From Methanothermobacter sp. (lineage in GTDB: Archaea; Methanobacteriota; Methanobacteria; Methanobacteriales; Methanothermobacteraceae): a stretch of 64,000 nucleotides of DNA. Positions 1 to 64,000 of the stretch are shown piece by piece (position 1 is the stretch's first letter; each line of letters begins with the position of its first letter). A program made the position numbers and the translations under genes. The stretch covers positions 1-64,000 of the forward strand of contig NZ_JASFYE010000001.1 of NCBI RefSeq assembly GCF_030055425.1, in the 5' to 3' direction. Under the pieces are notes generated by a model. It worked only from the letters and a program-made list of their open reading frames with translations. It was not told the origin of the DNA and did no database searches.

Positions 1-1040
1 GGAACGGCACTCTTAAGGGGATCAAATGTCTCAGGGTTCTTAACCTCCATGCAAATCATGCTGACCTTTGAGTGGAGTGATGTGGGGAGTCTCAGTATCC
101 TCTTGAGGTCAATTGTGACCTTGGCATCCACCATCTTCATGTTTATCCCTGCAATCCCGGCAACCAGCCGGGGGTAGACCCTTGGGCCTATCCTCCTCTT
201 GAACTCCCCCCACCTGTCCTCAAGGAGGAGTTCCCTGTTCTTCACAACTTCACGGACCGTCCTTGCCGTGACATTCTCTATCCTCTCATCACCCCTCATG
301 TGGAGGAAGACGTGCTTCGCCCTCTCTGTGAAGACCCTGTGGTACCCTAGGGGGATGGAGAAGTGTTCCATCTCATAGGATTCGCCGCTGTGTATGAATT
401 TCCTCCTGGGCCTGCGTGCACCGGCGGTGTACCTCAGGATCTCAGCCCTCACCTCTGATCCAAGTTCCATGACCCCCGGGTCAAGGACCCTTATATGGTA
501 TCCCCTCCCCGAGTATACCACGTGCACGTCCCCCAGTCCCAGGTCACCCCTGAGGGTGTCAACCATCATGAGGACCAGTTCCCTTGCCTCATCAAGGCAC
601 GTTTCACAGACCCCCTCACAGTCACATGACCTCACAGGAAGGTCCTTGGCGTCCACGTCAAAGATGAGTTCAGATCGCTGCCATCCCCTCCTCTTACCCG
701 GCTCCCTGTAGAATGCGACGGAGGAGTATGCTGCAAATGGGAACCTTGCCCTCATGAACCTTGAAAGGCGTTTCTCATCATCGAATACCCTGTACCTGTC
801 GCTGGGGCCCCTGCCTGTGTGGTCAAATCCGAACTCCCTCATATGGATGTTCCTGGCTATGAATTCCGGGAGTTTCCTTACATCCCACTCTTCACGGTAG
901 TACCTCTTCCTCTCAAGGGGTGTTGCGGCCTCAAAGATCCTATCAGTCCTCCCCTTCCTGTTCTGACTTCCCCCTGTGGAGCTCCCACCTCTTCCTGTTG
1001 TAGTAGGTGAGGGGGTTGGTGATCCTCCTGCAGAGCTCAT
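1..1040 (-). CDS. priS: DNA primase catalytic subunit PriS (3' end beyond window)
   Basis: Catalytic small subunit of the archaeal two-subunit primase, which makes primers for replication. I translated the minus strand: it reads without stops to base 1. It contains an ERKRYYREEWDV stretch near the N-terminus, the catalytic-type motif ELIFDVDAKDL, a cysteine group (SCDCEGVCETC) and YSGRGYHIRVLD, all typical of PriS. The C-terminal end lies outside the window. The start is uncertain. Family members begin just before the ATPLERKRYY region, but no ATG, GTG or TTG lies there in frame. The nearest in-frame ATG is at 1040, inside priL, giving a low-complexity Ser/Thr/Gly N-terminal extension. It overlaps priL and is clearly cotranscribed with it. 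Confidence 0.9.
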   Translation of the reverse strand, partial: MSSAGGSPTPSPTTTGRGGSSTGGSQNRKGRTDRIFEAATPLERKRYYREEWDVRKLPEFIARNIHMREFGFDHTGRGPSDRYRVFDDEKRLSRFMRARFPFAAYSSVAFYREPGKRRGWQRSELIFDVDAKDLPVRSCDCEGVCETCLDEARELVLMMVDTLRGDLGLGDVHVVYSGRGYHIRVLDPGVMELGSEVRAEILRYTAGARRPRRKFIHSGESYEMEHFSIPLGYHRVFTERAKHVFLHMRGDERIENVTARTVREVVKNRELLLEDRWGEFKRRIGPRVYPRLVAGIAGINMKMVDAKVTIDLKRILRLPTSLHSKVSMICMEVKNPETFDPLKSAV

Positions 1041-2256
1041 CGGGTCTGCAGAGGTCGGGTAGGTGTATTTTGATCTTCTCGCAGCTCATGGGGGTGTACC
1101 ATTTACTCTCACCCTCATGTTCGGGTTCCGGTTCATCATGAACCCCAAATCCCAGCTTCGCGGTTATGTTCAGCTTCTCCTGGGGGTCGTCCTCAAATAG
1201 GGGTGGTTCACACCTCTCTGCTGCCCCATATATTATGGGGAGTATCTCCTCCCTGATCACCCGCAGTTCAGGGTCAAGGTCTGAAACCTTAAGGGGTGTC
1301 CTGTCCCTGAAGACCGACGGGTATAACCTTGCATAGGATATGAATGAGGTGAGCAGGAGGACTATGGCGTCGTTCCTGTTACCGGACTTCACACCATCCA
1401 GGGTCCCCCTTATGCATGGGGGGAATGCATCCGGGACGAGTTTACCTGGCCCTGCAGATTTAACCGGCCCGCCCCTGAATGATGTGACCTCATTAACAGT
1501 CTCCCTTATCCTTTCTGCTGTTTCAAGGATGATGGGGTGGGGTTCCACTGTGGAGCTCATCTCAGCGACCCTCTCAATGTATTCCTCAGTCTTCTGCATT
1601 ATTATACGGGATATCATTGTCTCCTTGAGTTCCAGACCCACAAGTGCCTCGTAGAGACTCCTGGGGTCCCTGTCAGTTATCAGATCCTGGAATGTCATGA
1701 GGAATTCATCCTCATCAATCACCACCCTCCCCCTGTGGAGTATGAGGTCCGTGAGCCTCAGCTTACCTGATCCGATGAGTTCTGATAGTTCCATCCAGCT
1801 GGTTCCTTCGGATCCAAGTTCAATGAGGACTTCCTCGATTATCTCATCCCTTTCACCTCCAAGGATCCTGAAGCGGTCCTCCACAAGGGCCCCTGTAGAT
1901 TCAACAACCAGTCTTACCTCCCTCGACCCCCTTCTGAAACCTGCCCCTGCCGCCTGTGCAAGGACATAGAATGCAATTACATCGTACTCCTCTATTTCGG
2001 GGTTCATGAGGTATGCGTAGTCCCCATGGTCAAAACCCCTCCTCTGCCGCCTGAGGTACCATTCCAGTCTCTTGATGGCAAGGTCACCTATGCTCCCCGG
2101 GAGTAGTGAATTGTCATCAAGGTTCTGGCCCCTTGTACGTTTAACCGTATCGAGGAGTGCGCTGCTGACCTCAAATACCGTCTCAGGGGATCCATAGTTT
2201 CTTACAATTTCCCTGGCATCCTCTGAGAATGGGTTTATGAAAAGTGAAGACACCAT
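943..2256 (-). CDS. priL: DNA primase large (regulatory, iron-sulfur) subunit PriL
   Basis: Non-catalytic primase subunit, which stimulates and positions PriS and carries a 4Fe-4S cluster in its C-terminal domain. The C-terminal half shows the expected cysteines: PPCIRG, ERCEPP, then MSCEKI and DLC before NPLTYYNRKRW. The start chosen is the ATG at 2256 (MVSSLFINPFSEDA), giving 437 residues. An upstream in-frame Met at 2364 exists, but the added segment looks unlike family N-termini. The stop at 943 lies within or just upstream of the priS 5' region, so the two subunits are made from one message. Confidence 0.9.
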   Translation of the reverse strand: MVSSLFINPFSEDAREIVRNYGSPETVFEVSSALLDTVKRTRGQNLDDNSLLPGSIGDLAIKRLEWYLRRQRRGFDHGDYAYLMNPEIEEYDVIAFYVLAQAAGAGFRRGSREVRLVVESTGALVEDRFRILGGERDEIIEEVLIELGSEGTSWMELSELIGSGKLRLTDLILHRGRVVIDEDEFLMTFQDLITDRDPRSLYEALVGLELKETMISRIIMQKTEEYIERVAEMSSTVEPHPIILETAERIRETVNEVTSFRGGPVKSAGPGKLVPDAFPPCIRGTLDGVKSGNRNDAIVLLLTSFISYARLYPSVFRDRTPLKVSDLDPELRVIREEILPIIYGAAERCEPPLFEDDPQEKLNITAKLGFGVHDEPEPEHEGESKWYTPMSCEKIKIHLPDLCRPDELCRRITNPLTYYNRKRWELHRGKSEQEGED

Positions 2257-2537
2257 GTTTAAACTGTTTACTGATATGACCCATAAAGATATGGGTACAT
2301 GCTTCACAGTTACCATGATATAGCAGTTCAGCAAGGATTCTGCCCAGAAGCCATGAAAGGGCACATATAAACCTTGATGTTCTGAAGGGGCCCCTGAACT
2401 GGTTCCATGAAAATGGAGATGGTTTTAAATTCCCTCACATAAATTTATATAGAGGTAAACCGTAAATTTAAACTGTATCTTAATGATATTACCCCATCTT
2501 ATTCTAACCCGTTTCATGATTCAAGGAGGAGTTTGAG
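2257..2537. promoter_or_regulatory. Divergent priL / metG intergenic region
   Basis: A 281-base spacer between divergent genes. A TATA-like element (TTTATATA, about 2444-2451) faces metG, about 87 bases before its start, and AT-rich DNA continues to 2500. AAGGAGG just before metG is a strong ribosome binding site. I see no RNA gene or ORF of note. Confidence 0.5.
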
Positions 2538-4496
2538 TTGAGCAAAGTATTTATCACCTGCGCACTTCCCTATGCCAATGGGCCCACGCATCTCGGTCAT
2601 CTGAGGTCAACCTACATACCCGCAGATATATATGCAAGGTACAGGCGGCTGCGGGGTGACGATGTCCTGTTTGTGTGCGCCACAGATGAACACGGGACAC
2701 CCATAGCCGTCAAGGCAGAGAGTGAGGGCCTGGAACCCATTGAAGTTGCCACACGGTACCATGATATGATAAAACGCGACCTTGAGGAATGCGACATATC
2801 CTTTGACAGTTTCACAAGGACAACCGATGAGCTGCACTACGACATAGCCCAGAATTTCTTCCTGAAACTCTATGAGAAGGGTTACATATACGAGAAGGAC
2901 ATAAAGCAGCTCTACTGCAACAGCTGCCAGCGTTTCCTCCCGGATAGATACGTTGAGGGGACCTGTCCCCACTGCGGAGGTGAGGGTGCCCGTGGAGACC
3001 ACTGCGAGAGCTGTGGAAGGCACCTTGAACCCCTCCAGCTTGAGGATCCCATGTGCATGGTGTGCGGGTCGGAGCCAGTGGTGAGGGATTCAAGGCACTA
3101 CTTCTTCCGCCTCAGCCAGTTCCAGGATGAACTCATGGAATGGATTGAGGAATCAGATATGCCCTCAAATGTCAAGAACTATGCCCTGCAGTGGCTCAGG
3201 GAGGGCCTCAGGGACTGGATACTCACAAGGGACATGGACTGGGGGGTCCCTGTACCCCTTGAGGGAAATGATGGTAAGATAATCTATGTCTGGGGTGAGG
3301 CCTTCCTCGGATACATTTCATCTGCTGCAACCTGGAGCAGAAGAACCGAAAGGCCCTGGAGGGACTACTGGGATGCAGGCGCAGTTCACTTCATAGGAAA
3401 GGACATAATATACCACCACGCCATATTCTGGCCTGCCCTGCTCATGGCCTACGGGTGCAGAACTCCTGAGAACATCATAGCCGGGGAGTACCTCTCACTT
3501 GAGGGGAGGAAGATGTCCACCAGTAAGAACTGGGTTGTCTGGACATCAGATTTCCTTGAAAGATTCCCCAGGGACCTTCTGAGGTACTACCTCACAGTCA
3601 ACGCCCCCCTGACCAGGGACACCGATTTCTCATGGGACGACTTCCAGAGGAGGGTCAACGATGAACTGGCGGATGTCCTTGGAAACTTCCTCCACCGGAC
3701 ATTCTCCTTCACAGGGAGGTTCTTTGATGGCAGGGTACCTGAACCATCAGAACTCACACCAGAGGACGAGGAGTTCCTCAACTCCATAAGAAGAGCCCCT
3801 GATACTGTGGGTGAGCTCCTGGAGAACTTCCAGTTCAGGGACGCCATGATGTCAGTGATTAAACTTGCAAAGAAGGGTAACAAGTACTTCAACGATCAGG
3901 AACCATGGAAGGCCATTAAGGAGTCACCTGAGAGGGCCTCAACATGCCTCTACCTCTGTAATCTCCTTGCGGCCAACCTCGGGAAACTCCTAATGCCCTT
4001 CATGCCGTCCTCAGCAGAGAGGGTGCTCTCCATCATGAACATGGAGGATGAATCATGGGGCTTTCATGAACCTGAACCGGGTAGGGTCGTAGAGAAGGCC
4101 CGGCCCCTCTTCTCAAAGATACCCGATGAGGTAATCGAGGAGGAGAAATCAAAACTCATCAAGGAGGAGGATAGTGTGTCTGAAACCGTGACAATCGATG
4201 ACTTTGCAGCCCTGGACATCAGGGTGGGTATTATAAGATCAGCTGAGAGAATAGAGGGGTCAGATAAGCTCCTCAAACTCATGATAGACGTGGGTGAAAG
4301 GGAAATGCAGGTGGTTGCGGGTCTTGCAGAGAAGTACAGCCCCGAGGATCTCCTTGAAAGGAAGGTTACCGTCCTTGCCAACCTCAAACCCGCCAGACTC
4401 TTTGGTGTTAAATCTGAGGGTATGGTCCTTGCAACCGGTGAATCACTGAACATACTGGACCCCGGTGATGCAGGTATCGGTGAACGGATAATGTAG
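2538..4496 (+). CDS. metG: Methionyl-tRNA synthetase
   Basis: Charges tRNA-Met with methionine in the cytoplasm. The 652-residue protein has the class I HIGH-type motif THLGH (residues 17-21), two zinc knuckles of the CxxC type (CNSC and CPHC, then CESC and CMVC, roughly residues 127-175) and KMSTS at about 325-329. A C-terminal EMAP/Trbp-type tRNA-binding domain from about residue 555 ([18 protein letters not shown]) serves dimerisation and tRNA binding. The start is TTG, supported by AAGGAGG about 8 bases upstream. Full length and intact. Confidence 0.97.
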
Positions 4497-4549
4497 ATGT
4501 GATACAACCTTCTGATAATTCGGTATGCTGTGCCTGGCTGGAGAATAGT

Positions 4550-6127
4550 ATGAACGAATCAGGTCTAATTGCAAGGTCAGAAAGGTTTCTGGAGGGTATA
4601 AGGGATAGAAGGATCTCTGAAGACGATCTTAAGTCGCCGGAAGCACTCCTTAATCTTTACATCTACCTCCGGGGAAACCTTGAGGAGCTTCAGGATCTGA
4701 AGGAGGCCATGGAGCTGAGGGGCTTCAAGTACCCCTTCAGGTCAATATCCGGGTACAGCACCCACCAGTCCCCTGAAATCGCTGAGGACATCCATGACAT
4801 AAAGAGGCACGCCCAGTACTTCCGCATGAAGGCATCTGTAAAGAAGAACCTCCTTGACAGGGTTAACTCCGCAATCTCATCCCACAGGATAGCCCTTGGT
4901 AACATTGAGGAGTACGTTTTCCTCACGTGCCATGAATGTTCAAGGACCCTGCGGCTGGGGGAGGTGGAGCTCCATGACCCGGCAGGGGGTGTTGAATGCC
5001 CCTGCGGATCAGATAACCTGAAGGTCAGGTTCAATGACCGGGCACTCTCCAGGCCGGAGATAATACCGCACCTCCCCCTCTCAGGGGATTACATGGTGAA
5101 GATGTCCGAGCTGAGCCTCTGGGCCAGAAAGGCCCTCAAGAAGATAATGAGGCTACTTAAAAATGAAAAGAAGGGGGCTGTAAGATCGGCCACCCTGGTT
5201 ATAAGGGTCCTTGAGGATGGTAGGTGGATCAGAAGGCGCATAACCCTTGACAGTGAGGATGATGACTACGAGAGGATGCTGAGGCAGAGGTATGGGCCAA
5301 ATGTGAGGGTGGAGCTGATACAGTTCCACAGGAAAAAATCCAGCATAGTGAATGACAGGTACACGAGGACCGCCCTTGCACTTGCATATGCCGGGCTATC
5401 CCAGAGGATAATAGATGAGATACGGGATGCGGTCTACAGGGAAAACCTGAGGGATTACGATGCCGTGGAGAGGTACCTGGAGATAGTCTTTGATGCCAGA
5501 ACATATTCACCTGATCTCAGGATTTCCGAGGATGAACTCAGTGAGGTCCGATTGCAGAGGATGCACAGGCTAATCCATGAAGCAGGTCTTGGTGATGAGA
5601 ACGGTAACCTGAACCCCCTGCTAAAGGAGGACCTGGAGACAATGGAGGAACTCAAGAGGGAGGTCTTCAGGGATGTTCCCGTGAACCTCATTCTCTGGGA
5701 CGTTGCCTTTTACTACCTTGGAACATCCCTGGACCGCCGCTCCAAGTATTCTGGCCCCTTCCCCAACCTCAGACCCGTACTTGACAGGACACAGGTGAGG
5801 ACCTTCGATGAGTTCAGTGAGGACGCCCTGGAACTCCTCAGAGGGTACTGGAACTGTGGAATGGTCTACATTGAGAACCTGGGGGATGTTCTCCTGAGGA
5901 AATTTGAAATTGAGGAGAAAATGAAGGGCCTGCACATGAAACCTGACCCCCTTGCATTTGGTGCTGCTGTGCTGCACATGGAGGCAGGTATTGATGCTGA
6001 AACATGCGCCGAACTCTTTCATGTGAATGTGGAGGACGTGGCCGATGAGGAGAGGAGCATTGAAAACCTGGGTAAGCCATCTACCGACAGGGCTAAAATG
6101 TTTCTTAACCTTATAAAAGGTGATTGA
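4550..6127 (+). CDS. DUF530-type conserved methanogen protein
   Basis: A 525-residue cytoplasmic protein of unknown function that I associate with the DUF530 family of methanogens (family assignment from memory). A four-cysteine zinc-ribbon-like segment (CHEC then CPCG) lies near residues 125-155; the rest is charged and mostly helical. The ATG at 4550 is chosen because GGAG lies 7 bases upstream; a GTG at 4499 would add 17 residues of poor character. It follows metG closely and overlaps the next gene, suggesting cotranscription with a translation-related gene. No catalytic motif is evident. Confidence 0.7.
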   Translation: MNESGLIARSERFLEGIRDRRISEDDLKSPEALLNLYIYLRGNLEELQDLKEAMELRGFKYPFRSISGYSTHQSPEIAEDIHDIKRHAQYFRMKASVKKNLLDRVNSAISSHRIALGNIEEYVFLTCHECSRTLRLGEVELHDPAGGVECPCGSDNLKVRFNDRALSRPEIIPHLPLSGDYMVKMSELSLWARKALKKIMRLLKNEKKGAVRSATLVIRVLEDGRWIRRRITLDSEDDDYERMLRQRYGPNVRVELIQFHRKKSSIVNDRYTRTALALAYAGLSQRIIDEIRDAVYRENLRDYDAVERYLEIVFDARTYSPDLRISEDELSEVRLQRMHRLIHEAGLGDENGNLNPLLKEDLETMEELKREVFRDVPVNLILWDVAFYYLGTSLDRRSKYSGPFPNLRPVLDRTQVRTFDEFSEDALELLRGYWNCGMVYIENLGDVLLRKFEIEEKMKGLHMKPDPLAFGAAVLHMEAGIDAETCAELFHVNVEDVADEERSIENLGKPSTDRAKMFLNLIKGD

Positions 6128-6135
6128 GTGGTTTT

Positions 6136-6600
6136 ATGGCAGAAAAGATCCATTTGAATCAGCCCCTTACTTCAAGGCGGATAATTGAGATCCTTGAGAA
6201 TAATCCTGACCTCAAGAAGATCACATGCCCCATAAGCCTCTATCACCGCACATCAAAGAGGTATCTTGAGGCCCTTGAGGAACTTGGAGTGGAGGTTGAA
6301 CCCGTTAAGAGAATCGGGAGACCCCGGAAGTACACAGAAAAGGACGTTAAGATGGTTCAGAAACTTTTAAGGGAGGGTAAAACTCCAAAACAGATTTCGG
6401 GTATCACAGATATACCTCTGAAGACCGTCTACTATCTCAAGGGTGATATGAAACTGAAACGGGGCAAGAAGAGGAAGTATGACAAGAACACGCGCCTCAG
6501 AGTTCGTGAAATGGCCAGAAAGGGCGTTCCAGCCAGAAAGATTTCTGATGAGCTGGGGATACCCCTCAGAACAGTATACTATATAGTTAAGAATGGCTGA
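6136..6600 (+). CDS. Double helix-turn-helix DNA-binding protein
   Basis: A small basic protein (154 residues) with two similar recombinase/Hin-type helix-turn-helix units. The first (TEKDVKMVQKLLREGKTPKQ, then IPLKTVYYLKG) and the second (RVREMARKGVPARKISDELG, then IPLRTVYYIVK) are about 50 residues apart. An AT-hook-like GRPRK precedes the first unit. This points to DNA binding, perhaps a regulator. The ATG at 6136 follows GAGTGG; a TTG at 6124 overlaps the upstream stop and is the alternative. The last gene of the metG-DUF530 run. Target unknown. Confidence 0.65.
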   Translation: MAEKIHLNQPLTSRRIIEILENNPDLKKITCPISLYHRTSKRYLEALEELGVEVEPVKRIGRPRKYTEKDVKMVQKLLREGKTPKQISGITDIPLKTVYYLKGDMKLKRGKKRKYDKNTRLRVREMARKGVPARKISDELGIPLRTVYYIVKNG

Positions 6601-6608
6601 TTATCTGA

Positions 6609-6619
6609 AAATTTATAAA
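6609..6619 (+). promoter_or_regulatory. TATA-like promoter element
   Basis: AATTTATAAAT lies about 45-55 bases before the ATG at 6663, a suitable position for an archaeal TATA box serving the glycosylphosphotransferase gene. GGTGAT just before the ATG is its ribosome binding site. Confidence 0.5.
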
Positions 6620-6662
6620 TGAATGGGTGCAGTTAATACTATAGGATAAAGCCGGTGATTTT

Positions 6663-7634
6663 ATGGTTCTGAACTTTACACTTGAATATCCATCTGTACT
6701 TATCGTATCAATAATCTGCTGTATCATCTCATTTACATCAACGTATACAGTTATGCCAAAGCTCATAAGTAAACTCAAGGATGCCAACGTCGTTGGAAAC
6801 GACATACATAAAATTTCAAAGCCCATCGTCGCGGAGATGGGTGGTATCGGGATACTCTTTGGGTTCACGATAGGAATGTTTCTCGGTATGTACTTTTTCC
6901 CGCGCCTCCACTACGAACTCATGGTGACGCTCCTTGTGATACTCCTCGTGGGTATAGTGGGGATGGTTGATGACCTTGTGAGGCTATCATCACGTGAAAA
7001 ACTCTTCCTTCTATTCCTTGCAGGTCTCCCCATAATATGGGTGGCCCCCCCCAACGTTGGGATACTCTACATGATCATGATGCCCATTGCAGTCTCAATA
7101 GCATCAAACCTCACTAACATGCTGGCAGGCCTGAATGGTATTGAATCCGGTCTGGGTTCAATCGCAATGATATCCCTCACCGCCTCATGTATCATAATGG
7201 GCAAATACAATGTCTCCATAATAACCATGGCAATGCTCGGGGCCCTCCTGGCGTTCCTCATCTACAACAGGTACCCATCTAGGGTATTCCCCGGGGACGT
7301 GGGAACCCTAATAATAGGGGCCTGCATAGCCTCTGTTGCATTCATAGGTAGGATAAAGATAATAGCACTCATCGTCCTCCTCCCCAACATCATAGACGGT
7401 CTCCTGAAGTTCTACAGCGCAGGTGTCGTTGAGAGGCACAGGCACAGCCCCACAGAAATCTCAGAGGACGGTAAACTCATAGTACCCCCTGAGGGATTCA
7501 ACTCCCTCATAAGGTGGATACTGAGAAGACCCATGACCGAGAAGAGGGTTGTGATGATAGTGTGGTCAATTGGGGTATTCTTCGGGGCCCTTGGGGTTAT
7601 ACTTGCATTCATACTCCCTCTGGACCCCTTCTAA
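6663..7634 (+). CDS. MraY/AglH-type polyprenyl-phosphate sugar-1-phosphate transferase
   Basis: An integral membrane enzyme (323 residues, about ten hydrophobic segments) of glycosyltransferase family 4. It moves a UDP-linked amino-sugar phosphate, probably GlcNAc-1-P, onto a polyprenyl phosphate carrier. Diagnostic motifs are the Asp pair in MVDDLVRLSSREK, NMLAGLNGIESG, the catalytic FPGDVGT and RHRHSPTEI. In methanobacteria it could start protein N-glycosylation (AglH) or act in pseudomurein precursor synthesis. The sequence alone does not separate these. Confidence 0.85.
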   Translation: MVLNFTLEYPSVLIVSIICCIISFTSTYTVMPKLISKLKDANVVGNDIHKISKPIVAEMGGIGILFGFTIGMFLGMYFFPRLHYELMVTLLVILLVGIVGMVDDLVRLSSREKLFLLFLAGLPIIWVAPPNVGILYMIMMPIAVSIASNLTNMLAGLNGIESGLGSIAMISLTASCIIMGKYNVSIITMAMLGALLAFLIYNRYPSRVFPGDVGTLIIGACIASVAFIGRIKIIALIVLLPNIIDGLLKFYSAGVVERHRHSPTEISEDGKLIVPPEGFNSLIRWILRRPMTEKRVVMIVWSIGVFFGALGVILAFILPLDPF

Positions 7635-7750
7635 GAATTTCTATGATGAGAAACTTTAGAACCTCAAGTGTTCAGGTACTAAGTCACCCGTCAGAGGCTT
7701 TAGGACCTGTTGTTGAGGTACCTCACAGCATATTATCTGCTTTTCTGACC

Positions 7751-8638
7751 TCAGAAACTGTAGAGCTTGTTGAGGAGCTCAAGGGTAACGGACTCCATCT
7801 CCCTCTCATCCAGTTTCTGGAATATTTCAACAGCCCCCCTGAAACCTGATGCAACACCCTCAGGGTTGTTCTCTATAAAGTCGAGGACCCCCATGAGGAC
7901 CATTACAACGGCAAGTCCCATATCATTGTTTGTATTTTTGAAAAGATCCTCTGCCTTCTTAAGGTACTTTCTTGACTCGCTGAAATCCTCATTTTTAAGT
8001 GAATAGGCCCCCAGGAGCAGGAGCAATGACGCCTCTGTGGCTGTATCGCCAATATCCCTTGCAATCTGGTAGGCCTCCCTTATCTGGGATATGGAGTCCT
8101 CATAGGACTGTGACTGGTACATTGTAAGTGATTCAACCCTTTCCACGAGTCTGTCCAGGAATGGCTCGATGGCACCGAGGTCCACCTCTGCCATCTCAGG
8201 TTCAGCCTCCTCCTGGAGGCGGTTGAGGCTTGCTATATCTATGGCCTCCCTGATCTTTTCGACCTCCTTGATCTTTTCCCTCAGATCCTTTCTGAGTGGT
8301 GAATTAACAGAGTTATAAATCCGGAGCGCCTCCTTAAAGTACTCCATTGCAGTCTTGATTTTCCTATCACTGAGGTAGACGTCACCCATGGAGTCGAGGG
8401 CAAAAGCCATGAGCTCCTCGTCATTCATGTCCGAGGCCACCTTGTAGGCCCTTTCAAGGTAATCAAGTGCCTCACGGGTATCGCCCTCATCAGCATAAAA
8501 GGTGGCTATCCTTATGAGGGTGTCAAATTCCTCCTCAAGGAGTTCCTCAAGTTTGCGCAGGTACTTCTCCAGTGATTCGCCGCCCTCATCTCCCTTGAGA
8601 AAATCAAATATGCTCAGAATAATTAATATCATCTTCAC
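7751..8638 (-). CDS. TPR-repeat protein
   Basis: A 295-residue soluble helical protein built from TPR-like repeats: residues about 38-100 (ATFYADEGDTREALDYLERA, then DSMGDVYLSDRKIKTAMEYF) and about 180-260 (AREIGD-like, LLGAYSLKNEDFSESRKYL). A short hydrophobic N-terminus (MILIILSIFDFL) could be a weak anchor. No catalytic motif. It lies 143 bases downstream of the KaiC/GTPase/roadblock cluster on the same strand and could supply a protein-interaction scaffold for it; that link is inference. Confidence 0.65.
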   Translation of the reverse strand: MKMILIILSIFDFLKGDEGGESLEKYLRKLEELLEEEFDTLIRIATFYADEGDTREALDYLERAYKVASDMNDEELMAFALDSMGDVYLSDRKIKTAMEYFKEALRIYNSVNSPLRKDLREKIKEVEKIREAIDIASLNRLQEEAEPEMAEVDLGAIEPFLDRLVERVESLTMYQSQSYEDSISQIREAYQIARDIGDTATEASLLLLLGAYSLKNEDFSESRKYLKKAEDLFKNTNNDMGLAVVMVLMGVLDFIENNPEGVASGFRGAVEIFQKLDEREMESVTLELLNKLYSF

Positions 8639-8781
8639 AGCCCCGGATGTTCTAATAAAATATTATGTGGATATTAATTTAAATAGATATCCGCTAAAAG
8701 GAATCTGACAGTTAAACATCAGCCCATTGGAAATCTACAGCCAGAATCACCCCACAAATAAAAAGACATTAAGGAGTACCA

Positions 8782-9468
8782 TCAGCCCACCAGAAGACCC
8801 TGTTCACCTATCCTGTAGGGCGCCTCCCTGGTCCCTGAGGGGGTACTGGCAGATATCATGGAGCCATCCATGCGGATATGCACATCAAAGAGGTCAGGGA
8901 TCGCATTCTCTATTTCTGGATCAGCAACCCCCTCTGTGTAGGCCACCAGTCCTATTCCTTTAGCCTCCCTCACACGGTTATTGTAGGCCTTGAGCACCCT
9001 GAGCACAAGCCGCGGGGGGTTGAATGCCAGGAGAATTGATGCAGAGTCAAATGCTGAAAGGAATATGGCTGATTCCTGGTAGAGGCTCCTTGTGGCTATA
9101 CCGACCTTGACCATGAGGTCTGTGGTGTTCTGAAGGGCCGAATACCTTATGTTCCCTGAATCCTGGGGTTTACCACCTCCAAGTCCTGTTGGGAGATCAA
9201 TTACATGCATTTTATCACTGAAGGTCTGGATGAACCAGTTAAAGGCCATCGTATTCCTCTGCAGGTCCCTGTAACCATATTCTGCCGCTATGAAGAGACA
9301 TGGGTTTCCAGCCTGGAGTCCCCTGTAGATGAACTCCATTGCAAGTACGGATTTGCCTGCCTTGGGGGGACCTGTGACCAGCATGACTGAACCAGGCTCC
9401 AGTTCACCCAGGATATCATCAAGTCCAGCTATACCGGTGGTGTAGTTCTCACTCATGATATCCCTCAT
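8782..9468 (-). CDS. KaiC/FlaH-like RecA-fold ATPase (second copy)
   Basis: A 228-residue single-domain RecA-superfamily ATPase of KaiC-like type, the same size as archaellum FlaH. N-terminal GIAGLDDILGE is the family signature. Walker A is GPPKAGKS at about residues 32-39; the Walker B-type strand is less clear (IFLSAFDSAS). Its ATG at 9468 overlaps the upstream TGA (ATGA), so translation is coupled; an ATG at 9456 with GAGGG upstream may be the real start. It is paralogous to the next gene upstream (matching stretches such as the Walker A region and YTEG.ADP). Probably a nucleotide-dependent switch partner of the GTPase and roadblock proteins. Confidence 0.75.
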   Translation of the reverse strand: MRDIMSENYTTGIAGLDDILGELEPGSVMLVTGPPKAGKSVLAMEFIYRGLQAGNPCLFIAAEYGYRDLQRNTMAFNWFIQTFSDKMHVIDLPTGLGGGKPQDSGNIRYSALQNTTDLMVKVGIATRSLYQESAIFLSAFDSASILLAFNPPRLVLRVLKAYNNRVREAKGIGLVAYTEGVADPEIENAIPDLFDVHIRMDGSMISASTPSGTREAPYRIGEQGLLVG

Positions 9469-10160
9469 GGGTTGACCTTAAGGCCCTTATCGTCTATGGT
9501 GTAGGGGGCACTGGCCCTTCCGACTCCTATCATGGCCTCAACTGTAAGTTCAGATCCATCGAGGTGTATTATGTTATCCACAACTGCCTTGAGCATGGTC
9601 TCAACCTTGGGGTCTGCTGATCCCTCGGTGTAGGTGACAATGGCAGTTCCGCCAGCGTCCTTGATCCTCATTATGTATGCTGTGAGGACTCGGACTATCA
9701 GCATCTCATCATTGAATGCCATTAGAGTTGTGAGGGAGTCCAGGACAGACCTGAATATGCTGTAGCCTGCAGTTATGTTCCTTATGGCAACCCCCAGTTT
9801 CACCATTATATCGGTAGGGTTATTCACAGATGATGAAAGATAGGTGTTGCCAGCATCAGATGCAGGTCCTGAGATGCTTGATATCGCGTCTATCACATAT
9901 AGGAGTTCATTCTCCATGTAACTCTCAGCATCCATACCAAGAACCTGCATGTTCCTCTTGAGGTCCGCCAGGCCATAGTCTGTGGATATATAGAGACAGG
10001 GTTCACCCCTATCAGCACCCCCAGCCGCGAAACCATAACTGAATATTGATTTACCAACCTTCGGGGGCCCATAGACAAGTGTAACAGTATTTTCAGGGAT
10101 CGCACCCCCACCAATGAGTTCATCAAGGCCCCTTATTCCTGAGGGAATTCTAACAATCAT
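9465..10160 (-). CDS. KaiC/FlaH-like RecA-fold ATPase (first copy)
   Basis: A 231-residue KaiC-like single-domain ATPase. It opens with IPSGIRGLDELIGGG and has Walker A GPPKVGKS near residues 31-38 and a hydrophobic strand ending in LDSLT as the Walker B-type element. No second CI/CII domain and no transmembrane segment. Starts immediately after the stop of the GTPase fusion gene and overlaps the paralogue downstream by 4 bases, so the three are one operon. Size and fold resemble FlaH (ArlH), the archaellum motor nucleotide switch, but no archaellum genes are in the window. Confidence 0.75.
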   Translation of the reverse strand: MIVRIPSGIRGLDELIGGGAIPENTVTLVYGPPKVGKSIFSYGFAAGGADRGEPCLYISTDYGLADLKRNMQVLGMDAESYMENELLYVIDAISSISGPASDAGNTYLSSSVNNPTDIMVKLGVAIRNITAGYSIFRSVLDSLTTLMAFNDEMLIVRVLTAYIMRIKDAGGTAIVTYTEGSADPKVETMLKAVVDNIIHLDGSELTVEAMIGVGRASAPYTIDDKGLKVNP

Positions 10161-11342
10161 TTAACCACCATAGAGAAGTCCGAGGAGGGTTTCAAGTGCT
10201 TCTTTAACTCCCAATCCCTCTTTGAGTGAAACAGGTATTATAGGGACATCACCTCCAAGCTTCATCCTTGTTCTTATCTCATCAGGTGAGAGTGCCCCTG
10301 GAAGGTCCTGTTTATTGGCAACCACAACCTTTGGTATGGCCTCTGCCCTTGTCTTTCTTATCATCTCCTTGGCCCTAGCGAAGGTTTCAGGTGCGGTTGA
10401 GTCCACAAGTATGAATGCCCCAACAGCCTCCCTTGAGAGAACATCCAGTATTAGGTCGAATCTCTCCTGTCCTGGTGTACCGAAGATATCCGCCATGAAC
10501 CCCTTATACTCGAGGTGACCTATGTCCATTGCAATGGTCGTTGGGAACGCCGAGAGGGCCTTTCTGTCAACAGAAACTGCTTTTGTGGATATGGACTTCA
10601 CAAATGTGGATTTCCCTGAATTGTAGGGACCAGTCACCAGTATCTTGGGCACATAGACCTTAACTCCACCTGGCTGTACAACAAAGAAGAGAACCATGGT
10701 TTCAGGGGGCTTGGACCAGTCAGAATGGGCAACCATGAACCCCTGTCCTATTATGACCCTCTCCTCAATGGTCCTCAGATCAACGACACAGTCCATCAGT
10801 GATCTCAGTTTATCCATCAGCTCCCTTTCATAGTCCCATTCAGTGAAGAGGTAGACAAGGTTGACATCCAGTTCAGAGGCCCTCCTGTTCCATGCCTCAA
10901 CAATTTCAAGGGTCTCACCGTTGCCCAGGTAATCTATTATTACAGATAGGCAGTTTATTACCCCCACACCACCAGGAATATCCTCTATTGCACTCAGAAC
11001 TGTTTCCTTTATCTCTGAGTAATCACTGACAGTGTAACGCTCCTCTGATGGCATTCCAAGGAAGGGCGAACTTCCATCAACAAAAAACATGTTCCCATTC
11101 TCAATGTGGGCCTCTATGTCCCAGCCATAGGATCTGAATTCATATATTATGCTCTCAGGTTCCTCAACGTTGGTGAATATGAACCCCTTCCCACCCTCAC
11201 CAAGGCGCCCGTTGAGCATCTGGTAACCGAATGCCTCATAGTCAACTCCGGGGGATGCCGAGAACATCACAGAAGCCCCCTCCCTCACTCCGCCGCCCAG
11301 GAGGTCGTCGAGTTTCGGGATGTAAGTCCTCTTCATGTTCAC
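10161..11342 (-). CDS. KaiC-like domain fused to MglA/CvnD-type small GTPase
   Basis: A 393-residue two-domain protein. Residues 1-205 form a KaiC-like domain ([11 protein letters not shown] at the start), but where Walker A should be it reads [10 protein letters not shown], lacking the P-loop Lys and Ser/Thr, so it probably does not hydrolyse ATP. Residues 231-393 form a small Ras-like GTPase: P-loop GPYNSGKS (238-245), G3 region [10 protein letters not shown] (285-294), NKQD (343-346) and PVSLKEG (370-376). The FGTPGQ signature is the one I know from the COG2229/CvnD and MglA-like group. It overlaps the roadblock gene by 4 bases. Probably a GTP-dependent switch with a built-in adaptor domain. 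Confidence 0.8.
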
Positions 11343-11716
11343 ATCTCCCTTAGAATTTCATCAACCTGCGCTGCCCTTGAATCCATTTCAAAGAGCAGCA
11401 GACCAAGCTGTGCCTCCGGTTCTGCCAGGGCCGTGAATATGGCCTTCTCACCTGCAGGTTTGAGAATGATTATACCCTTCTCGGTTCTCACGGTTATCTC
11501 AGAAACGCCGCCAGTGTTCATCTGCCCTGATGCCGCCTCTGCAGCACCCATTATGGTTGAACAGAGGGCTGAGAATATCCTGGCATCAACATCTGGAGGT
11601 GTCCGTGCGTTTATGAGCAGCCCTTCCTTTGAAACAATACCTGCAGCCCTTATCTGACCGACCTGCATAAAAGCAGAGAGCACATCATCCAGTTTTTCCT
11701 TCTTTGTTTTGGCCAT
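11339..11716 (-). CDS. Roadblock/LC7-domain protein
   Basis: A 125-residue cytoplasmic protein covering one roadblock/LC7 domain ([18 protein letters not shown], then long helices and [19 protein letters not shown]). Proteins of this family act as partners or GTPase-activating proteins of small GTPases (bacterial MglB for MglA; CvnB in actinobacterial conservons). It sits directly upstream of, and overlaps by 4 bases, the GTPase fusion gene, as expected for a cognate pair. The ATG at 11716 follows GGGGTG; a TTG immediately upstream is the alternative. A TATA-like sequence near 11795-11805 suggests its own promoter. Confidence 0.85.
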
Positions 11717-11831
11717 CAATACACCCCAGTGACTCGGTAACCGGTATCAGGAAGTGTCCCCGGCGATGAGTATTACAGTTTAATTATGTTGTTAACCCTT
11801 TATATCAGTTTACATCTGGCTACGGTGTAAT

Positions 11832-12359
11832 CTAATGAGGAACCCACACCGCCTCAGATGTTGTGAAGACGTAGTGATATGAAAAGGCAGGGTTGTGGTA
11901 GGTACCGGTCAGGTTCTCTGTCCTGAAGGTCCGTGAGATGGATCTCCTCATACAGAAGTTCACCCTGTCAGAGAGGGACTCCCTCAGGAAAGACTCCATA
12001 GGTGGGCCAGAGAGCCATGCCCTCAGACGGAACTTCCTCCGCCCGTATGTGCTATTGTAGCCCTCGTCAATCATCTCAACCCTCAGAACCCTGACACCTG
12101 ATGGCTGGAGTAGGGCCGGCTTCTGGTTCTGGTACTCTTCAAAGGTAACAGCAGGGTAGACTGCAAGGGTGTCAGTAGTAACCCCCTCCAGGGCCCCTGT
12201 TTTAGCAGCTGAATGGGCCGCCAGGAGTTCAAGCTGCATTCCAGCCTGACCAGAGATGAGTATGGCAATGAGGAGCCCGGCACCTGTAAGTAGCAGGTAC
12301 TCAAGGGGTACCTGCCCTCCAGTGCAGCCATAGATATTATCTGCCCTCAGATTTGTCAC
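11832..12359 (-). CDS. Pilin-like protein with class III signal peptide
   Basis: A 175-residue exported protein. The N-terminus reads GG then QVPLEYLLLTGAGLLIAI: the Gln+1, Pro+3, Glu+5 pattern followed by a hydrophobic helix matches archaeal class III (EppA-processed) pilin signal peptides, whose consensus has Q, S or P, then E. The mature part is Ser/Thr and aromatic rich, with NLTGTYHNP near the end. GTG start. It follows another pilin-like gene and precedes the roadblock/GTPase cluster by 115 bases. Probably a surface pilin subunit; no assembly ATPase is visible nearby. Confidence 0.7.
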   Translation of the reverse strand: MTNLRADNIYGCTGGQVPLEYLLLTGAGLLIAILISGQAGMQLELLAAHSAAKTGALEGVTTDTLAVYPAVTFEEYQNQKPALLQPSGVRVLRVEMIDEGYNSTYGRRKFRLRAWLSGPPMESFLRESLSDRVNFCMRRSISRTFRTENLTGTYHNPAFSYHYVFTTSEAVWVPH

Positions 12360-12399
12360 AGATGAACCCCCCAGAGACTCCTCGTAGATATATCCAAGC

Positions 12400-12843
12400 T
12401 CAGAGCCTCACCTCCGAGACCATGAGGAGGGTCCTGTTATTTCTGCATGTGTTCCGTATTGAGTATTTCCTGCCTGCCTCAAGGTTAATTGATGCAGGGT
12501 TCCCCCTTGAGTCCGCAATGATAACAGGGCATATATCTGAGAACCCCCTGTAACCATCCGCCCAGCCATAGACCCCGGTTGAGTTGACCCTCAGCCTGTA
12601 GGCTGATGTGTGGTTGAGACGTGGTGGGAGTTCAACAACAACCTCACGGCCCGGGCCCCCTGCAACTGCAAGGTCAACGGCACATGCCACATCATCCATA
12701 AGTATGCGAAGTTCAAGAAGTCCCTCCTCATGGTGAACACCATCAATCCTTGAACCAGCAATGGCAACCATGGTGGATAAAAGCAGAACCATGAAAAATG
12801 TTGATGTTACGGCGTCAGCTAATAGAACTCCATGTGAATCCAT
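12400..12843 (-). CDS. Pilin-like or membrane-anchored secreted protein
   Basis: A 147-residue protein with a short N-terminus and one hydrophobic helix (ADAVTSTFFMVLLLSTMVAI), then an extracytoplasmic domain with two NxT/S sequons (NHT, NST). DSHGVLLAD before the helix resembles a pilin processing site (G, then acidic at +5), but this is weaker than in the downstream gene. The ATG at 12843 is chosen over an upstream ATG at 12909 because the extra residues are AT-rich and include the TATA element. First gene of the pilin/roadblock/GTPase cluster. Confidence 0.6.
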   Translation of the reverse strand: MDSHGVLLADAVTSTFFMVLLLSTMVAIAGSRIDGVHHEEGLLELRILMDDVACAVDLAVAGGPGREVVVELPPRLNHTSAYRLRVNSTGVYGWADGYRGFSDICPVIIADSRGNPASINLEAGRKYSIRNTCRNNRTLLMVSEVRL

Positions 12844-12861
12844 GATAGTAATTAATAAATT

Positions 12862-12873
12862 TTTATATATAAA
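12862..12873 (-). promoter_or_regulatory. TATA box for the pilin-like gene cluster
   Basis: The minus strand reads ATTTATATATAAA here, centred about 24 bases before the ATG at 12843. No Shine-Dalgarno sequence lies between, so the message may be leaderless. This is the strongest TATA-type element of the 8.8-12.9 kb cluster. Confidence 0.6.
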
Positions 12874-12921
12874 TATTACTAACTGATGTATAGATATAGT
12901 TTGATGCACATAAACCCTTAC

Positions 12922-13335
12922 ATGTATTCCCTAGTGGTCTTCACAGGGGGGCCCCATAACTTCCATGAACTTGAGGAATTTGTTGAGGATGCCGGTGGCC
13001 TCATAATCCAGAGGGACACATTCAGCGTTCACAGGGGCCAGTACTTCCTGAGAAATGAGGTCAGAGTCCTGTGCATCATTCCCAGCGCAGATGAAGACAC
13101 TCTCAGAGAGACCGCCCGCAGGATAAAGGGGGAAATAGAGGGCCTTGATGCTGATCAAGATGTCCTTGAGAGGATACAGTCCCTTCTTGAGGTCTATGAT
13201 AGGCTCGCAGAAGAACCCTCATGGACCCCCCAAGAGGATATTGTGGCCGATGACGGCCTCCTTGATGAGATGGTTGACATGGAACTCATTGAGAGAAGAA
13301 AGATGGGCCATAGGGTTGAGTACCGTCTGCTATGA
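12922..13335 (+). CDS. Conserved hypothetical protein, possible winged-helix C-terminus
   Basis: I do not recognise this 137-residue soluble protein. The N-terminal half starts MYSLVVFTGGPHNFHELEEF and alternates strand and helix; the C-terminal 40 residues (LLDEMVDMELIERRKMG, then VEYRLL) look like the end of a winged helix. Start could be ATG at 12922, 12904 or 12886; the first fits best with the compact fold. It is divergent from the pilin cluster and separated by about 80 bases, so it may share regulatory DNA with it. Confidence 0.45.
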   Translation: MYSLVVFTGGPHNFHELEEFVEDAGGLIIQRDTFSVHRGQYFLRNEVRVLCIIPSADEDTLRETARRIKGEIEGLDADQDVLERIQSLLEVYDRLAEEPSWTPQEDIVADDGLLDEMVDMELIERRKMGHRVEYRLL

Positions 13336-13446
13336 GATTCTATGCTGACAAAAATTCAGCGGGTCCATCATAACATCACAGGATCCATGTCATCCAGATT
13401 TATCTAGGTGGTCTTTAAGATTAGTATAGGAGCTGGAGGATTTAAT

Positions 13447-13668
13447 ATGGCAAATGAAATAAAACAGCTTGTGATAGGCATAAGTAGAGATGGAGAGATA
13501 ATCGTAAAGAGTAACAGGGGGAGGATCTACCCGGTTAAGGTATCATCAGACCTCAGTTTCAGCTGTGAGGACCTCTTCAGGCACACCGATAGGGAACTCT
13601 ACGCCACAATAAATACCGAGGTCCAGCCCTGGGAATGTGTGTCCATTGAATACGTGGAACCAGAGTAA
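13447..13668 (+). CDS. Small conserved hypothetical protein
   Basis: A 73-residue soluble protein, predicted mostly beta (LVIGISRDGEIIVKSNRGRI, then a FSCEDLFRHTD segment). No signal peptide or metal motif. Start at the ATG at 13447 with GGAGG about 6 bases upstream; an upstream in-frame codon at 13408 lacks support. Function unknown. Confidence 0.45.
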   Translation: MANEIKQLVIGISRDGEIIVKSNRGRIYPVKVSSDLSFSCEDLFRHTDRELYATINTEVQPWECVSIEYVEPE

Positions 13669-13811
13669 AATCATCAGCTATTTATTTCATTCAGAGACAT
13701 TGACTTAGCAGCCACTGACACACAACATACCACTTATAAAATGGGGAGTACAATAGCTGTACTGAGACCAGATACACAGTAATAGAATACAATACTTGAG
13801 TGGAGGATATC

Positions 13812-14054
13812 ATGAGGGGAGAAATTCTCATAACCGCAGGAGTAATCCTTATAATCACAGGCATACTTTTAACATTCATTGGAGGAGCCCTCAGCGCCTC
13901 CCAGACAAGGGATAAGGGGGAGGTTAAGGCCGCGGGAGTTGTAATGATAGGGCCCGTGCCCATAATCTTTGGCAGCGACAGGAACATGGCCATCACAGGG
14001 GTTGTGCTCGCCCTGATCCTCATGGTGGTTGCATACATACTGTTCTACAGATAG
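13812..14054 (+). CDS. TIGR00304/DUF131-like small membrane protein
   Basis: An 80-residue protein with two hydrophobic helices (EILITAGVILIITGILLTFI and MAITGVVLALILMVVAYILF) joined by a basic/polar loop containing KAAGVVMIGPVPIIFG. The GPxPIIFG loop and size fit the archaeal DUF131 (TIGR00304) membrane family, from memory. ATG at 13812 preceded by GGAGGAT. It is followed 10 bases later by the ferredoxin-domain gene, probably cotranscribed. Confidence 0.65.
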   Translation: MRGEILITAGVILIITGILLTFIGGALSASQTRDKGEVKAAGVVMIGPVPIIFGSDRNMAITGVVLALILMVVAYILFYR

Positions 14055-14064
14055 GTGTGCTTCC

Positions 14065-14937
14065 ATGAGGATCATAATGGTGGCCTGTGGAGAATACGGC
14101 GCCAGGGTGGTTAATACCGTCGCTGCCCATGGGCTGGCACCGGACATAGTGGCTGTATTTGATTATGATGACTATTCTGGTGAATTTCTGGATGATCCCT
14201 CATCACTTCTTCCCCCAGAAATCCCTGATGCAGATCTCACAGTAGCTGCGGGACTCTTCGGTGACCTTAACCTTGTAGCAGCTGAAATAGCCGTTGAATC
14301 GGGATCAAAGGCCCTCATAATTGAATCCCACGCGCCGGGTCAGCTTCCTGAAGGCCTTAAATCTGAAATTTCCAGGATGGTTGAATCAGTCGTCTTTCCA
14401 TCACCCTTCTGTTCACTTGATACTACAGGAAATCCCTTTATTGACTCATTTGCCTCAGGATTCGGGAAGCCTGAGGTGGACATGGATGTGAAGGAGAGTG
14501 TCCTTGCAGTCAGGGTTAAAAGAAGCGCCCCCTGCGGTTCCACCTTCTACGTCGCAGAGAGGATAAGGGGGGTTCCCCTCCCTGAGGTGGATGTGGCTGC
14601 CGGTGAAGGATTCCACAACTACCCCTGCCTGGCGTCCATGGAAGCTGACCCTGTACTGGGGGATACCCACCTGCATGTTGCAGGTTACCTCACAAGGGAG
14701 GCCTTCAAGAGGGCTGCAGGTGTGCCGGGGGTTCATGCCCACGTGAACCCCAGGGAATGTCTGGGAGAGGATTGTGGCTTCCTCTGCATGGATGTCTGTC
14801 CCCTTGTCAGGTTATCCATGAATACCATAAGGAGGGGTGTGACTGCAGAGGTGGATCCCTTCTCCTGCGGTGCCTGTGAGAGGTGCGCCAGGGAGTGTCC
14901 CCAAGGGGCCATAGAAATGATAAACCCGCGGCCATGA
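14065..14937 (+). CDS. DUF166-like protein with C-terminal ferredoxin-type cysteines
   Basis: A 290-residue protein. The N-terminal about 215 residues (MRIIMVACGEYGARVVNTV) resemble the archaeal DUF166 family (from memory). The C-terminal part carries two cysteine groups, CLGEDCGFLCMDVCP and CGACERCARECP, suggesting 4Fe-4S clusters. This points to a redox or radical role, substrate unknown. Start ATG 14065; the upstream in-frame region overlaps the previous gene. It lies just before cbiF but the gap of 62 bases and weak start of cbiF leave the operon link uncertain. Confidence 0.65.
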   Translation: MRIIMVACGEYGARVVNTVAAHGLAPDIVAVFDYDDYSGEFLDDPSSLLPPEIPDADLTVAAGLFGDLNLVAAEIAVESGSKALIIESHAPGQLPEGLKSEISRMVESVVFPSPFCSLDTTGNPFIDSFASGFGKPEVDMDVKESVLAVRVKRSAPCGSTFYVAERIRGVPLPEVDVAAGEGFHNYPCLASMEADPVLGDTHLHVAGYLTREAFKRAAGVPGVHAHVNPRECLGEDCGFLCMDVCPLVRLSMNTIRRGVTAEVDPFSCGACERCARECPQGAIEMINPRP

Positions 14938-14999
14938 CGGGATCCACATGATAACACCATCAGGATGTAAAAAAGGAATAACACAGAGGAGAGGATAAT

Positions 15000-15788
15000 C
15001 TGAAAGGCACAGAAAACCCTGAAGTTGATGAAAAGGTTACAGGTGAGGTTGTATTCATAGGTGCAGGTCCAGGAGACCCTGAACTCATAACACTGAAGGC
15101 CATAAGGGTTCTTGAAAGGGCCGAAGTTGTGATATACGCCGGTTCACTTGTAAACAGAAAGATCCTGGAATACGCGCCAGGTGCAGAGGTCCATAACAGC
15201 GCCCATATGAACCTTGATGAGATAACGGAGATCATGGTGGATGCCTGCAGGGCCGGTAAAACCGTGGCGAGGGTTCACACAGGAGACCCCTCCATTTATG
15301 GGGCCATCAAGGAGCAGATGAGGGTTCTTGATGAGAAAGGAATTCCATACAGTGTTATACCTGGCGTCAGTTCCGTTTTTGCAGCTGCAGCCGCCCTGGG
15401 GGCCGAACTTACACTTCCTGAGATTTCTCAGACCGTCATAATAACACGTCCTGCCGGAAGAACACCTGTGCCGCCCTCAGAGAGCATCGAGGAGCTTGCA
15501 AGACACGGTTCAACCATGTGCATATTCCTGGGTGTCCACATGATAGGGGACATTGCAGAAAGGCTAATGAAGCACTACCCACCTGACACCCCCGTTGCCG
15601 TGGTTAAAAGGGCCTCATGGCCTGACGAGGAGATTGTGAGGGGTACACTGGCGGATATATCCATGAAGGTACGTGAGGCCGGTATAAAAAAAACTGCCAT
15701 GATAATCGTGGGAAGGGTTCTCGATCCAGGGGAGTTCAGAGCCTCCAAGCTCTATGACGCCGGATTCAGCCACGAATACAGGTCCTGA
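15000..15788 (+). CDS. cbiF: Cobalt-precorrin-4 C11-methyltransferase
   Basis: SAM-dependent methyltransferase of the anaerobic cobalamin (corrin) pathway. The translation shows FIGAGPGDPELITLKA (SAM site), IYAGSLV, RVHTGDPSIYGA and IPGVSSVFAAAAAL, typical of CbiF/CobM. The family N-terminus requires translation from before 15129; upstream the frame is open to 14982 but has no ATG, GTG or TTG. A CTG at 15000 sits 5 bases after GGAGAGG, giving 262 residues, the normal length. So this gene probably uses a CTG start. A run of T follows at 15854. Confidence 0.9.
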   Translation: MKGTENPEVDEKVTGEVVFIGAGPGDPELITLKAIRVLERAEVVIYAGSLVNRKILEYAPGAEVHNSAHMNLDEITEIMVDACRAGKTVARVHTGDPSIYGAIKEQMRVLDEKGIPYSVIPGVSSVFAAAAALGAELTLPEISQTVIITRPAGRTPVPPSESIEELARHGSTMCIFLGVHMIGDIAERLMKHYPPDTPVAVVKRASWPDEEIVRGTLADISMKVREAGIKKTAMIIVGRVLDPGEFRASKLYDAGFSHEYRS

Positions 15789-15854
15789 ACAAATTTTATC
15801 CTCAACATTATTCTTCCTGAGGCCGACTTCAGCCACAGGTCCTACAGATTTTAT
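15765..15854. repeat. Imperfect short duplication at cbiF 3' end
   Basis: TTCAGCCACGAATACAGGTC at 15765 (the end of cbiF) recurs downstream at 15828 as TTCAGCCACAGGTCCT, and both are followed by an ATTTTAT stretch. The second copy lacks 6 bases. Offset about 63 bases. Confidence 0.6.
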
Positions 15855-15861
15855 TTTTTTT
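15854..15861 (+). terminator. T-run terminator after cbiF
   Basis: Eight consecutive T on the plus strand, preceded by another T-rich stretch, 65 bases after the cbiF stop: the usual archaeal intrinsic termination signal. It also separates cbiF from the convergent NikR-type gene. Confidence 0.6.
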
Positions 15862-15877
15862 AGGTTACCCCCTGAAA

Positions 15878-16261
15878 TCAGAATGTAAAGAGCTTTATGT
15901 GGGCCATTTTCCCGCAGGCCATGAACCTCTCTGTGAGTTCCCTCACCCTTGAGGACTCGCCCTCAATTATGAAGAGTTCCAGGCACTTCCCATCCTTGAG
16001 GTGACTGTGTATCTGGGTGCTGATTATATCCTCATAGTCATGTTTTATGTCTGTCACCATGTCCTCGGCATTTCTATGGTGTATTAGAAAGAGAACCGCG
16101 TTTATATCTCCCCTCAATTCCTGCATGTTTCTTTTCTCATCTATCAGAAGCCTTGCAGCAGCCCTTATAACATCGGATCTTCCTGAGAATCCCATCTCAT
16201 CCCTAAGTGCATCTATCTCCGCGAGGAGCTTTTCACTGAGTGAAACACTGACCACAACCAT
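15878..16261 (-). CDS. NikR-type metal-responsive ribbon-helix-helix regulator
   Basis: A 127-residue repressor. The N-terminus ([20 protein letters not shown], then [12 protein letters not shown]) is a CopG/ribbon-helix-helix DNA-binding arm. The C-terminal ACT-like domain has the nickel-type ligand pattern TQIHSHL, then KCLELFII, as in NikR (His-x-His and Cys), with a further His in LIHHRNAE. It is divergent from a metal ABC transporter and probably controls it, though the transporter resembles the zinc/manganese class rather than NikMN. The ATG at 16261 lies about 28 bases from a TATA element. Confidence 0.85.
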
Positions 16262-16283
16262 GAATCACTCTATTTTAATAAGA

Positions 16284-16344
16284 ATTTATATACTTTATGC
16301 TAAATTTTATTAAATTATGCTCCAGATATTAACAATTTTTATAT
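16284..16344. promoter_or_regulatory. Divergent promoters with TTATGC direct repeats
   Basis: On the minus strand GTATATAAATTC (about 16284-16296) is a TATA box for the NikR-type gene. On the plus strand TTTTTATATG (about 16336-16344) is a TATA box for the transporter operon. Between them TTATGC occurs at 16295-16300 and 16315-16320, exactly 20 bases apart and so on one DNA face. These are candidate half-sites for the ribbon-helix-helix regulator. Confidence 0.45.
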
Positions 16345-16377
16345 GTTTTCAGAAACATAGATTAAGTGGGTGGTTGG

Positions 16378-17265
16378 ATGGAAAGATGGAAGATAGGTGC
16401 AATTGCACTCATAACCATACTCTCCATGAGTGGAATGTACGTCTTCACATCAGAGACGTCAGATGAACCAGATCAGGAAAAACTGATTGTTGCGGTTACA
16501 GTAATGCCCCAGAAAGAGTTTGTGGAGGCAGTTGCAGGGGACCGGGCAGAGGTGGTTGTCCTGGTGCCAGAGGGCGCCGACCCACACACCTATGAACCCC
16601 AACCTGAGACACTCAGGAAGGTTTCAGAGGCAAGGGCATACTTCATTGTTGGATCCGGCCTTGAATTCGAAACCCACTACCTCGAAAAAATAAGGACACT
16701 TAACCCCAGTATGAGGATAATAAACACTTCAGAGGGGATAGAGTTCATCCCATCAGACATTGAAGATCCACATGAATCAGCCGAGAGCCCATACGACCCC
16801 CACGTGTGGACATCACCCAGAAACGCAATGGTGATGGTGAACAACACACTGAGGGGGCTCCAGGAGATTGACCCCCAGCACAGCAGATACTACAGTGAAA
16901 ACGCTGCCACCTACCTTGAAAGGCTGCATGAACTGGACATGCGGATCAGAATGGAGCTTAAAAACAGAACCGGTGAGAGCATACTGGTCTACCACCCCGC
17001 CTGGGGCTACTTCTGCAGGGAATACGGGTTAAAACAGGTCGCAATTGAAAGGGAGGGAAAGGAACCCGGTCCGGCAACATTATCACAGATAATCCAGGAT
17101 GCCAGAAGGAAGAACATAAGGGTTGTAATTGTATCACCACAGTTCAGCAGGAGAAATGCAGAACTCATTGCAGAGGAGATAGGTGCAGGAGTTGCCGTTG
17201 TGGACCCGCTGGGTGGAAACTACACAAGGAACATTGAGGAGGTACTGAGGGCTCTTAAGGGGTGA
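16378..17265 (+). CDS. Metal ABC transporter substrate-binding protein (ZnuA/TroA class)
   Basis: A 295-residue exported, membrane-anchored metal-binding protein: positive N-terminus, hydrophobic segment (IGAIALITILSMSGMYVFTS), then the cluster A-I fold. Likely ligands are the His in ADPHTYEPQP, the His in YDPHVWTSP, the His in VYHPAWGYF and the Asp in VVDPLGGNY. The His-rich loop common in zinc-specific ZnuA is short here, so the metal could be zinc, manganese or, given the NikR-type neighbour, something else. The ATG at 16378 follows GGTGG; it overlaps the ATPase gene. Confidence 0.88.
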   Translation: MERWKIGAIALITILSMSGMYVFTSETSDEPDQEKLIVAVTVMPQKEFVEAVAGDRAEVVVLVPEGADPHTYEPQPETLRKVSEARAYFIVGSGLEFETHYLEKIRTLNPSMRIINTSEGIEFIPSDIEDPHESAESPYDPHVWTSPRNAMVMVNNTLRGLQEIDPQHSRYYSENAATYLERLHELDMRIRMELKNRTGESILVYHPAWGYFCREYGLKQVAIEREGKEPGPATLSQIIQDARRKNIRVVIVSPQFSRRNAELIAEEIGAGVAVVDPLGGNYTRNIEEVLRALKG

Positions 17266-18017
17266 TGGAAATGCTGGCAGTTGAGATGAGGGATGTGAAT
17301 TACCATGTGAATGGCAGGCCCATACTTGAGGATATCAACCTTGAGGTGCCTGAAGGTGAGGTCCTCGCAGTAATCGGACCCAACGGTGGGGGTAAAACAA
17401 CACTCCTGAAACTCATAACAGGACAGATAAGGCCATCTTCAGGAACTGTGAAGGTGCTGGGGAAAAATCCTGAGGATACCAGGGAAAGGATCGGATACCT
17501 CCCCCAGAGGAGTCACTTCAAGACAGATTTCCCCATAAACGTCCTCCAGACAGTCCTCATGGGCACATACAGGAGATTTGAGGCATATACAGACGATGAT
17601 AGAAAAAGGGCCCTCAGATCCCTGGAAATAGTGGGGATGCTGGATTACAGGGATAGAAAAATTGGTGAGCTCTCAGGGGGTGAGCTGCAGAGGGTTTTCC
17701 TTGCAAGGGCCATTGTACGAAACCCAGCTCTTCTCCTCCTTGATGAGCCAACTGCAAGCGTTGACCCCGCCTTCAGGACCTCATTCTACAACCTCATAGA
17801 TGGCTTGCGGGAGAGAATGACAGTTATCCTTGTATCCCACGATATCGGAACGGTCGCACAGCACGTGGACAGTGTGGCGTGCCTCAACCACAGGCTATTT
17901 GTTCATGGGACAGTGGAGGAGGCCGTCACCTGCCTTGAGGATGCATATGGCTGTCCAGTGGAACTCATAGCACATGGTATACCCCACAGGGTGCTCCATG
18001 AACACAGGGAGGGGTGA
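17262..18017 (+). CDS. Metal ABC transporter ATP-binding protein
   Basis: A 251-residue cytoplasmic ATPase powering metal uptake. Walker A GPNGGGKTT is near residues 39-47, the signature LSGGELQRV near 138-146, Walker B LLLLDEPTASVDP near 157-169, and the switch His lies in VSHDIG. Overlaps the binding-protein gene by 4 bases and the permease gene by 4 bases, so one operon. The start could be the GTG at 17262 or the ATG at 17265 or 17271. Confidence 0.93.
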   Translation: MMEMLAVEMRDVNYHVNGRPILEDINLEVPEGEVLAVIGPNGGGKTTLLKLITGQIRPSSGTVKVLGKNPEDTRERIGYLPQRSHFKTDFPINVLQTVLMGTYRRFEAYTDDDRKRALRSLEIVGMLDYRDRKIGELSGGELQRVFLARAIVRNPALLLLDEPTASVDPAFRTSFYNLIDGLRERMTVILVSHDIGTVAQHVDSVACLNHRLFVHGTVEEAVTCLEDAYGCPVELIAHGIPHRVLHEHREG

Positions 18018-18829
18018 TTGCCGTGCTTGAGATCCTAGAGTACCAGTTTATGAGGAACGCTGTGGTTGCAGCGGTACTTGTCAGCATAGCCTGCGGTATA
18101 GTTGGAAGCTACGTTGTGACCAAGAGGATAGTCTCAATAAGCGGAGGTATATCACATGCGGCATTTGGTGGCGTGGGGCTGGGGTACCTCCTGGGTATGA
18201 ATCCGGTGACAGCGGCCATCCCCTTCACCGTTGCAGCCGCTCTCCTTATGGGTAAAATCACAAGGAAAACAGATATAAGTGAAGATACCGCGATAGGCAT
18301 GCTCTGGTCAGCTGGTATGGCCCTGGGTATACTGTTCGTGAACCTCAGCCCTGGTTATGCCCCGGATCTTTTCAGCTACCTCTTCGGCAACATCCTCATG
18401 GTAAGCAGCGCAGACCTCTGGACCATGCTCGTCCTTGACCTCATCATAATAGCAAGTGCCCTCCTTTTCAACAGGGAATTTGTGGCGCTCTGCTTCGATG
18501 AGGAGTACGCAGAGGTCCTTGGTGTGCCTGCTGACACCTTTTACCTTTACCTGCTTTCACTGGTGGCCATAAGTGTCGTTGTACTCATAAAGGCAGCGGG
18601 CATAATACTTGTGATGGCACTGCTCACGGTTCCAGCGGCTGTTGCAAGGGACTTCAGTACAGATATGGGTGACATAATGATTAAGGCCTCAATCACAGGC
18701 ATATTTGCAGCCATACTGGGCCTATGGGTTTCCTACTGGTTCAATATCTCATCAGGAGCCATCATAGTCCTTATCCTCACACTTCTATTTGGCGCGGCCC
18801 GGATACTGAAGTCCCTGAGGAGTTCATAA
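18014..18829 (+). CDS. Metal ABC transporter permease
   Basis: A 271-residue ABC-3 family permease with about eight hydrophobic segments (for example VVAAVLVSIACGIVGSYVVT and AAGIILVMALLTVPAAVA). SISGGISHAAFGGVGLGYL is the characteristic cytoplasmic loop near residue 42. GTG start overlapping the ATPase stop. Completes a three-gene uptake operon opposite the NikR-type gene. Confidence 0.92.
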   Translation: MIAVLEILEYQFMRNAVVAAVLVSIACGIVGSYVVTKRIVSISGGISHAAFGGVGLGYLLGMNPVTAAIPFTVAAALLMGKITRKTDISEDTAIGMLWSAGMALGILFVNLSPGYAPDLFSYLFGNILMVSSADLWTMLVLDLIIIASALLFNREFVALCFDEEYAEVLGVPADTFYLYLLSLVAISVVVLIKAAGIILVMALLTVPAAVARDFSTDMGDIMIKASITGIFAAILGLWVSYWFNISSGAIIVLILTLLFGAARILKSLRSS

Positions 18830-18844
18830 GATCTATGATCCTAC

Positions 18845-18930
18845 CAAAAAATACAAAAAATAGATAAAACCCGGGATTCGCAGCAAGCATATCAAAAAAT
18901 ACATTAAAGAATTAGATGAAACCCTAGATT
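18845..18930. repeat. Imperfect direct repeat upstream of Sm-like gene
   Basis: CAAAAAATAC followed by AGATAAAACCCGGGATT (18845-18877) recurs as CAAAAAATAC and AGATGAAACCCTAGATT (18893-18930), offset about 48-53 bases. The second copy ends at the ATG of the next gene. AT-rich DNA with no hairpin of note. Confidence 0.5.
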
Positions 18931-19137
18931 ATGAAGTGCGGATCAGACCTCAGGGATACACTGAAATCAGCAATCGGTGACTACCTCAGCATCACACTCA
19001 TAACCGGGAAGACGTACTACGGTGAGGTCAAGAGGGTTGAAACCGATTATCTGAGTCTAGAACTGAAATTAAGGGGTGGTAAAACAACCACCACAGTCAT
19101 AATACCCCTTGCGCATATTGTGACGATCACCCTCTAG
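18931..19137 (+). CDS. Small Sm-like fold protein
   Basis: A 68-residue protein: a short N-terminal helix ([10 protein letters not shown]), then a five-strand pattern ([47 protein letters not shown]) with G/Y positions like Sm1/Sm2 motifs of Hfq/LSm proteins. RNA binding is plausible but not shown by sequence. It overlaps the 3' end of rpiA (opposite strand) by about 11 bases. Confidence 0.5.
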
Positions 19138-19804
19138 GCCTGAGAATCTCAACACCACCCTCAGTCCCCGCGATAACCATATCAGCAAGGCCTGCGAAGA
19201 TACCATTCTCCACGACACCCGGTATACTGTTGAGCTCCACCTCAAGGTCTGCAGGGTCATCAATAACACCGAATGATGCGTCAAGGACAAAGTTACCGTT
19301 ATCTGTTACAATGGGGCCGTCCTTCCCCTCACATGACCTGAGGGTTACAGTGGCCCCCATGGACTCGAGCCTCACCATAACGGGTCTGCAGGCTGCAGGG
19401 ATGACCTCAACAGGGAGAGGAAATGCGCCCAGCCTATCAACAAGTTTTGATTCATCCACTATAACTATGAAGCGCCCTGCAGATGAGTCAACTATCTTCT
19501 CAAGTGTATGGGCAGCCCCACCCCCCTTTATAAGGTTGAATTGAGGGTCCACCTCATCTGCGCCGTCAACAGCCACATCGACGTCGTGTTCTGCAAGACT
19601 TGTGACCCCTATACCTGACTCTGCTGCAAGTAACATTGACTGGTAAGATGTGGGGACACCCATAACCTCCAGTTCCTCCTCCCTGACGCGCCTTCCAAGT
19701 TCCACTATGAAGTGGTGGGTTGTTGAACCGGTGCCGAGTCCGACGATATCCCCATCCTTTATCTCCTCAACCGCCCTTAGGGCGGCCATCCTCTTGAGAT
19801 CCAT
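19127..19804 (-). CDS. rpiA: Ribose-5-phosphate isomerase A
   Basis: Interconverts ribose-5-phosphate and ribulose-5-phosphate. The 225-residue protein has [20 protein letters not shown] and [12 protein letters not shown], the RpiA substrate and catalytic regions. ATG start at 19804, normal length. It follows the UPF0179 and egsA genes on the same strand with short gaps. Confidence 0.95.
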
Positions 19805-19817
19805 TGTAGACTCCCAT

Positions 19818-20261
19818 TCATTTTTTATTCAGGGGTTTCAAAAGAACCCTTCTCAGTTCATGACCGCCAGGGCACTGTTTTCCAGGTTTTCCAAGATTTT
19901 TTACAATCCTGCACCTGTCACCATCCCTGATGCCCTCAGGGAAACATAGATCATGCATGCTGCACTCCAGGTCACATTCAGGAAAATCGAATGAAATCAC
20001 TGATCCTTCAAATGCTCCCTTTGCGTCTATGAGTGCCTCGACAGTGGATTTTTCAACCTCAATTACCTTCACCTTCTCTCCAAGGTGAACAGGGCACTTC
20101 TGGTACCTGTCCTTAACATCGGTTATCCTGTAGAGCCTCCCCTCCTCGAGGGGTCCTATGCATGTCGACCTGAACCTGCAATCCTCACATTCCTCTGCAG
20201 GTCCGCAGAAGAGGAACCTTGACCCCTTCCTTGCAAGTTTTTCGCCAATAAGAGTTATCAA
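19818..20261 (-). CDS. UPF0179 cysteine-rich protein
   Basis: A 147-residue archaeal protein of unknown function that I recognise as UPF0179. Eleven or so cysteines in groups ([11 protein letters not shown] then [31 protein letters not shown]) strongly suggest metal or iron-sulfur binding. No membrane segment. Starts directly after the stop of egsA, so cotranscribed with it. Confidence 0.8.
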
Positions 20262-21305
20262 TCATATCACTTCCGTTATCTTTGCAAGCCTTTCAGCGGC
20301 CTCGCGGGTTAAACCTCTGTCTCCAAGGATTGTGTATCTTTCCTTTCTGATAGTGTGGGCCAGTGTAAGTGCCTCTATGATGTATTCAGGGTCGATGCCA
20401 AGTTCGGCTGCTGTTGTTGGGGCGTTTATCCTTGCCAGGGCATCCCTTATGAACCTCCAGTCCCCGCCGTGGAGGTGCATCATCATTATTGTCCCCACCC
20501 CGCACTGTTCTCCGTGAAGTGCAGGTTCGGGTGCCACCATGTCAAGGGCGTGGCTGAACTTGTGCTCCGAGCCACTTGCAGGCCTACTGCTCCCTGCTAT
20601 GCTTATTGCTATGCCGCTGCTTATGAGTGACTTCACAGCTAGCCTTGCACTCTCCTCAAGACCCTCTTTTATGGCGTCGGCAGAGTTTATAATCATTTTG
20701 GCTGTCATGAGTGAAAGTGCAGCTGCTGATTCACTGTACCTCTCATTAAGAAGCCTGTGGGCAAGTTTCCAGTCCATTATGGCCGTGTAATTGGATATTA
20801 TATCTGCACAGCCTGATGCAAGGAGCCTGAAGGGGGCCTTACTTATTACCTCAGTATCTGCTATCACACCGATTGGTGAAGAGGCCTCAAGGGATGCTGT
20901 GCCCTCACCGTTCCTTATGGATGCCCTGGGGGAGGCTATCCCATCATGGGATGCCGCTGTGGGCACACTTATGAAGTGCACGCCCTCAAGCGTGGCGGCC
21001 ATCTTCGCAACATCGATAACCTTACCCCCACCCACACCAAGCACAAGGGAGGTGCCGTTGAGGCCATCCTGGACCTGGGACACCGAGGCCATGGTGGCAT
21101 CCCCAACCGTGACCTGGTCAACCTCGAATCCAGCACCCTGCAAACTCTCAATTGCCGTCTCACCGGCAATTTTAAGGGTTCTGGGGCCCGTCACCACCAT
21201 AACCCTTCCCTCGAATCTGAGGTCACTGCATATCCTCCCGGTATCCTCTATAACACCGGGCCCTGTGTGTATCTCCCTTGGTAGCTGAATTTTCCTTGGA
21301 TCCAT
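20262..21305 (-). CDS. egsA: sn-Glycerol-1-phosphate dehydrogenase
   Basis: Makes the sn-glycerol-1-phosphate backbone of archaeal ether lipids from dihydroxyacetone phosphate with NAD(P)H. 347 residues, with the nucleotide-binding [31 protein letters not shown] (substrate and metal Asp), and the metal ligands in [10 protein letters not shown] and [14 protein letters not shown] start; full length. First gene of the egsA-UPF0179-rpiA run. Confidence 0.95.
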
Positions 21306-21439
21306 GTTAACCCTCTGATGGAGTATATTATTTAAGTAGGAGTAATAAAATAATTTTTGATTGGTGTTTATCTCCAGAGGAAAATATACTTTTGCAGAAA
21401 TTTATCAGAAAAGACCCTAACTGTTATCATGGTGAAAAA

Positions 21440-22837
21440 ATGACAGAGTTCAGTGAATGGTTCCACAATATTTTAGAGGAAGCTGAGATTATAGATCAGA
21501 GGTATCCGGTCAAGGGTATGCATGTATGGATGCCCCATGGATTCAGGATAAGGAAAAACACCCTCAATATCCTGAAGAGGATACTTGACAGGGACCATGA
21601 GGAGGTTCTCTTCCCGCTTCTTGTACCTGAGGATGAACTGGCAAAGGAGGCCATACACGTAAAGGGCTTCGAGGACGAAGTTTACTGGGTTACACATGGG
21701 GGCCTCAGCAAGCTACAGAGGAAACTGGCCCTCAGGCCCACAAGTGAAACCGTCATGTACCCCATGTTCGCACTCTGGGTCAGGTCACACACGGATCTAC
21801 CCATGAGGTTCTACCAGATAGTTAACACCTTCAGGTATGAGACAAAACATACAAGGCCTCTGATAAGGGTACGTGAGATAACAACCTTCAAGGAGGCCCA
21901 CACAATACATGCAACCGCCGAGGAGGCAGAGGAACAGGTTGAAAGGGCCATAGAGATCTACAGGGAATTCTTTGACTCCCTGGGAATCCCATACCTCATA
22001 ACAAAGAGGCCCCCGTGGGACAAATTCCCTGGCTCAGACTACACGATGGCCTTTGACACCCTCATGCCCGACGGCAAAACCCTCCAGATAGGAACCGTCC
22101 ACAACCTCGGGCAGACCTTTGCAAGGACCTTCGAGATAAAATTTGAAAACCCCGAGGGTGAGCATGAGTACGTCCACCAGACCTGTTACGGCTTATCAGA
22201 CAGGGTCATAGCCTCGGTTATAGCTGTCCATGGGGATGAATCAGGTCTATGTCTACCCCCCGAGGTTGCAGCCCACCAGGTGGTTATAGTGCCTGTTATC
22301 TTCAAGAAGGCCGCTGATGAGGTCATGGAGACCTGCAGGGACCTCAGGGATAGGCTTGAGGATGCAGGTTTCAGGGTGCACCTTGATGACCGTGACCTCC
22401 GGGCAGGGAGGAAGTACTATGAATGGGAGATGCGCGGCGTCCCCCTGAGGGTTGAGATAGGGCCAAGGGACCTTGAAAATAATTCCGCGGTCATCTCCAG
22501 GCGGGACACCGGTGAGAAGATAACAGCAGACCTTGACGGTATCCAGGACACCCTCAGGGATCTCATGGCTGACATTCTCGAAAACCTTAGGAGAAGGGCC
22601 TGGGAGAGGATGGAATCAGAGATCCGTGAGGCAGGGACCATAGAGGAGGCCAGGAACATAATAGAGGAGAAAATGGGCATAATATCCTTCATGTGGTGCG
22701 GTGATGAGGAGTGCGGCATGGATGTTGAGGAGAAGGTCCGGGTGGATATCCTTGGGATACAGGAGGGTGGAAGCGGTAAATGCATGAACTGTGGTAGAGA
22801 CGCCCCCTACAGGGCATACCTTGCCAGAACCTACTAG
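21440..22837 (+). CDS. proS: Prolyl-tRNA synthetase (archaeal/eukaryotic type)
   Basis: Charges tRNA-Pro. The 465-residue class II synthetase has motif 2 ([16 protein letters not shown]), TFKEAHT and the archaeal C-terminal zinc-binding domain (WCGDEECG, then KCMNCG) ending in the conserved Tyr. The ATG at 21440 ([18 protein letters not shown]) is chosen because it matches family N-termini; an upstream codon at 21392 would add 16 unlikely residues. Confidence 0.96.
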
Positions 22838-22849
22838 ATGGGAGATTGG

Positions 22850-23551
22850 ATGAACGCAAGAATCCTTCTTGTCATCAGCCTGATATTCATCTTCGCATTT
22901 CTGAGCGGAGGGATAGGCTACATCACACTGGGAGGTCCCGACCTTGCATCGGCCGTCAGCGATGGTAGTGCAGAGGTGATACAGAAGGGGAGCGCCGGTG
23001 ACGTTCCGAATACTGTGGAAATAAGGAACACAGGAAATAAACCTGTACGGGTTGACAGCGGCACCCTCCTGGCCTCAAATACCTCGGGTGACCTTGTAAT
23101 TGCCACAGGAACCCATGTGAGTCCCGGCTCTGCAGAGGATGTTCCCGCGTACTCGGTAGAACCCGAGGAGAGGACATTACAGGGGGTTAAACTGGAACCC
23201 GCCGGTAAAGCCCCGGCGCTCATGGTGGAGGTCCTCTCATCATCGAACCCCGCGGATCCGGCTGAGGCGTTCACCACACAGCTCAAGCTCTGGGTGCTTG
23301 CAAGGGGCGATGAACTCAACATATACCGTGGAGAGGTTTACGCCATGGTTAAAAAGAGGGATATGCGGTTCTACCAGCTGAGGGAGAACATCACAGCGGT
23401 GAGGTCAGGGCTCATGGATGAGTACGGGCTCACCGAGGAACAGCTCTCAGAGCTTAACATCACCAGCCCGATCCTCAACCAGACAGAAAGTCCCTTTAAA
23501 CTGTTCTCGGTACTTGATGCCCTGAAGAACCAGATCGGAGCAAGACAATGA
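22850..23551 (+). CDS. Membrane-anchored extracellular hypothetical protein
   Basis: Unrecognised. 233 residues with one N-terminal hydrophobic anchor (ILLVISLIFIFAFLSGGIGY), then an outside domain that starts with a beta-rich stretch like a CARDB/NEW3 fold (VEIRNTGNKPVRVDSGTLLA) and ends in a helical tail containing NIT sequons. Start ATG 22850 with GGAG just upstream. It overlaps cofC by 4 bases, so it is cotranscribed with proS and cofC, but a functional link is not evident. Confidence 0.55.
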   Translation: MNARILLVISLIFIFAFLSGGIGYITLGGPDLASAVSDGSAEVIQKGSAGDVPNTVEIRNTGNKPVRVDSGTLLASNTSGDLVIATGTHVSPGSAEDVPAYSVEPEERTLQGVKLEPAGKAPALMVEVLSSSNPADPAEAFTTQLKLWVLARGDELNIYRGEVYAMVKKRDMRFYQLRENITAVRSGLMDEYGLTEEQLSELNITSPILNQTESPFKLFSVLDALKNQIGARQ

Positions 23552-24219
23552 AGACCTGCGCCATAATACCGGTTTCAAGGTTTGCACATGCAAAGACGCG
23601 GCTATCCCCCACACTTTCACCATCAGAACGGGAGGGTCTGCTCAGGGCCATGCTGATGGATGTTTCAGAGGCCCTCAGGAGACACGTTGACCGTGTGCTG
23701 GTTATCAGTGCAGATGCAGATGTCCTTGAATACGCATACAGCCTTGGAGTCGATATACTTGAGGAGAAGGGCCGGAAGGACCTCAACGGTGCCCTTGAAC
23801 AGGCTGCCGAGTTCTGCATACCAGAATTTGAGAGGGTCATGATAACACCCTCAGACATACCCCTCATAGGGAAAACCGATATCACTGAACTCCTCCACAG
23901 GGCATCCCACTTTGATGTTGTTATAGCCCCTGCCAAGGGTGGGGGGACCAACACCCTGATATTCAGGCCGGGGTCCATGAGGTTGAGGTTCGGTGACTGC
24001 AGCTTCTTTGAGCATGTGAGTGAAGCTGAGAGTAGGGGTCTCAGCGTCTCCGTGTATGACTCATTCTACCTTTCACTGGATGTTAACACAGCAGAGGACC
24101 TCGGGGAGATAATACTCCATGGAGAGGGGACCCATGCAAGGGAGTACCTCAGAAAGCTCAGTTTCACTGTGAGGCCCTCAAGGGGTTCTGACAGGCTTGA
24201 GGTTTCAAGATCATTCTAG
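23548..24219 (+). CDS. cofC: 2-Phospho-L-lactate guanylyltransferase
   Basis: Activates 2-phospholactate with GTP in coenzyme F420 synthesis. The 223-residue protein begins MKTCAIIPVSRFAHAKTRLS, the nucleotidyltransferase loop of CofC, and has ITPSDIPLI and APAKGGGTN for metal and nucleotide binding. Overlaps the preceding gene and is 8 bases from thiD. Confidence 0.93.
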   Translation: MKTCAIIPVSRFAHAKTRLSPTLSPSEREGLLRAMLMDVSEALRRHVDRVLVISADADVLEYAYSLGVDILEEKGRKDLNGALEQAAEFCIPEFERVMITPSDIPLIGKTDITELLHRASHFDVVIAPAKGGGTNTLIFRPGSMRLRFGDCSFFEHVSEAESRGLSVSVYDSFYLSLDVNTAEDLGEIILHGEGTHAREYLRKLSFTVRPSRGSDRLEVSRSF

Positions 24220-24227
24220 GTGAGACC

Positions 24228-25007
24228 ATGATGGCACTTTCAATCGCTGGTTTTGATCCATCAGGTGGGGCAGGGATCCTAGCCGATATCAAGACATTCT
24301 CTGCCCTTGGAGTTTACGGTGCAGGGGTTATAACCGCACTCACTGCCCAGAACGTGGGGAGGGTTTCGGGTGTAATGGCCGTGCCCCCCGAATTTGTCGC
24401 CGAGCAGATCGACCTTGTGATGGAGGACCTGGATATAGTGCACGCCAAGACCGGTATGCTCTACAGTGAGGAGATAGTGCTGACCGTTGCAGAGAAGATC
24501 AGGGAGTATGAACTGGAGGTTGTGGTGGACCCTGTGATGGTGGCGGCCTCAGGAGGCAGCCTATCTGCAGGTGGTTTTTCTGATGCGCTTAAAGATCATC
24601 TGCTCCCTGAGGCACTTATAGCAACACCCAATGTTGCAGAGGCAGAGAGGCTCTCAGGGGTCTCCATAAGGACCCTGGATGATGCGGTGAGGGCCGCGGT
24701 GGTCCTGGGTGAAATCTGCGATGTTATAATAACAGGAGGCCACCTGGGCGGTAATAATGTGATCTGCATTGACGGTGACGTGTCTGTGCTTGAGGGTGAA
24801 CTGGTAGAGAGCAGGAACACCCATGGAAGCGGCTGCTCATTCTCAGCTGCAACCACCGCATACCTTGAGGCGGGTCTTGAACTGGCTGATGCCCTGAGAA
24901 AGGCCGGGGACTTTGTAAGGGAGGCCATAAGGCACGGGCACCACGGCACCCTAAACCAGTTCTGGATGTACGGTGAAAGGGTTAGTGCTGAAGACCTGAA
25001 GGACTGA
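24228..25007 (+). CDS. thiD: Hydroxymethylpyrimidine/phosphomethylpyrimidine kinase
   Basis: Phosphorylates HMP and HMP-P in thiamine synthesis. 259 residues with ribokinase-fold hallmarks: SIAGFDPSGGAGILADIKTF at the N-terminus, VVDPVMVAASGG, and the NTHGSGCSFSAATTAYL catalytic end. A stand-alone ThiD without the ThiN domain often fused to it in archaea. ATG-ATG start after GGTGAG. Confidence 0.94.
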   Translation: MMALSIAGFDPSGGAGILADIKTFSALGVYGAGVITALTAQNVGRVSGVMAVPPEFVAEQIDLVMEDLDIVHAKTGMLYSEEIVLTVAEKIREYELEVVVDPVMVAASGGSLSAGGFSDALKDHLLPEALIATPNVAEAERLSGVSIRTLDDAVRAAVVLGEICDVIITGGHLGGNNVICIDGDVSVLEGELVESRNTHGSGCSFSAATTAYLEAGLELADALRKAGDFVREAIRHGHHGTLNQFWMYGERVSAEDLKD

Positions 25008-25318
25008 TTCAGAAAAGTTTCATATTTTATTTCTATTACAAAAGCTGTAGAAGCTACCTGTTTATCTCCAGAAAGGCAGCAGCATATCATTCCAGATACC
25101 GTCACTCTTTTTCATGGAAAAACTGAAAAATTTCACCTTCTTATTCATCAAAGTACTGATTCATCCCTCAAAAAATTATTTACTCAGAAGTAATTTACCT
25201 GAGTAAACTAAATTTATTCAGTTCAGTGAACCGGAATAAGTCAATAGGTCATGGAACCGGGATGAGAAGGGTGGGGTGAGAATCAGAAGAAAAAAACCCT
25301 GATCTAAACAGGAAATAA
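25008..25318. other. Convergent intergenic region (thiD / purA)
   Basis: 311 bases between the stops of thiD and purA, AT-rich, with T-rich stretches on both strands that can terminate both genes. It holds a nested palindrome (listed separately) and two similar GAACCGG-centred sequences (near 25230 and 25255). No ORF of note. Confidence 0.5.
25179..25207. repeat. Nested inverted repeat
   Basis: TTTACTCAG (25179-25187) is perfectly inverted as CTGAGTAAA (25199-25207). Inside the 11-base spacer GTAA-T-TTAC forms a second palindrome. It lies between convergent genes, so it is not placed as a conventional operator. Confidence 0.7.
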
Positions 25319-26341
25319 TTAGAGCAGCTCATCCCTGAGGTCAATGGTATCCTCGAGGGATGGACCCGTGGATATTATGGTGACTGGCACCCCAGTTTCG
25401 GATTCTATTTCCTCTATGAAACGTTTCACTTCGGCTGAGAGGTCAGAGTACTCCCTGACACGTTCACATTGAGGGTAGAGTCTGTCGACACAGGTAACAG
25501 CGATCTGTGTTGCCCCGTTAATCATGCAGGATTCCCTGGCCATCTCCATGTCAAACAGGCCAATCCTCCTTCTTCTCCCTGTGACTGTCCCGTACTCCTC
25601 AAGGCCGAGCTCTTCTGCCTCCTCCTGGCTGATCTCAGTCGGGAAGGGGCCCTCACCAACCCTTGTGATGTATGATTTGAAGACCGCTATGACCTCATCA
25701 ACCCTTGTGGGTCCAATACCCACATCGGCCGCGGCTGTGCTTGCGGTGGTGTCCTTGCTTGTAACATAGGGGTATGTGCCGTAGTAGAGTGAAAGGCCGA
25801 ACCCCTGGGATCCCTCCACAAAGACGTCCTCCCCCTCATCAAGGGCCTCGTTGACCTCCAGGGGGACGTCTGTAAGGAAATCCTCCAGTTCACTCACCTC
25901 ACGCGCAAGTTTCGCTGTCCTCATGACGCGGTCTGCATTGGCGGGTCCGCATCCTGTACCCGTGCTCCCTATCTTCTTGGAGAGGTAACTGGATGACTGG
26001 TCCTGCTCCTTGTGCTTCTTCTCTATTATGGCGCACCTGTAGTCGACACCTGTCCTCTCTGCCACACTGTACTTTGAGAGGTACTCCATTTCATGGAGGA
26101 AGACCTCAGGGTCAACCAGGACCCCGGCACCTATGAGGAGCCTTGCATCCTCATGGAAGAAACCTGAGGGTGTGAGGCGGAGCCCGTACTTATCACCCCT
26201 GAATTCCACTGAATGGCCCGCGTTGGGTCCCACCCCTGCCCTTGCTATTATTGATGGCTTGTCATTGTAACATAGATAGGTTATGCATTTACCTTTACCT
26301 TCGTCACCCCATCCTCCTCCAACTAAAACGGTGCACGTCAT
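25319..26341 (-). CDS. purA: Adenylosuccinate synthetase (short archaeal form)
   Basis: First step from IMP to AMP, using GTP and aspartate. 340 residues, the compact archaeal length. GTP/IMP loop [26 protein letters not shown] with the catalytic His, and [15 protein letters not shown] are present. ATG at 26341. Single gene, 81 bases downstream of the AAA ATPase gene on the same strand. Confidence 0.95.
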
Positions 26342-26422
26342 ACTGATTCTCCTTAAAATTTCTGCCTCTCATATATTAAGGGGTATGCAATAAAAGTTTT
26401 TCCCAAAGTGCCACTGGGTTAC

Positions 26423-27751
26423 TCATGCCTTCTTTCTTATTATCCTCTCAAAGAGCATGGGGGTGAATCTCCTCTGGAGTGCTATGAGCACATGCTGCTG
26501 GAGGGCCTCCTCCATGGTTTCAAGGGTCAATCTGTCCTCACCCTTCCTTATCCTCACGGCCTGGGCTATCTGGGCTATATCCCTTGCATGGGCAAAGGTT
26601 GGCTGGAGGCCCTCGCCTCCCTCGGTCATCGGCCTGTAGACCCTTGCAAATCTTTCAAGGACCTCGGGGTCGTATTCTTCCCCCATTGATTCAAGGTTGC
26701 GCCTGAAGACCTCCACTATCTCATCCACACTGGGTTTTTCAAGGTGTACATGCAGCGGCGCCCTCCTGAGGTGGGCCTCGTCCATTATTGTTATGTCAAG
26801 GTTGGTTGAGAAGGCGGGTATGAAGTGGGTGTGGACGACTATTGGGGACCCCTTAACGTAGATCATGTCCTTCTTGTTCTCCAGTGGGACGATCAGGCGG
26901 TTCAGGAGGGCGTTGTGGTCCTCCTTCTGCCTTCCAAGGTCGTCAATTAGCAGCACTCCACCATTGGCCTTTATTATGGGTGATGTCTCATATACTCCCT
27001 TGTTGGGGTCAAATCTGGTTTCAAGTTTCTCACTTGTAAGTTCGGACCCTGTGAAGACAAATGGGGCGTATATCTTAACCCATCTCGGGTCCTCTGGCTG
27101 TTCAGGGCATGCACGGTGGAAGTCAGGGTCATAGAACTGTATGACCTGTTCACTGAACTCCACATACCTTGGTATGAGCAGCGGGGGCAGAAGGTCTGAC
27201 ATTTTGCTTGTTATGAAGGTTTTACCTGTACCCGGCGGCCCGTAGATGAATAATCCCTTACCACCTATTGCTGCCTCGATGAGTGTCTTCTTTGCGCTTT
27301 CATTTCCCACCACGTCACTGAAGGCCTTATCTATGACCTCCTGGGGGATCATTATCGGGAATCTCCCCTCAAGCTGCCTGCCCATTATTTCAAAGTAGCT
27401 GTCATAGCTTACAGGTGCCATCCCCATGTAGGGGTTCTCCCTGAGGAGTTTATCAGCCTGTTTCCTCCCCTGTTTCTTGATGGTGTAGGTTACACTGGGG
27501 AAGAGGAAGCCCCCGCCTGTGGGGGCGCAGAGCTCATCCTTCTCCATCTCCTTGAGGCACTCCTCGAGTATGTCCACATGGAGACCGGTTATCTCATGTA
27601 TCCTGTTAACCTGTATGCTACCATAGGTTGCTATGATCTTCAGAAGGAGGTTTTTTATGAAGTTAACTGAGAGGTCTATCTCATCCAGTGACTTTGGCTG
27701 TTTGAGCAGCTCAAAGAGTTCCTGCATTTTTTCATCATGGTAGTAATCCAT
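26423..27751 (-). CDS. AAA+ ATPase with N-terminal winged-helix domain
   Basis: A 442-residue cytoplasmic ATPase. The N-terminal about 95 residues (MQELFELLKQPKSLDEIDLS, then IVNRIHEITGLHV-like) resemble a winged helix. The AAA+ core has Walker A GPPGTGKT near residues 174-181, Walker B GGVLLIDDLG near 267, and an arginine-finger-type region with DEAHLRRAPLHVHL. Walker B has Asp-Asp rather than Asp-Glu. Family known in bacteria and archaea, but the partner is unknown to me. Possibly a DNA-linked or secretion-linked ATPase. Confidence 0.65.
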   Translation of the reverse strand: MDYYHDEKMQELFELLKQPKSLDEIDLSVNFIKNLLLKIIATYGSIQVNRIHEITGLHVDILEECLKEMEKDELCAPTGGGFLFPSVTYTIKKQGRKQADKLLRENPYMGMAPVSYDSYFEIMGRQLEGRFPIMIPQEVIDKAFSDVVGNESAKKTLIEAAIGGKGLFIYGPPGTGKTFITSKMSDLLPPLLIPRYVEFSEQVIQFYDPDFHRACPEQPEDPRWVKIYAPFVFTGSELTSEKLETRFDPNKGVYETSPIIKANGGVLLIDDLGRQKEDHNALLNRLIVPLENKKDMIYVKGSPIVVHTHFIPAFSTNLDITIMDEAHLRRAPLHVHLEKPSVDEIVEVFRRNLESMGEEYDPEVLERFARVYRPMTEGGEGLQPTFAHARDIAQIAQAVRIRKGEDRLTLETMEEALQQHVLIALQRRFTPMLFERIIRKKA

Positions 27752-27978
27752 TCAACCACTCCTCACCTAAGAATCTGTCTCTCTGATAATATAATAGGTT
27801 GGGTAACTTAAGCTTTGGCCATCAGTGAATCTGCCGCCGTACATTATGAGGAGCGGTTATGATTGTACCACTGCAGTTATGTCTCGCGTGAAGAGGAATG
27901 CCTCAAAAAAGGAGCTTGTGAACGTTTCACACCTGAGTCATTGCGCTTCAAATACAATTTCAATCGATGCGTGCCCGT
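27752..27978. other. Intergenic region, no gene found
   Basis: 227 bases of mixed composition with no ORF over 20 codons worth noting. I looked for C/D-box RNA signatures on both strands and found only weak matches. It probably contains the promoter of the ATPase gene (AATATAATA near 27788). Confidence 0.35.
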
Positions 27979-28551
27979 TCACACACATATGAATTTCAGT
28001 TCATCGTCCAGTTCAATGTTTATCATATCCCTGTTGAGGTAGATCTCCTGGAGGATATCATCTTCCATGTGGAGGACGTATATGTCAGGCTCGATCTTTT
28101 CCATGAAGTCCTCAAATGTGTTATCTGCGAATTCTGTGAGTTTATCAACCACCGACCCCATCACATTCACCGTGAACTCGTATTCGGCTTCAAGGGGGTC
28201 CACGAATTCAAACACCATGTCCACGTCCAGCCAGCCAGGTTCCTGGAATGCCCTGGAGATTACAATGAAATACTCCTTATCAACTGAGATTGAGTCCCTC
28301 AGGTAGTCCCTCTTCTTTTCATAGATCCACCACATGAATGATCTGTGCGGCTCATGGTACCTCTCCTCTATGGCCTCCCTTACGAAACGGTCCATTAGTT
28401 CAGGGAGTTTCTCAAGGAAGACCGCCTCATAGAGTGTGTTGAAGACGATTATATACTCATCACGGAACCATATCTCCTCTATATGCCTGAGGTACCTCTC
28501 CATGATTGTCTGCTTTTTCTCATTATCCAGTTCAGCCAGTCTCAGAAACAT
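27979..28551 (-). CDS. Acidic conserved hypothetical protein
   Basis: Unrecognised. 190 residues, soluble, acidic and rich in aromatic residues (RSFMWWIYEKKRDYLRD, WLDVDMVFEFVDPLEAEYEF). No known motif, signal peptide or cysteine cluster. Monocistronic, with AT-rich DNA upstream. A cytoplasmic protein of mixed helix and strand is likely. Confidence 0.45.
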   Translation of the reverse strand: MFLRLAELDNEKKQTIMERYLRHIEEIWFRDEYIIVFNTLYEAVFLEKLPELMDRFVREAIEERYHEPHRSFMWWIYEKKRDYLRDSISVDKEYFIVISRAFQEPGWLDVDMVFEFVDPLEAEYEFTVNVMGSVVDKLTEFADNTFEDFMEKIEPDIYVLHMEDDILQEIYLNRDMINIELDDELKFICV

Positions 28552-28763
28552 CCCAAGCCTCCTTTAATTTTTGTGATGGGACCTCCCCACCCACCTGTGT
28601 GCTGCATAACCCCCATAATAAAGGTGAAAAAGTAAATAATTCCCATATATAAGTTTTTTGGTGGATTCAAGCTAATCATGGAACATCAGATGGAACACAG
28701 ATTAACTGCGTTAAACTTACCTATTACGAAGATGACGGTTCTGTAAAAATTTTTACCCCAAAG

Positions 28764-28770
28764 TTATATA
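28764..28770 (+). promoter_or_regulatory. TATA box for zinc-ribbon gene
   Basis: TTATATA preceded by purine-rich bases, about 20-30 bases before the earliest possible starts (GTG 28791, ATG 28800). The position would suit a leaderless transcript or a short leader to the ATG at 28863. Confidence 0.45.
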
Positions 28771-28862
28771 GTAGGGATAGAAGGTGCCAAGTGATTAAGA
28801 TGCCAGAAAGAAAACACCGACCCCATATCAGAGAGGAGAAACTGGATAACATCAGAGGGAAT

Positions 28863-29231
28863 ATGAAAATTGTACGTGTAAACTGCGGGGCAGAGAACCC
28901 AAAGGACAGTAACTTCTGTTCAGGGTGCGGGAGAAACCTCAAGAGGAAAATCTGCGTCCGATGCAGTACCGAAAATGCCGATGATGCGGTATACTGCAGA
29001 AGATGCGGCATGAAACTTGAGGGTGACGTCCCGGAAGGTTACAGCACACTCCCCTGCAGGAACATGGAGGGACTCACAGCACCTGAATTCATAGTTATAC
29101 TCCTATTCTCACCCCTAGCAGGTTTGATAGGATTCCTCATATGGTACGGTGAAAAGCCAAGGAAGGCACGGCAGTCCCTCTCCATAGCCCTGGTGATGTT
29201 CCTCTTTGCCATGATCATATTCCTTTTCTAG
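28863..29231 (+). CDS. Double zinc-ribbon membrane protein
   Basis: A 122-residue protein with two N-terminal zinc-ribbon units, then a hydrophobic C-terminus of two segments (EFIVILLFSPLAGLIGFLI and LSIALVMFLFAMIIFLF). The second ribbon is intact (ICVRC, then YCRRCG). The first ends FCSGCG but begins VRVNCG, lacking the first cysteine of its CxxC pair. The ATG at 28863 has GAGGG upstream and starts exactly at the ribbon; an upstream GTG (28791) or ATG (28800) would add 21-24 basic residues. Confidence 0.6.
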   Translation: MKIVRVNCGAENPKDSNFCSGCGRNLKRKICVRCSTENADDAVYCRRCGMKLEGDVPEGYSTLPCRNMEGLTAPEFIVILLFSPLAGLIGFLIWYGEKPRKARQSLSIALVMFLFAMIIFLF

Positions 29232-29246
29232 GGGCAATCCAAATCA

Positions 29247-29253
29247 TTTTTTT
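29247..29253 (+). terminator. T-run terminator
   Basis: Seven T 15 bases after the zinc-ribbon gene stop and just before the convergent ogt stop codon. Confidence 0.5.
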
Positions 29254-29256
29254 ATC

Positions 29257-29712
29257 CTAAAGGACACCCTCCATTTCAAGGAGCCTCCTCTTAAGATCAC
29301 TGCCCCCCTGGTAACCCCCAGGGCTCCCATCGCTTCTTATAACCCTGTGACATGGGATGATAAGTGGAAAGGGGTTACCTGCCAGTGCCCCTGCCACGCT
29401 CCTTGGACCTCCACCTGCAGACTCTGCGACCTCGGCATAAGAGAGCGTGGAGCCCCTTGGAATGTCAGATACCACAAGGAGGACCCTCCTCTGGTATTCT
29501 GTGCATACCCCCCAGTCAAGTATCGAGAGGTCAAAGCGGACGTCCGCACCATCAAGGAACCTCCATATGGAACCTGTGAGTTCCGCCATGAACCCAGATT
29601 CCTGGCCACTGGAGGTACCATTATCCCCCTCAGATGCAAAGAAGATCCTCTGAACCCTGCCATCTCCACATAAAATAGCAACACATGCAAGTGGATGCCT
29701 CAGAATATACAT
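29257..29712 (-). CDS. ogt: Methylated-DNA-protein cysteine methyltransferase
   Basis: Repairs O6-alkylguanine by transferring the alkyl group to its own cysteine. The C-terminal core has the active-site IIPCHRVI, then SPGGYQGGSDLKRRLLEM, and an upstream RGSTLSYAEVAESAG helix-turn-helix. 151 residues including a short N-terminal domain. Its 5' end overlaps the leader of the divergent histidine kinase gene. Confidence 0.93.
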   Translation of the reverse strand: MYILRHPLACVAILCGDGRVQRIFFASEGDNGTSSGQESGFMAELTGSIWRFLDGADVRFDLSILDWGVCTEYQRRVLLVVSDIPRGSTLSYAEVAESAGGGPRSVAGALAGNPFPLIIPCHRVIRSDGSPGGYQGGSDLKRRLLEMEGVL

Positions 29713-29760
29713 ACACTTAAATGTTCTGCTGTTAGTAATGTATTAATATGGGGGTGTTCT

Positions 29761-32007
29761 ATGGACAGAAGCCTCAAGATATTCATCGCGGCCATGATCA
29801 TTCTTTCGGTTATATCACAGTTTTCAGTCTTCAAAAATGACATTGTATCCCTGATAACAGTAATAACAAACCTTGCAGCGTTTTTGGGGCTTATATACGC
29901 CAGCATCTACGCCAGAAAGGTCTATCCCCACCTATACCTCACCCTGATACTTTTATCCGCTGGCCAGTTCTTTTCATTCCTCGGTGACCTTACCTGGTTC
30001 ATACTTGAGAGCATACTCCTCCAGAGCCCATTCCCCTCAACTGCAGACGTATTTTACCTGATATACTATCCCCTATTCGCAGCCGGAATCTTCAGTATAC
30101 CTGTAAGGAGGTATTCCGACCTCAGATCAATCACAGATCTCATGATAATCCTTATAGCATCCCTATCGGCGGCCTGGGTCTTCCTTGTTAAGCCAACAGT
30201 TCTTGCAGGAGGGGATCTCCTGGAGGTCGCTGTCTCAACACTCTACACCATCGGTGACCTCATCATAATTTTCATGCTCATGGATCTGATCATAAACAAG
30301 CTTGGCAAATTCCGCTCAAAAACACTTCATATATTCCTCATGAGCGTCATCGTTCTTATCATTGCGGATATATCATTCGTCTACCAGAACCTTCTCGGAT
30401 CTTTGTCTGGAGGTCTGCAGGACCTCCTCTGGCCTCTGAGTTACCTGTTACTCCTGGTTGCGGTGGACGAGTTCTTCAGGGAGGACTGGTCAAAAGCAGT
30501 CTATGTTGAGAGAAAGCTCTCAATTATCACACACCTACCCCACATATTTATAGTGCTCTTCTACCTTTTAACAGTATACAGCATCCTTGAAATTGGTGTT
30601 TATCACTCTAATGAACTCATCCTATCCCTTGGGGTGATCATAGTACTCTTTGTCTTAAGACAGCACCTCTCCATGAGGGAAAACCTCACCCTTCTAAATG
30701 AGGTTGAGAATGAAAGGAAACGGACTGAGAATTACCTTGAGGTGGCAGGCTCCCTCATAATGGTGCTGGACGCCAGGAACCGGGTGAAACTCATAAACAG
30801 GAGGGGTCTTGAAATCCTTGAATGTGAACGTGGGGAAGTTGAGGGTAAAAACTGGTTCATGGTCTTCGTACCTCCTGAGGACCGTGAGTGGCGTGAGGAA
30901 CTCTACAACAGCAAGATCAGTTCAGGTGAGTATGGTTACCACCTGACAGGAAATATAATAACCTGTAATGGTAAGAAAAAGACCGTTGCATGGCATGTCA
31001 GGTTTCTGAGGGAAAATGGTGAGTTCACCGGGAGCATAATTTCAGGTGAGGATATAACAGAGATTCAGAAGGCCAGAAAAGCCCTTGAGATGAGTGAGAA
31101 GAGATACCGGGAGATATTCGAACTGGCGCCGAGTCCAATAATCTCACTGGGAGAGGACCTCACCATAAGGGACTGTAACAACCGGGCGGAATCCGTTCTG
31201 GGCTACCAGAAGGAGGATCTTGAGGGAAGAAACCTCAGAGAACTCATACACCCGGAGGATTCAGAGGAAGAGGTTGAGGGAAGCCGGCGCCTCCTCAAAG
31301 CCGATGGTGAAATCATATATGCAAACCTCAAGCTTACACATGTTGGAGATGAACTCATCCTCATAGTGGAGGACCAGACCGATATAATCAGGTCCCTCAG
31401 GGAGAAGGAGCTACTGCTCCGGGAGATACACCACCGTGTCAAGAACAACCTCCAGATAATCTCAAGCCTCCTCAGCATACAGGAGCGCAAGGTGGAATCA
31501 GAGGAACTCTCAAGGGTCCTCCGGGAGAGCCGTGACCGTATAAGGTCCATTGCCCTTGTCCACGAGCACCTCTACCGCTCAACAGACCTCACAAACATAA
31601 GGATAAGGGACTACCTCATGAACCTTATCTCAAAGATAAGCCAGGGGCAGGTGGAGAAGGGCTCTATCATGATCGAGACAGATATAGAGGACCTTGAATT
31701 CAACCTTGAGACAAGCCTCCCTGTTGGACTCATAGTAAATGAACTCGTCACCAATTCACTGGAACACTCCGGTGCAGAGAACATCAAAGTGGAGTTAAGG
31801 GACCTCAATGGATGCTTTGAACTCGTGGTCTCAGATGATGGGAGGGGAGTTGAGTCCCCAGAGGTGCTTGAGGGATCAGGTAATATGGGATGGTACCTTG
31901 TAAGGGCCCTTTCAGACCAGCTTGACGCCGACATGAACATTGAAACAGGAGATGGTTTAACCGTCACCCTCAGGTTCAGGGAACTGGGATACACAGAAAG
32001 ATACTGA
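29761..32007 (+). CDS. Membrane-bound PAS-PAS sensor histidine kinase (HisKA_2 type)
   Basis: A 748-residue sensor. The first about 310 residues contain roughly nine to ten hydrophobic helices (for example IFIAAMIILSVISQF and LILSLGVIIVLFVLR). A coiled linker is followed by PAS 1 (YLEVAGSLIMVLDARNRVKL, about 320-440) and PAS 2 (YREIFELAPSPIISLGEDL, about 450-550). The phospho-acceptor His lies in LLREIHHRVKNNLQIISSL near 556, typical of HisKA_2. The ATPase domain has NELVTNSLEHSG and VSDDGRGV. The ATG at 29761 is chosen; no response regulator gene is adjacent. Confidence 0.88.
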   Translation: MDRSLKIFIAAMIILSVISQFSVFKNDIVSLITVITNLAAFLGLIYASIYARKVYPHLYLTLILLSAGQFFSFLGDLTWFILESILLQSPFPSTADVFYLIYYPLFAAGIFSIPVRRYSDLRSITDLMIILIASLSAAWVFLVKPTVLAGGDLLEVAVSTLYTIGDLIIIFMLMDLIINKLGKFRSKTLHIFLMSVIVLIIADISFVYQNLLGSLSGGLQDLLWPLSYLLLLVAVDEFFREDWSKAVYVERKLSIITHLPHIFIVLFYLLTVYSILEIGVYHSNELILSLGVIIVLFVLRQHLSMRENLTLLNEVENERKRTENYLEVAGSLIMVLDARNRVKLINRRGLEILECERGEVEGKNWFMVFVPPEDREWREELYNSKISSGEYGYHLTGNIITCNGKKKTVAWHVRFLRENGEFTGSIISGEDITEIQKARKALEMSEKRYREIFELAPSPIISLGEDLTIRDCNNRAESVLGYQKEDLEGRNLRELIHPEDSEEEVEGSRRLLKADGEIIYANLKLTHVGDELILIVEDQTDIIRSLREKELLLREIHHRVKNNLQIISSLLSIQERKVESEELSRVLRESRDRIRSIALVHEHLYRSTDLTNIRIRDYLMNLISKISQGQVEKGSIMIETDIEDLEFNLETSLPVGLIVNELVTNSLEHSGAENIKVELRDLNGCFELVVSDDGRGVESPEVLEGSGNMGWYLVRALSDQLDADMNIETGDGLTVTLRFRELGYTERY

Positions 32008-32051
32008 TACAGTAAAGAAACGATTAAAACTCCACACAGAAAAGGGGTATC

Positions 32052-32981
32052 ATGAAGTTTCGAATAACAGACAGGATTCCATCAGCCACCCCCGATATGC
32101 CCACGGCTGATGTCCTCAGAAATGTAGGGGAAAAGGTTGGGGAATATGACAGCATAGACTACGTCTACATCCTTGAGGATGGTAAACTTCTGGGTGTCGC
32201 ATCCATAAGGGAATTATTGTCCGCCGATGGAAAACTCGGTGACATTATGAAGAGGGATATTATATCATTAACCCCTGAAGATGACCCGTTTGATATACCC
32301 TACCTGGCACTTTCACATGGAATTAAGGCCATACCCGTGGTTGACCATGAGGGCAGATTCAGGGGTGTGGTGACCCATGATGAGATCATAAGGATACTGA
32401 AGATGGAGGCCGACCGGGACATCCTGCACTTCGGGGGAGTATTCCACAGGGTCATCGACCAGGACCCCGGGGCACTGAACATGGTGAGGTCAAGGGTACC
32501 CTGGCTGGTGGTGGGGGTCATAGGCGGTACCATAACAGCAGCCCTCATAGGGAGCTTTGAGGACCTCCTATCAGAGTTCATAGCACTGGCATCATTCATA
32601 CCCATAATGGTTTACATGAGTGACGCCGTCGGAACCCAGTCAGAGGCCCTTATAATACGTAAGATCGCTGTGGACCCATCAATGAGACCCCTACTCTATA
32701 TCAGAAGGGAGGTTATGGTGGCAGCAGGGATAGGGGCTCTCTCATCTGCCTTCGCCGGTTTGATGGCGGGTCTTACAAGGATGAACCCTTCACTGGGGTT
32801 GATCGTTTTCATATCAATGTTTTTCAGTGTTCTTGCAGCTGTTTTCATTTCCACCGCATCCCCCCTGGTATTCCGGAGGCTCGGCTTCGACCCGGCGGTT
32901 GCAACAGGTCCCCTTGCAACCATACTCAGTGACTTCACAACAACACTGATATACCTGAGTGTTGCATCATCACTCCTCTAA
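32052..32981 (+). CDS. CBS-pair MgtE-like magnesium transporter
   Basis: A 309-residue membrane protein. Residues about 15-120 form two CBS domains (SIRELLSADGKLGDIMKRDI, then SHGIKAIPVVDHEGRF), which sense nucleotides or Mg. The C-terminal half has five or so membrane helices including MVYMSDAVGTQSEALIIR and ASPLVFRRLGFDPAVATGPL, the MgtE pore motifs. Lacks the N-terminal MgtE superhelical domain. Probably a divalent cation channel. Confidence 0.83.
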   Translation: MKFRITDRIPSATPDMPTADVLRNVGEKVGEYDSIDYVYILEDGKLLGVASIRELLSADGKLGDIMKRDIISLTPEDDPFDIPYLALSHGIKAIPVVDHEGRFRGVVTHDEIIRILKMEADRDILHFGGVFHRVIDQDPGALNMVRSRVPWLVVGVIGGTITAALIGSFEDLLSEFIALASFIPIMVYMSDAVGTQSEALIIRKIAVDPSMRPLLYIRREVMVAAGIGALSSAFAGLMAGLTRMNPSLGLIVFISMFFSVLAAVFISTASPLVFRRLGFDPAVATGPLATILSDFTTTLIYLSVASSLL

Positions 32982-33046
32982 CTAGTAGGGTGTCGAAGGT
33001 GGAGGAGTTATGCCAGCATCATCACTTCTGTAACAGGAGGCCTTTC

Positions 33047-33433
33047 ATGGATCATGAAGAGAAAATTGAAGAACTGAAGTTTGAGATAAAGGAGAAGGAT
33101 AAAAGGATAAGGGAACTTGAACTGAAGCTCGCTGAGTGCAGGGGACGTGTTGATGAGCTGAGGTCCGAGAAGTCAGAACTGCAGGAGGAGGTCAACAGGC
33201 TCCAAGTCATGAAGCTTGACCTCAAGCTCAGGAACATCCAGGAACTCGAGGATGAGAACAACCGCCTCAAGCACAGGATAGAGATAACCAAGGGCCTCCT
33301 CGACGATGCCCGGGAAAGAATTGAGGTTCTTGAGGGCGTTGTGGACGAGTTTCTGAATCAGGGTTTAACCGGGAGGTTGAGGGGCAGGGAACCTGAAGGT
33401 CTCATCTACTACAGAAAGAGGTTTGGGGACTGA
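33047..33433 (+). CDS. Coiled-coil hypothetical protein
   Basis: 128 residues, almost wholly heptad-like (EKIEELKFEIKEKDKRIREL and on to about residue 100), with a short C-terminal tail (GREPEGLIYYRKRFGD). No enzyme motif. The ATG at 33047 is chosen; an earlier in-frame GTG at 32990 follows the transporter gene by 8 bases and would add a Cys/His-rich 19 residues (LCQHHHFCNRR), which cannot be excluded. Confidence 0.5.
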   Translation: MDHEEKIEELKFEIKEKDKRIRELELKLAECRGRVDELRSEKSELQEEVNRLQVMKLDLKLRNIQELEDENNRLKHRIEITKGLLDDARERIEVLEGVVDEFLNQGLTGRLRGREPEGLIYYRKRFGD

Positions 33434-33567
33434 AAAACGGCCGATAAGGATTGAAAATCATTCAACCATTAAATGCGCCTTCATTAATTTTTTTCATAAT
33501 TTCAATGAAAAGATGTATATCCACCATGCAACATAATCTATACATCAGATGTTAGGAGTGATCAATA

Positions 33568-34428
33568 ATGGAACCATATGGTGGAGGAGATGGCCGCGTA
33601 AGGTGGGTGACACCGGCGTGGCTCATGGAGAACCTTGAGGACGTTGCAGTAATCGACTGCCAGCCCAACATCCACGACTACATACTTGAGCACATACCAG
33701 GGGCAGTGTACCTAAACGAGGGCCTTTTCAGGGAGCCCCGTGGTATTGCACCCGCAATGTACATCCCTAAGGACGCCGCAGAATCGATATTCAGACAGGC
33801 AGGTGTTGAAAACAAGCCAACCGTTGTATACACCGCCACCGGCGGAGTCAAGGGATGGGGTGACGGACTTGAGCAGACAATGGTTGCCTACAGCCTTGCA
33901 AGGTTCGGACATGAAGAGGTCCTTGTACTGAACGGGGGACTTGCAGAGTGGAAGAAAGCCGGGGGAGAGGTGACAAAGGTCTTCCCTGAGGTGGAGGAAT
34001 CAGATTTTACTGTTAAAGAGCAGGAGGACTTCTACATAGAGTACCCTGAGTTCAAAACTATAAAGGACGATGATGACGTCCTGGTACTTGATGCAAGACC
34101 CCCTGAGGTCTATGAGGGTCAGGGACCCTGGATAAAACCCGGGCACATCCCCGGTGCGGTTAACCTCCCATGGGCCAGCCTCATGGACGATGAAAACAAA
34201 ACACTTCTGAAACCAGAGGATGAAATAAGGGAAATAGTGGAGTCTGTGGGGGCAACACCCGATAAGAAGATCATCTGCAGCTGTGGAACCGGAAGGGAGG
34301 CCACCAACGAGTTCCTGCTTTTCAAGTGGTACCTTGGATACCCTGATGTGAGGATATATGAGGGTTCATTCACCGAGTGGACCCAGATAGAGGACAACCC
34401 AACGGTAACGGGCCCCAACCCATACTGA
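33568..34428 (+). CDS. Two-domain rhodanese-type sulfurtransferase
   Basis: 286 residues with two rhodanese domains. In the C-terminal one the active-site loop is [10 protein letters not shown], Cys present, so it can carry a persulfide. In the N-terminal domain the matching loop reads [10 protein letters not shown], without Cys, as usual for the inactive half of tandem rhodaneses. Probable thiosulfate or 3-mercaptopyruvate sulfurtransferase; cytoplasmic. ATG after GGAGTG; monocistronic with a T-run downstream. Confidence 0.88.
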
Positions 34429-34442
34429 AACCCTCAAATTCC

Positions 34443-34450
34443 TTTTTTTT
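34443..34450 (+). terminator. T-run terminator after sulfurtransferase
   Basis: Eight T followed by GTTTT, 15 bases after the stop codon and just before the convergent CPBP gene's stop. Confidence 0.6.
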
Positions 34451-34453
34451 GTT

Positions 34454-35269
34454 TTAAGTGAAGTCTGTTTTAAGCTCTGATCCTGCAAAGAGGAGCACCG
34501 CCAGGGCTGCGGATACATTGAGTATCATTAGGAACACTCCCCCTGCGATGGTTGACTGGACAGGGAAGAGGAAGTAGGAGAGGTTACCTGTTGTGTGGAT
34601 TATCATGGCAGCCAGTATGCTCCCTGTTGAGTTGTAAACCCAGGTGTATATCACCGAGGCAGATATTATGAGGATCATGAAGCTCCAGAAGGGTACCTGT
34701 GACTGTATACTGCCCTGTATAAAGAACAGGGGTATGTGCCAGAGGCCCCAGATGATCCCAATTATTATTGCCGCATAGATGGGGGAGTGACTCTCCTGGA
34801 GCCTTGGAAGTGCATACCCCCTCCACCCGAATTCCTCCTGCAGGGGACCTCCAAGGAAGAATATGTAGAGGAACACCATGGGGACAAGCAGAGGGTTGGA
34901 GGTCCAGTAGAGGAAGGGCTGTGGGTCACCCCAGAGGACACCCAGGTAAAGTGAAAGAGCCGTGATAGCCGGGAAGAGGAGGAGGATTATGGCCCACCAG
35001 ATCCTCGGGAAATCACGTTTAATTCCCTTCTTCAGAAATGCGACAAGCTCATCCCGCCCCCCGTACCTGTAGGTCAGGATAATTGCAGCAAGGGTCGGCC
35101 CAAAGGCTGCAGGGTTATAGGGGCTTCTGAGAAAGGACTGAATGGGTTCAGGGAATGTGAAGCCATTTGAGATCATTGCAACCGGTATCCAGAGTATCCA
35201 TGAAAACAGAAAGGCTACCATTAAAAAGTCCGATATACGCTCACTCTTCAATGCAATCTCCTCCTGCAC
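34454..35269 (-). CDS. CPBP-family intramembrane metalloprotease
   Basis: A 271-residue protein of about eight membrane helices with the CPBP/CAAX protease motifs: PLQEEFGWRGYALPRL (Glu-Glu and Arg), GLWHIPLFF (His) and HTTGNLSYF (His/Asn). Substrate unknown; members process membrane proteins or act in bacteriocin immunity and prenyl-protein maturation. Its start overlaps the end of the upstream mini-GerW-like gene by about 29 bases, so it is probably translated from the same message. Confidence 0.83.
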   Translation of the reverse strand: MQEEIALKSERISDFLMVAFLFSWILWIPVAMISNGFTFPEPIQSFLRSPYNPAAFGPTLAAIILTYRYGGRDELVAFLKKGIKRDFPRIWWAIILLLFPAITALSLYLGVLWGDPQPFLYWTSNPLLVPMVFLYIFFLGGPLQEEFGWRGYALPRLQESHSPIYAAIIIGIIWGLWHIPLFFIQGSIQSQVPFWSFMILIISASVIYTWVYNSTGSILAAMIIHTTGNLSYFLFPVQSTIAGGVFLMILNVSAALAVLLFAGSELKTDFT

Positions 35270-35459
35270 TTAAAATGTCATCCATTAACAGAACAGGGTA
35301 TCTCAGATCATCCTCAATAACGATACACATTATAGGTTCCACTGAGACGGCATTTATAGTTTTTCCGGTTAAAGCAAAGGTTAACCTGAATACAGGTACA
35401 ATAACCCTTCCACCCACGTTCAGGGCCTCAGCCGAATACGTGAAATCAACAATCTTCAT
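35241..35459 (-). CDS. Minimal GerW/YtfJ-like protein
   Basis: 72 residues. I see a match in pattern to the GerW-type protein two genes upstream: GGRVIVPVFRLTFAL here against EDKVLIPLMKMGVGF there, and EPIMCIVIEDD against EPVAMIVLLKG. The glycine/serine linker that separates these strands in the larger protein is replaced by a short TGKTINAVSV. The ATG at 35459 (MKIVDFTYSAEALN) is chosen. It is the third gene of the GerW-DUF2953 cluster. The relation is inferred by eye. Confidence 0.5.
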   Translation of the reverse strand: MKIVDFTYSAEALNVGGRVIVPVFRLTFALTGKTINAVSVEPIMCIVIEDDLRYPVLLMDDILSAGGDCIEE

Positions 35460-35530
35460 TGAACACCACCACACGAAATTTCTGGAAACCAACAAAGCAA
35501 TCAAAAATCCGCATAAATCTCACAAGTTCA

Positions 35531-44499: not shown

Positions 44500-44820
44500 T
44501 CACCGTGGAAGTTTAACCCCAAATTTTTCCTCCAGCAGATCCCTGAAGGTCTCAGCATCAGTCCCATATAGCTTCAATGTTTTATGCCGGCTTTTATGAC
44601 CTGATAATATCTCGGCGTTGGTATTAAAGGCAGCTGAAAATTCCTTTATTAACTCCCTGTTGGCCTTACCCTTCTCTGGTGGTGCCCTGATCTTAACCTC
44701 AATTCTCTTCCTCCACTCATTGTAAGATCTGACCTCGAATTTACCTGAAGCAGGGGATACTTCAATGTCCACAAGAAGATCATCACCAGTCTCCCTAAGA
44801 CAGGACAGAATAATCACCTC
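44500..44820 (-). CDS. UPF0235 (DUF167, YggU-like) protein
   Basis: A small alpha/beta protein of 106 residues with the family core VSPASGKFEVRSYNEWRKRI, EVKIRAPPEKGKANRELIKE and SGHKSRHKTLKL. It matches, from memory, the structurally studied MTH637 of M. thermautotrophicus, with many substitutions. Function unknown. ATG at 44820 preferred over 44844 because it aligns with that protein. Confidence 0.85.
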   Translation of the reverse strand, partial: EVIILSCLRETGDDLLVDIEVSPASGKFEVRSYNEWRKRIEVKIRAPPEKGKANRELIKEFSAAFNTNAEILSGHKSRHKTLKLYGTDAETFRDLLEEKFGVKLPR

Positions 44821-44910
44821 CATTGATTCTGAAGCTGCATTCATAAACGATTTCTTTCCACCGCATCCTTAAAGAATGATCGCCTCTCTTTTCCCCCATC
44901 AGACCGCAAA

Positions 44911-44920
44911 GTTTAAATAG
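44911..44920 (+). promoter_or_regulatory. TATA box for tRNA-Leu
   Basis: GTTTAAATAG about 52-61 bases before the first base of the tRNA, in an AT-rich stretch. A suitable distance for an archaeal stable-RNA promoter with a short leader. Confidence 0.5.
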
Positions 44921-44971
44921 TAAAACATAGATACTTTGTTCCACTCCCCGTTAAGCACTGATTTTTCCCAT

Positions 44972-45057
<86 letters not shown>

Positions 45058-45134
45058 CTTATTTTCATTATTGGCACTTTAAAATTTCATCTGAATTCCC
45101 GTTAACTTATTATAACTGGCAATCATGTATAAAA

Positions 45135-45572
45135 TTAATCAGAATCATCATATTCAACTATTATTTCAACAGTGAGGTCCTTGCCCTCCATTAGATCCTT
45201 CACTAACCTTCTGTCAAGGTCACATGCAGCCTTATCAGCCCCTATCATGAGTGTTCTGCTACAGATGTAACTGCTCTTACGGCACACAATATCCGTTGGG
45301 TGATCCAGTGTGAGGTCAGGGTGCCCGTAACCACTTATTTCATCAAAACCATTTTCAGTGCGCAGCACTACCCTCACATGTGATGATTCCCTTGCTATGG
45401 CAGCCCTCACCTCCTCGGGGATTGTTGAAACAGAATCCGATGATGAAACACCTATTATGCAGTCTGCGGTTTTACCTATTTCAGGGTCAGCTGTGACCTC
45501 AAATGTTGTCCTGTGCTCTGCAGTAACGTTGGGGTGACCCCTCGCCCTCAGAGTGTACCTGACCTCAGCCAT
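45135..45572 (-). CDS. DUF371-like conserved archaeal protein
   Basis: A 145-residue protein that I associate with archaeal DUF371 (from memory): VRYTLRARGHPNVTAEHRTT, then ADCIIGVSSSDSV, then ISGYGHPDLTLDHPTDIVCR and CSRTLMIGADKAACDLDR. The repeated GHPxL/V and the pair of conserved-looking Cys suggest a small enzyme or metal/nucleic-acid binder; function unknown. ATG at 45572 (MAEVRY). Confidence 0.65.
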   Translation of the reverse strand: MAEVRYTLRARGHPNVTAEHRTTFEVTADPEIGKTADCIIGVSSSDSVSTIPEEVRAAIARESSHVRVVLRTENGFDEISGYGHPDLTLDHPTDIVCRKSSYICSRTLMIGADKAACDLDRRLVKDLMEGKDLTVEIIVEYDDSD

Positions 45573-45638
45573 TCCACCACCACGTGAACTTGAGGTCCCT
45601 GCAGGGCCCCGCAAAAAGAGTTCAAATGGCAAAATTTA

Positions 45639-45809
45639 CTACTCTGCCTTGGTACCTCCCCATAGGGCTACAAGCCCAACGATAATTTTAAGGGCAGCGT
45701 GCCATACCGGGTCCCTGAGAGCCGGGTACGGGATTCCCAGGTAACCCAGTATACCCATTACTACAAGTATTATACCAATTGTGTAAAGCAACCATTTTGC
45801 CACTGCCAT
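45639..45809 (-). CDS. Tiny membrane protein, paralogue A
   Basis: 56 residues, two hydrophobic helices (WLLYTIGIILVVMGILGYLG and AALKIIVGLVALWGG) joined by PVWHAALKII. I translated it by eye; it has GGTGAT before the ATG. It shares WHA-LKII-G with the 60-residue protein at 46466-46648 on the same strand, so the two are paralogues. Function unknown. Confidence 0.6.
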   Translation of the reverse strand: MAVAKWLLYTIGIILVVMGILGYLGIPYPALRDPVWHAALKIIVGLVALWGGTKAE

Positions 45810-45979
45810 GGTATCACCCCCAATACCTGGGTGCCCTGCAGAAACCAGAATATAATTAAATTATGAAAAAATATAAATTTTACTAAAAATTTCTTGCAAT
45901 GATAATAACAGGTGAATTTATTACTGGATCCTATGATAGGTGACGTTGATTGATAAAATAAATATTAAAATTATTATGG

Positions 45980-46076
45980 AGTCAGCATGAAGGGTACCTA
46001 CTGTCTTATCTATGGAGGGGTCCTATGAATGATATTAGGAGGCCAAGTCAGCATGAAGGGTACCTACTGTCTTATC
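45980..46076 (+). repeat. 31-base direct duplication of a gene start
   Basis: 31 bases starting AGTCAGCATGAAGGGTACCT occur at 45980-46010 and again at 46046-46076, 66 bases apart. The second copy holds the start of the DUF123-like gene; the first copy gives a 13-codon frame beginning MKGTYCLI that stops at a TGA. Confidence 0.9.
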
Positions 46077-46469
46077 ATAAGGTGCAGCGGAACTGAAACC
46101 AGAATCGGAAGCCTCGGCAGGATAAGGTTTCCTCCAGGCTACTACGTGTATGTTGGATCAGGCTTTGGTTCACTGGAGGCCAGAATAAGAAGGCATCTGA
46201 GGGCTGAAAAGAGGATGAGATGGCACATAGACCACCTCTTAAGTGATGCAGAGGTTGTGTCAGTTTTCTACTCCACAGATAAGAGGAGACTTGAATGTGC
46301 AGTTTCAGAAAAACTTGAGGGAGACCTCTCTGTGAAGGGTTTTGGATGCTCCGACTGCAGATGCAGGTCACACCTCCACCACTTCGAAACAAGGGAGGAA
46401 GCTGAGAAGGCCGTTGAAAGGGCCTTCAGGGACCTGCATGCTGACCTGAAAAGATGGGATGAAGTCTAG
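46053..46469 (+). CDS. DUF123 / GIY-YIG-like nuclease-fold protein
   Basis: A 138-residue protein with GIY-YIG-type spacing: GTYCLIIRC early, then YYVYVGSGFGSLEARIRRHL, then RWHIDHLL and a Cys/His group near residue 100 (CSDCRCRSHLHH). Known as DUF123 in archaea and some bacteria, sometimes fused to endonuclease III. The ATG at 46053 follows AGGAGG by about 10 bases. The 5' end is a copy of a sequence 66 bases upstream. Confidence 0.7.
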   Translation: MKGTYCLIIRCSGTETRIGSLGRIRFPPGYYVYVGSGFGSLEARIRRHLRAEKRMRWHIDHLLSDAEVVSVFYSTDKRRLECAVSEKLEGDLSVKGFGCSDCRCRSHLHHFETREEAEKAVERAFRDLHADLKRWDEV

Positions 46470-46648
46470 GACCTCAAAAGCTTCACTCCAGCCCCCAGCA
46501 TGAGGGCCCCAAATATGATTTTCAGGGTCGCATGCCACGTGGGTTCAGATCCAAGGGTGCTCGCCGGGTAAAGTGCCCAGACTCCCATGAGAACTATAAC
46601 AGCACCCACCAGCAGGTGGAAGAGCCCAAGCTGCACATACCTCTCCAT
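46466..46648 (-). CDS. Tiny membrane protein, paralogue B
   Basis: 60 residues, two hydrophobic helices (LGLFHLLVGAVIVLMGVWAL and IIFGALMLGAGVKLL) around EPTWHATLKII. Paralogous to the 56-residue protein at 45639. It overlaps the cfbC stop, so it is probably co-translated with cfbC. ATG 46648 fits GGGAG spacing; an ATG at 46657 is too close. Confidence 0.6.
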   Translation of the reverse strand: MERYVQLGLFHLLVGAVIVLMGVWALYPASTLGSEPTWHATLKIIFGALMLGAGVKLLRS

Positions 46649-46649
46649 A

Positions 46650-47447
46650 TCAATCATCTCCCTTGAAGTTTCTAAAGAACTCCTCAAACTCCTCAGGGTC
46701 CATGGGTTCAGGTACCGAGAATTCAGTGTTAAGGTAAACCTCGTCTGCCAGTTTCCTGTAAACATCTGCCTGTTCAGATTCAGGGAACCTCTCAATCACG
46801 GTCTTTGCCTCAATTTCACTCTCCTGGACAAGGGGGCTTCTTGGAACCACACCAATAACACGTGAACCTATCCTTGAGGCGAATTCAGAGACAATGTCAA
46901 CCTCATTTCTGATGCCACGGCAGTTACAGATGACACCGCCAAGTTTACCCCTCAGTTTCTTTATACCCCTTGCAATGTTGTTTGCAGCGTAAAGGGACAT
47001 GTACTCCCCTGAGGTTACTATATAGACCTCATCTGCAAATTCCTCACGGAGTGGCACCGCGAATCCCCCGCAGACCACGTCCCCGAGCACATCGTATATG
47101 ATGACATCAATCTCCTCCTCGAATACTCCAAGTTTTTCAAGGAGGTTCATTGCAACGATCACACCCCTCCCGGCACACCCAACACCTGGTTCAGGGCCCC
47201 CTGACTCCACACACCTGACACCGCCAAAGCCCTCATGGATAACCTCAGAGACGTCAGGTTTACGGTTCTCCTTGAGGATATCAAGTACCGCAGGGAGCCT
47301 TTCACCGTAGAGTGTCCTTGTTGTATCCGCCTTTGGATCACAGCCTATAACAAGTACCCTGTACTTGGAGGAATAGGCGGCAGCCATATTCGATACAATC
47401 GTGGACTTCCCTATACCACCCTTACCATAGATTGCTATCCGCTTCAT
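46650..47447 (-). CDS. cfbC: NifH-like Fe protein of F430 biosynthesis (CfbC)
   Basis: A 265-residue nitrogenase-reductase homologue. P-loop GKGGIGKST (8-16), 4Fe-4S ligands C91 (PGVGCAGRG) and C126 (DVVCGGFA). It lacks the longer C-terminus of true NifH and shows the family IV pattern, so I assign it to CfbC, which reduces CfbD to form seco-F430. No nifDK neighbours. It is followed by a tiny membrane protein gene. Confidence 0.83.
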
Positions 47448-47469
47448 TGAGACACCGGCTCAGATTTCA

Positions 47470-47940
47470 TCACTTAACAAATGCGCCTATTATATCGCCC
47501 CTTGTTATGATACCCACCAGTTCACCATCCTCAACCACAGGAAGCCTCTTTACATCATGCCGGTCCATGAGTTCAGCAGCATCAGAGATGGATGCATCAG
47601 GGTGCACCGTTACAACCCTATCACTCATTATCTCCTCAACCAGCATCATGGCCGCCTTCCTGATACCCTTTGCTATCTCATCGTATTCATGTTTCATCCT
47701 AACTGGAAGTTCAAGCAGGTCCAGGGGCGAGGGCATGAGTAGGTTCAGGCTGGGTGAATGGACCTCAATCAGCCTCATTATATCACCCTCACTGATAACA
47801 CCCACGAGTTTACCCTCATCATCAACAACAGGGGCCCCGCTGATCCTGTTCTCCCTCAGTACCCTTGCAGCATCATGTATCTTACTGTTCCTCTTAACTG
47901 TTATGACGTCGGTCTGCATGGCATCCTTTACCCTTATCAT
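47470..47940 (-). CDS. CBS-pair regulatory protein
   Basis: 156 residues made of two CBS domains: VKDAMQTDVITVKRNSKIHD to IRLIEVHS-like, and EEIMSDRVVTVHPDASISDA to VGIITRGDIIGAFVK. Usually binds adenosyl ligands and acts as an energy sensor. Start at the ATG at 47940 (MIRVKDAM) with GGGTGAG; 47973 is less likely. Confidence 0.85.
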   Translation of the reverse strand: MIRVKDAMQTDVITVKRNSKIHDAARVLRENRISGAPVVDDEGKLVGVISEGDIMRLIEVHSPSLNLLMPSPLDLLELPVRMKHEYDEIAKGIRKAAMMLVEEIMSDRVVTVHPDASISDAAELMDRHDVKRLPVVEDGELVGIITRGDIIGAFVK

Positions 47941-47973
47941 TAACTCACCCCTCTTTAATATGTGGAGCATCAC

Positions 47974-48143
47974 TTTTAAAAATAACAGTTACTGACGGAT
48001 ACCCCAGACATAACAGGATAATAGAGCCATACCCCCGTTCCCAGGTTAGACGGGTACATCAGAGACATTTAATGCAGTGGAACGCGCGCCAGAATTACCA
48101 GCCACAGTCACTTACATCAAAGAAATTATTCTGAGCACTAACC
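47974..48143. other. Intergenic, no gene seen
   Basis: 170 bases between a CBS gene and a U32 gene on the same strand. It contains a small hairpin-capable stretch (CCCGT, then ACGGG near 48033-48053) and no ORF. It probably holds the CBS gene promoter. Confidence 0.35.
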
Positions 48144-49334
48144 TCAATCCCTTCTAACCCTGCGGTATACGAGGTCCCCGGGGCGGACCCTTTCCTCCAC
48201 AAGGAGACCTGCGCTGCCAGATTCAACCCTTTCCACCGGATCGCCATCAACCTGAAGGGACTCAACACTCTGTATGAGGGCCCCCGTTGTTCTGCCCTGT
48301 ATTATGATCTCATCCCCAACCTCAAGTGGCCTCCACAGCCTCACTTCAGCGGCCCCCACCTTCCTGTAGTAGTTAACAACCTCCCCCACATCCTGCTTCA
48401 CATAACGGGATATGTTACCGCCACTACCTGTATCTGGCTCAGAGAAGTACAAACCTGTGCCAAAGCCGCGGTTAAAGACACCCTCGAGTCTCTCAAGCCA
48501 CCGGGAATCAAAACTCCAGTCACCTGAAAGGTAAGTGTCAATGGCCTCCCGGTAGACTGAGGTAACGGTTGCAACGTAATCCGCTGCCCTTCCACGTCCC
48601 TCTATCTTGAGGGCGTCGACACCGGCATCCAGGAGTTCAGGTATATGTTCAACCATGCACAGATCCCGGGGACTCAATATATAGCTCCTTATATCACCGC
48701 CAGGGGTCACCTCAAGGTCGAATTCTCCGTCCTCAGATACCAGCCTCCACCTCTTCCTGCATGGCTGAAGGCAGTCCCCGCAGTTGGCGCTTCTACCATA
48801 AAGGTATGAGCTGAGGTAGCATCTACCAGATATTGCTGTGCAGAGGGCCCCATGGACAAAAACCTCGATTTCAATGGGTGATTTTGCCGCAATGCTGGCG
48901 ATTTCACGAAGGGAGAGCTCCCTGGATAGTATGGCCCTACTGGCGCCCATCTCCCCCAGTATCCTCAGCGTCCTTGTATTTGTAACATTCGCCTGTACAC
49001 TGACATGGACATCCAGGCCGCATTCAGATGCAAGCTCCACAGCCGCAAGGTCAGAGGCTATCACCGCATCAGCACCCGCAGAGTAAAGCTCAGGGAATAA
49101 TTTCTCGAGTCTCTCAAAATCAGAGTCCCTGAGGGCCGTGTTTGTGCATACATAGAGCCCTGCATCGTGGCTGTGGGCTATCTCCACTGCCTCAGCGACT
49201 TCACCGATACTGAAATTACCGGCCCTTGCCCTCATGTTACAGCCCTCAAGGCCCACGTAAACCGCATCTGCACCCGACTTAAGGGCTGCCATCAGGGATG
49301 GGAAGTCACCTGCAGGTGATAGAAGCTCAGGCAT
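48144..49334 (-). CDS. U32-family peptidase / RNA hydroxylase-type protein
   Basis: A 396-residue protein of the U32 family. It starts MPELLSPAGDFPSLMAALKS and carries the family cysteine signature: VFVHGALCTAISGRC, then CGDCLQPC (four-Cys iron-sulfur-type set) near residues 165-195, plus a C-terminal beta domain. Bacterial relatives act in tRNA or rRNA hydroxylation and ubiquinone synthesis; in archaea the role is unknown. Confidence 0.85.
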   Translation of the reverse strand: MPELLSPAGDFPSLMAALKSGADAVYVGLEGCNMRARAGNFSIGEVAEAVEIAHSHDAGLYVCTNTALRDSDFERLEKLFPELYSAGADAVIASDLAAVELASECGLDVHVSVQANVTNTRTLRILGEMGASRAILSRELSLREIASIAAKSPIEIEVFVHGALCTAISGRCYLSSYLYGRSANCGDCLQPCRKRWRLVSEDGEFDLEVTPGGDIRSYILSPRDLCMVEHIPELLDAGVDALKIEGRGRAADYVATVTSVYREAIDTYLSGDWSFDSRWLERLEGVFNRGFGTGLYFSEPDTGSGGNISRYVKQDVGEVVNYYRKVGAAEVRLWRPLEVGDEIIIQGRTTGALIQSVESLQVDGDPVERVESGSAGLLVEERVRPGDLVYRRVRRD

Positions 49335-49414
49335 TTAGATCACGTTGAAAAATTTATTGAAACAGAAAAAAGTGAAATCAGACATCATGTCCACGTTAAA
49401 TCTTTTATGCTTAG

Positions 49415-50818
49415 CTAGAGGCAGGACCTCAGTGCCTCATATTCCTCTATATCCGAGGGGAGAGGTGTCGGGTAGTCCCCATCCAGGCAACCCGTGCACA
49501 GGAAACCCTTCTTGATACCTATGGATTCAACGAGTGCCTCGATACTCAGGTAACCCAGGGACTCAACCCCTATTATCTTCCTTATCTCCTCAACATCCCT
49601 GCTTGATGCTATAAGCTCCTTCCTGGTTGCCATGGCTATACCATAGTAGCAGGGGGACTTTATGGGTGGGCATCCTATACGCAGGTGTATCTCCTCTGCC
49701 CCGGCATCCCTGATTATATCGATGAGTGCCCTGGAGGTCGTGCCCCTCACTATGCTATCATCGATGAGCACTATCCTCTTACCCTCAAGCTCTGACCTTA
49801 TGGGGTTCATCTTGAGTCTAACCGCTGTTTCGCGTTCCTCCTGTGTGGGCATTATGAATGTGCGGCCAACGTACCTGTTCTTTATGAGCCCCTCACCGTA
49901 GGGTATCCCTGATGCACGGGAGTAGCCTATGGCCGCCGGGATGGAGGAGTCAGGTACCGGTACAACCACATCGGCATCGGCGGGGTGTTCACGGTAGAGG
50001 GCCTCCCCTATACTGAGCCTGACCCTGTAGACGTTCCGGCCGTCTATGACACTGTCGGGTCTTGCAAAGTAGACGTACTCAAACATGCAGTGGGCCCTCC
50101 TGGTGTTGGGTGCGTTGGCAACCCAGTAGGACTTGCCCCTGTTGAGGTGCAGTATCTCCCCTGGCTGAACATCCCTCACATGCTCGGCCCCTATAACATC
50201 AAAGGCCACGGTTTCAGAGGCAACCATCTGGGTGTTTCCCTTCCTTGCAAATGCCAGGGGTTTTATACCAACAGGGTCCCTTATGACGTAGAGGTCCCCA
50301 TTGAAGAGGACCACGAGGGAGTAGGACCCGACAAGCTGCTCTGAAACCCTCTTTATGGCACCTATCATGTTGGGTTTTTTTTCATATTCCCTGCTCAGAA
50401 GGTGGCATATCACCTCTGAATCGGTGGTTGATATGAATGAGTGGCCCTCATCCTCCAGTTCATCCCGAAGCTCCATTGAATTTATTATGTCACCGTTGTG
50501 GGCTATGGCGATTTTACCTCCCTGGAATTCACTCCAGAATGGCTGGGAATTCTCAATTCTGGATTCACCGGTGGTTGAGTAACGGACATGACCTATACCG
50601 ACATTCCCCTCGAGTTCATCCAGTTTCTCGGGGTTGAAGACGTCACAGACAAGTCCCATGCCCCTGTGGGTCAGCATGTCGCTTCCGTTGAACGTTGAGA
50701 TCCCTGCGGATTCCTGTCCCCTGTGCTGGAGGGCATAGAGTGCATAGTAGATCTGGGAGGCCACGCTGATGTTTTTATCCTGTGAGTAAATCCCTACAAT
50801 ACCACATTTGTCTCTCAC
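49415..50818 (-). CDS. purF: Amidophosphoribosyltransferase
   Basis: First committed step of purine synthesis: glutamine and PRPP to phosphoribosylamine. The nucleophile Cys follows a tiny propeptide ([15 protein letters not shown]), then [16 protein letters not shown], the PRPP loop [13 protein letters not shown], and C-terminal [14 protein letters not shown] as a possible Fe-S ligand. The GTG at 50818 follows GGGAG; a TTG at 50836 is the longer option. 467 residues. Confidence 0.95.
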
Positions 50819-50857
50819 TTCAGATTCTCCCAACAAGAAGGTTTTAAGTTCCCGGGT

Positions 50858-51700
50858 CTAGGGTGATTCATCATCGGTTTCAGTGAACACCATGGCCGAT
50901 TTAACTATTCTAAGCCACTCAACAGCATCCTCCCTTGATGGTGCCGCGATGAAGCCCTGGCCAAGGATTATGCCTTCAGGTTTGATGTGATCAGTTACAA
51001 AATAAATCTTCTCAGGGTCATCTGGTTCCTCTCCAAAGGTTTCTCTCCAGAGTTCCCCTATTGAGAAGGTCTCAAGAAGTTCCTTATCTTCAAGTTCAGA
51101 AAAACGAGTTTTGAGCCGGGAATAATCCTCCTCAAGGACCTTTAATTTCTCCTCGAGGACCCTTATCTCCTCTTTGAGGGATTCTGCTTCCCTCTCACCA
51201 TCCTCAACTTCACCGAGGAGTTTAATATTTTCATCCCTGAGGGTACTGTTTTCGGCCATCAGTTCATTAAGCCTCTCCTGACACTCTTCAAGGCTCTCCT
51301 TCATGTTCCTCAGATTTTTAACACTGGAGAGTGTCTGGAGTCCGGCCCTTATGATGGCGTTTTCTATTTCCTCCCTTATGAGGTCAGGGTCGAGGTACTC
51401 GACGTCATGACCGTAGGGGAGTTTCATCCTCTCAATGTGCCCAACGTGACCCTTAAGGGCTTCACGGAATTTATCAGCCAGTTCCCGCCCTGTCTGGTCA
51501 ACGTCAGTGGCTATGAGGACAATATCCGCACCCTCAACAGCCCTCATGGCTATTTCAAGGCTTGTTGTTGGCACTATGGATGATATGGTTATATGGTATT
51601 TGGCGCCGAGGGATACCCTCTGCAGTGCCCTTGAAACACTCTCAACGTCAGAGGCTCCCTCAACAATTATCCGCACATCAACAGGGCCCTTGTTATCCAT
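50858..51700 (-). CDS. Toprim-domain coiled-coil protein
   Basis: A 280-residue cytoplasmic protein. Residues 8-110 form a Toprim fold (IIVEGASDVESVSR, VLIATDVDQTGRE with the DxD motif). A long coiled coil follows (about 120-200, LRNMKESLEECQERLNELMA onward), then an acidic C-terminal domain. Toprim proteins cleave or bind nucleic acids in primases, topoisomerases and RecR; here the exact role is unknown. Starts just after the L37e stop. Confidence 0.75.
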   Translation of the reverse strand: MDNKGPVDVRIIVEGASDVESVSRALQRVSLGAKYHITISSIVPTTSLEIAMRAVEGADIVLIATDVDQTGRELADKFREALKGHVGHIERMKLPYGHDVEYLDPDLIREEIENAIIRAGLQTLSSVKNLRNMKESLEECQERLNELMAENSTLRDENIKLLGEVEDGEREAESLKEEIRVLEEKLKVLEEDYSRLKTRFSELEDKELLETFSIGELWRETFGEEPDDPEKIYFVTDHIKPEGIILGQGFIAAPSREDAVEWLRIVKSAMVFTETDDESP

Positions 51701-51883
51701 TTATTTCAACCTTTGGCCTGTAATTTTTTTATTCTGCCAGCTGTAGCGCCTTATGCGGCGTGATTTACCAAAGCCGCATGCTGCACATACCTTCTTACGC
51801 ACGTGGTATGAGTTCTTACCGCAGCGCCTGCACCTTATATGGAGATTCTTGTTACGTTTACCAAATGATGGAGTACCTTTCAT
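51701..51883 (-). CDS. rpl37e: Ribosomal protein L37e
   Basis: 60 residues, basic, with the single L37e zinc finger ([13 protein letters not shown], then CAACGFGKS). Full length. Sits between the LSm gene and the Toprim gene on the same strand with short gaps, the usual archaeal LSm-L37e pair. Confidence 0.97.
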
Positions 51884-51977
51884 GTTCTAATCCTCCTGAA
51901 AATCAGTTAAAACCTGTTAATTTAAATATATGCTTCCTTTATTCATATATAAATCAAAGCTGTATTCCCGGATCACC

Positions 51978-52223
<246 letters not shown>

Positions 52224-52388
52224 CTATCCTAGATTAAAATATGGTCAGATTATATTTAAATCTAACTAACAAGCCAGAATCTTCCAGTCAGATACTCCAT
52301 TTTTCTATTTTACTAGTATATAAGTTTTCTCACAACGATAATGGCATAAATCTTACTCTTTAAATAAATTGCAGATTAGAGGGTAAAC

Positions 52389-52416
52389 TGGTTTAATGGA
52401 TTAAACCATATAGATA
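52389..52416 (+). promoter_or_regulatory. Palindrome upstream of PUA-arfB operon
   Basis: TGGTTTAATGGATTAAACCA (52389-52408) is a 9-base perfect inverted repeat with a 2-base centre. It directly precedes a TATA-like CATATAGATAT (about 52407-52416), about 35-45 bases before the GTG at 52451. A protein bound here would cover the BRE/TATA region. Confidence 0.55.
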
Positions 52417-52450
52417 TGTAAGGTTCTCATGAAATTTCCAGGGTGTGAAT

Positions 52451-52930
52451 GTGAAGATCAAAAAGAGGTACCATATAAAGAAAAAGAAAATGAAGGAGAT
52501 TCTCGACCAGATAGGGGAATTCTCCCTGCTCATACCCAGAAAGGCCACCGTTGAGATAATAGAGACAGATGAAAACGACATAATACTCATCAATGGAGAG
52601 TCTCTCCTCATGTTCATGGGTGGAAGGGTCGTTCCCACCCTGAGGGGGGCCATCCATATGAAGGATATAGAAAAGGGTTATGTGGTGGTTGATATGGGGG
52701 CCGTGAGGTTCCTTGCAAACGGGGCCGATGTGATGAGTCCAGGTATAGTTGATGCTGACCCTGAAATTGAAAGAGATGACATCGTCATCGTGGTGGACGA
52801 AAAACACAAAAAACCCCTTGCAGTGGGAATAAGCCTCATAAGCGGACCTGAAATGATAGAAAATGACTCTGGAAAGGCCATCAAAACCATCCACCACATT
52901 GGAGATGCAATATGGGACCTGGAGGTGTGA
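52451..52930 (+). CDS. PUA-domain RNA-binding protein
   Basis: 159 residues. A basic N-terminus (VKIKKRYHIKKKKMKEILDQ) and a C-terminal PUA domain with RGAIHMKDIEKGYVVVDMGA, VRFLANGADVMSPGIV and DDIVIVVDEKHKKPLAVG, which binds structured RNA. Similar free PUA proteins occur across archaea. Likely GTG start at 52451. The stop is 3 bases before arfB, so they share an operon. Confidence 0.8.
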   Translation: MKIKKRYHIKKKKMKEILDQIGEFSLLIPRKATVEIIETDENDIILINGESLLMFMGGRVVPTLRGAIHMKDIEKGYVVVDMGAVRFLANGADVMSPGIVDADPEIERDDIVIVVDEKHKKPLAVGISLISGPEMIENDSGKAIKTIHHIGDAIWDLEV

Positions 52931-52933
52931 AGG

Positions 52934-53629
52934 GTGGTTGAACTCAACCTTGATGCAGGTAATGTAATCTCAGGTGACGTCCACCGGGTGGGTATACTCG
53001 CCCTGGGTTCACACCTTGAGAACCACGGCCCGCTCCTCCCAATAGACACCGATGCCAAGATAGCATCCTACGTGGCCCTGGAGGCCTCCCTCAGGACAGG
53101 GGCAAAGTTCCTCGGGATAATCTACGGTGCAACCGAGTTTCCATATGTTAAACATGGCATCCACGTTGACAGGGATGAGCTCCTGGAAGGAGACCTGAAA
53201 CCAGCCCTGAGAAAGGCCAGAAAACGCCTGAACATCGACGCAACTGTTATCGTAAATGGTCATGGCGGAAACCAGCTTGAGGACTTCATTGAGGATCTCA
53301 TGGATGAACTTGACATGGAAATAATCTGGAATAACAGAATCGTTGAGATCGAGGGTCCCCACGCAGGAAGCGGTGAACTGTCCGCTGGAATAATACTGGG
53401 CATAGCGGACCTCAGGAGACTTGAAGAATGCAGACCAGAACTTTATCCTGAAATAGGAATGATAGGTCTCCGGGAGGCCAGAGAGGCTAATAAGGGTATT
53501 GATAGGGCTGCAAGAATCTGTGAAAAGGAGGGTATAAACCCTGACCCTGTTCTTGGCCAGAGAATACTTGATGATGCCATTGAGAGTGTCATATCCGATG
53601 TCAGGGAGCTCCTGGAGATGCTAACATAG
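52934..53629 (+). CDS. arfB: FAPy deformylase ArfB (creatininase family)
   Basis: Removes formate from 2-amino-5-formylamino-6-ribosylaminopyrimidinone 5'-phosphate in archaeal riboflavin/F420 synthesis. 231 residues of the creatininase fold: ALGSHLENHGPLLPIDTDAK (metal ligands), GATEFPYVKHG, VNGHGGNQLED and EGPHAGSGE. GTG start. Confidence 0.88.
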   Translation: MVELNLDAGNVISGDVHRVGILALGSHLENHGPLLPIDTDAKIASYVALEASLRTGAKFLGIIYGATEFPYVKHGIHVDRDELLEGDLKPALRKARKRLNIDATVIVNGHGGNQLEDFIEDLMDELDMEIIWNNRIVEIEGPHAGSGELSAGIILGIADLRRLEECRPELYPEIGMIGLREAREANKGIDRAARICEKEGINPDPVLGQRILDDAIESVISDVRELLEMLT

Positions 53630-53649
53630 AGGGCTCCATATAACTCTTA

Positions 53650-55773
53650 ATGATGATAAATTTAACAAAAACCGCCCTGAAGGTGCTTGAGGAGAGGTAC
53701 CTCCTGAAGAACGAAAGTGGTGATGTTGTAGAGACCCCTGAGGAGATGTTCAGGAGGGTTGCCCGGGCAGTTGCATCTGCAGATGAGATGTATAGTTCAG
53801 ACAGCCATAGGGCAGAGGAACTCTTCTATTCGGTTATGCGGAATCTTGAGTTCCTCCCGAATTCACCCACCCTCATGAATGCAGGTACGCCGATAAACCA
53901 GCTCTCAGCATGTTTCGTCCTCCCCGTTGATGATTCAATTGAGAGCATATTCGAATCCCTCAGGAACATGGCAATAATCCACAAATCAGGTGGGGGCGTT
54001 GGATTATCATTTTCCAGACTCAGACCAAGGGGGGACACCGTTGCATCAACGATGGGCGTGGCCTCAGGTCCCGTGTCATTCATGAGGATATTCGACGTTG
54101 CAGTTGAGGTTATAAAGCAGGGTGGACGGAGACGTGGGGCAAACATGGGGGTGCTCCATATCAGCCACCCGGACATATTCAGATTCATAGACGCCAAGAC
54201 ATCAGAGGGGCCCCTCAGAAACTTCAACCTCTCTGTTTCTGTCCCTGACAGGTTCATGGAGGACGGGAAGATTGACCTCATAAACCCTAGGAACGGTGAA
54301 ACCGTTGACTCAGTACCATCCAGGGAGATATTCAGGAGGATTGTAAAGGCCGCCTGGAGGTCAGGGGATCCCGGAATGATATTTGAGGACAGGATAAACC
54401 AGTACAATCCCACACCCTCCCTTGGGAGGATAGAGGCAACCAACCCATGCATATCCAGTGACACCCTGATAATGACCTCAGAGGGTCCCCTCCCGGTAAA
54501 TGAACTTGAGGGCAGAGCATTCATGGCGGTTGTCAATGGCTCAGGGTATCCCTCCACTTCAGGATTCTTTAAAACAGGGCACAGAGAGGTTTTTGAGCTC
54601 AGAACCAGGGAGGGTTACAGTTTAAAGTTGACCCATGATCACCCGGTGCTGGTAATGGAGGATAAACCAGTATGGAAGGCCGCCTGCGACCTTGAAAGGG
54701 GTGATATGCTTGTTATGGACTCGGGGAGCAGTTTTAACTCAGGGGAGAGGTTCTCCACCTTTCTTTCCCTTAAAAGTAAGGGTTATGAGGATGTCTATGA
54801 TGCCTGTGTTGCAGGTGCAAATGCCTTCACTGCCAACGGTTTCATTGTCCACAACTGCGGTGAGCAGCCCCTTCTCCCCTACGAGTCATGTAACCTCGGG
54901 TCAATCAACCTCTCATTAATGGTTTCGGCTTCCGGTGTGAACTGGGAAAGACTCAGAAGAACCGTCCATACAGCGGTGCACTTCCTTGACAACGTCATAG
55001 ACGTCAACAGCTACCCGCTCCCTGAGGTCAGGGAGATGACACTCAAGACAAGGAAAATCGGTCTTGGTGTCATGGGATTCGCTGATATGCTCATAAAGCT
55101 GGGTGTCCCCTACAATTCAGGAGAGGCCCTTGGGGTGGCTGAGCGAATCATGTCCTTCATAGAGGGTGAAGCGAGGAGGGCCTCATCTAATCTTGCAGAT
55201 GAAAGGGGATCGTTTCCGGAATTTTCAGGGAGCAAGTGGGATGAAATGGGGTTCGAGGGGATGAGAAACGCCACACTGACAACCATTGCACCCACAGGTT
55301 CCCTCAGCATAATAGCAGGTACAAGCAGCGGCATCGAACCCCTCTTTGCGGTTTCATTCACAAGAAACATTCTAGGCAGAAAATTCAGTGAAATAAATCC
55401 CCTGTTTGAAAGAATCGCCAGGGGGCAGCTGAAAATGGATGCATTTGAAATGATAATATCAAAGGGCACTCTGCAGGGAGTCTCAGGGGTTCCAGATAAA
55501 ATCAGGAGGCTCTTTGTAACAGCCCATGAAATCGACCCTGTCTTTCATGTTAAGATGCAGGCTGCCTTCCAGCGCCATGTGGATAACGCCGTCTCAAAAA
55601 CCGTTAATATTCCGCCTGATGCAACCATAAAGGACGCTGAGAGGGTATTCAGGGCAGCATATGAACTCGGGTGCAAGGGAATAACCATCTACAGGTATGG
55701 AAGCAAAATGAATGAGGTTCTGAGGTTTCCTGAATATGCAGGGTCATGTCGTGATATGAAGTGTCCCAACTAG
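53650..55773 (+). CDS. nrdJ: B12-dependent (class II) ribonucleotide reductase with intein
   Basis: Reduces ribonucleotides using a cobalamin-generated thiyl radical. The 707-residue precursor contains an intein; spliced protein is about 571 residues. Seen: QLSACFVLPVDDSIESIF, SGGGVGLSFSRLR, the NP-CGE thiyl region split by the intein, ESCNLGSINLSL, APTGSLSIIAGTSSGIEP and C-terminal redox cysteines (SCRDMKC). No N-terminal ATP-cone is visible. ATG-ATG start. Confidence 0.93.
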   Translation: MMINLTKTALKVLEERYLLKNESGDVVETPEEMFRRVARAVASADEMYSSDSHRAEELFYSVMRNLEFLPNSPTLMNAGTPINQLSACFVLPVDDSIESIFESLRNMAIIHKSGGGVGLSFSRLRPRGDTVASTMGVASGPVSFMRIFDVAVEVIKQGGRRRGANMGVLHISHPDIFRFIDAKTSEGPLRNFNLSVSVPDRFMEDGKIDLINPRNGETVDSVPSREIFRRIVKAAWRSGDPGMIFEDRINQYNPTPSLGRIEATNPCISSDTLIMTSEGPLPVNELEGRAFMAVVNGSGYPSTSGFFKTGHREVFELRTREGYSLKLTHDHPVLVMEDKPVWKAACDLERGDMLVMDSGSSFNSGERFSTFLSLKSKGYEDVYDACVAGANAFTANGFIVHNCGEQPLLPYESCNLGSINLSLMVSASGVNWERLRRTVHTAVHFLDNVIDVNSYPLPEVREMTLKTRKIGLGVMGFADMLIKLGVPYNSGEALGVAERIMSFIEGEARRASSNLADERGSFPEFSGSKWDEMGFEGMRNATLTTIAPTGSLSIIAGTSSGIEPLFAVSFTRNILGRKFSEINPLFERIARGQLKMDAFEMIISKGTLQGVSGVPDKIRRLFVTAHEIDPVFHVKMQAAFQRHVDNAVSKTVNIPPDATIKDAERVFRAAYELGCKGITIYRYGSKMNEVLRFPEYAGSCRDMKCPN
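54448..54855 (+). other. Mini-intein (RIR1-type, 136 residues)
   Basis: Begins with Cys (block A CISSDTLIMTSEGPLPVNEL), block B with TxxH (LKLTHDHPVLVM), and ends AFTANGFIVHN followed by extein Cys. No homing endonuclease, so a minimal splicing unit. It sits between Pro and Cys of NPCGE, directly before the presumed thiyl-radical cysteine, and resembles the known Mth RIR1 intein. Confidence 0.93.
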
Positions 55774-55990
55774 TACTTTGAGTAGCTATTAATTGTATTA
55801 GCTCATCACAAATCCTGACGTCTAATAAGAAATTCAACATAACACAGAAATATAAAAAACTCTCTTAAACATTACCCCCACCACTTTCCCAGACATCACC
55901 TAAAATATTAAAAGGTCATGAAACTAACATATAAGCTGCTCCCTTGCTCAAGATAACCTACTAACATTATTAAATATAGGAGAGATGTAA
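55774..55990. other. AT-rich intergenic region
   Basis: 217 bases after nrdJ. Composition shifts to strongly AT here and remains so through the next two genes. TATAAGCTGC near 55930 could be a TATA box. No ORF of note. Confidence 0.4.
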
Positions 55991-56758
55991 ATGAAAAAAA
56001 TTGGTAATTTAACAATAATTGACATTGCAATAGTCATATTTTTAGGTTTAATCGTGGTTTATGGGTTCATGAAAACTTCAGATACAAACTCAAATGTTGA
56101 AGTACTTACATTTGATGGTTCAGAAATGGGAAAAGTTGCCATGAAGTACAGTGAGCTTTATGGTAGAGGCAAGATCGTTGAGAGCAAAATCAGTGGTTAC
56201 AATTCATTAAATAAAAAGAAGGGTGATATAAAAGGAGAAGTCTTATGGGTTGGTTATATCAATGGGAATCCGTGTATTCTGCTAAATGTTAATGGGAAAA
56301 AAATACTTGCAGGACCATATCAGAATAAGTTTGCAGATTTTTATATAGATTCAATAACATTGGAGTCCAAAGGGGAAAAAAATGCTGTTGATATTGTTAT
56401 TAGCCCAAGATATATCAACAGACTATCCGACTTAATTTTAGATATTCCCACGAGAAATTATGAACTGAGCACCAACATACCCATTAAAGACGCTGATGTC
56501 TCCAGATTCCAAAAAATTTCAACCGAATTATACCTAAAAGAAAAATACGTACCCATTACACTTGATATTCCAAATGAAAGAATAGTAATCTTTAAAGCAA
56601 CACCAAGAACTCTAAAAATAGCCGATGAGATTCTAGGTGATCTAAATGCGCAGACTGATTTCATAACACTAAGAGTATATGATGCAGATAGCGAAACAAT
56701 TGAAAAGATAAAAAGCAAATACAATGTTATCAAAATTGTCAACCTAAACACACTTTAA
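55991..56758 (+). CDS. Membrane-anchored protein in AT-rich segment
   Basis: 255 residues: one N-terminal helix (IIDIAIVIFLGLIVVYGFM), then a beta-rich extracytoplasmic domain (SEMGKVAMKYSELYGRGKIV onward). Family not certain; resembles DUF4330-type partners of polysaccharide polymerases. Codon use is A/T-rich (AAA, ATA, TTA), unlike the neighbours, suggesting transfer or a surface-gene island. It precedes the Wzy-like gene by 29 bases. Confidence 0.5.
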   Translation: MKKIGNLTIIDIAIVIFLGLIVVYGFMKTSDTNSNVEVLTFDGSEMGKVAMKYSELYGRGKIVESKISGYNSLNKKKGDIKGEVLWVGYINGNPCILLNVNGKKILAGPYQNKFADFYIDSITLESKGEKNAVDIVISPRYINRLSDLILDIPTRNYELSTNIPIKDADVSRFQKISTELYLKEKYVPITLDIPNERIVIFKATPRTLKIADEILGDLNAQTDFITLRVYDADSETIEKIKSKYNVIKIVNLNTL

Positions 56759-56787
56759 TAGATAGAAAAGACAGGAGCACAAGTTAT

Positions 56788-58062
56788 ATGAGTCAAATTT
56801 ACAATATGGCAGTAAAAACCTGCAGAAAGGTCGAATACAACTTAAAAAGTATGGCCATATTCAGTATAATCACGAAAATCTTCTTAAAAATCGAGAAAAC
56901 GTGGTTAGACAGTTATATCAGGAGAGCATATCCCACCGGCAAATTTCTAAAATTCCTTGAAAAGAGCAGTATACTTAAAGAACACATATTCGCTCCTCCA
57001 CTGTTCATTGTAGCTTTTTCCCTCTTCATGATAATCGCCGCGACTCCCATTTCATTGGGATTGCAGTTAAACATATTTATTGGTTTTTTATTTTTCCTTT
57101 TCTTTTCTCTCTTAACTCCTAAATTACTCCTGAAAGATGTGAAGTTCTACTTGGAATTTGACAGTAAAGACATCAATTCCATTGGGTTTACACTCTTTAT
57201 AGTGGGCATAATATTCTTTGTTATAACAATCATGGCCGTTGGCGGTCTGCCAATACTAAAACCTAACCTTAGATATGCCCTTAACCCCAAACTCACAATC
57301 CCAGCATTCTTTATGATTCCTGGAATAGCCATGATGTCATCTCACATTCTTAATAAAATGAAAAAAGGGCTTATAAACAAACCAGCAGCTAAATTCAGAA
57401 TTATCACATTGACCCTCATTTGTATTATAATTCTTGGCCTACTTGGTTATAGAACACCACTGGTCTCAATTATCCTAATAATTGCCATCATGGGTTATTA
57501 CAGTGACTTGTTTGAAATATGGGAAATCCTCGCATCATTCATTTTTGTAATACTTTTCATTATGGGTATAGGTTATATTAGATCAATAGAGGAATACTCA
57601 CTAAACAATCTCAGCGCATTAGACTTTCTTAAGATACGCGCGGCCTTTACTCTCAATGTTCTTGATTTATTATCCCATCTCTCAGGACTAACGGGTGCTC
57701 TTCATGGAAAGTTAGCACTAAGCATGATACCCGGTGCGGGAAACGGGCCAAGGGCCTTAATTGCTAAATTAATTTCCTGGAGAGGCGGTGTAACAATTAC
57801 CCCAACAATCTTTGGACAGATGCTTGTGGATTTCGGCACAATAGGGGTTGCAGTGGGAATGAGTATATTTGGTTTCATTACTGGAGTTGGATACAGAATA
57901 ATGAAGAAAACAGGGGATACATTTTACATCATGCTCTACTCACTTATAATGTCTTATTTTCTTATATCCGTTGAAACAGGCATTCTCGATCAGACCGTAA
58001 TTGGTTACATTATCATTGCAGCCATCATATACATTTATAACATTTTGAAATTTAAAAACTAG
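56788..58062 (+). CDS. Wzy-like oligosaccharide repeat-unit polymerase
   Basis: 424 residues, eleven or so membrane helices with a large loop (NLSALDFLKIRAAFTLNVLD to SWRGGVTITPTIFGQML). That loop, with GAGNGPRALIAKLISWRGG, is the signature of archaeal/bacterial oligosaccharide repeat unit polymerases. Probably joins lipid-linked glycan units at the outer face. AT-rich, like the preceding gene. Its end overlaps the helicase stop on the other strand. Confidence 0.65.
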   Translation: MSQIYNMAVKTCRKVEYNLKSMAIFSIITKIFLKIEKTWLDSYIRRAYPTGKFLKFLEKSSILKEHIFAPPLFIVAFSLFMIIAATPISLGLQLNIFIGFLFFLFFSLLTPKLLLKDVKFYLEFDSKDINSIGFTLFIVGIIFFVITIMAVGGLPILKPNLRYALNPKLTIPAFFMIPGIAMMSSHILNKMKKGLINKPAAKFRIITLTLICIIILGLLGYRTPLVSIILIIAIMGYYSDLFEIWEILASFIFVILFIMGIGYIRSIEEYSLNNLSALDFLKIRAAFTLNVLDLLSHLSGLTGALHGKLALSMIPGAGNGPRALIAKLISWRGGVTITPTIFGQMLVDFGTIGVAVGMSIFGFITGVGYRIMKKTGDTFYIMLYSLIMSYFLISVETGILDQTVIGYIIIAAIIYIYNILKFKN

Positions 58063-60557
58063 AATTTTTCGCCATTTTCTATTGCACTTACAATTTTTGA
58101 ACATTCTGTTAAAAAAGCTCTCTTTTTAAATGCAAACGCAATTCTTCCCATTGACTCAAGTTTCCTCACAATCGTATCAAGCCAACTGAAAACATCTCCA
58201 GGATACGCCTGAATCTGATACTTTGATAGAAGCCCCTTACTTATATCCCTTGGGTCCCTGCCACTCATTCTCTCCCGAAGTATATGTTCCGATAATTTTT
58301 GCTGAATACACCCACAGAAGGGTCTATCCGTGCATTCACATGAAAGAAAATCCATCTGTATTCCAAGAACAGCCTCCTGTAGATTTTTATCAAGTTTTAT
58401 GAGATTATCCCCATTGGATATTATGTCAAGGGTTGAATCCGCTGTCAATCGGATTGAAACATTGGCTCCAACTGCCCTCGTTAATCCTCTGTGCATTCTT
58501 ACTGAGAGATACGCACCCTCAAATGGTTCAAGTTCAACCGCAATATCAAGAGGCTTTCTACTGGATTTGAGGTTCCTCCTTATGTACTCCGCATCCTCAA
58601 CATTTAGAAATGATATGGAGACGGCCATTCCATAATCAGTTGCCCTGAGTTCTCCTTTCCTGCTTATAAGACCAGATGACTCAAGGAAATCAAGCGCCAT
58701 GTCCTCTTCCAGGGACCCTGAAGACTTATAGGTAATATCATACTCCGATTTAATGGCCCCCGACGTTATATCCGCCAGAATATTTTCAAGAACATTTTCA
58801 TCTGTATGTTGAACCTCAACAGGTTCGGGACCGCTTTCAAGGAGCTCAAGAGCCACAGACTCCTCGGAATCACCATCAAATTCCATACCGATTTCTGCAA
58901 GAACATAGACAACACCCCGGTCATGGTAGGATGGTCTGCCAGCACGTCCAAGCATCTGTGAAAACTCATTTGGGGTGAGCCAGCGGTTACCCATGAGGAG
59001 CGTTTCAAATATAACCTGTGATGCCGGAAAGTCGACTCCAGCTGCAAGTGCCGCTGTGGTGACAACTGCGGCGAGTTTCTGGGATGCAAAGGCCTTCTCT
59101 ATCCGCTGCCTCTCAGAGTAAGATAAGCCTGCATGATATGCTGCTGCACTGACTCTGTTCCTTGTGAGGTACTCTGCAATGAGCCTGGTTTTCCTCCTTG
59201 AGTTTGTGAATATTATGGTCTGTCCCTGGAACCCCTTCCTTGAACTCGAGGAGAACTCGCGTGCTGCAAGCCTCAGTATGAGGTTCTTCTTTTCCTCACC
59301 GCTCCTTGAGAATATGATGTGTCTTTCAAGTGGCACTGGCCTTTTATCGTATTCAACCAGCTTCAGGCCAAAATCTGATGCTATTTCCGCGGAGTTTTTG
59401 ACTGTTGCAGAGAGCGCTATGATCTGGGCGTTGGGGAATAACCTTTTTATCCTCCATATCATGCCGTTGAGCCTTGCCCCCCTCTCCTCATCCTCAAGGG
59501 TATGTATCTCATCAACCACGACCACACCCACATCACCGAAGATACCGGCCTTTCCTGACCTCAGTAGGTAGTCGATCCCCTCGTAGGTACCAACTATTAT
59601 ATCAGCGTCAGCCGCATCGGTATCAGGAATTCGCAGCTCACCCTTTGCCTTTATCCTGCTCATACCAACCTTTATGGCTGTTTTAAGTCCAAGTGCAGAG
59701 TATCTCTTCTTGAAGTCCCTGTACTTCTGGTTTGCAAGGGCAACTAGTGGTGTGAGGTAGATGAACCTTTCACCCCTCATTGCCCGGGGGATACCTGCAA
59801 GTTCCCCCACAAGGGTCTTTCCACTTGCGGTTGCAGATACAACCATAAGACTAGCGCCCTCAAGGAGACCAGCATCGACTGCAAGGACCTGCACTGGCCT
59901 CAGCACCCTGCTACCCTCCCTTCTGAGAATCCGCTTAAATTTCTCAGGAAGCTCAAGGCGATCAATGGGCACCTTTGGGGTTCTGTCTGCTGTTGCCGTT
60001 ACCATATCATAGAGCGTCAGTTCATGGTTCGCCAACGGGTCGAATCTGGGTGACATCATCTCAAGGACCCTCTCAAGGCTTACACCCCTCCTGATCAGCC
60101 TCCTGAAGTTTCTGAAGGCTGATTTATCCATGCCCGCCAGTTTGAGCTCCCTTCTTATTACCTCATCGACGCACCTTGAGCATATGATCTGGCCTTCATG
60201 CTTCGTTGATGCCCTTGAGCTCACAAGGGTCACATAGCCCTCATGGAGGCAGTGCTGGCATACCCTTGCATACCTGTACCTGATACCGTGATTCCCTAGT
60301 AGTTCTTCAAGTTCCTCATCACCTCCCGTTAGAAACACGGCCTGTTTCCTGAGGAGTTTTATGGCCTCTGAGGGTTTTCTAAGGGTTTCCCTTTCATTTT
60401 TCTCCACAGTGAACCTTGCTATTCTGGGGCCAGAGGAGGTTTTTTTGATTTTCAGCTTCCCCCAGTACCCGGGCTTTCTACGGGTGTTGAGAGCGCCCCT
60501 GGGACTTCCGGCGGGTATAAAATCAACTGATCTTTTCCTTCGATTCAGGACTATCAT
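58059..60557 (-). CDS. Ski2-like DEAD/DExH helicase (DUF5814 type)
   Basis: An 832-residue superfamily 2 helicase. A zinc-type CQHC then ICSRC unit lies near residues 100-135, Walker A VSATASGKT near 245, DExH box VVVDEIHTL near 350, SAT motif ALSATVKNS, and FTNSRRKT, TTAALAAGVDFP and QMLGRAGRP for motifs IV-VI. A second Cys cluster (CECTDRPFCGC) lies near 755. DNA or RNA unwinding; the family is archaeal with DUF5814 naming (from memory). The ATG at 60557 is preferred. Confidence 0.83.
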   Translation of the reverse strand: MIVLNRRKRSVDFIPAGSPRGALNTRRKPGYWGKLKIKKTSSGPRIARFTVEKNERETLRKPSEAIKLLRKQAVFLTGGDEELEELLGNHGIRYRYARVCQHCLHEGYVTLVSSRASTKHEGQIICSRCVDEVIRRELKLAGMDKSAFRNFRRLIRRGVSLERVLEMMSPRFDPLANHELTLYDMVTATADRTPKVPIDRLELPEKFKRILRREGSRVLRPVQVLAVDAGLLEGASLMVVSATASGKTLVGELAGIPRAMRGERFIYLTPLVALANQKYRDFKKRYSALGLKTAIKVGMSRIKAKGELRIPDTDAADADIIVGTYEGIDYLLRSGKAGIFGDVGVVVVDEIHTLEDEERGARLNGMIWRIKRLFPNAQIIALSATVKNSAEIASDFGLKLVEYDKRPVPLERHIIFSRSGEEKKNLILRLAAREFSSSSRKGFQGQTIIFTNSRRKTRLIAEYLTRNRVSAAAYHAGLSYSERQRIEKAFASQKLAAVVTTAALAAGVDFPASQVIFETLLMGNRWLTPNEFSQMLGRAGRPSYHDRGVVYVLAEIGMEFDGDSEESVALELLESGPEPVEVQHTDENVLENILADITSGAIKSEYDITYKSSGSLEEDMALDFLESSGLISRKGELRATDYGMAVSISFLNVEDAEYIRRNLKSSRKPLDIAVELEPFEGAYLSVRMHRGLTRAVGANVSIRLTADSTLDIISNGDNLIKLDKNLQEAVLGIQMDFLSCECTDRPFCGCIQQKLSEHILRERMSGRDPRDISKGLLSKYQIQAYPGDVFSWLDTIVRKLESMGRIAFAFKKRAFLTECSKIVSAIENGEKF

Positions 60558-60580
60558 TATATCTCTCAAAAAATTAAGGG

Positions 60581-62230
60581 TCAGGAGCCTTCCTTCCTCT
60601 TCTTGAGGAGTTCAACTGCCAGCTCCCTGAGTTTGAATTTCTGGACCTTCCCGCTTGCGGTGAGAGGGAACTCGTCAACAAAGAAAACGTGTTTCGGGAC
60701 CTTGTACCTTGCTATCCTCTGGATTGCATAGTCCCTGACATCCTCCTCCAGTATGTCTGCACCGTCCTCCCTGATAACAAAGGCACCGACTATTTCACCG
60801 TACTTCTCATCGGGTATCCCCACAACCTGCACGTCCTTTATACCTGGCATTGTGTGGAGGAACTCCTCGATTTCCCTCGGGTAGATGTTCTCGCCGCCCC
60901 GGATGATCATGTCCTTTATTCTCCCAACGATTGAGTAGTATCCGTCCTCATCCATCACCGCAAGGTCCCCGCTGTGGAGCCACCCATCCTCATCTATGGC
61001 CTCAGCTGTCATCTCAGGCATCTTGTAGTAGCCCTTCATGACGTTGTAGCCCCTGCAGCATATCTCGCCGGGTTCGCCGGGGCCCAGCTCCTCGCCGGTT
61101 TCAGGGTCCACTATCTTGACCTCAATGTGTGGCAGGGGTGTTCCAACGGTTTCGACACGCTTCTCTATGGGGTCATCCACACTTGTCTGTGTGAAGACCG
61201 GGGATGCCTCTGTGAGGCCGTAGGCTATTGTGACCTCCTTCATGTTCATGTCATTCATGACGCGCTTCATTGCCTCTATGGGGCAGGGTGATCCCGCCAT
61301 GATACCTGTTCTGAGGGATGAAAGGTCGAACATGTCAAACATCGGGTGTGTGAACTCTGCTATGAACATGGTTGGTACACCGTAGAGTGCGGTGCACCTC
61401 TCTTTTTCCACCGCTGCAAGTACCAGTAGGGGGTCGAAGAGTTCTATCATGACAAGTGTCCCGCCATGTGTAAGGATGGCCAGCACGCCCAGAACTATTC
61501 CAAAGCAGTGGAATAGTGGTACCGGTAGACAGAGACGGTCCTCCTCGGTGAATTTCTGTCTCTCACCGATGTAGTAGCCGTTGTTGAGTATGTTCCTGTG
61601 GGTGAGCATTACCCCCTTGGGGAAACCCGTTGTCCCAGAGGTGTACTGCATGTTTATGACATCGGTGTTCCTGAGGGTTGACATCACACTGCGGAGTTCA
61701 CTGTCAGGGACGTGTTTACCCAGGAGCATCAGTTCATTGGTGTTGTACATCCCCCTGTGCTTCTGGGCCCCTATGTATATGGCGCTTCGAAGTTCAGGGA
61801 ACCTTTCACTCCGGAGGTGACCCCTCTCCTGGGTTTTGAGTTCAGGTACCAGTTCATATAGTGTCTGGACGTAGTCAACGTCCCTGAAGCCATCTATGAT
61901 GGCTATTGCCTTCATGTCAGACTGTTTCATGACATATTCAAGTTCATGGCTCTTGTAGGCAGTGTTCACCGTTACAAGAACCGCTCCTATCTTTGCTGTT
62001 GCAAAGAGGAACGTCAGCCAGTCCGGTACGTTGGTGGCCCAGATACCCACGTGGTCACCCTTCTTTATCCCGATGGATAACAGGCCCTTTGCAAGGAGGT
62101 TGACCCTCTCATTGAATTCCCGGTAGGTGAACCTTAAATCCCTGTCAGGGTATACTATGAACTCCTTATCAGCGTACCTTTCAACCTGTTTTTCAAAAAA
62201 TTCCCCTATTGTTTCCTCAGTGAAAACCAT
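60581..62230 (-). CDS. Acyl-CoA synthetase (AMP-dependent ligase)
   Basis: 549 residues of the ANL family: it joins an acyl acid to CoA via an acyl-adenylate. Core motifs [43 protein letters not shown], and [16 protein letters not shown], and the catalytic Lys near the end ([12 protein letters not shown]). Followed upstream by a thioesterase and a regulator, all on the same strand with gaps under 20 bases, so an operon for acyl activation. Confidence 0.9.
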
Positions 62231-62247
62231 AAATCCACCTTTGTATG

Positions 62248-62652
62248 TTAATCCTCTTCCACAAGGTGTTCTTCAAGCTGTGACCTTATATCAGGGGGTA
62301 TTGGCTTTTTCCTCTGTTCAATGAAATCGTAGTGGACCAGGACAGCCTTACCCTTTGCCTTTAGTTCACCGTCCTGCCATGCCTCGTGGCCTATGGTGAA
62401 GGATGAGTTTCCTATGTGTGTTATGTAGCTTCTTATCTCCACGTCACTCCCATAGTACATCTGTGCAAGGAAGTCGAATTCTGTCCTTACAAGGATGAGT
62501 TTCCACTTCTCATAGCTGAGGTCAAGGTCGGGTGTGAACATCCTGAAGATGGGGTTCCTTCCCTTCTCAAACCAGACCGCCAGGACAGTGTTGTTAACGT
62601 GTCTGAGACCATCTATATCCCCAAAACGTGGTGTCACCGTGATTCTGAACAT
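62248..62652 (-). CDS. 4HBT-type acyl-CoA thioesterase
   Basis: A 134-residue hot-dog-fold thioesterase with the active-site type [20 protein letters not shown] (Asp-x-Asp, His, Asn) and [20 protein letters not shown]. Hydrolyses acyl-CoA or similar thioesters. Located 11 bases after the regulator gene and 17 bases before the synthetase. Confidence 0.85.
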
Positions 62653-62663
62653 TCTATCAGCCG

Positions 62664-63236
62664 CTAGAATGGTGTGTAGACAACTGCCAGTATCCTTGCA
62701 TCATTTTTCCCTGCTGCGTGGAGGTGGTGGGGTACAACAGAGTCATAGTATATGCTGTCCCCTTCACCGAGCCTGTACTTCTCCTGTCCATAGATGACCT
62801 CTATTTCACCCTCCAGGACGTATATGAACTCCTCCCCCTCATGGGATGATAGTTCGAAGTCGTCGCTGTGGAGTTCAACGTCGATCAGGAACGGCTCCAT
62901 GTGCCTGTCGCTTTTGCCGGCACCGAGGGAGTGGAAGTTGAGGTTGCTTGTATCTGCACTCTCCTCATAGCCTGAGAAGTGTATGACCCTCTGGGTTTTT
63001 CCCTTTCTGACTATAACCGGCTCATCCTGAACCCTGTCATCAAGGAGTGTGCCGAGCCTCACTCCAAGTGTCCTTGAGATCTTTATGAGGGGTGTGAGTG
63101 ATGGTAGAATGTCTCCCTCCTCTATTTTCTTGATGAGTTCCCTATTAACTCCACTTCTTTCTGCAAGTTCCTCCAGTGTGATGTTCTGGTTATCCCTGAG
63201 CTGTTTTATTCTTTCTCCCACAGTGTTTGCTGGCAC
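62664..63236 (-). CDS. HTH-cupin transcriptional regulator
   Basis: 190 residues: an XRE-type helix-turn-helix ([20 protein letters not shown], then [12 protein letters not shown]) in the first 60 residues and a C-terminal cupin domain ([20 protein letters not shown], then [13 protein letters not shown]) that binds a small effector. GTG start after GGTGATC. First gene of the acyl-CoA synthetase/thioesterase operon, so its likely controller. Confidence 0.88.
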
Positions 63237-63250
63237 GTGATCACCTTAAA

Positions 63251-63320
63251 ATATGGTCATATGTATCTATTTCTAAAATTTCAGTTTAAAAAAATTGCTG
63301 TTTAAAAGTGTTCATGAACA
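63251..63320 (-). promoter_or_regulatory. Palindromes in front of the HTH-cupin operon
   Basis: TGTTCATGAACA (63309-63320) is a 12-base perfect palindrome 73 bases before the GTG. A second inverted repeat ATATG-GT-CATAT (63251-63262) lies just before the ribosome binding site. Both are candidate operators for the encoded HTH regulator. Confidence 0.5.
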
Positions 63321-63335
63321 TAATCTGGCTGTGGA

Positions 63336-63668
63336 TTACTGATCCTGGTTCTGGTCCATGCTGGCCGGCGCTGTTCTGTTTGTTCTGTTATCAGTATAGA
63401 ATATGACCTCTGTCTCATTGGTTGTGTTGTTGGTGACGTTCATTATGTGTTTCCTCAGGACTACCGGCTGGAAATCAGGGTTTCCTATGGGTTCTATCTT
63501 CTCATCGGAGGGAAGGATGTCTGTGGGGAATTCAACTGCAAAGGATGGTTTTATGAAGATGCATACTGTGGATGAGAAGCCATATGCAACAAGAGCTATC
63601 ATGAGCACTGCAAAGAGCCTTCCCTTTTTTGTTGAGTTCAATGAAACACCTCTTACTGTTTTTCTCAT
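63336..63668 (-). CDS. Membrane-anchored hypothetical protein
   Basis: 110 residues with one helix (LFAVLMIALVAYGFSSTVCI) after a basic start, then a polar outside domain with several sequons (NVTNNTTNET, NRTNRT). Unrecognised. It is divergent from the ammonium transporter, with about 105 bases between the starts. Confidence 0.5.
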   Translation of the reverse strand: MRKTVRGVSLNSTKKGRLFAVLMIALVAYGFSSTVCIFIKPSFAVEFPTDILPSDEKIEPIGNPDFQPVVLRKHIMNVTNNTTNETEVIFYTDNRTNRTAPASMDQNQDQ

Positions 63669-63773
63669 TTTTCTGATATTTTAATGTTGGCATGGCATTC
63701 GGAAAGAGGTTACCGGCATCCTTATATAGTCAGGTTTATTATATGGGTATCAAAAAAAGGAGTGTGATAATGA

Positions 63774-64000
63774 ATGTTAAATTCTGGTGATACAGCCTGG
63801 ATGCTGATATCAACGGCCCTGGTAATCCTGATGACCATACCAGGCGTTGCAATGTTCTATTCAGGCCTCACAAAACGGGAAAATGTTCTCAATACAATTT
63901 TTCTATCGTTTGTATCCTTTGGCGTGGTCAGTCTGCTGTGGTTTCTATTTGGCTATGGCCTTATCTTTGGAGGCGACATTTCAGGGATAATAGGGAGCCA
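63774..64000 (+). CDS. amt: Ammonium transporter Amt (5' part only)
   Basis: The visible 75 residues give [40 protein letters not shown] and [14 protein letters not shown], the first helices of Amt/MEP ammonium channels. It runs off the end of the window. ATG at 63774, with AAGGAG upstream; an earlier ATG at 63770 leads to a stop within 7 codons. A TATA-like TTTATTATATG lies near 63735. Confidence 0.9.

Follow-up and report, generated by a model that had tools for sequence, protein, structure and literature searches.

A roadblock, KaiC-GTPase fusion and KaiC gene block beside pilin-like genes in Methanobacteriales: a candidate switch for archaeal type IV pili

Known roadblock-GTPase and KaiC systems, and the locus compared

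The Ras-like GTPase MglA and the roadblock protein MglB constitute a polarity switch linked to type IV pili (T4P) and gliding motility in Myxococcus. Among MglA groups 1-5, groups 2-5 are marked by the GTPGQ and TT signatures (PMC4316618). The 2014 MglA survey was restricted to proteins of ≤240 aa, and reported no conserved neighbours for the archaeal group 4 (PMC4316618). A roadblock protein and a small GTPase are also found within one cluster in the actinobacterial conservon (CvnA-D), whereas in the archaellum the KaiC-superfamily ATPase ArlH (FlaH) is tied to a T4P-like machine. Both roadblock and KaiC genes had already been linked to T4P by Makarova et al. (2016; PMC4858521), who noted these genes in archaeal T4P loci and predicted them to be T4P-associated or T4P regulators.

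Here, we describe a gene block of the same protein families in a Methanothermobacter genome, contained in the 64,000-nucleotide stretch of DNA that was analysed (the window). In this block, a roadblock protein, a fusion of a KaiC-like domain to an MglA-like GTPase, and KaiC-type ATPases, hereafter the putative switch, are encoded next to two pilin-like genes (PIL1 and PIL2). The Ras-like GTPase/roadblock pairing, the tie to type IV pili and the GTPGQ and TT signatures resemble MglA/MglB; unlike in that system, the GTPase shares its chain with an inactive KaiC domain, and KaiC ATPases are encoded alongside. The roadblock protein matches CvnB5 (1.4e-15), but neither a histidine kinase (CvnA) nor CvnC was recognised in the switch cluster. 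The ATPases are similar in size to ArlH, yet they score far under the ArlH cut-off, are much closer to KaiC, and lie outside any arl operon. No description of a triad with a KaiC-GTPase fusion was found in the literature examined, and it may figure in the account of KaiC hubs by Makarova et al. (2017).

The genes are arranged on the minus strand of 7751-12843 in the order PIL2, PIL1, roadblock, KaiC/GTPase fusion, KaiC1, KaiC2 and TPR. The first-pass annotation had listed the first six, and all of them were found on one strand in the order claimed; it had overlooked the gene of the TPR protein (7751..8638; TPR_12 8.4e-18), which is part of the conserved block. Four-base overlaps had been attributed to the last four of those six genes, and they do occur between roadblock and fusion and between KaiC1 and KaiC2, whereas fusion and KaiC1 abut with 0 bases between them. 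The 115-base gap 5' of the roadblock ATG (11717..11831, minus strand) was confirmed, together with its TATA-like element TGATATAAAGG, which is kept within the genus; pilins and switch are probably transcribed from separate promoters. Divergent from PIL2, a plus-strand gene at 12886-13335 matches McrC/methanogenesis marker 7 (7.9e-8) over no more than the beginning of that family.

Proteins of the putative switch

The roadblock/LC7 protein (125 aa; 11339..11716, minus strand; PF03259 2.3e-23) combines a Robl_LC7 domain with coupling to a small GTPase gene, as for MglB-type proteins. It does not carry the Asp-Gly pair of the group 2-5 partners, the residues being EG in Methanobacteriales and in a related Methanomassiliicoccales locus (L079, see below), and DG in most Thermoplasmatota rows.

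The adjoining gene (10161..11342, minus strand) encodes the 393-aa fusion, with a KaiC-like half (residues 1-227) and an MglA-like GTPase half (residues 228-393), and matches the Pfam families KaiC (1.2e-15), Arf (5.1e-11) and Ras (2.9e-9). At the P-loop position, the KaiC half displays an invariant PGVxxEAFG, and the Walker A lysine is lost in every orthologue. The GTPase half contains GPYNxGKS, PTT, GTPGQ and NKQD. Both GTPGQ (G3) and PTT are invariant in an alignment of 11 fusion sequences and in L079, the more distant L136 having GLPGL in place of the former; in PTT, the residue beside the G2 threonine is Thr rather than Arg. The GTPase half thus shows both GTPGQ and TT, as MglA groups 2-5 do, and the fusion stands outside the 2014 MglA survey because this was limited to proteins of ≤240 aa with a single domain.

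The single-domain ATPases KaiC1 (9465..10160; PF06745 1.3e-33) and KaiC2 (8782..9468; PF06745 4.5e-18), both on the minus strand, retain an intact Walker A. They had been described as FlaH-like, and they are indeed FlaH-sized; by sequence they are KaiC-type, the best PDB match being KaiC (7.5e-40, versus 1e-11 for FlaH). Their ArlH equivalog scores (46.5 and 22.3 bits) fall far short of the cut-off (215), and their identity as FlaH/ArlH was ruled out.

Pilin pair and conservation in Methanobacteriales

The first pilin-like gene, PIL2 (147 aa; 12400..12843, minus strand), more likely starts at 12843 than at 12873 as first annotated, since its MDSHG beginning corresponds to the MDxxG start common to most orthologues. 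Its product has a short leader, G followed by D at +5, a single N-terminal helix of 59 residues and a beta domain, and the AlphaFold2 model (pLDDT 83) likewise displays a long helix and a beta domain. DUF7266 was matched in 7 of 14 orthologues (best 4.7e-5). A PIL2 paralogue (G000:C8:33465-33836) lies in the pilin locus of the window genome, where its neighbours are class III pilin-like genes and a gene resembling a PP-loop ATPase, read by eye and not by profile; this neighbourhood fits the layout of the clade 1 T4P loci of PMC4858521. PIL2 therefore presents the features by which an archaeal type IV pilin is recognised, namely an N-terminal helix with a beta domain, and kinship with a pilin from a T4P locus. 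PIL1 (175 aa; 11832..12359, minus strand) is class III prepilin-like, its G/QVPLEYLLL belonging to a GQxxxEY-type motif conserved across orthologues; the Pfam Class III signal peptide family was matched at 0.042 in the window protein, below the cut-off, and at 0.0012 in the best orthologue. PDB fold searches with the PIL1 and PIL2 models gave no significant match.

The fusion was detected in 18 of 150 Methanobacteriales genomes, corresponding to 19 loci, and the roadblock-fusion-KaiC order followed by the terminal TPR gene is kept in 19/19. Two of these loci end at a contig edge; in all of the 17 that include upstream sequence, the pilin pair precedes the switch, in three families of the order. 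This conservation across three families makes the pilin-switch pairing more than a chance one. An extra KaiC-like gene separates pilin pair and switch in three of the 17 loci. Wherever PIL1 and roadblock are separate genes, the gap 5' of the roadblock gene measures 112-214 bases, or 112-187 bases when taken 5' of the extra KaiC in those three loci. The roadblock protein is the most conserved member (79-100% identity across the order) and the pilins are the least. Moreover, the roadblock gene was found in every genome bearing the fusion, and was absent from 130 of the 132 without it; as these Methanobacteriales are related to one another, the P value of the association is exaggerated.

Some loci and genomes depart from this layout. 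In genome G007 (L037:8888-9646), PIL1 and the roadblock gene form one continuous reading frame, the two KaiC genes seem to have merged, and the TPR frame is shorter; the joining and the merger are probably deletions. Genome G078 harbors two copies of the switch block (L042 and L048). The window genome has three further roadblock genes plus one solo MglA-like GTPase (G000:C5:65968, G000:C6:43087, G000:C6:48866 and G000:C1:159578), and neither a roadblock nor a KaiC gene was seen adjoining the solo GTPase.

The pilin pair is far more widespread than the switch. Of the 150 genomes, 141 have a match to PIL1 and 138 to PIL2, genera lacking the switch among them, and both genes were side by side in all 15 inspected genomes in which no fusion was detected. 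One of these 15 (contig G049:C56) reads PIL2-PIL1-KaiC1-KaiC2, with roadblock and fusion both absent. As nearly all genomes have the pilin pair and few have the switch, the latter is a block that only some of these wider-spread pairs have next to them, which points to an optional regulator; its description as self-contained in the first-pass annotation did not hold, given the pairs that stand without it. A T4P ATPase is encoded in 149/150 Methanobacteriales genomes, and in the window genome this gene and a TadC gene are located elsewhere than the switch block.

Thermoplasmatota loci and the function of the block

Outside Methanobacteriales, a genome scan retrieved the Methanomassiliicoccales locus L079 (51% identical), with the order roadblock, Ras-like GTPase, V4R, fusion, KaiC, KaiC, and with neither pilins nor T4P genes nearby. 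The fusion model matched 40 of 390 Thermoplasmatota genomes, although in G180 the match was confined to the GTPase half. Among 31 loci whose fusion reaches ≥330 aa, the fusion has a KaiC gene next to it on the same strand in 30, and a same-strand roadblock gene in 21, with the latter one or two genes off in 2 more. Six loci have T4P ATPase and TadC genes close by: in L125, L136, L143 and L146, a T2SSE-T2SSF-T2SSF row (ATPase-TadC-TadC) lies upstream of the triad, 27-67 bp from the roadblock gene, whereas in L130 and L131 T2SSE (ATPase) and TadC are downstream. The fusion tree places the T4P-linked loci in two separate clades, L130 and L131 having long branches and an uncertain pairing. With assumed gene and copy numbers, the probability of such adjacency by chance is 3e-6 to 1.5e-4 when loci are taken as independent, and 0.06-0.2 when two independent events are counted, so that chance could still account for it. 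The presence of T4P does not predict that of the switch, the T4P ATPase being far commoner (328/390 Thermoplasmatota genomes, in addition to the Methanobacteriales count above).

The first-pass annotation had proposed a switch for the pilin-like proteins. Setting aside its FlaH-like and self-contained attributes, what stands is a unit of roadblock, MglA-type GTPase and KaiC ATPases that is always found by the pilin pair in Methanobacteriales and by T4P ATPase/TadC genes in six Thermoplasmatota loci. Vicinity to pilins, then, is a feature of the relatives within Methanobacteriales; most Thermoplasmatota copies have neither T4P genes adjoining nor pilins, as judged by a simple motif scan of the available flanking sequence.

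Taken together, we favor the interpretation that the roadblock, fusion and KaiC genes constitute a cytoplasmic GTPase switch acting on type IV pilus function, with a probability of about 0.55. The conserved order in 19/19 loci, the pilin pair in 17/17 and the T4P linkage in two Thermoplasmatota clades argue for it, the last from a second phylum, as do the co-occurrence of fusion and roadblock across genomes (and their joint absence from G049:C56), the PIL2 paralogue in a pilin locus, the MglA group 2-5 signatures, and the roadblock and KaiC genes of archaeal T4P loci (PMC4858521). It is weakened by the much greater frequency of T4P and of the pilin pair without the switch, the Thermoplasmatota copies away from T4P (including L079), the probably separate transcription of pilins and switch, the chance estimate of 0.06-0.2, and the absence of significant matches in fold searches of both pilin models.

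The same observations leave room for a general KaiC-type signalling hub, i.e., a multipurpose switch with lineage-dependent outputs among which T4P would be one of several, and with the pilins as mere stable neighbours. The neighbours of most Thermoplasmatota copies are other genes, a Ras-like GTPase and V4R in the case of L079, and the pilin pair is widespread without the switch; the invariable pilin linkage in Methanobacteriales and the separate T4P linkage in another phylum make this the less probable explanation. Alternatively, the switch might regulate another envelope process, e.g., wall or glycan synthesis, via the MraY-like gene that flanks the block in nearly all Methanobacteriales loci. 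That gene is on the opposite strand, it also adjoins pilins where the switch is lacking (directly after them, at the place of the switch block, in several of the 15 fusion-free loci), and none was observed near the Thermoplasmatota triads, all of which renders such a role improbable. A KaiC-based timing system driving periodic expression, suggested by the likeness of the ATPases to KaiC, is more improbable still, as these are single-domain, no KaiA- or KaiB-like gene was recognised in the block, and KaiC clocks are not known to include a fused GTPase.

For a switch acting on pili, which is probably the archaeal kin of MglA/MglB pilus control in bacteria, we infer binding, activity and direction of control as follows. 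The roadblock dimer would bind the MglA-like GTPase half and set its nucleotide state, in the manner of MglB, while the dead KaiC half would dock the fusion onto the active KaiC ATPases, probably within a ring. The ATP state of the KaiCs, or a signal reaching them perhaps via the TPR protein, could gate the GTPase, whose GTP form may act on the pilus assembly ATPase/TadC platform. The pili so controlled would, in Methanobacteriales, contain the two neighbouring minor-pilin-like proteins, and the switch would tune pili while being dispensable for their assembly. A broader and more tentative proposal is that of an archaeal switch class that brings an MglA-type GTPase into KaiC rings by way of an inactive KaiC domain, coupling ATP and GTP states and controlling T4P in two phyla. 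If true, MglA/MglB-type control of type IV pili would extend to archaea, archaeal MglA-like GTPases would gain a conserved gene neighbourhood, and archaeal pili, whose control is little understood, would have a concrete candidate regulator.

Further gene arrangements were observed in Thermoplasmatota. The genes at L079:7486-10940 form an operon-like row, in which the Ras-like GTPase matches Pfam Ras at 8.9e-40, and in L122, too, a V4R gene separates roadblock from fusion; a kinship of V4R with Bet3, a TRAPP subunit, has been suggested. The fusions of L151, L152 and L153, which are without a roadblock neighbour, form a divergent group; their partners are a KaiC gene and a Rab-like GTPase.
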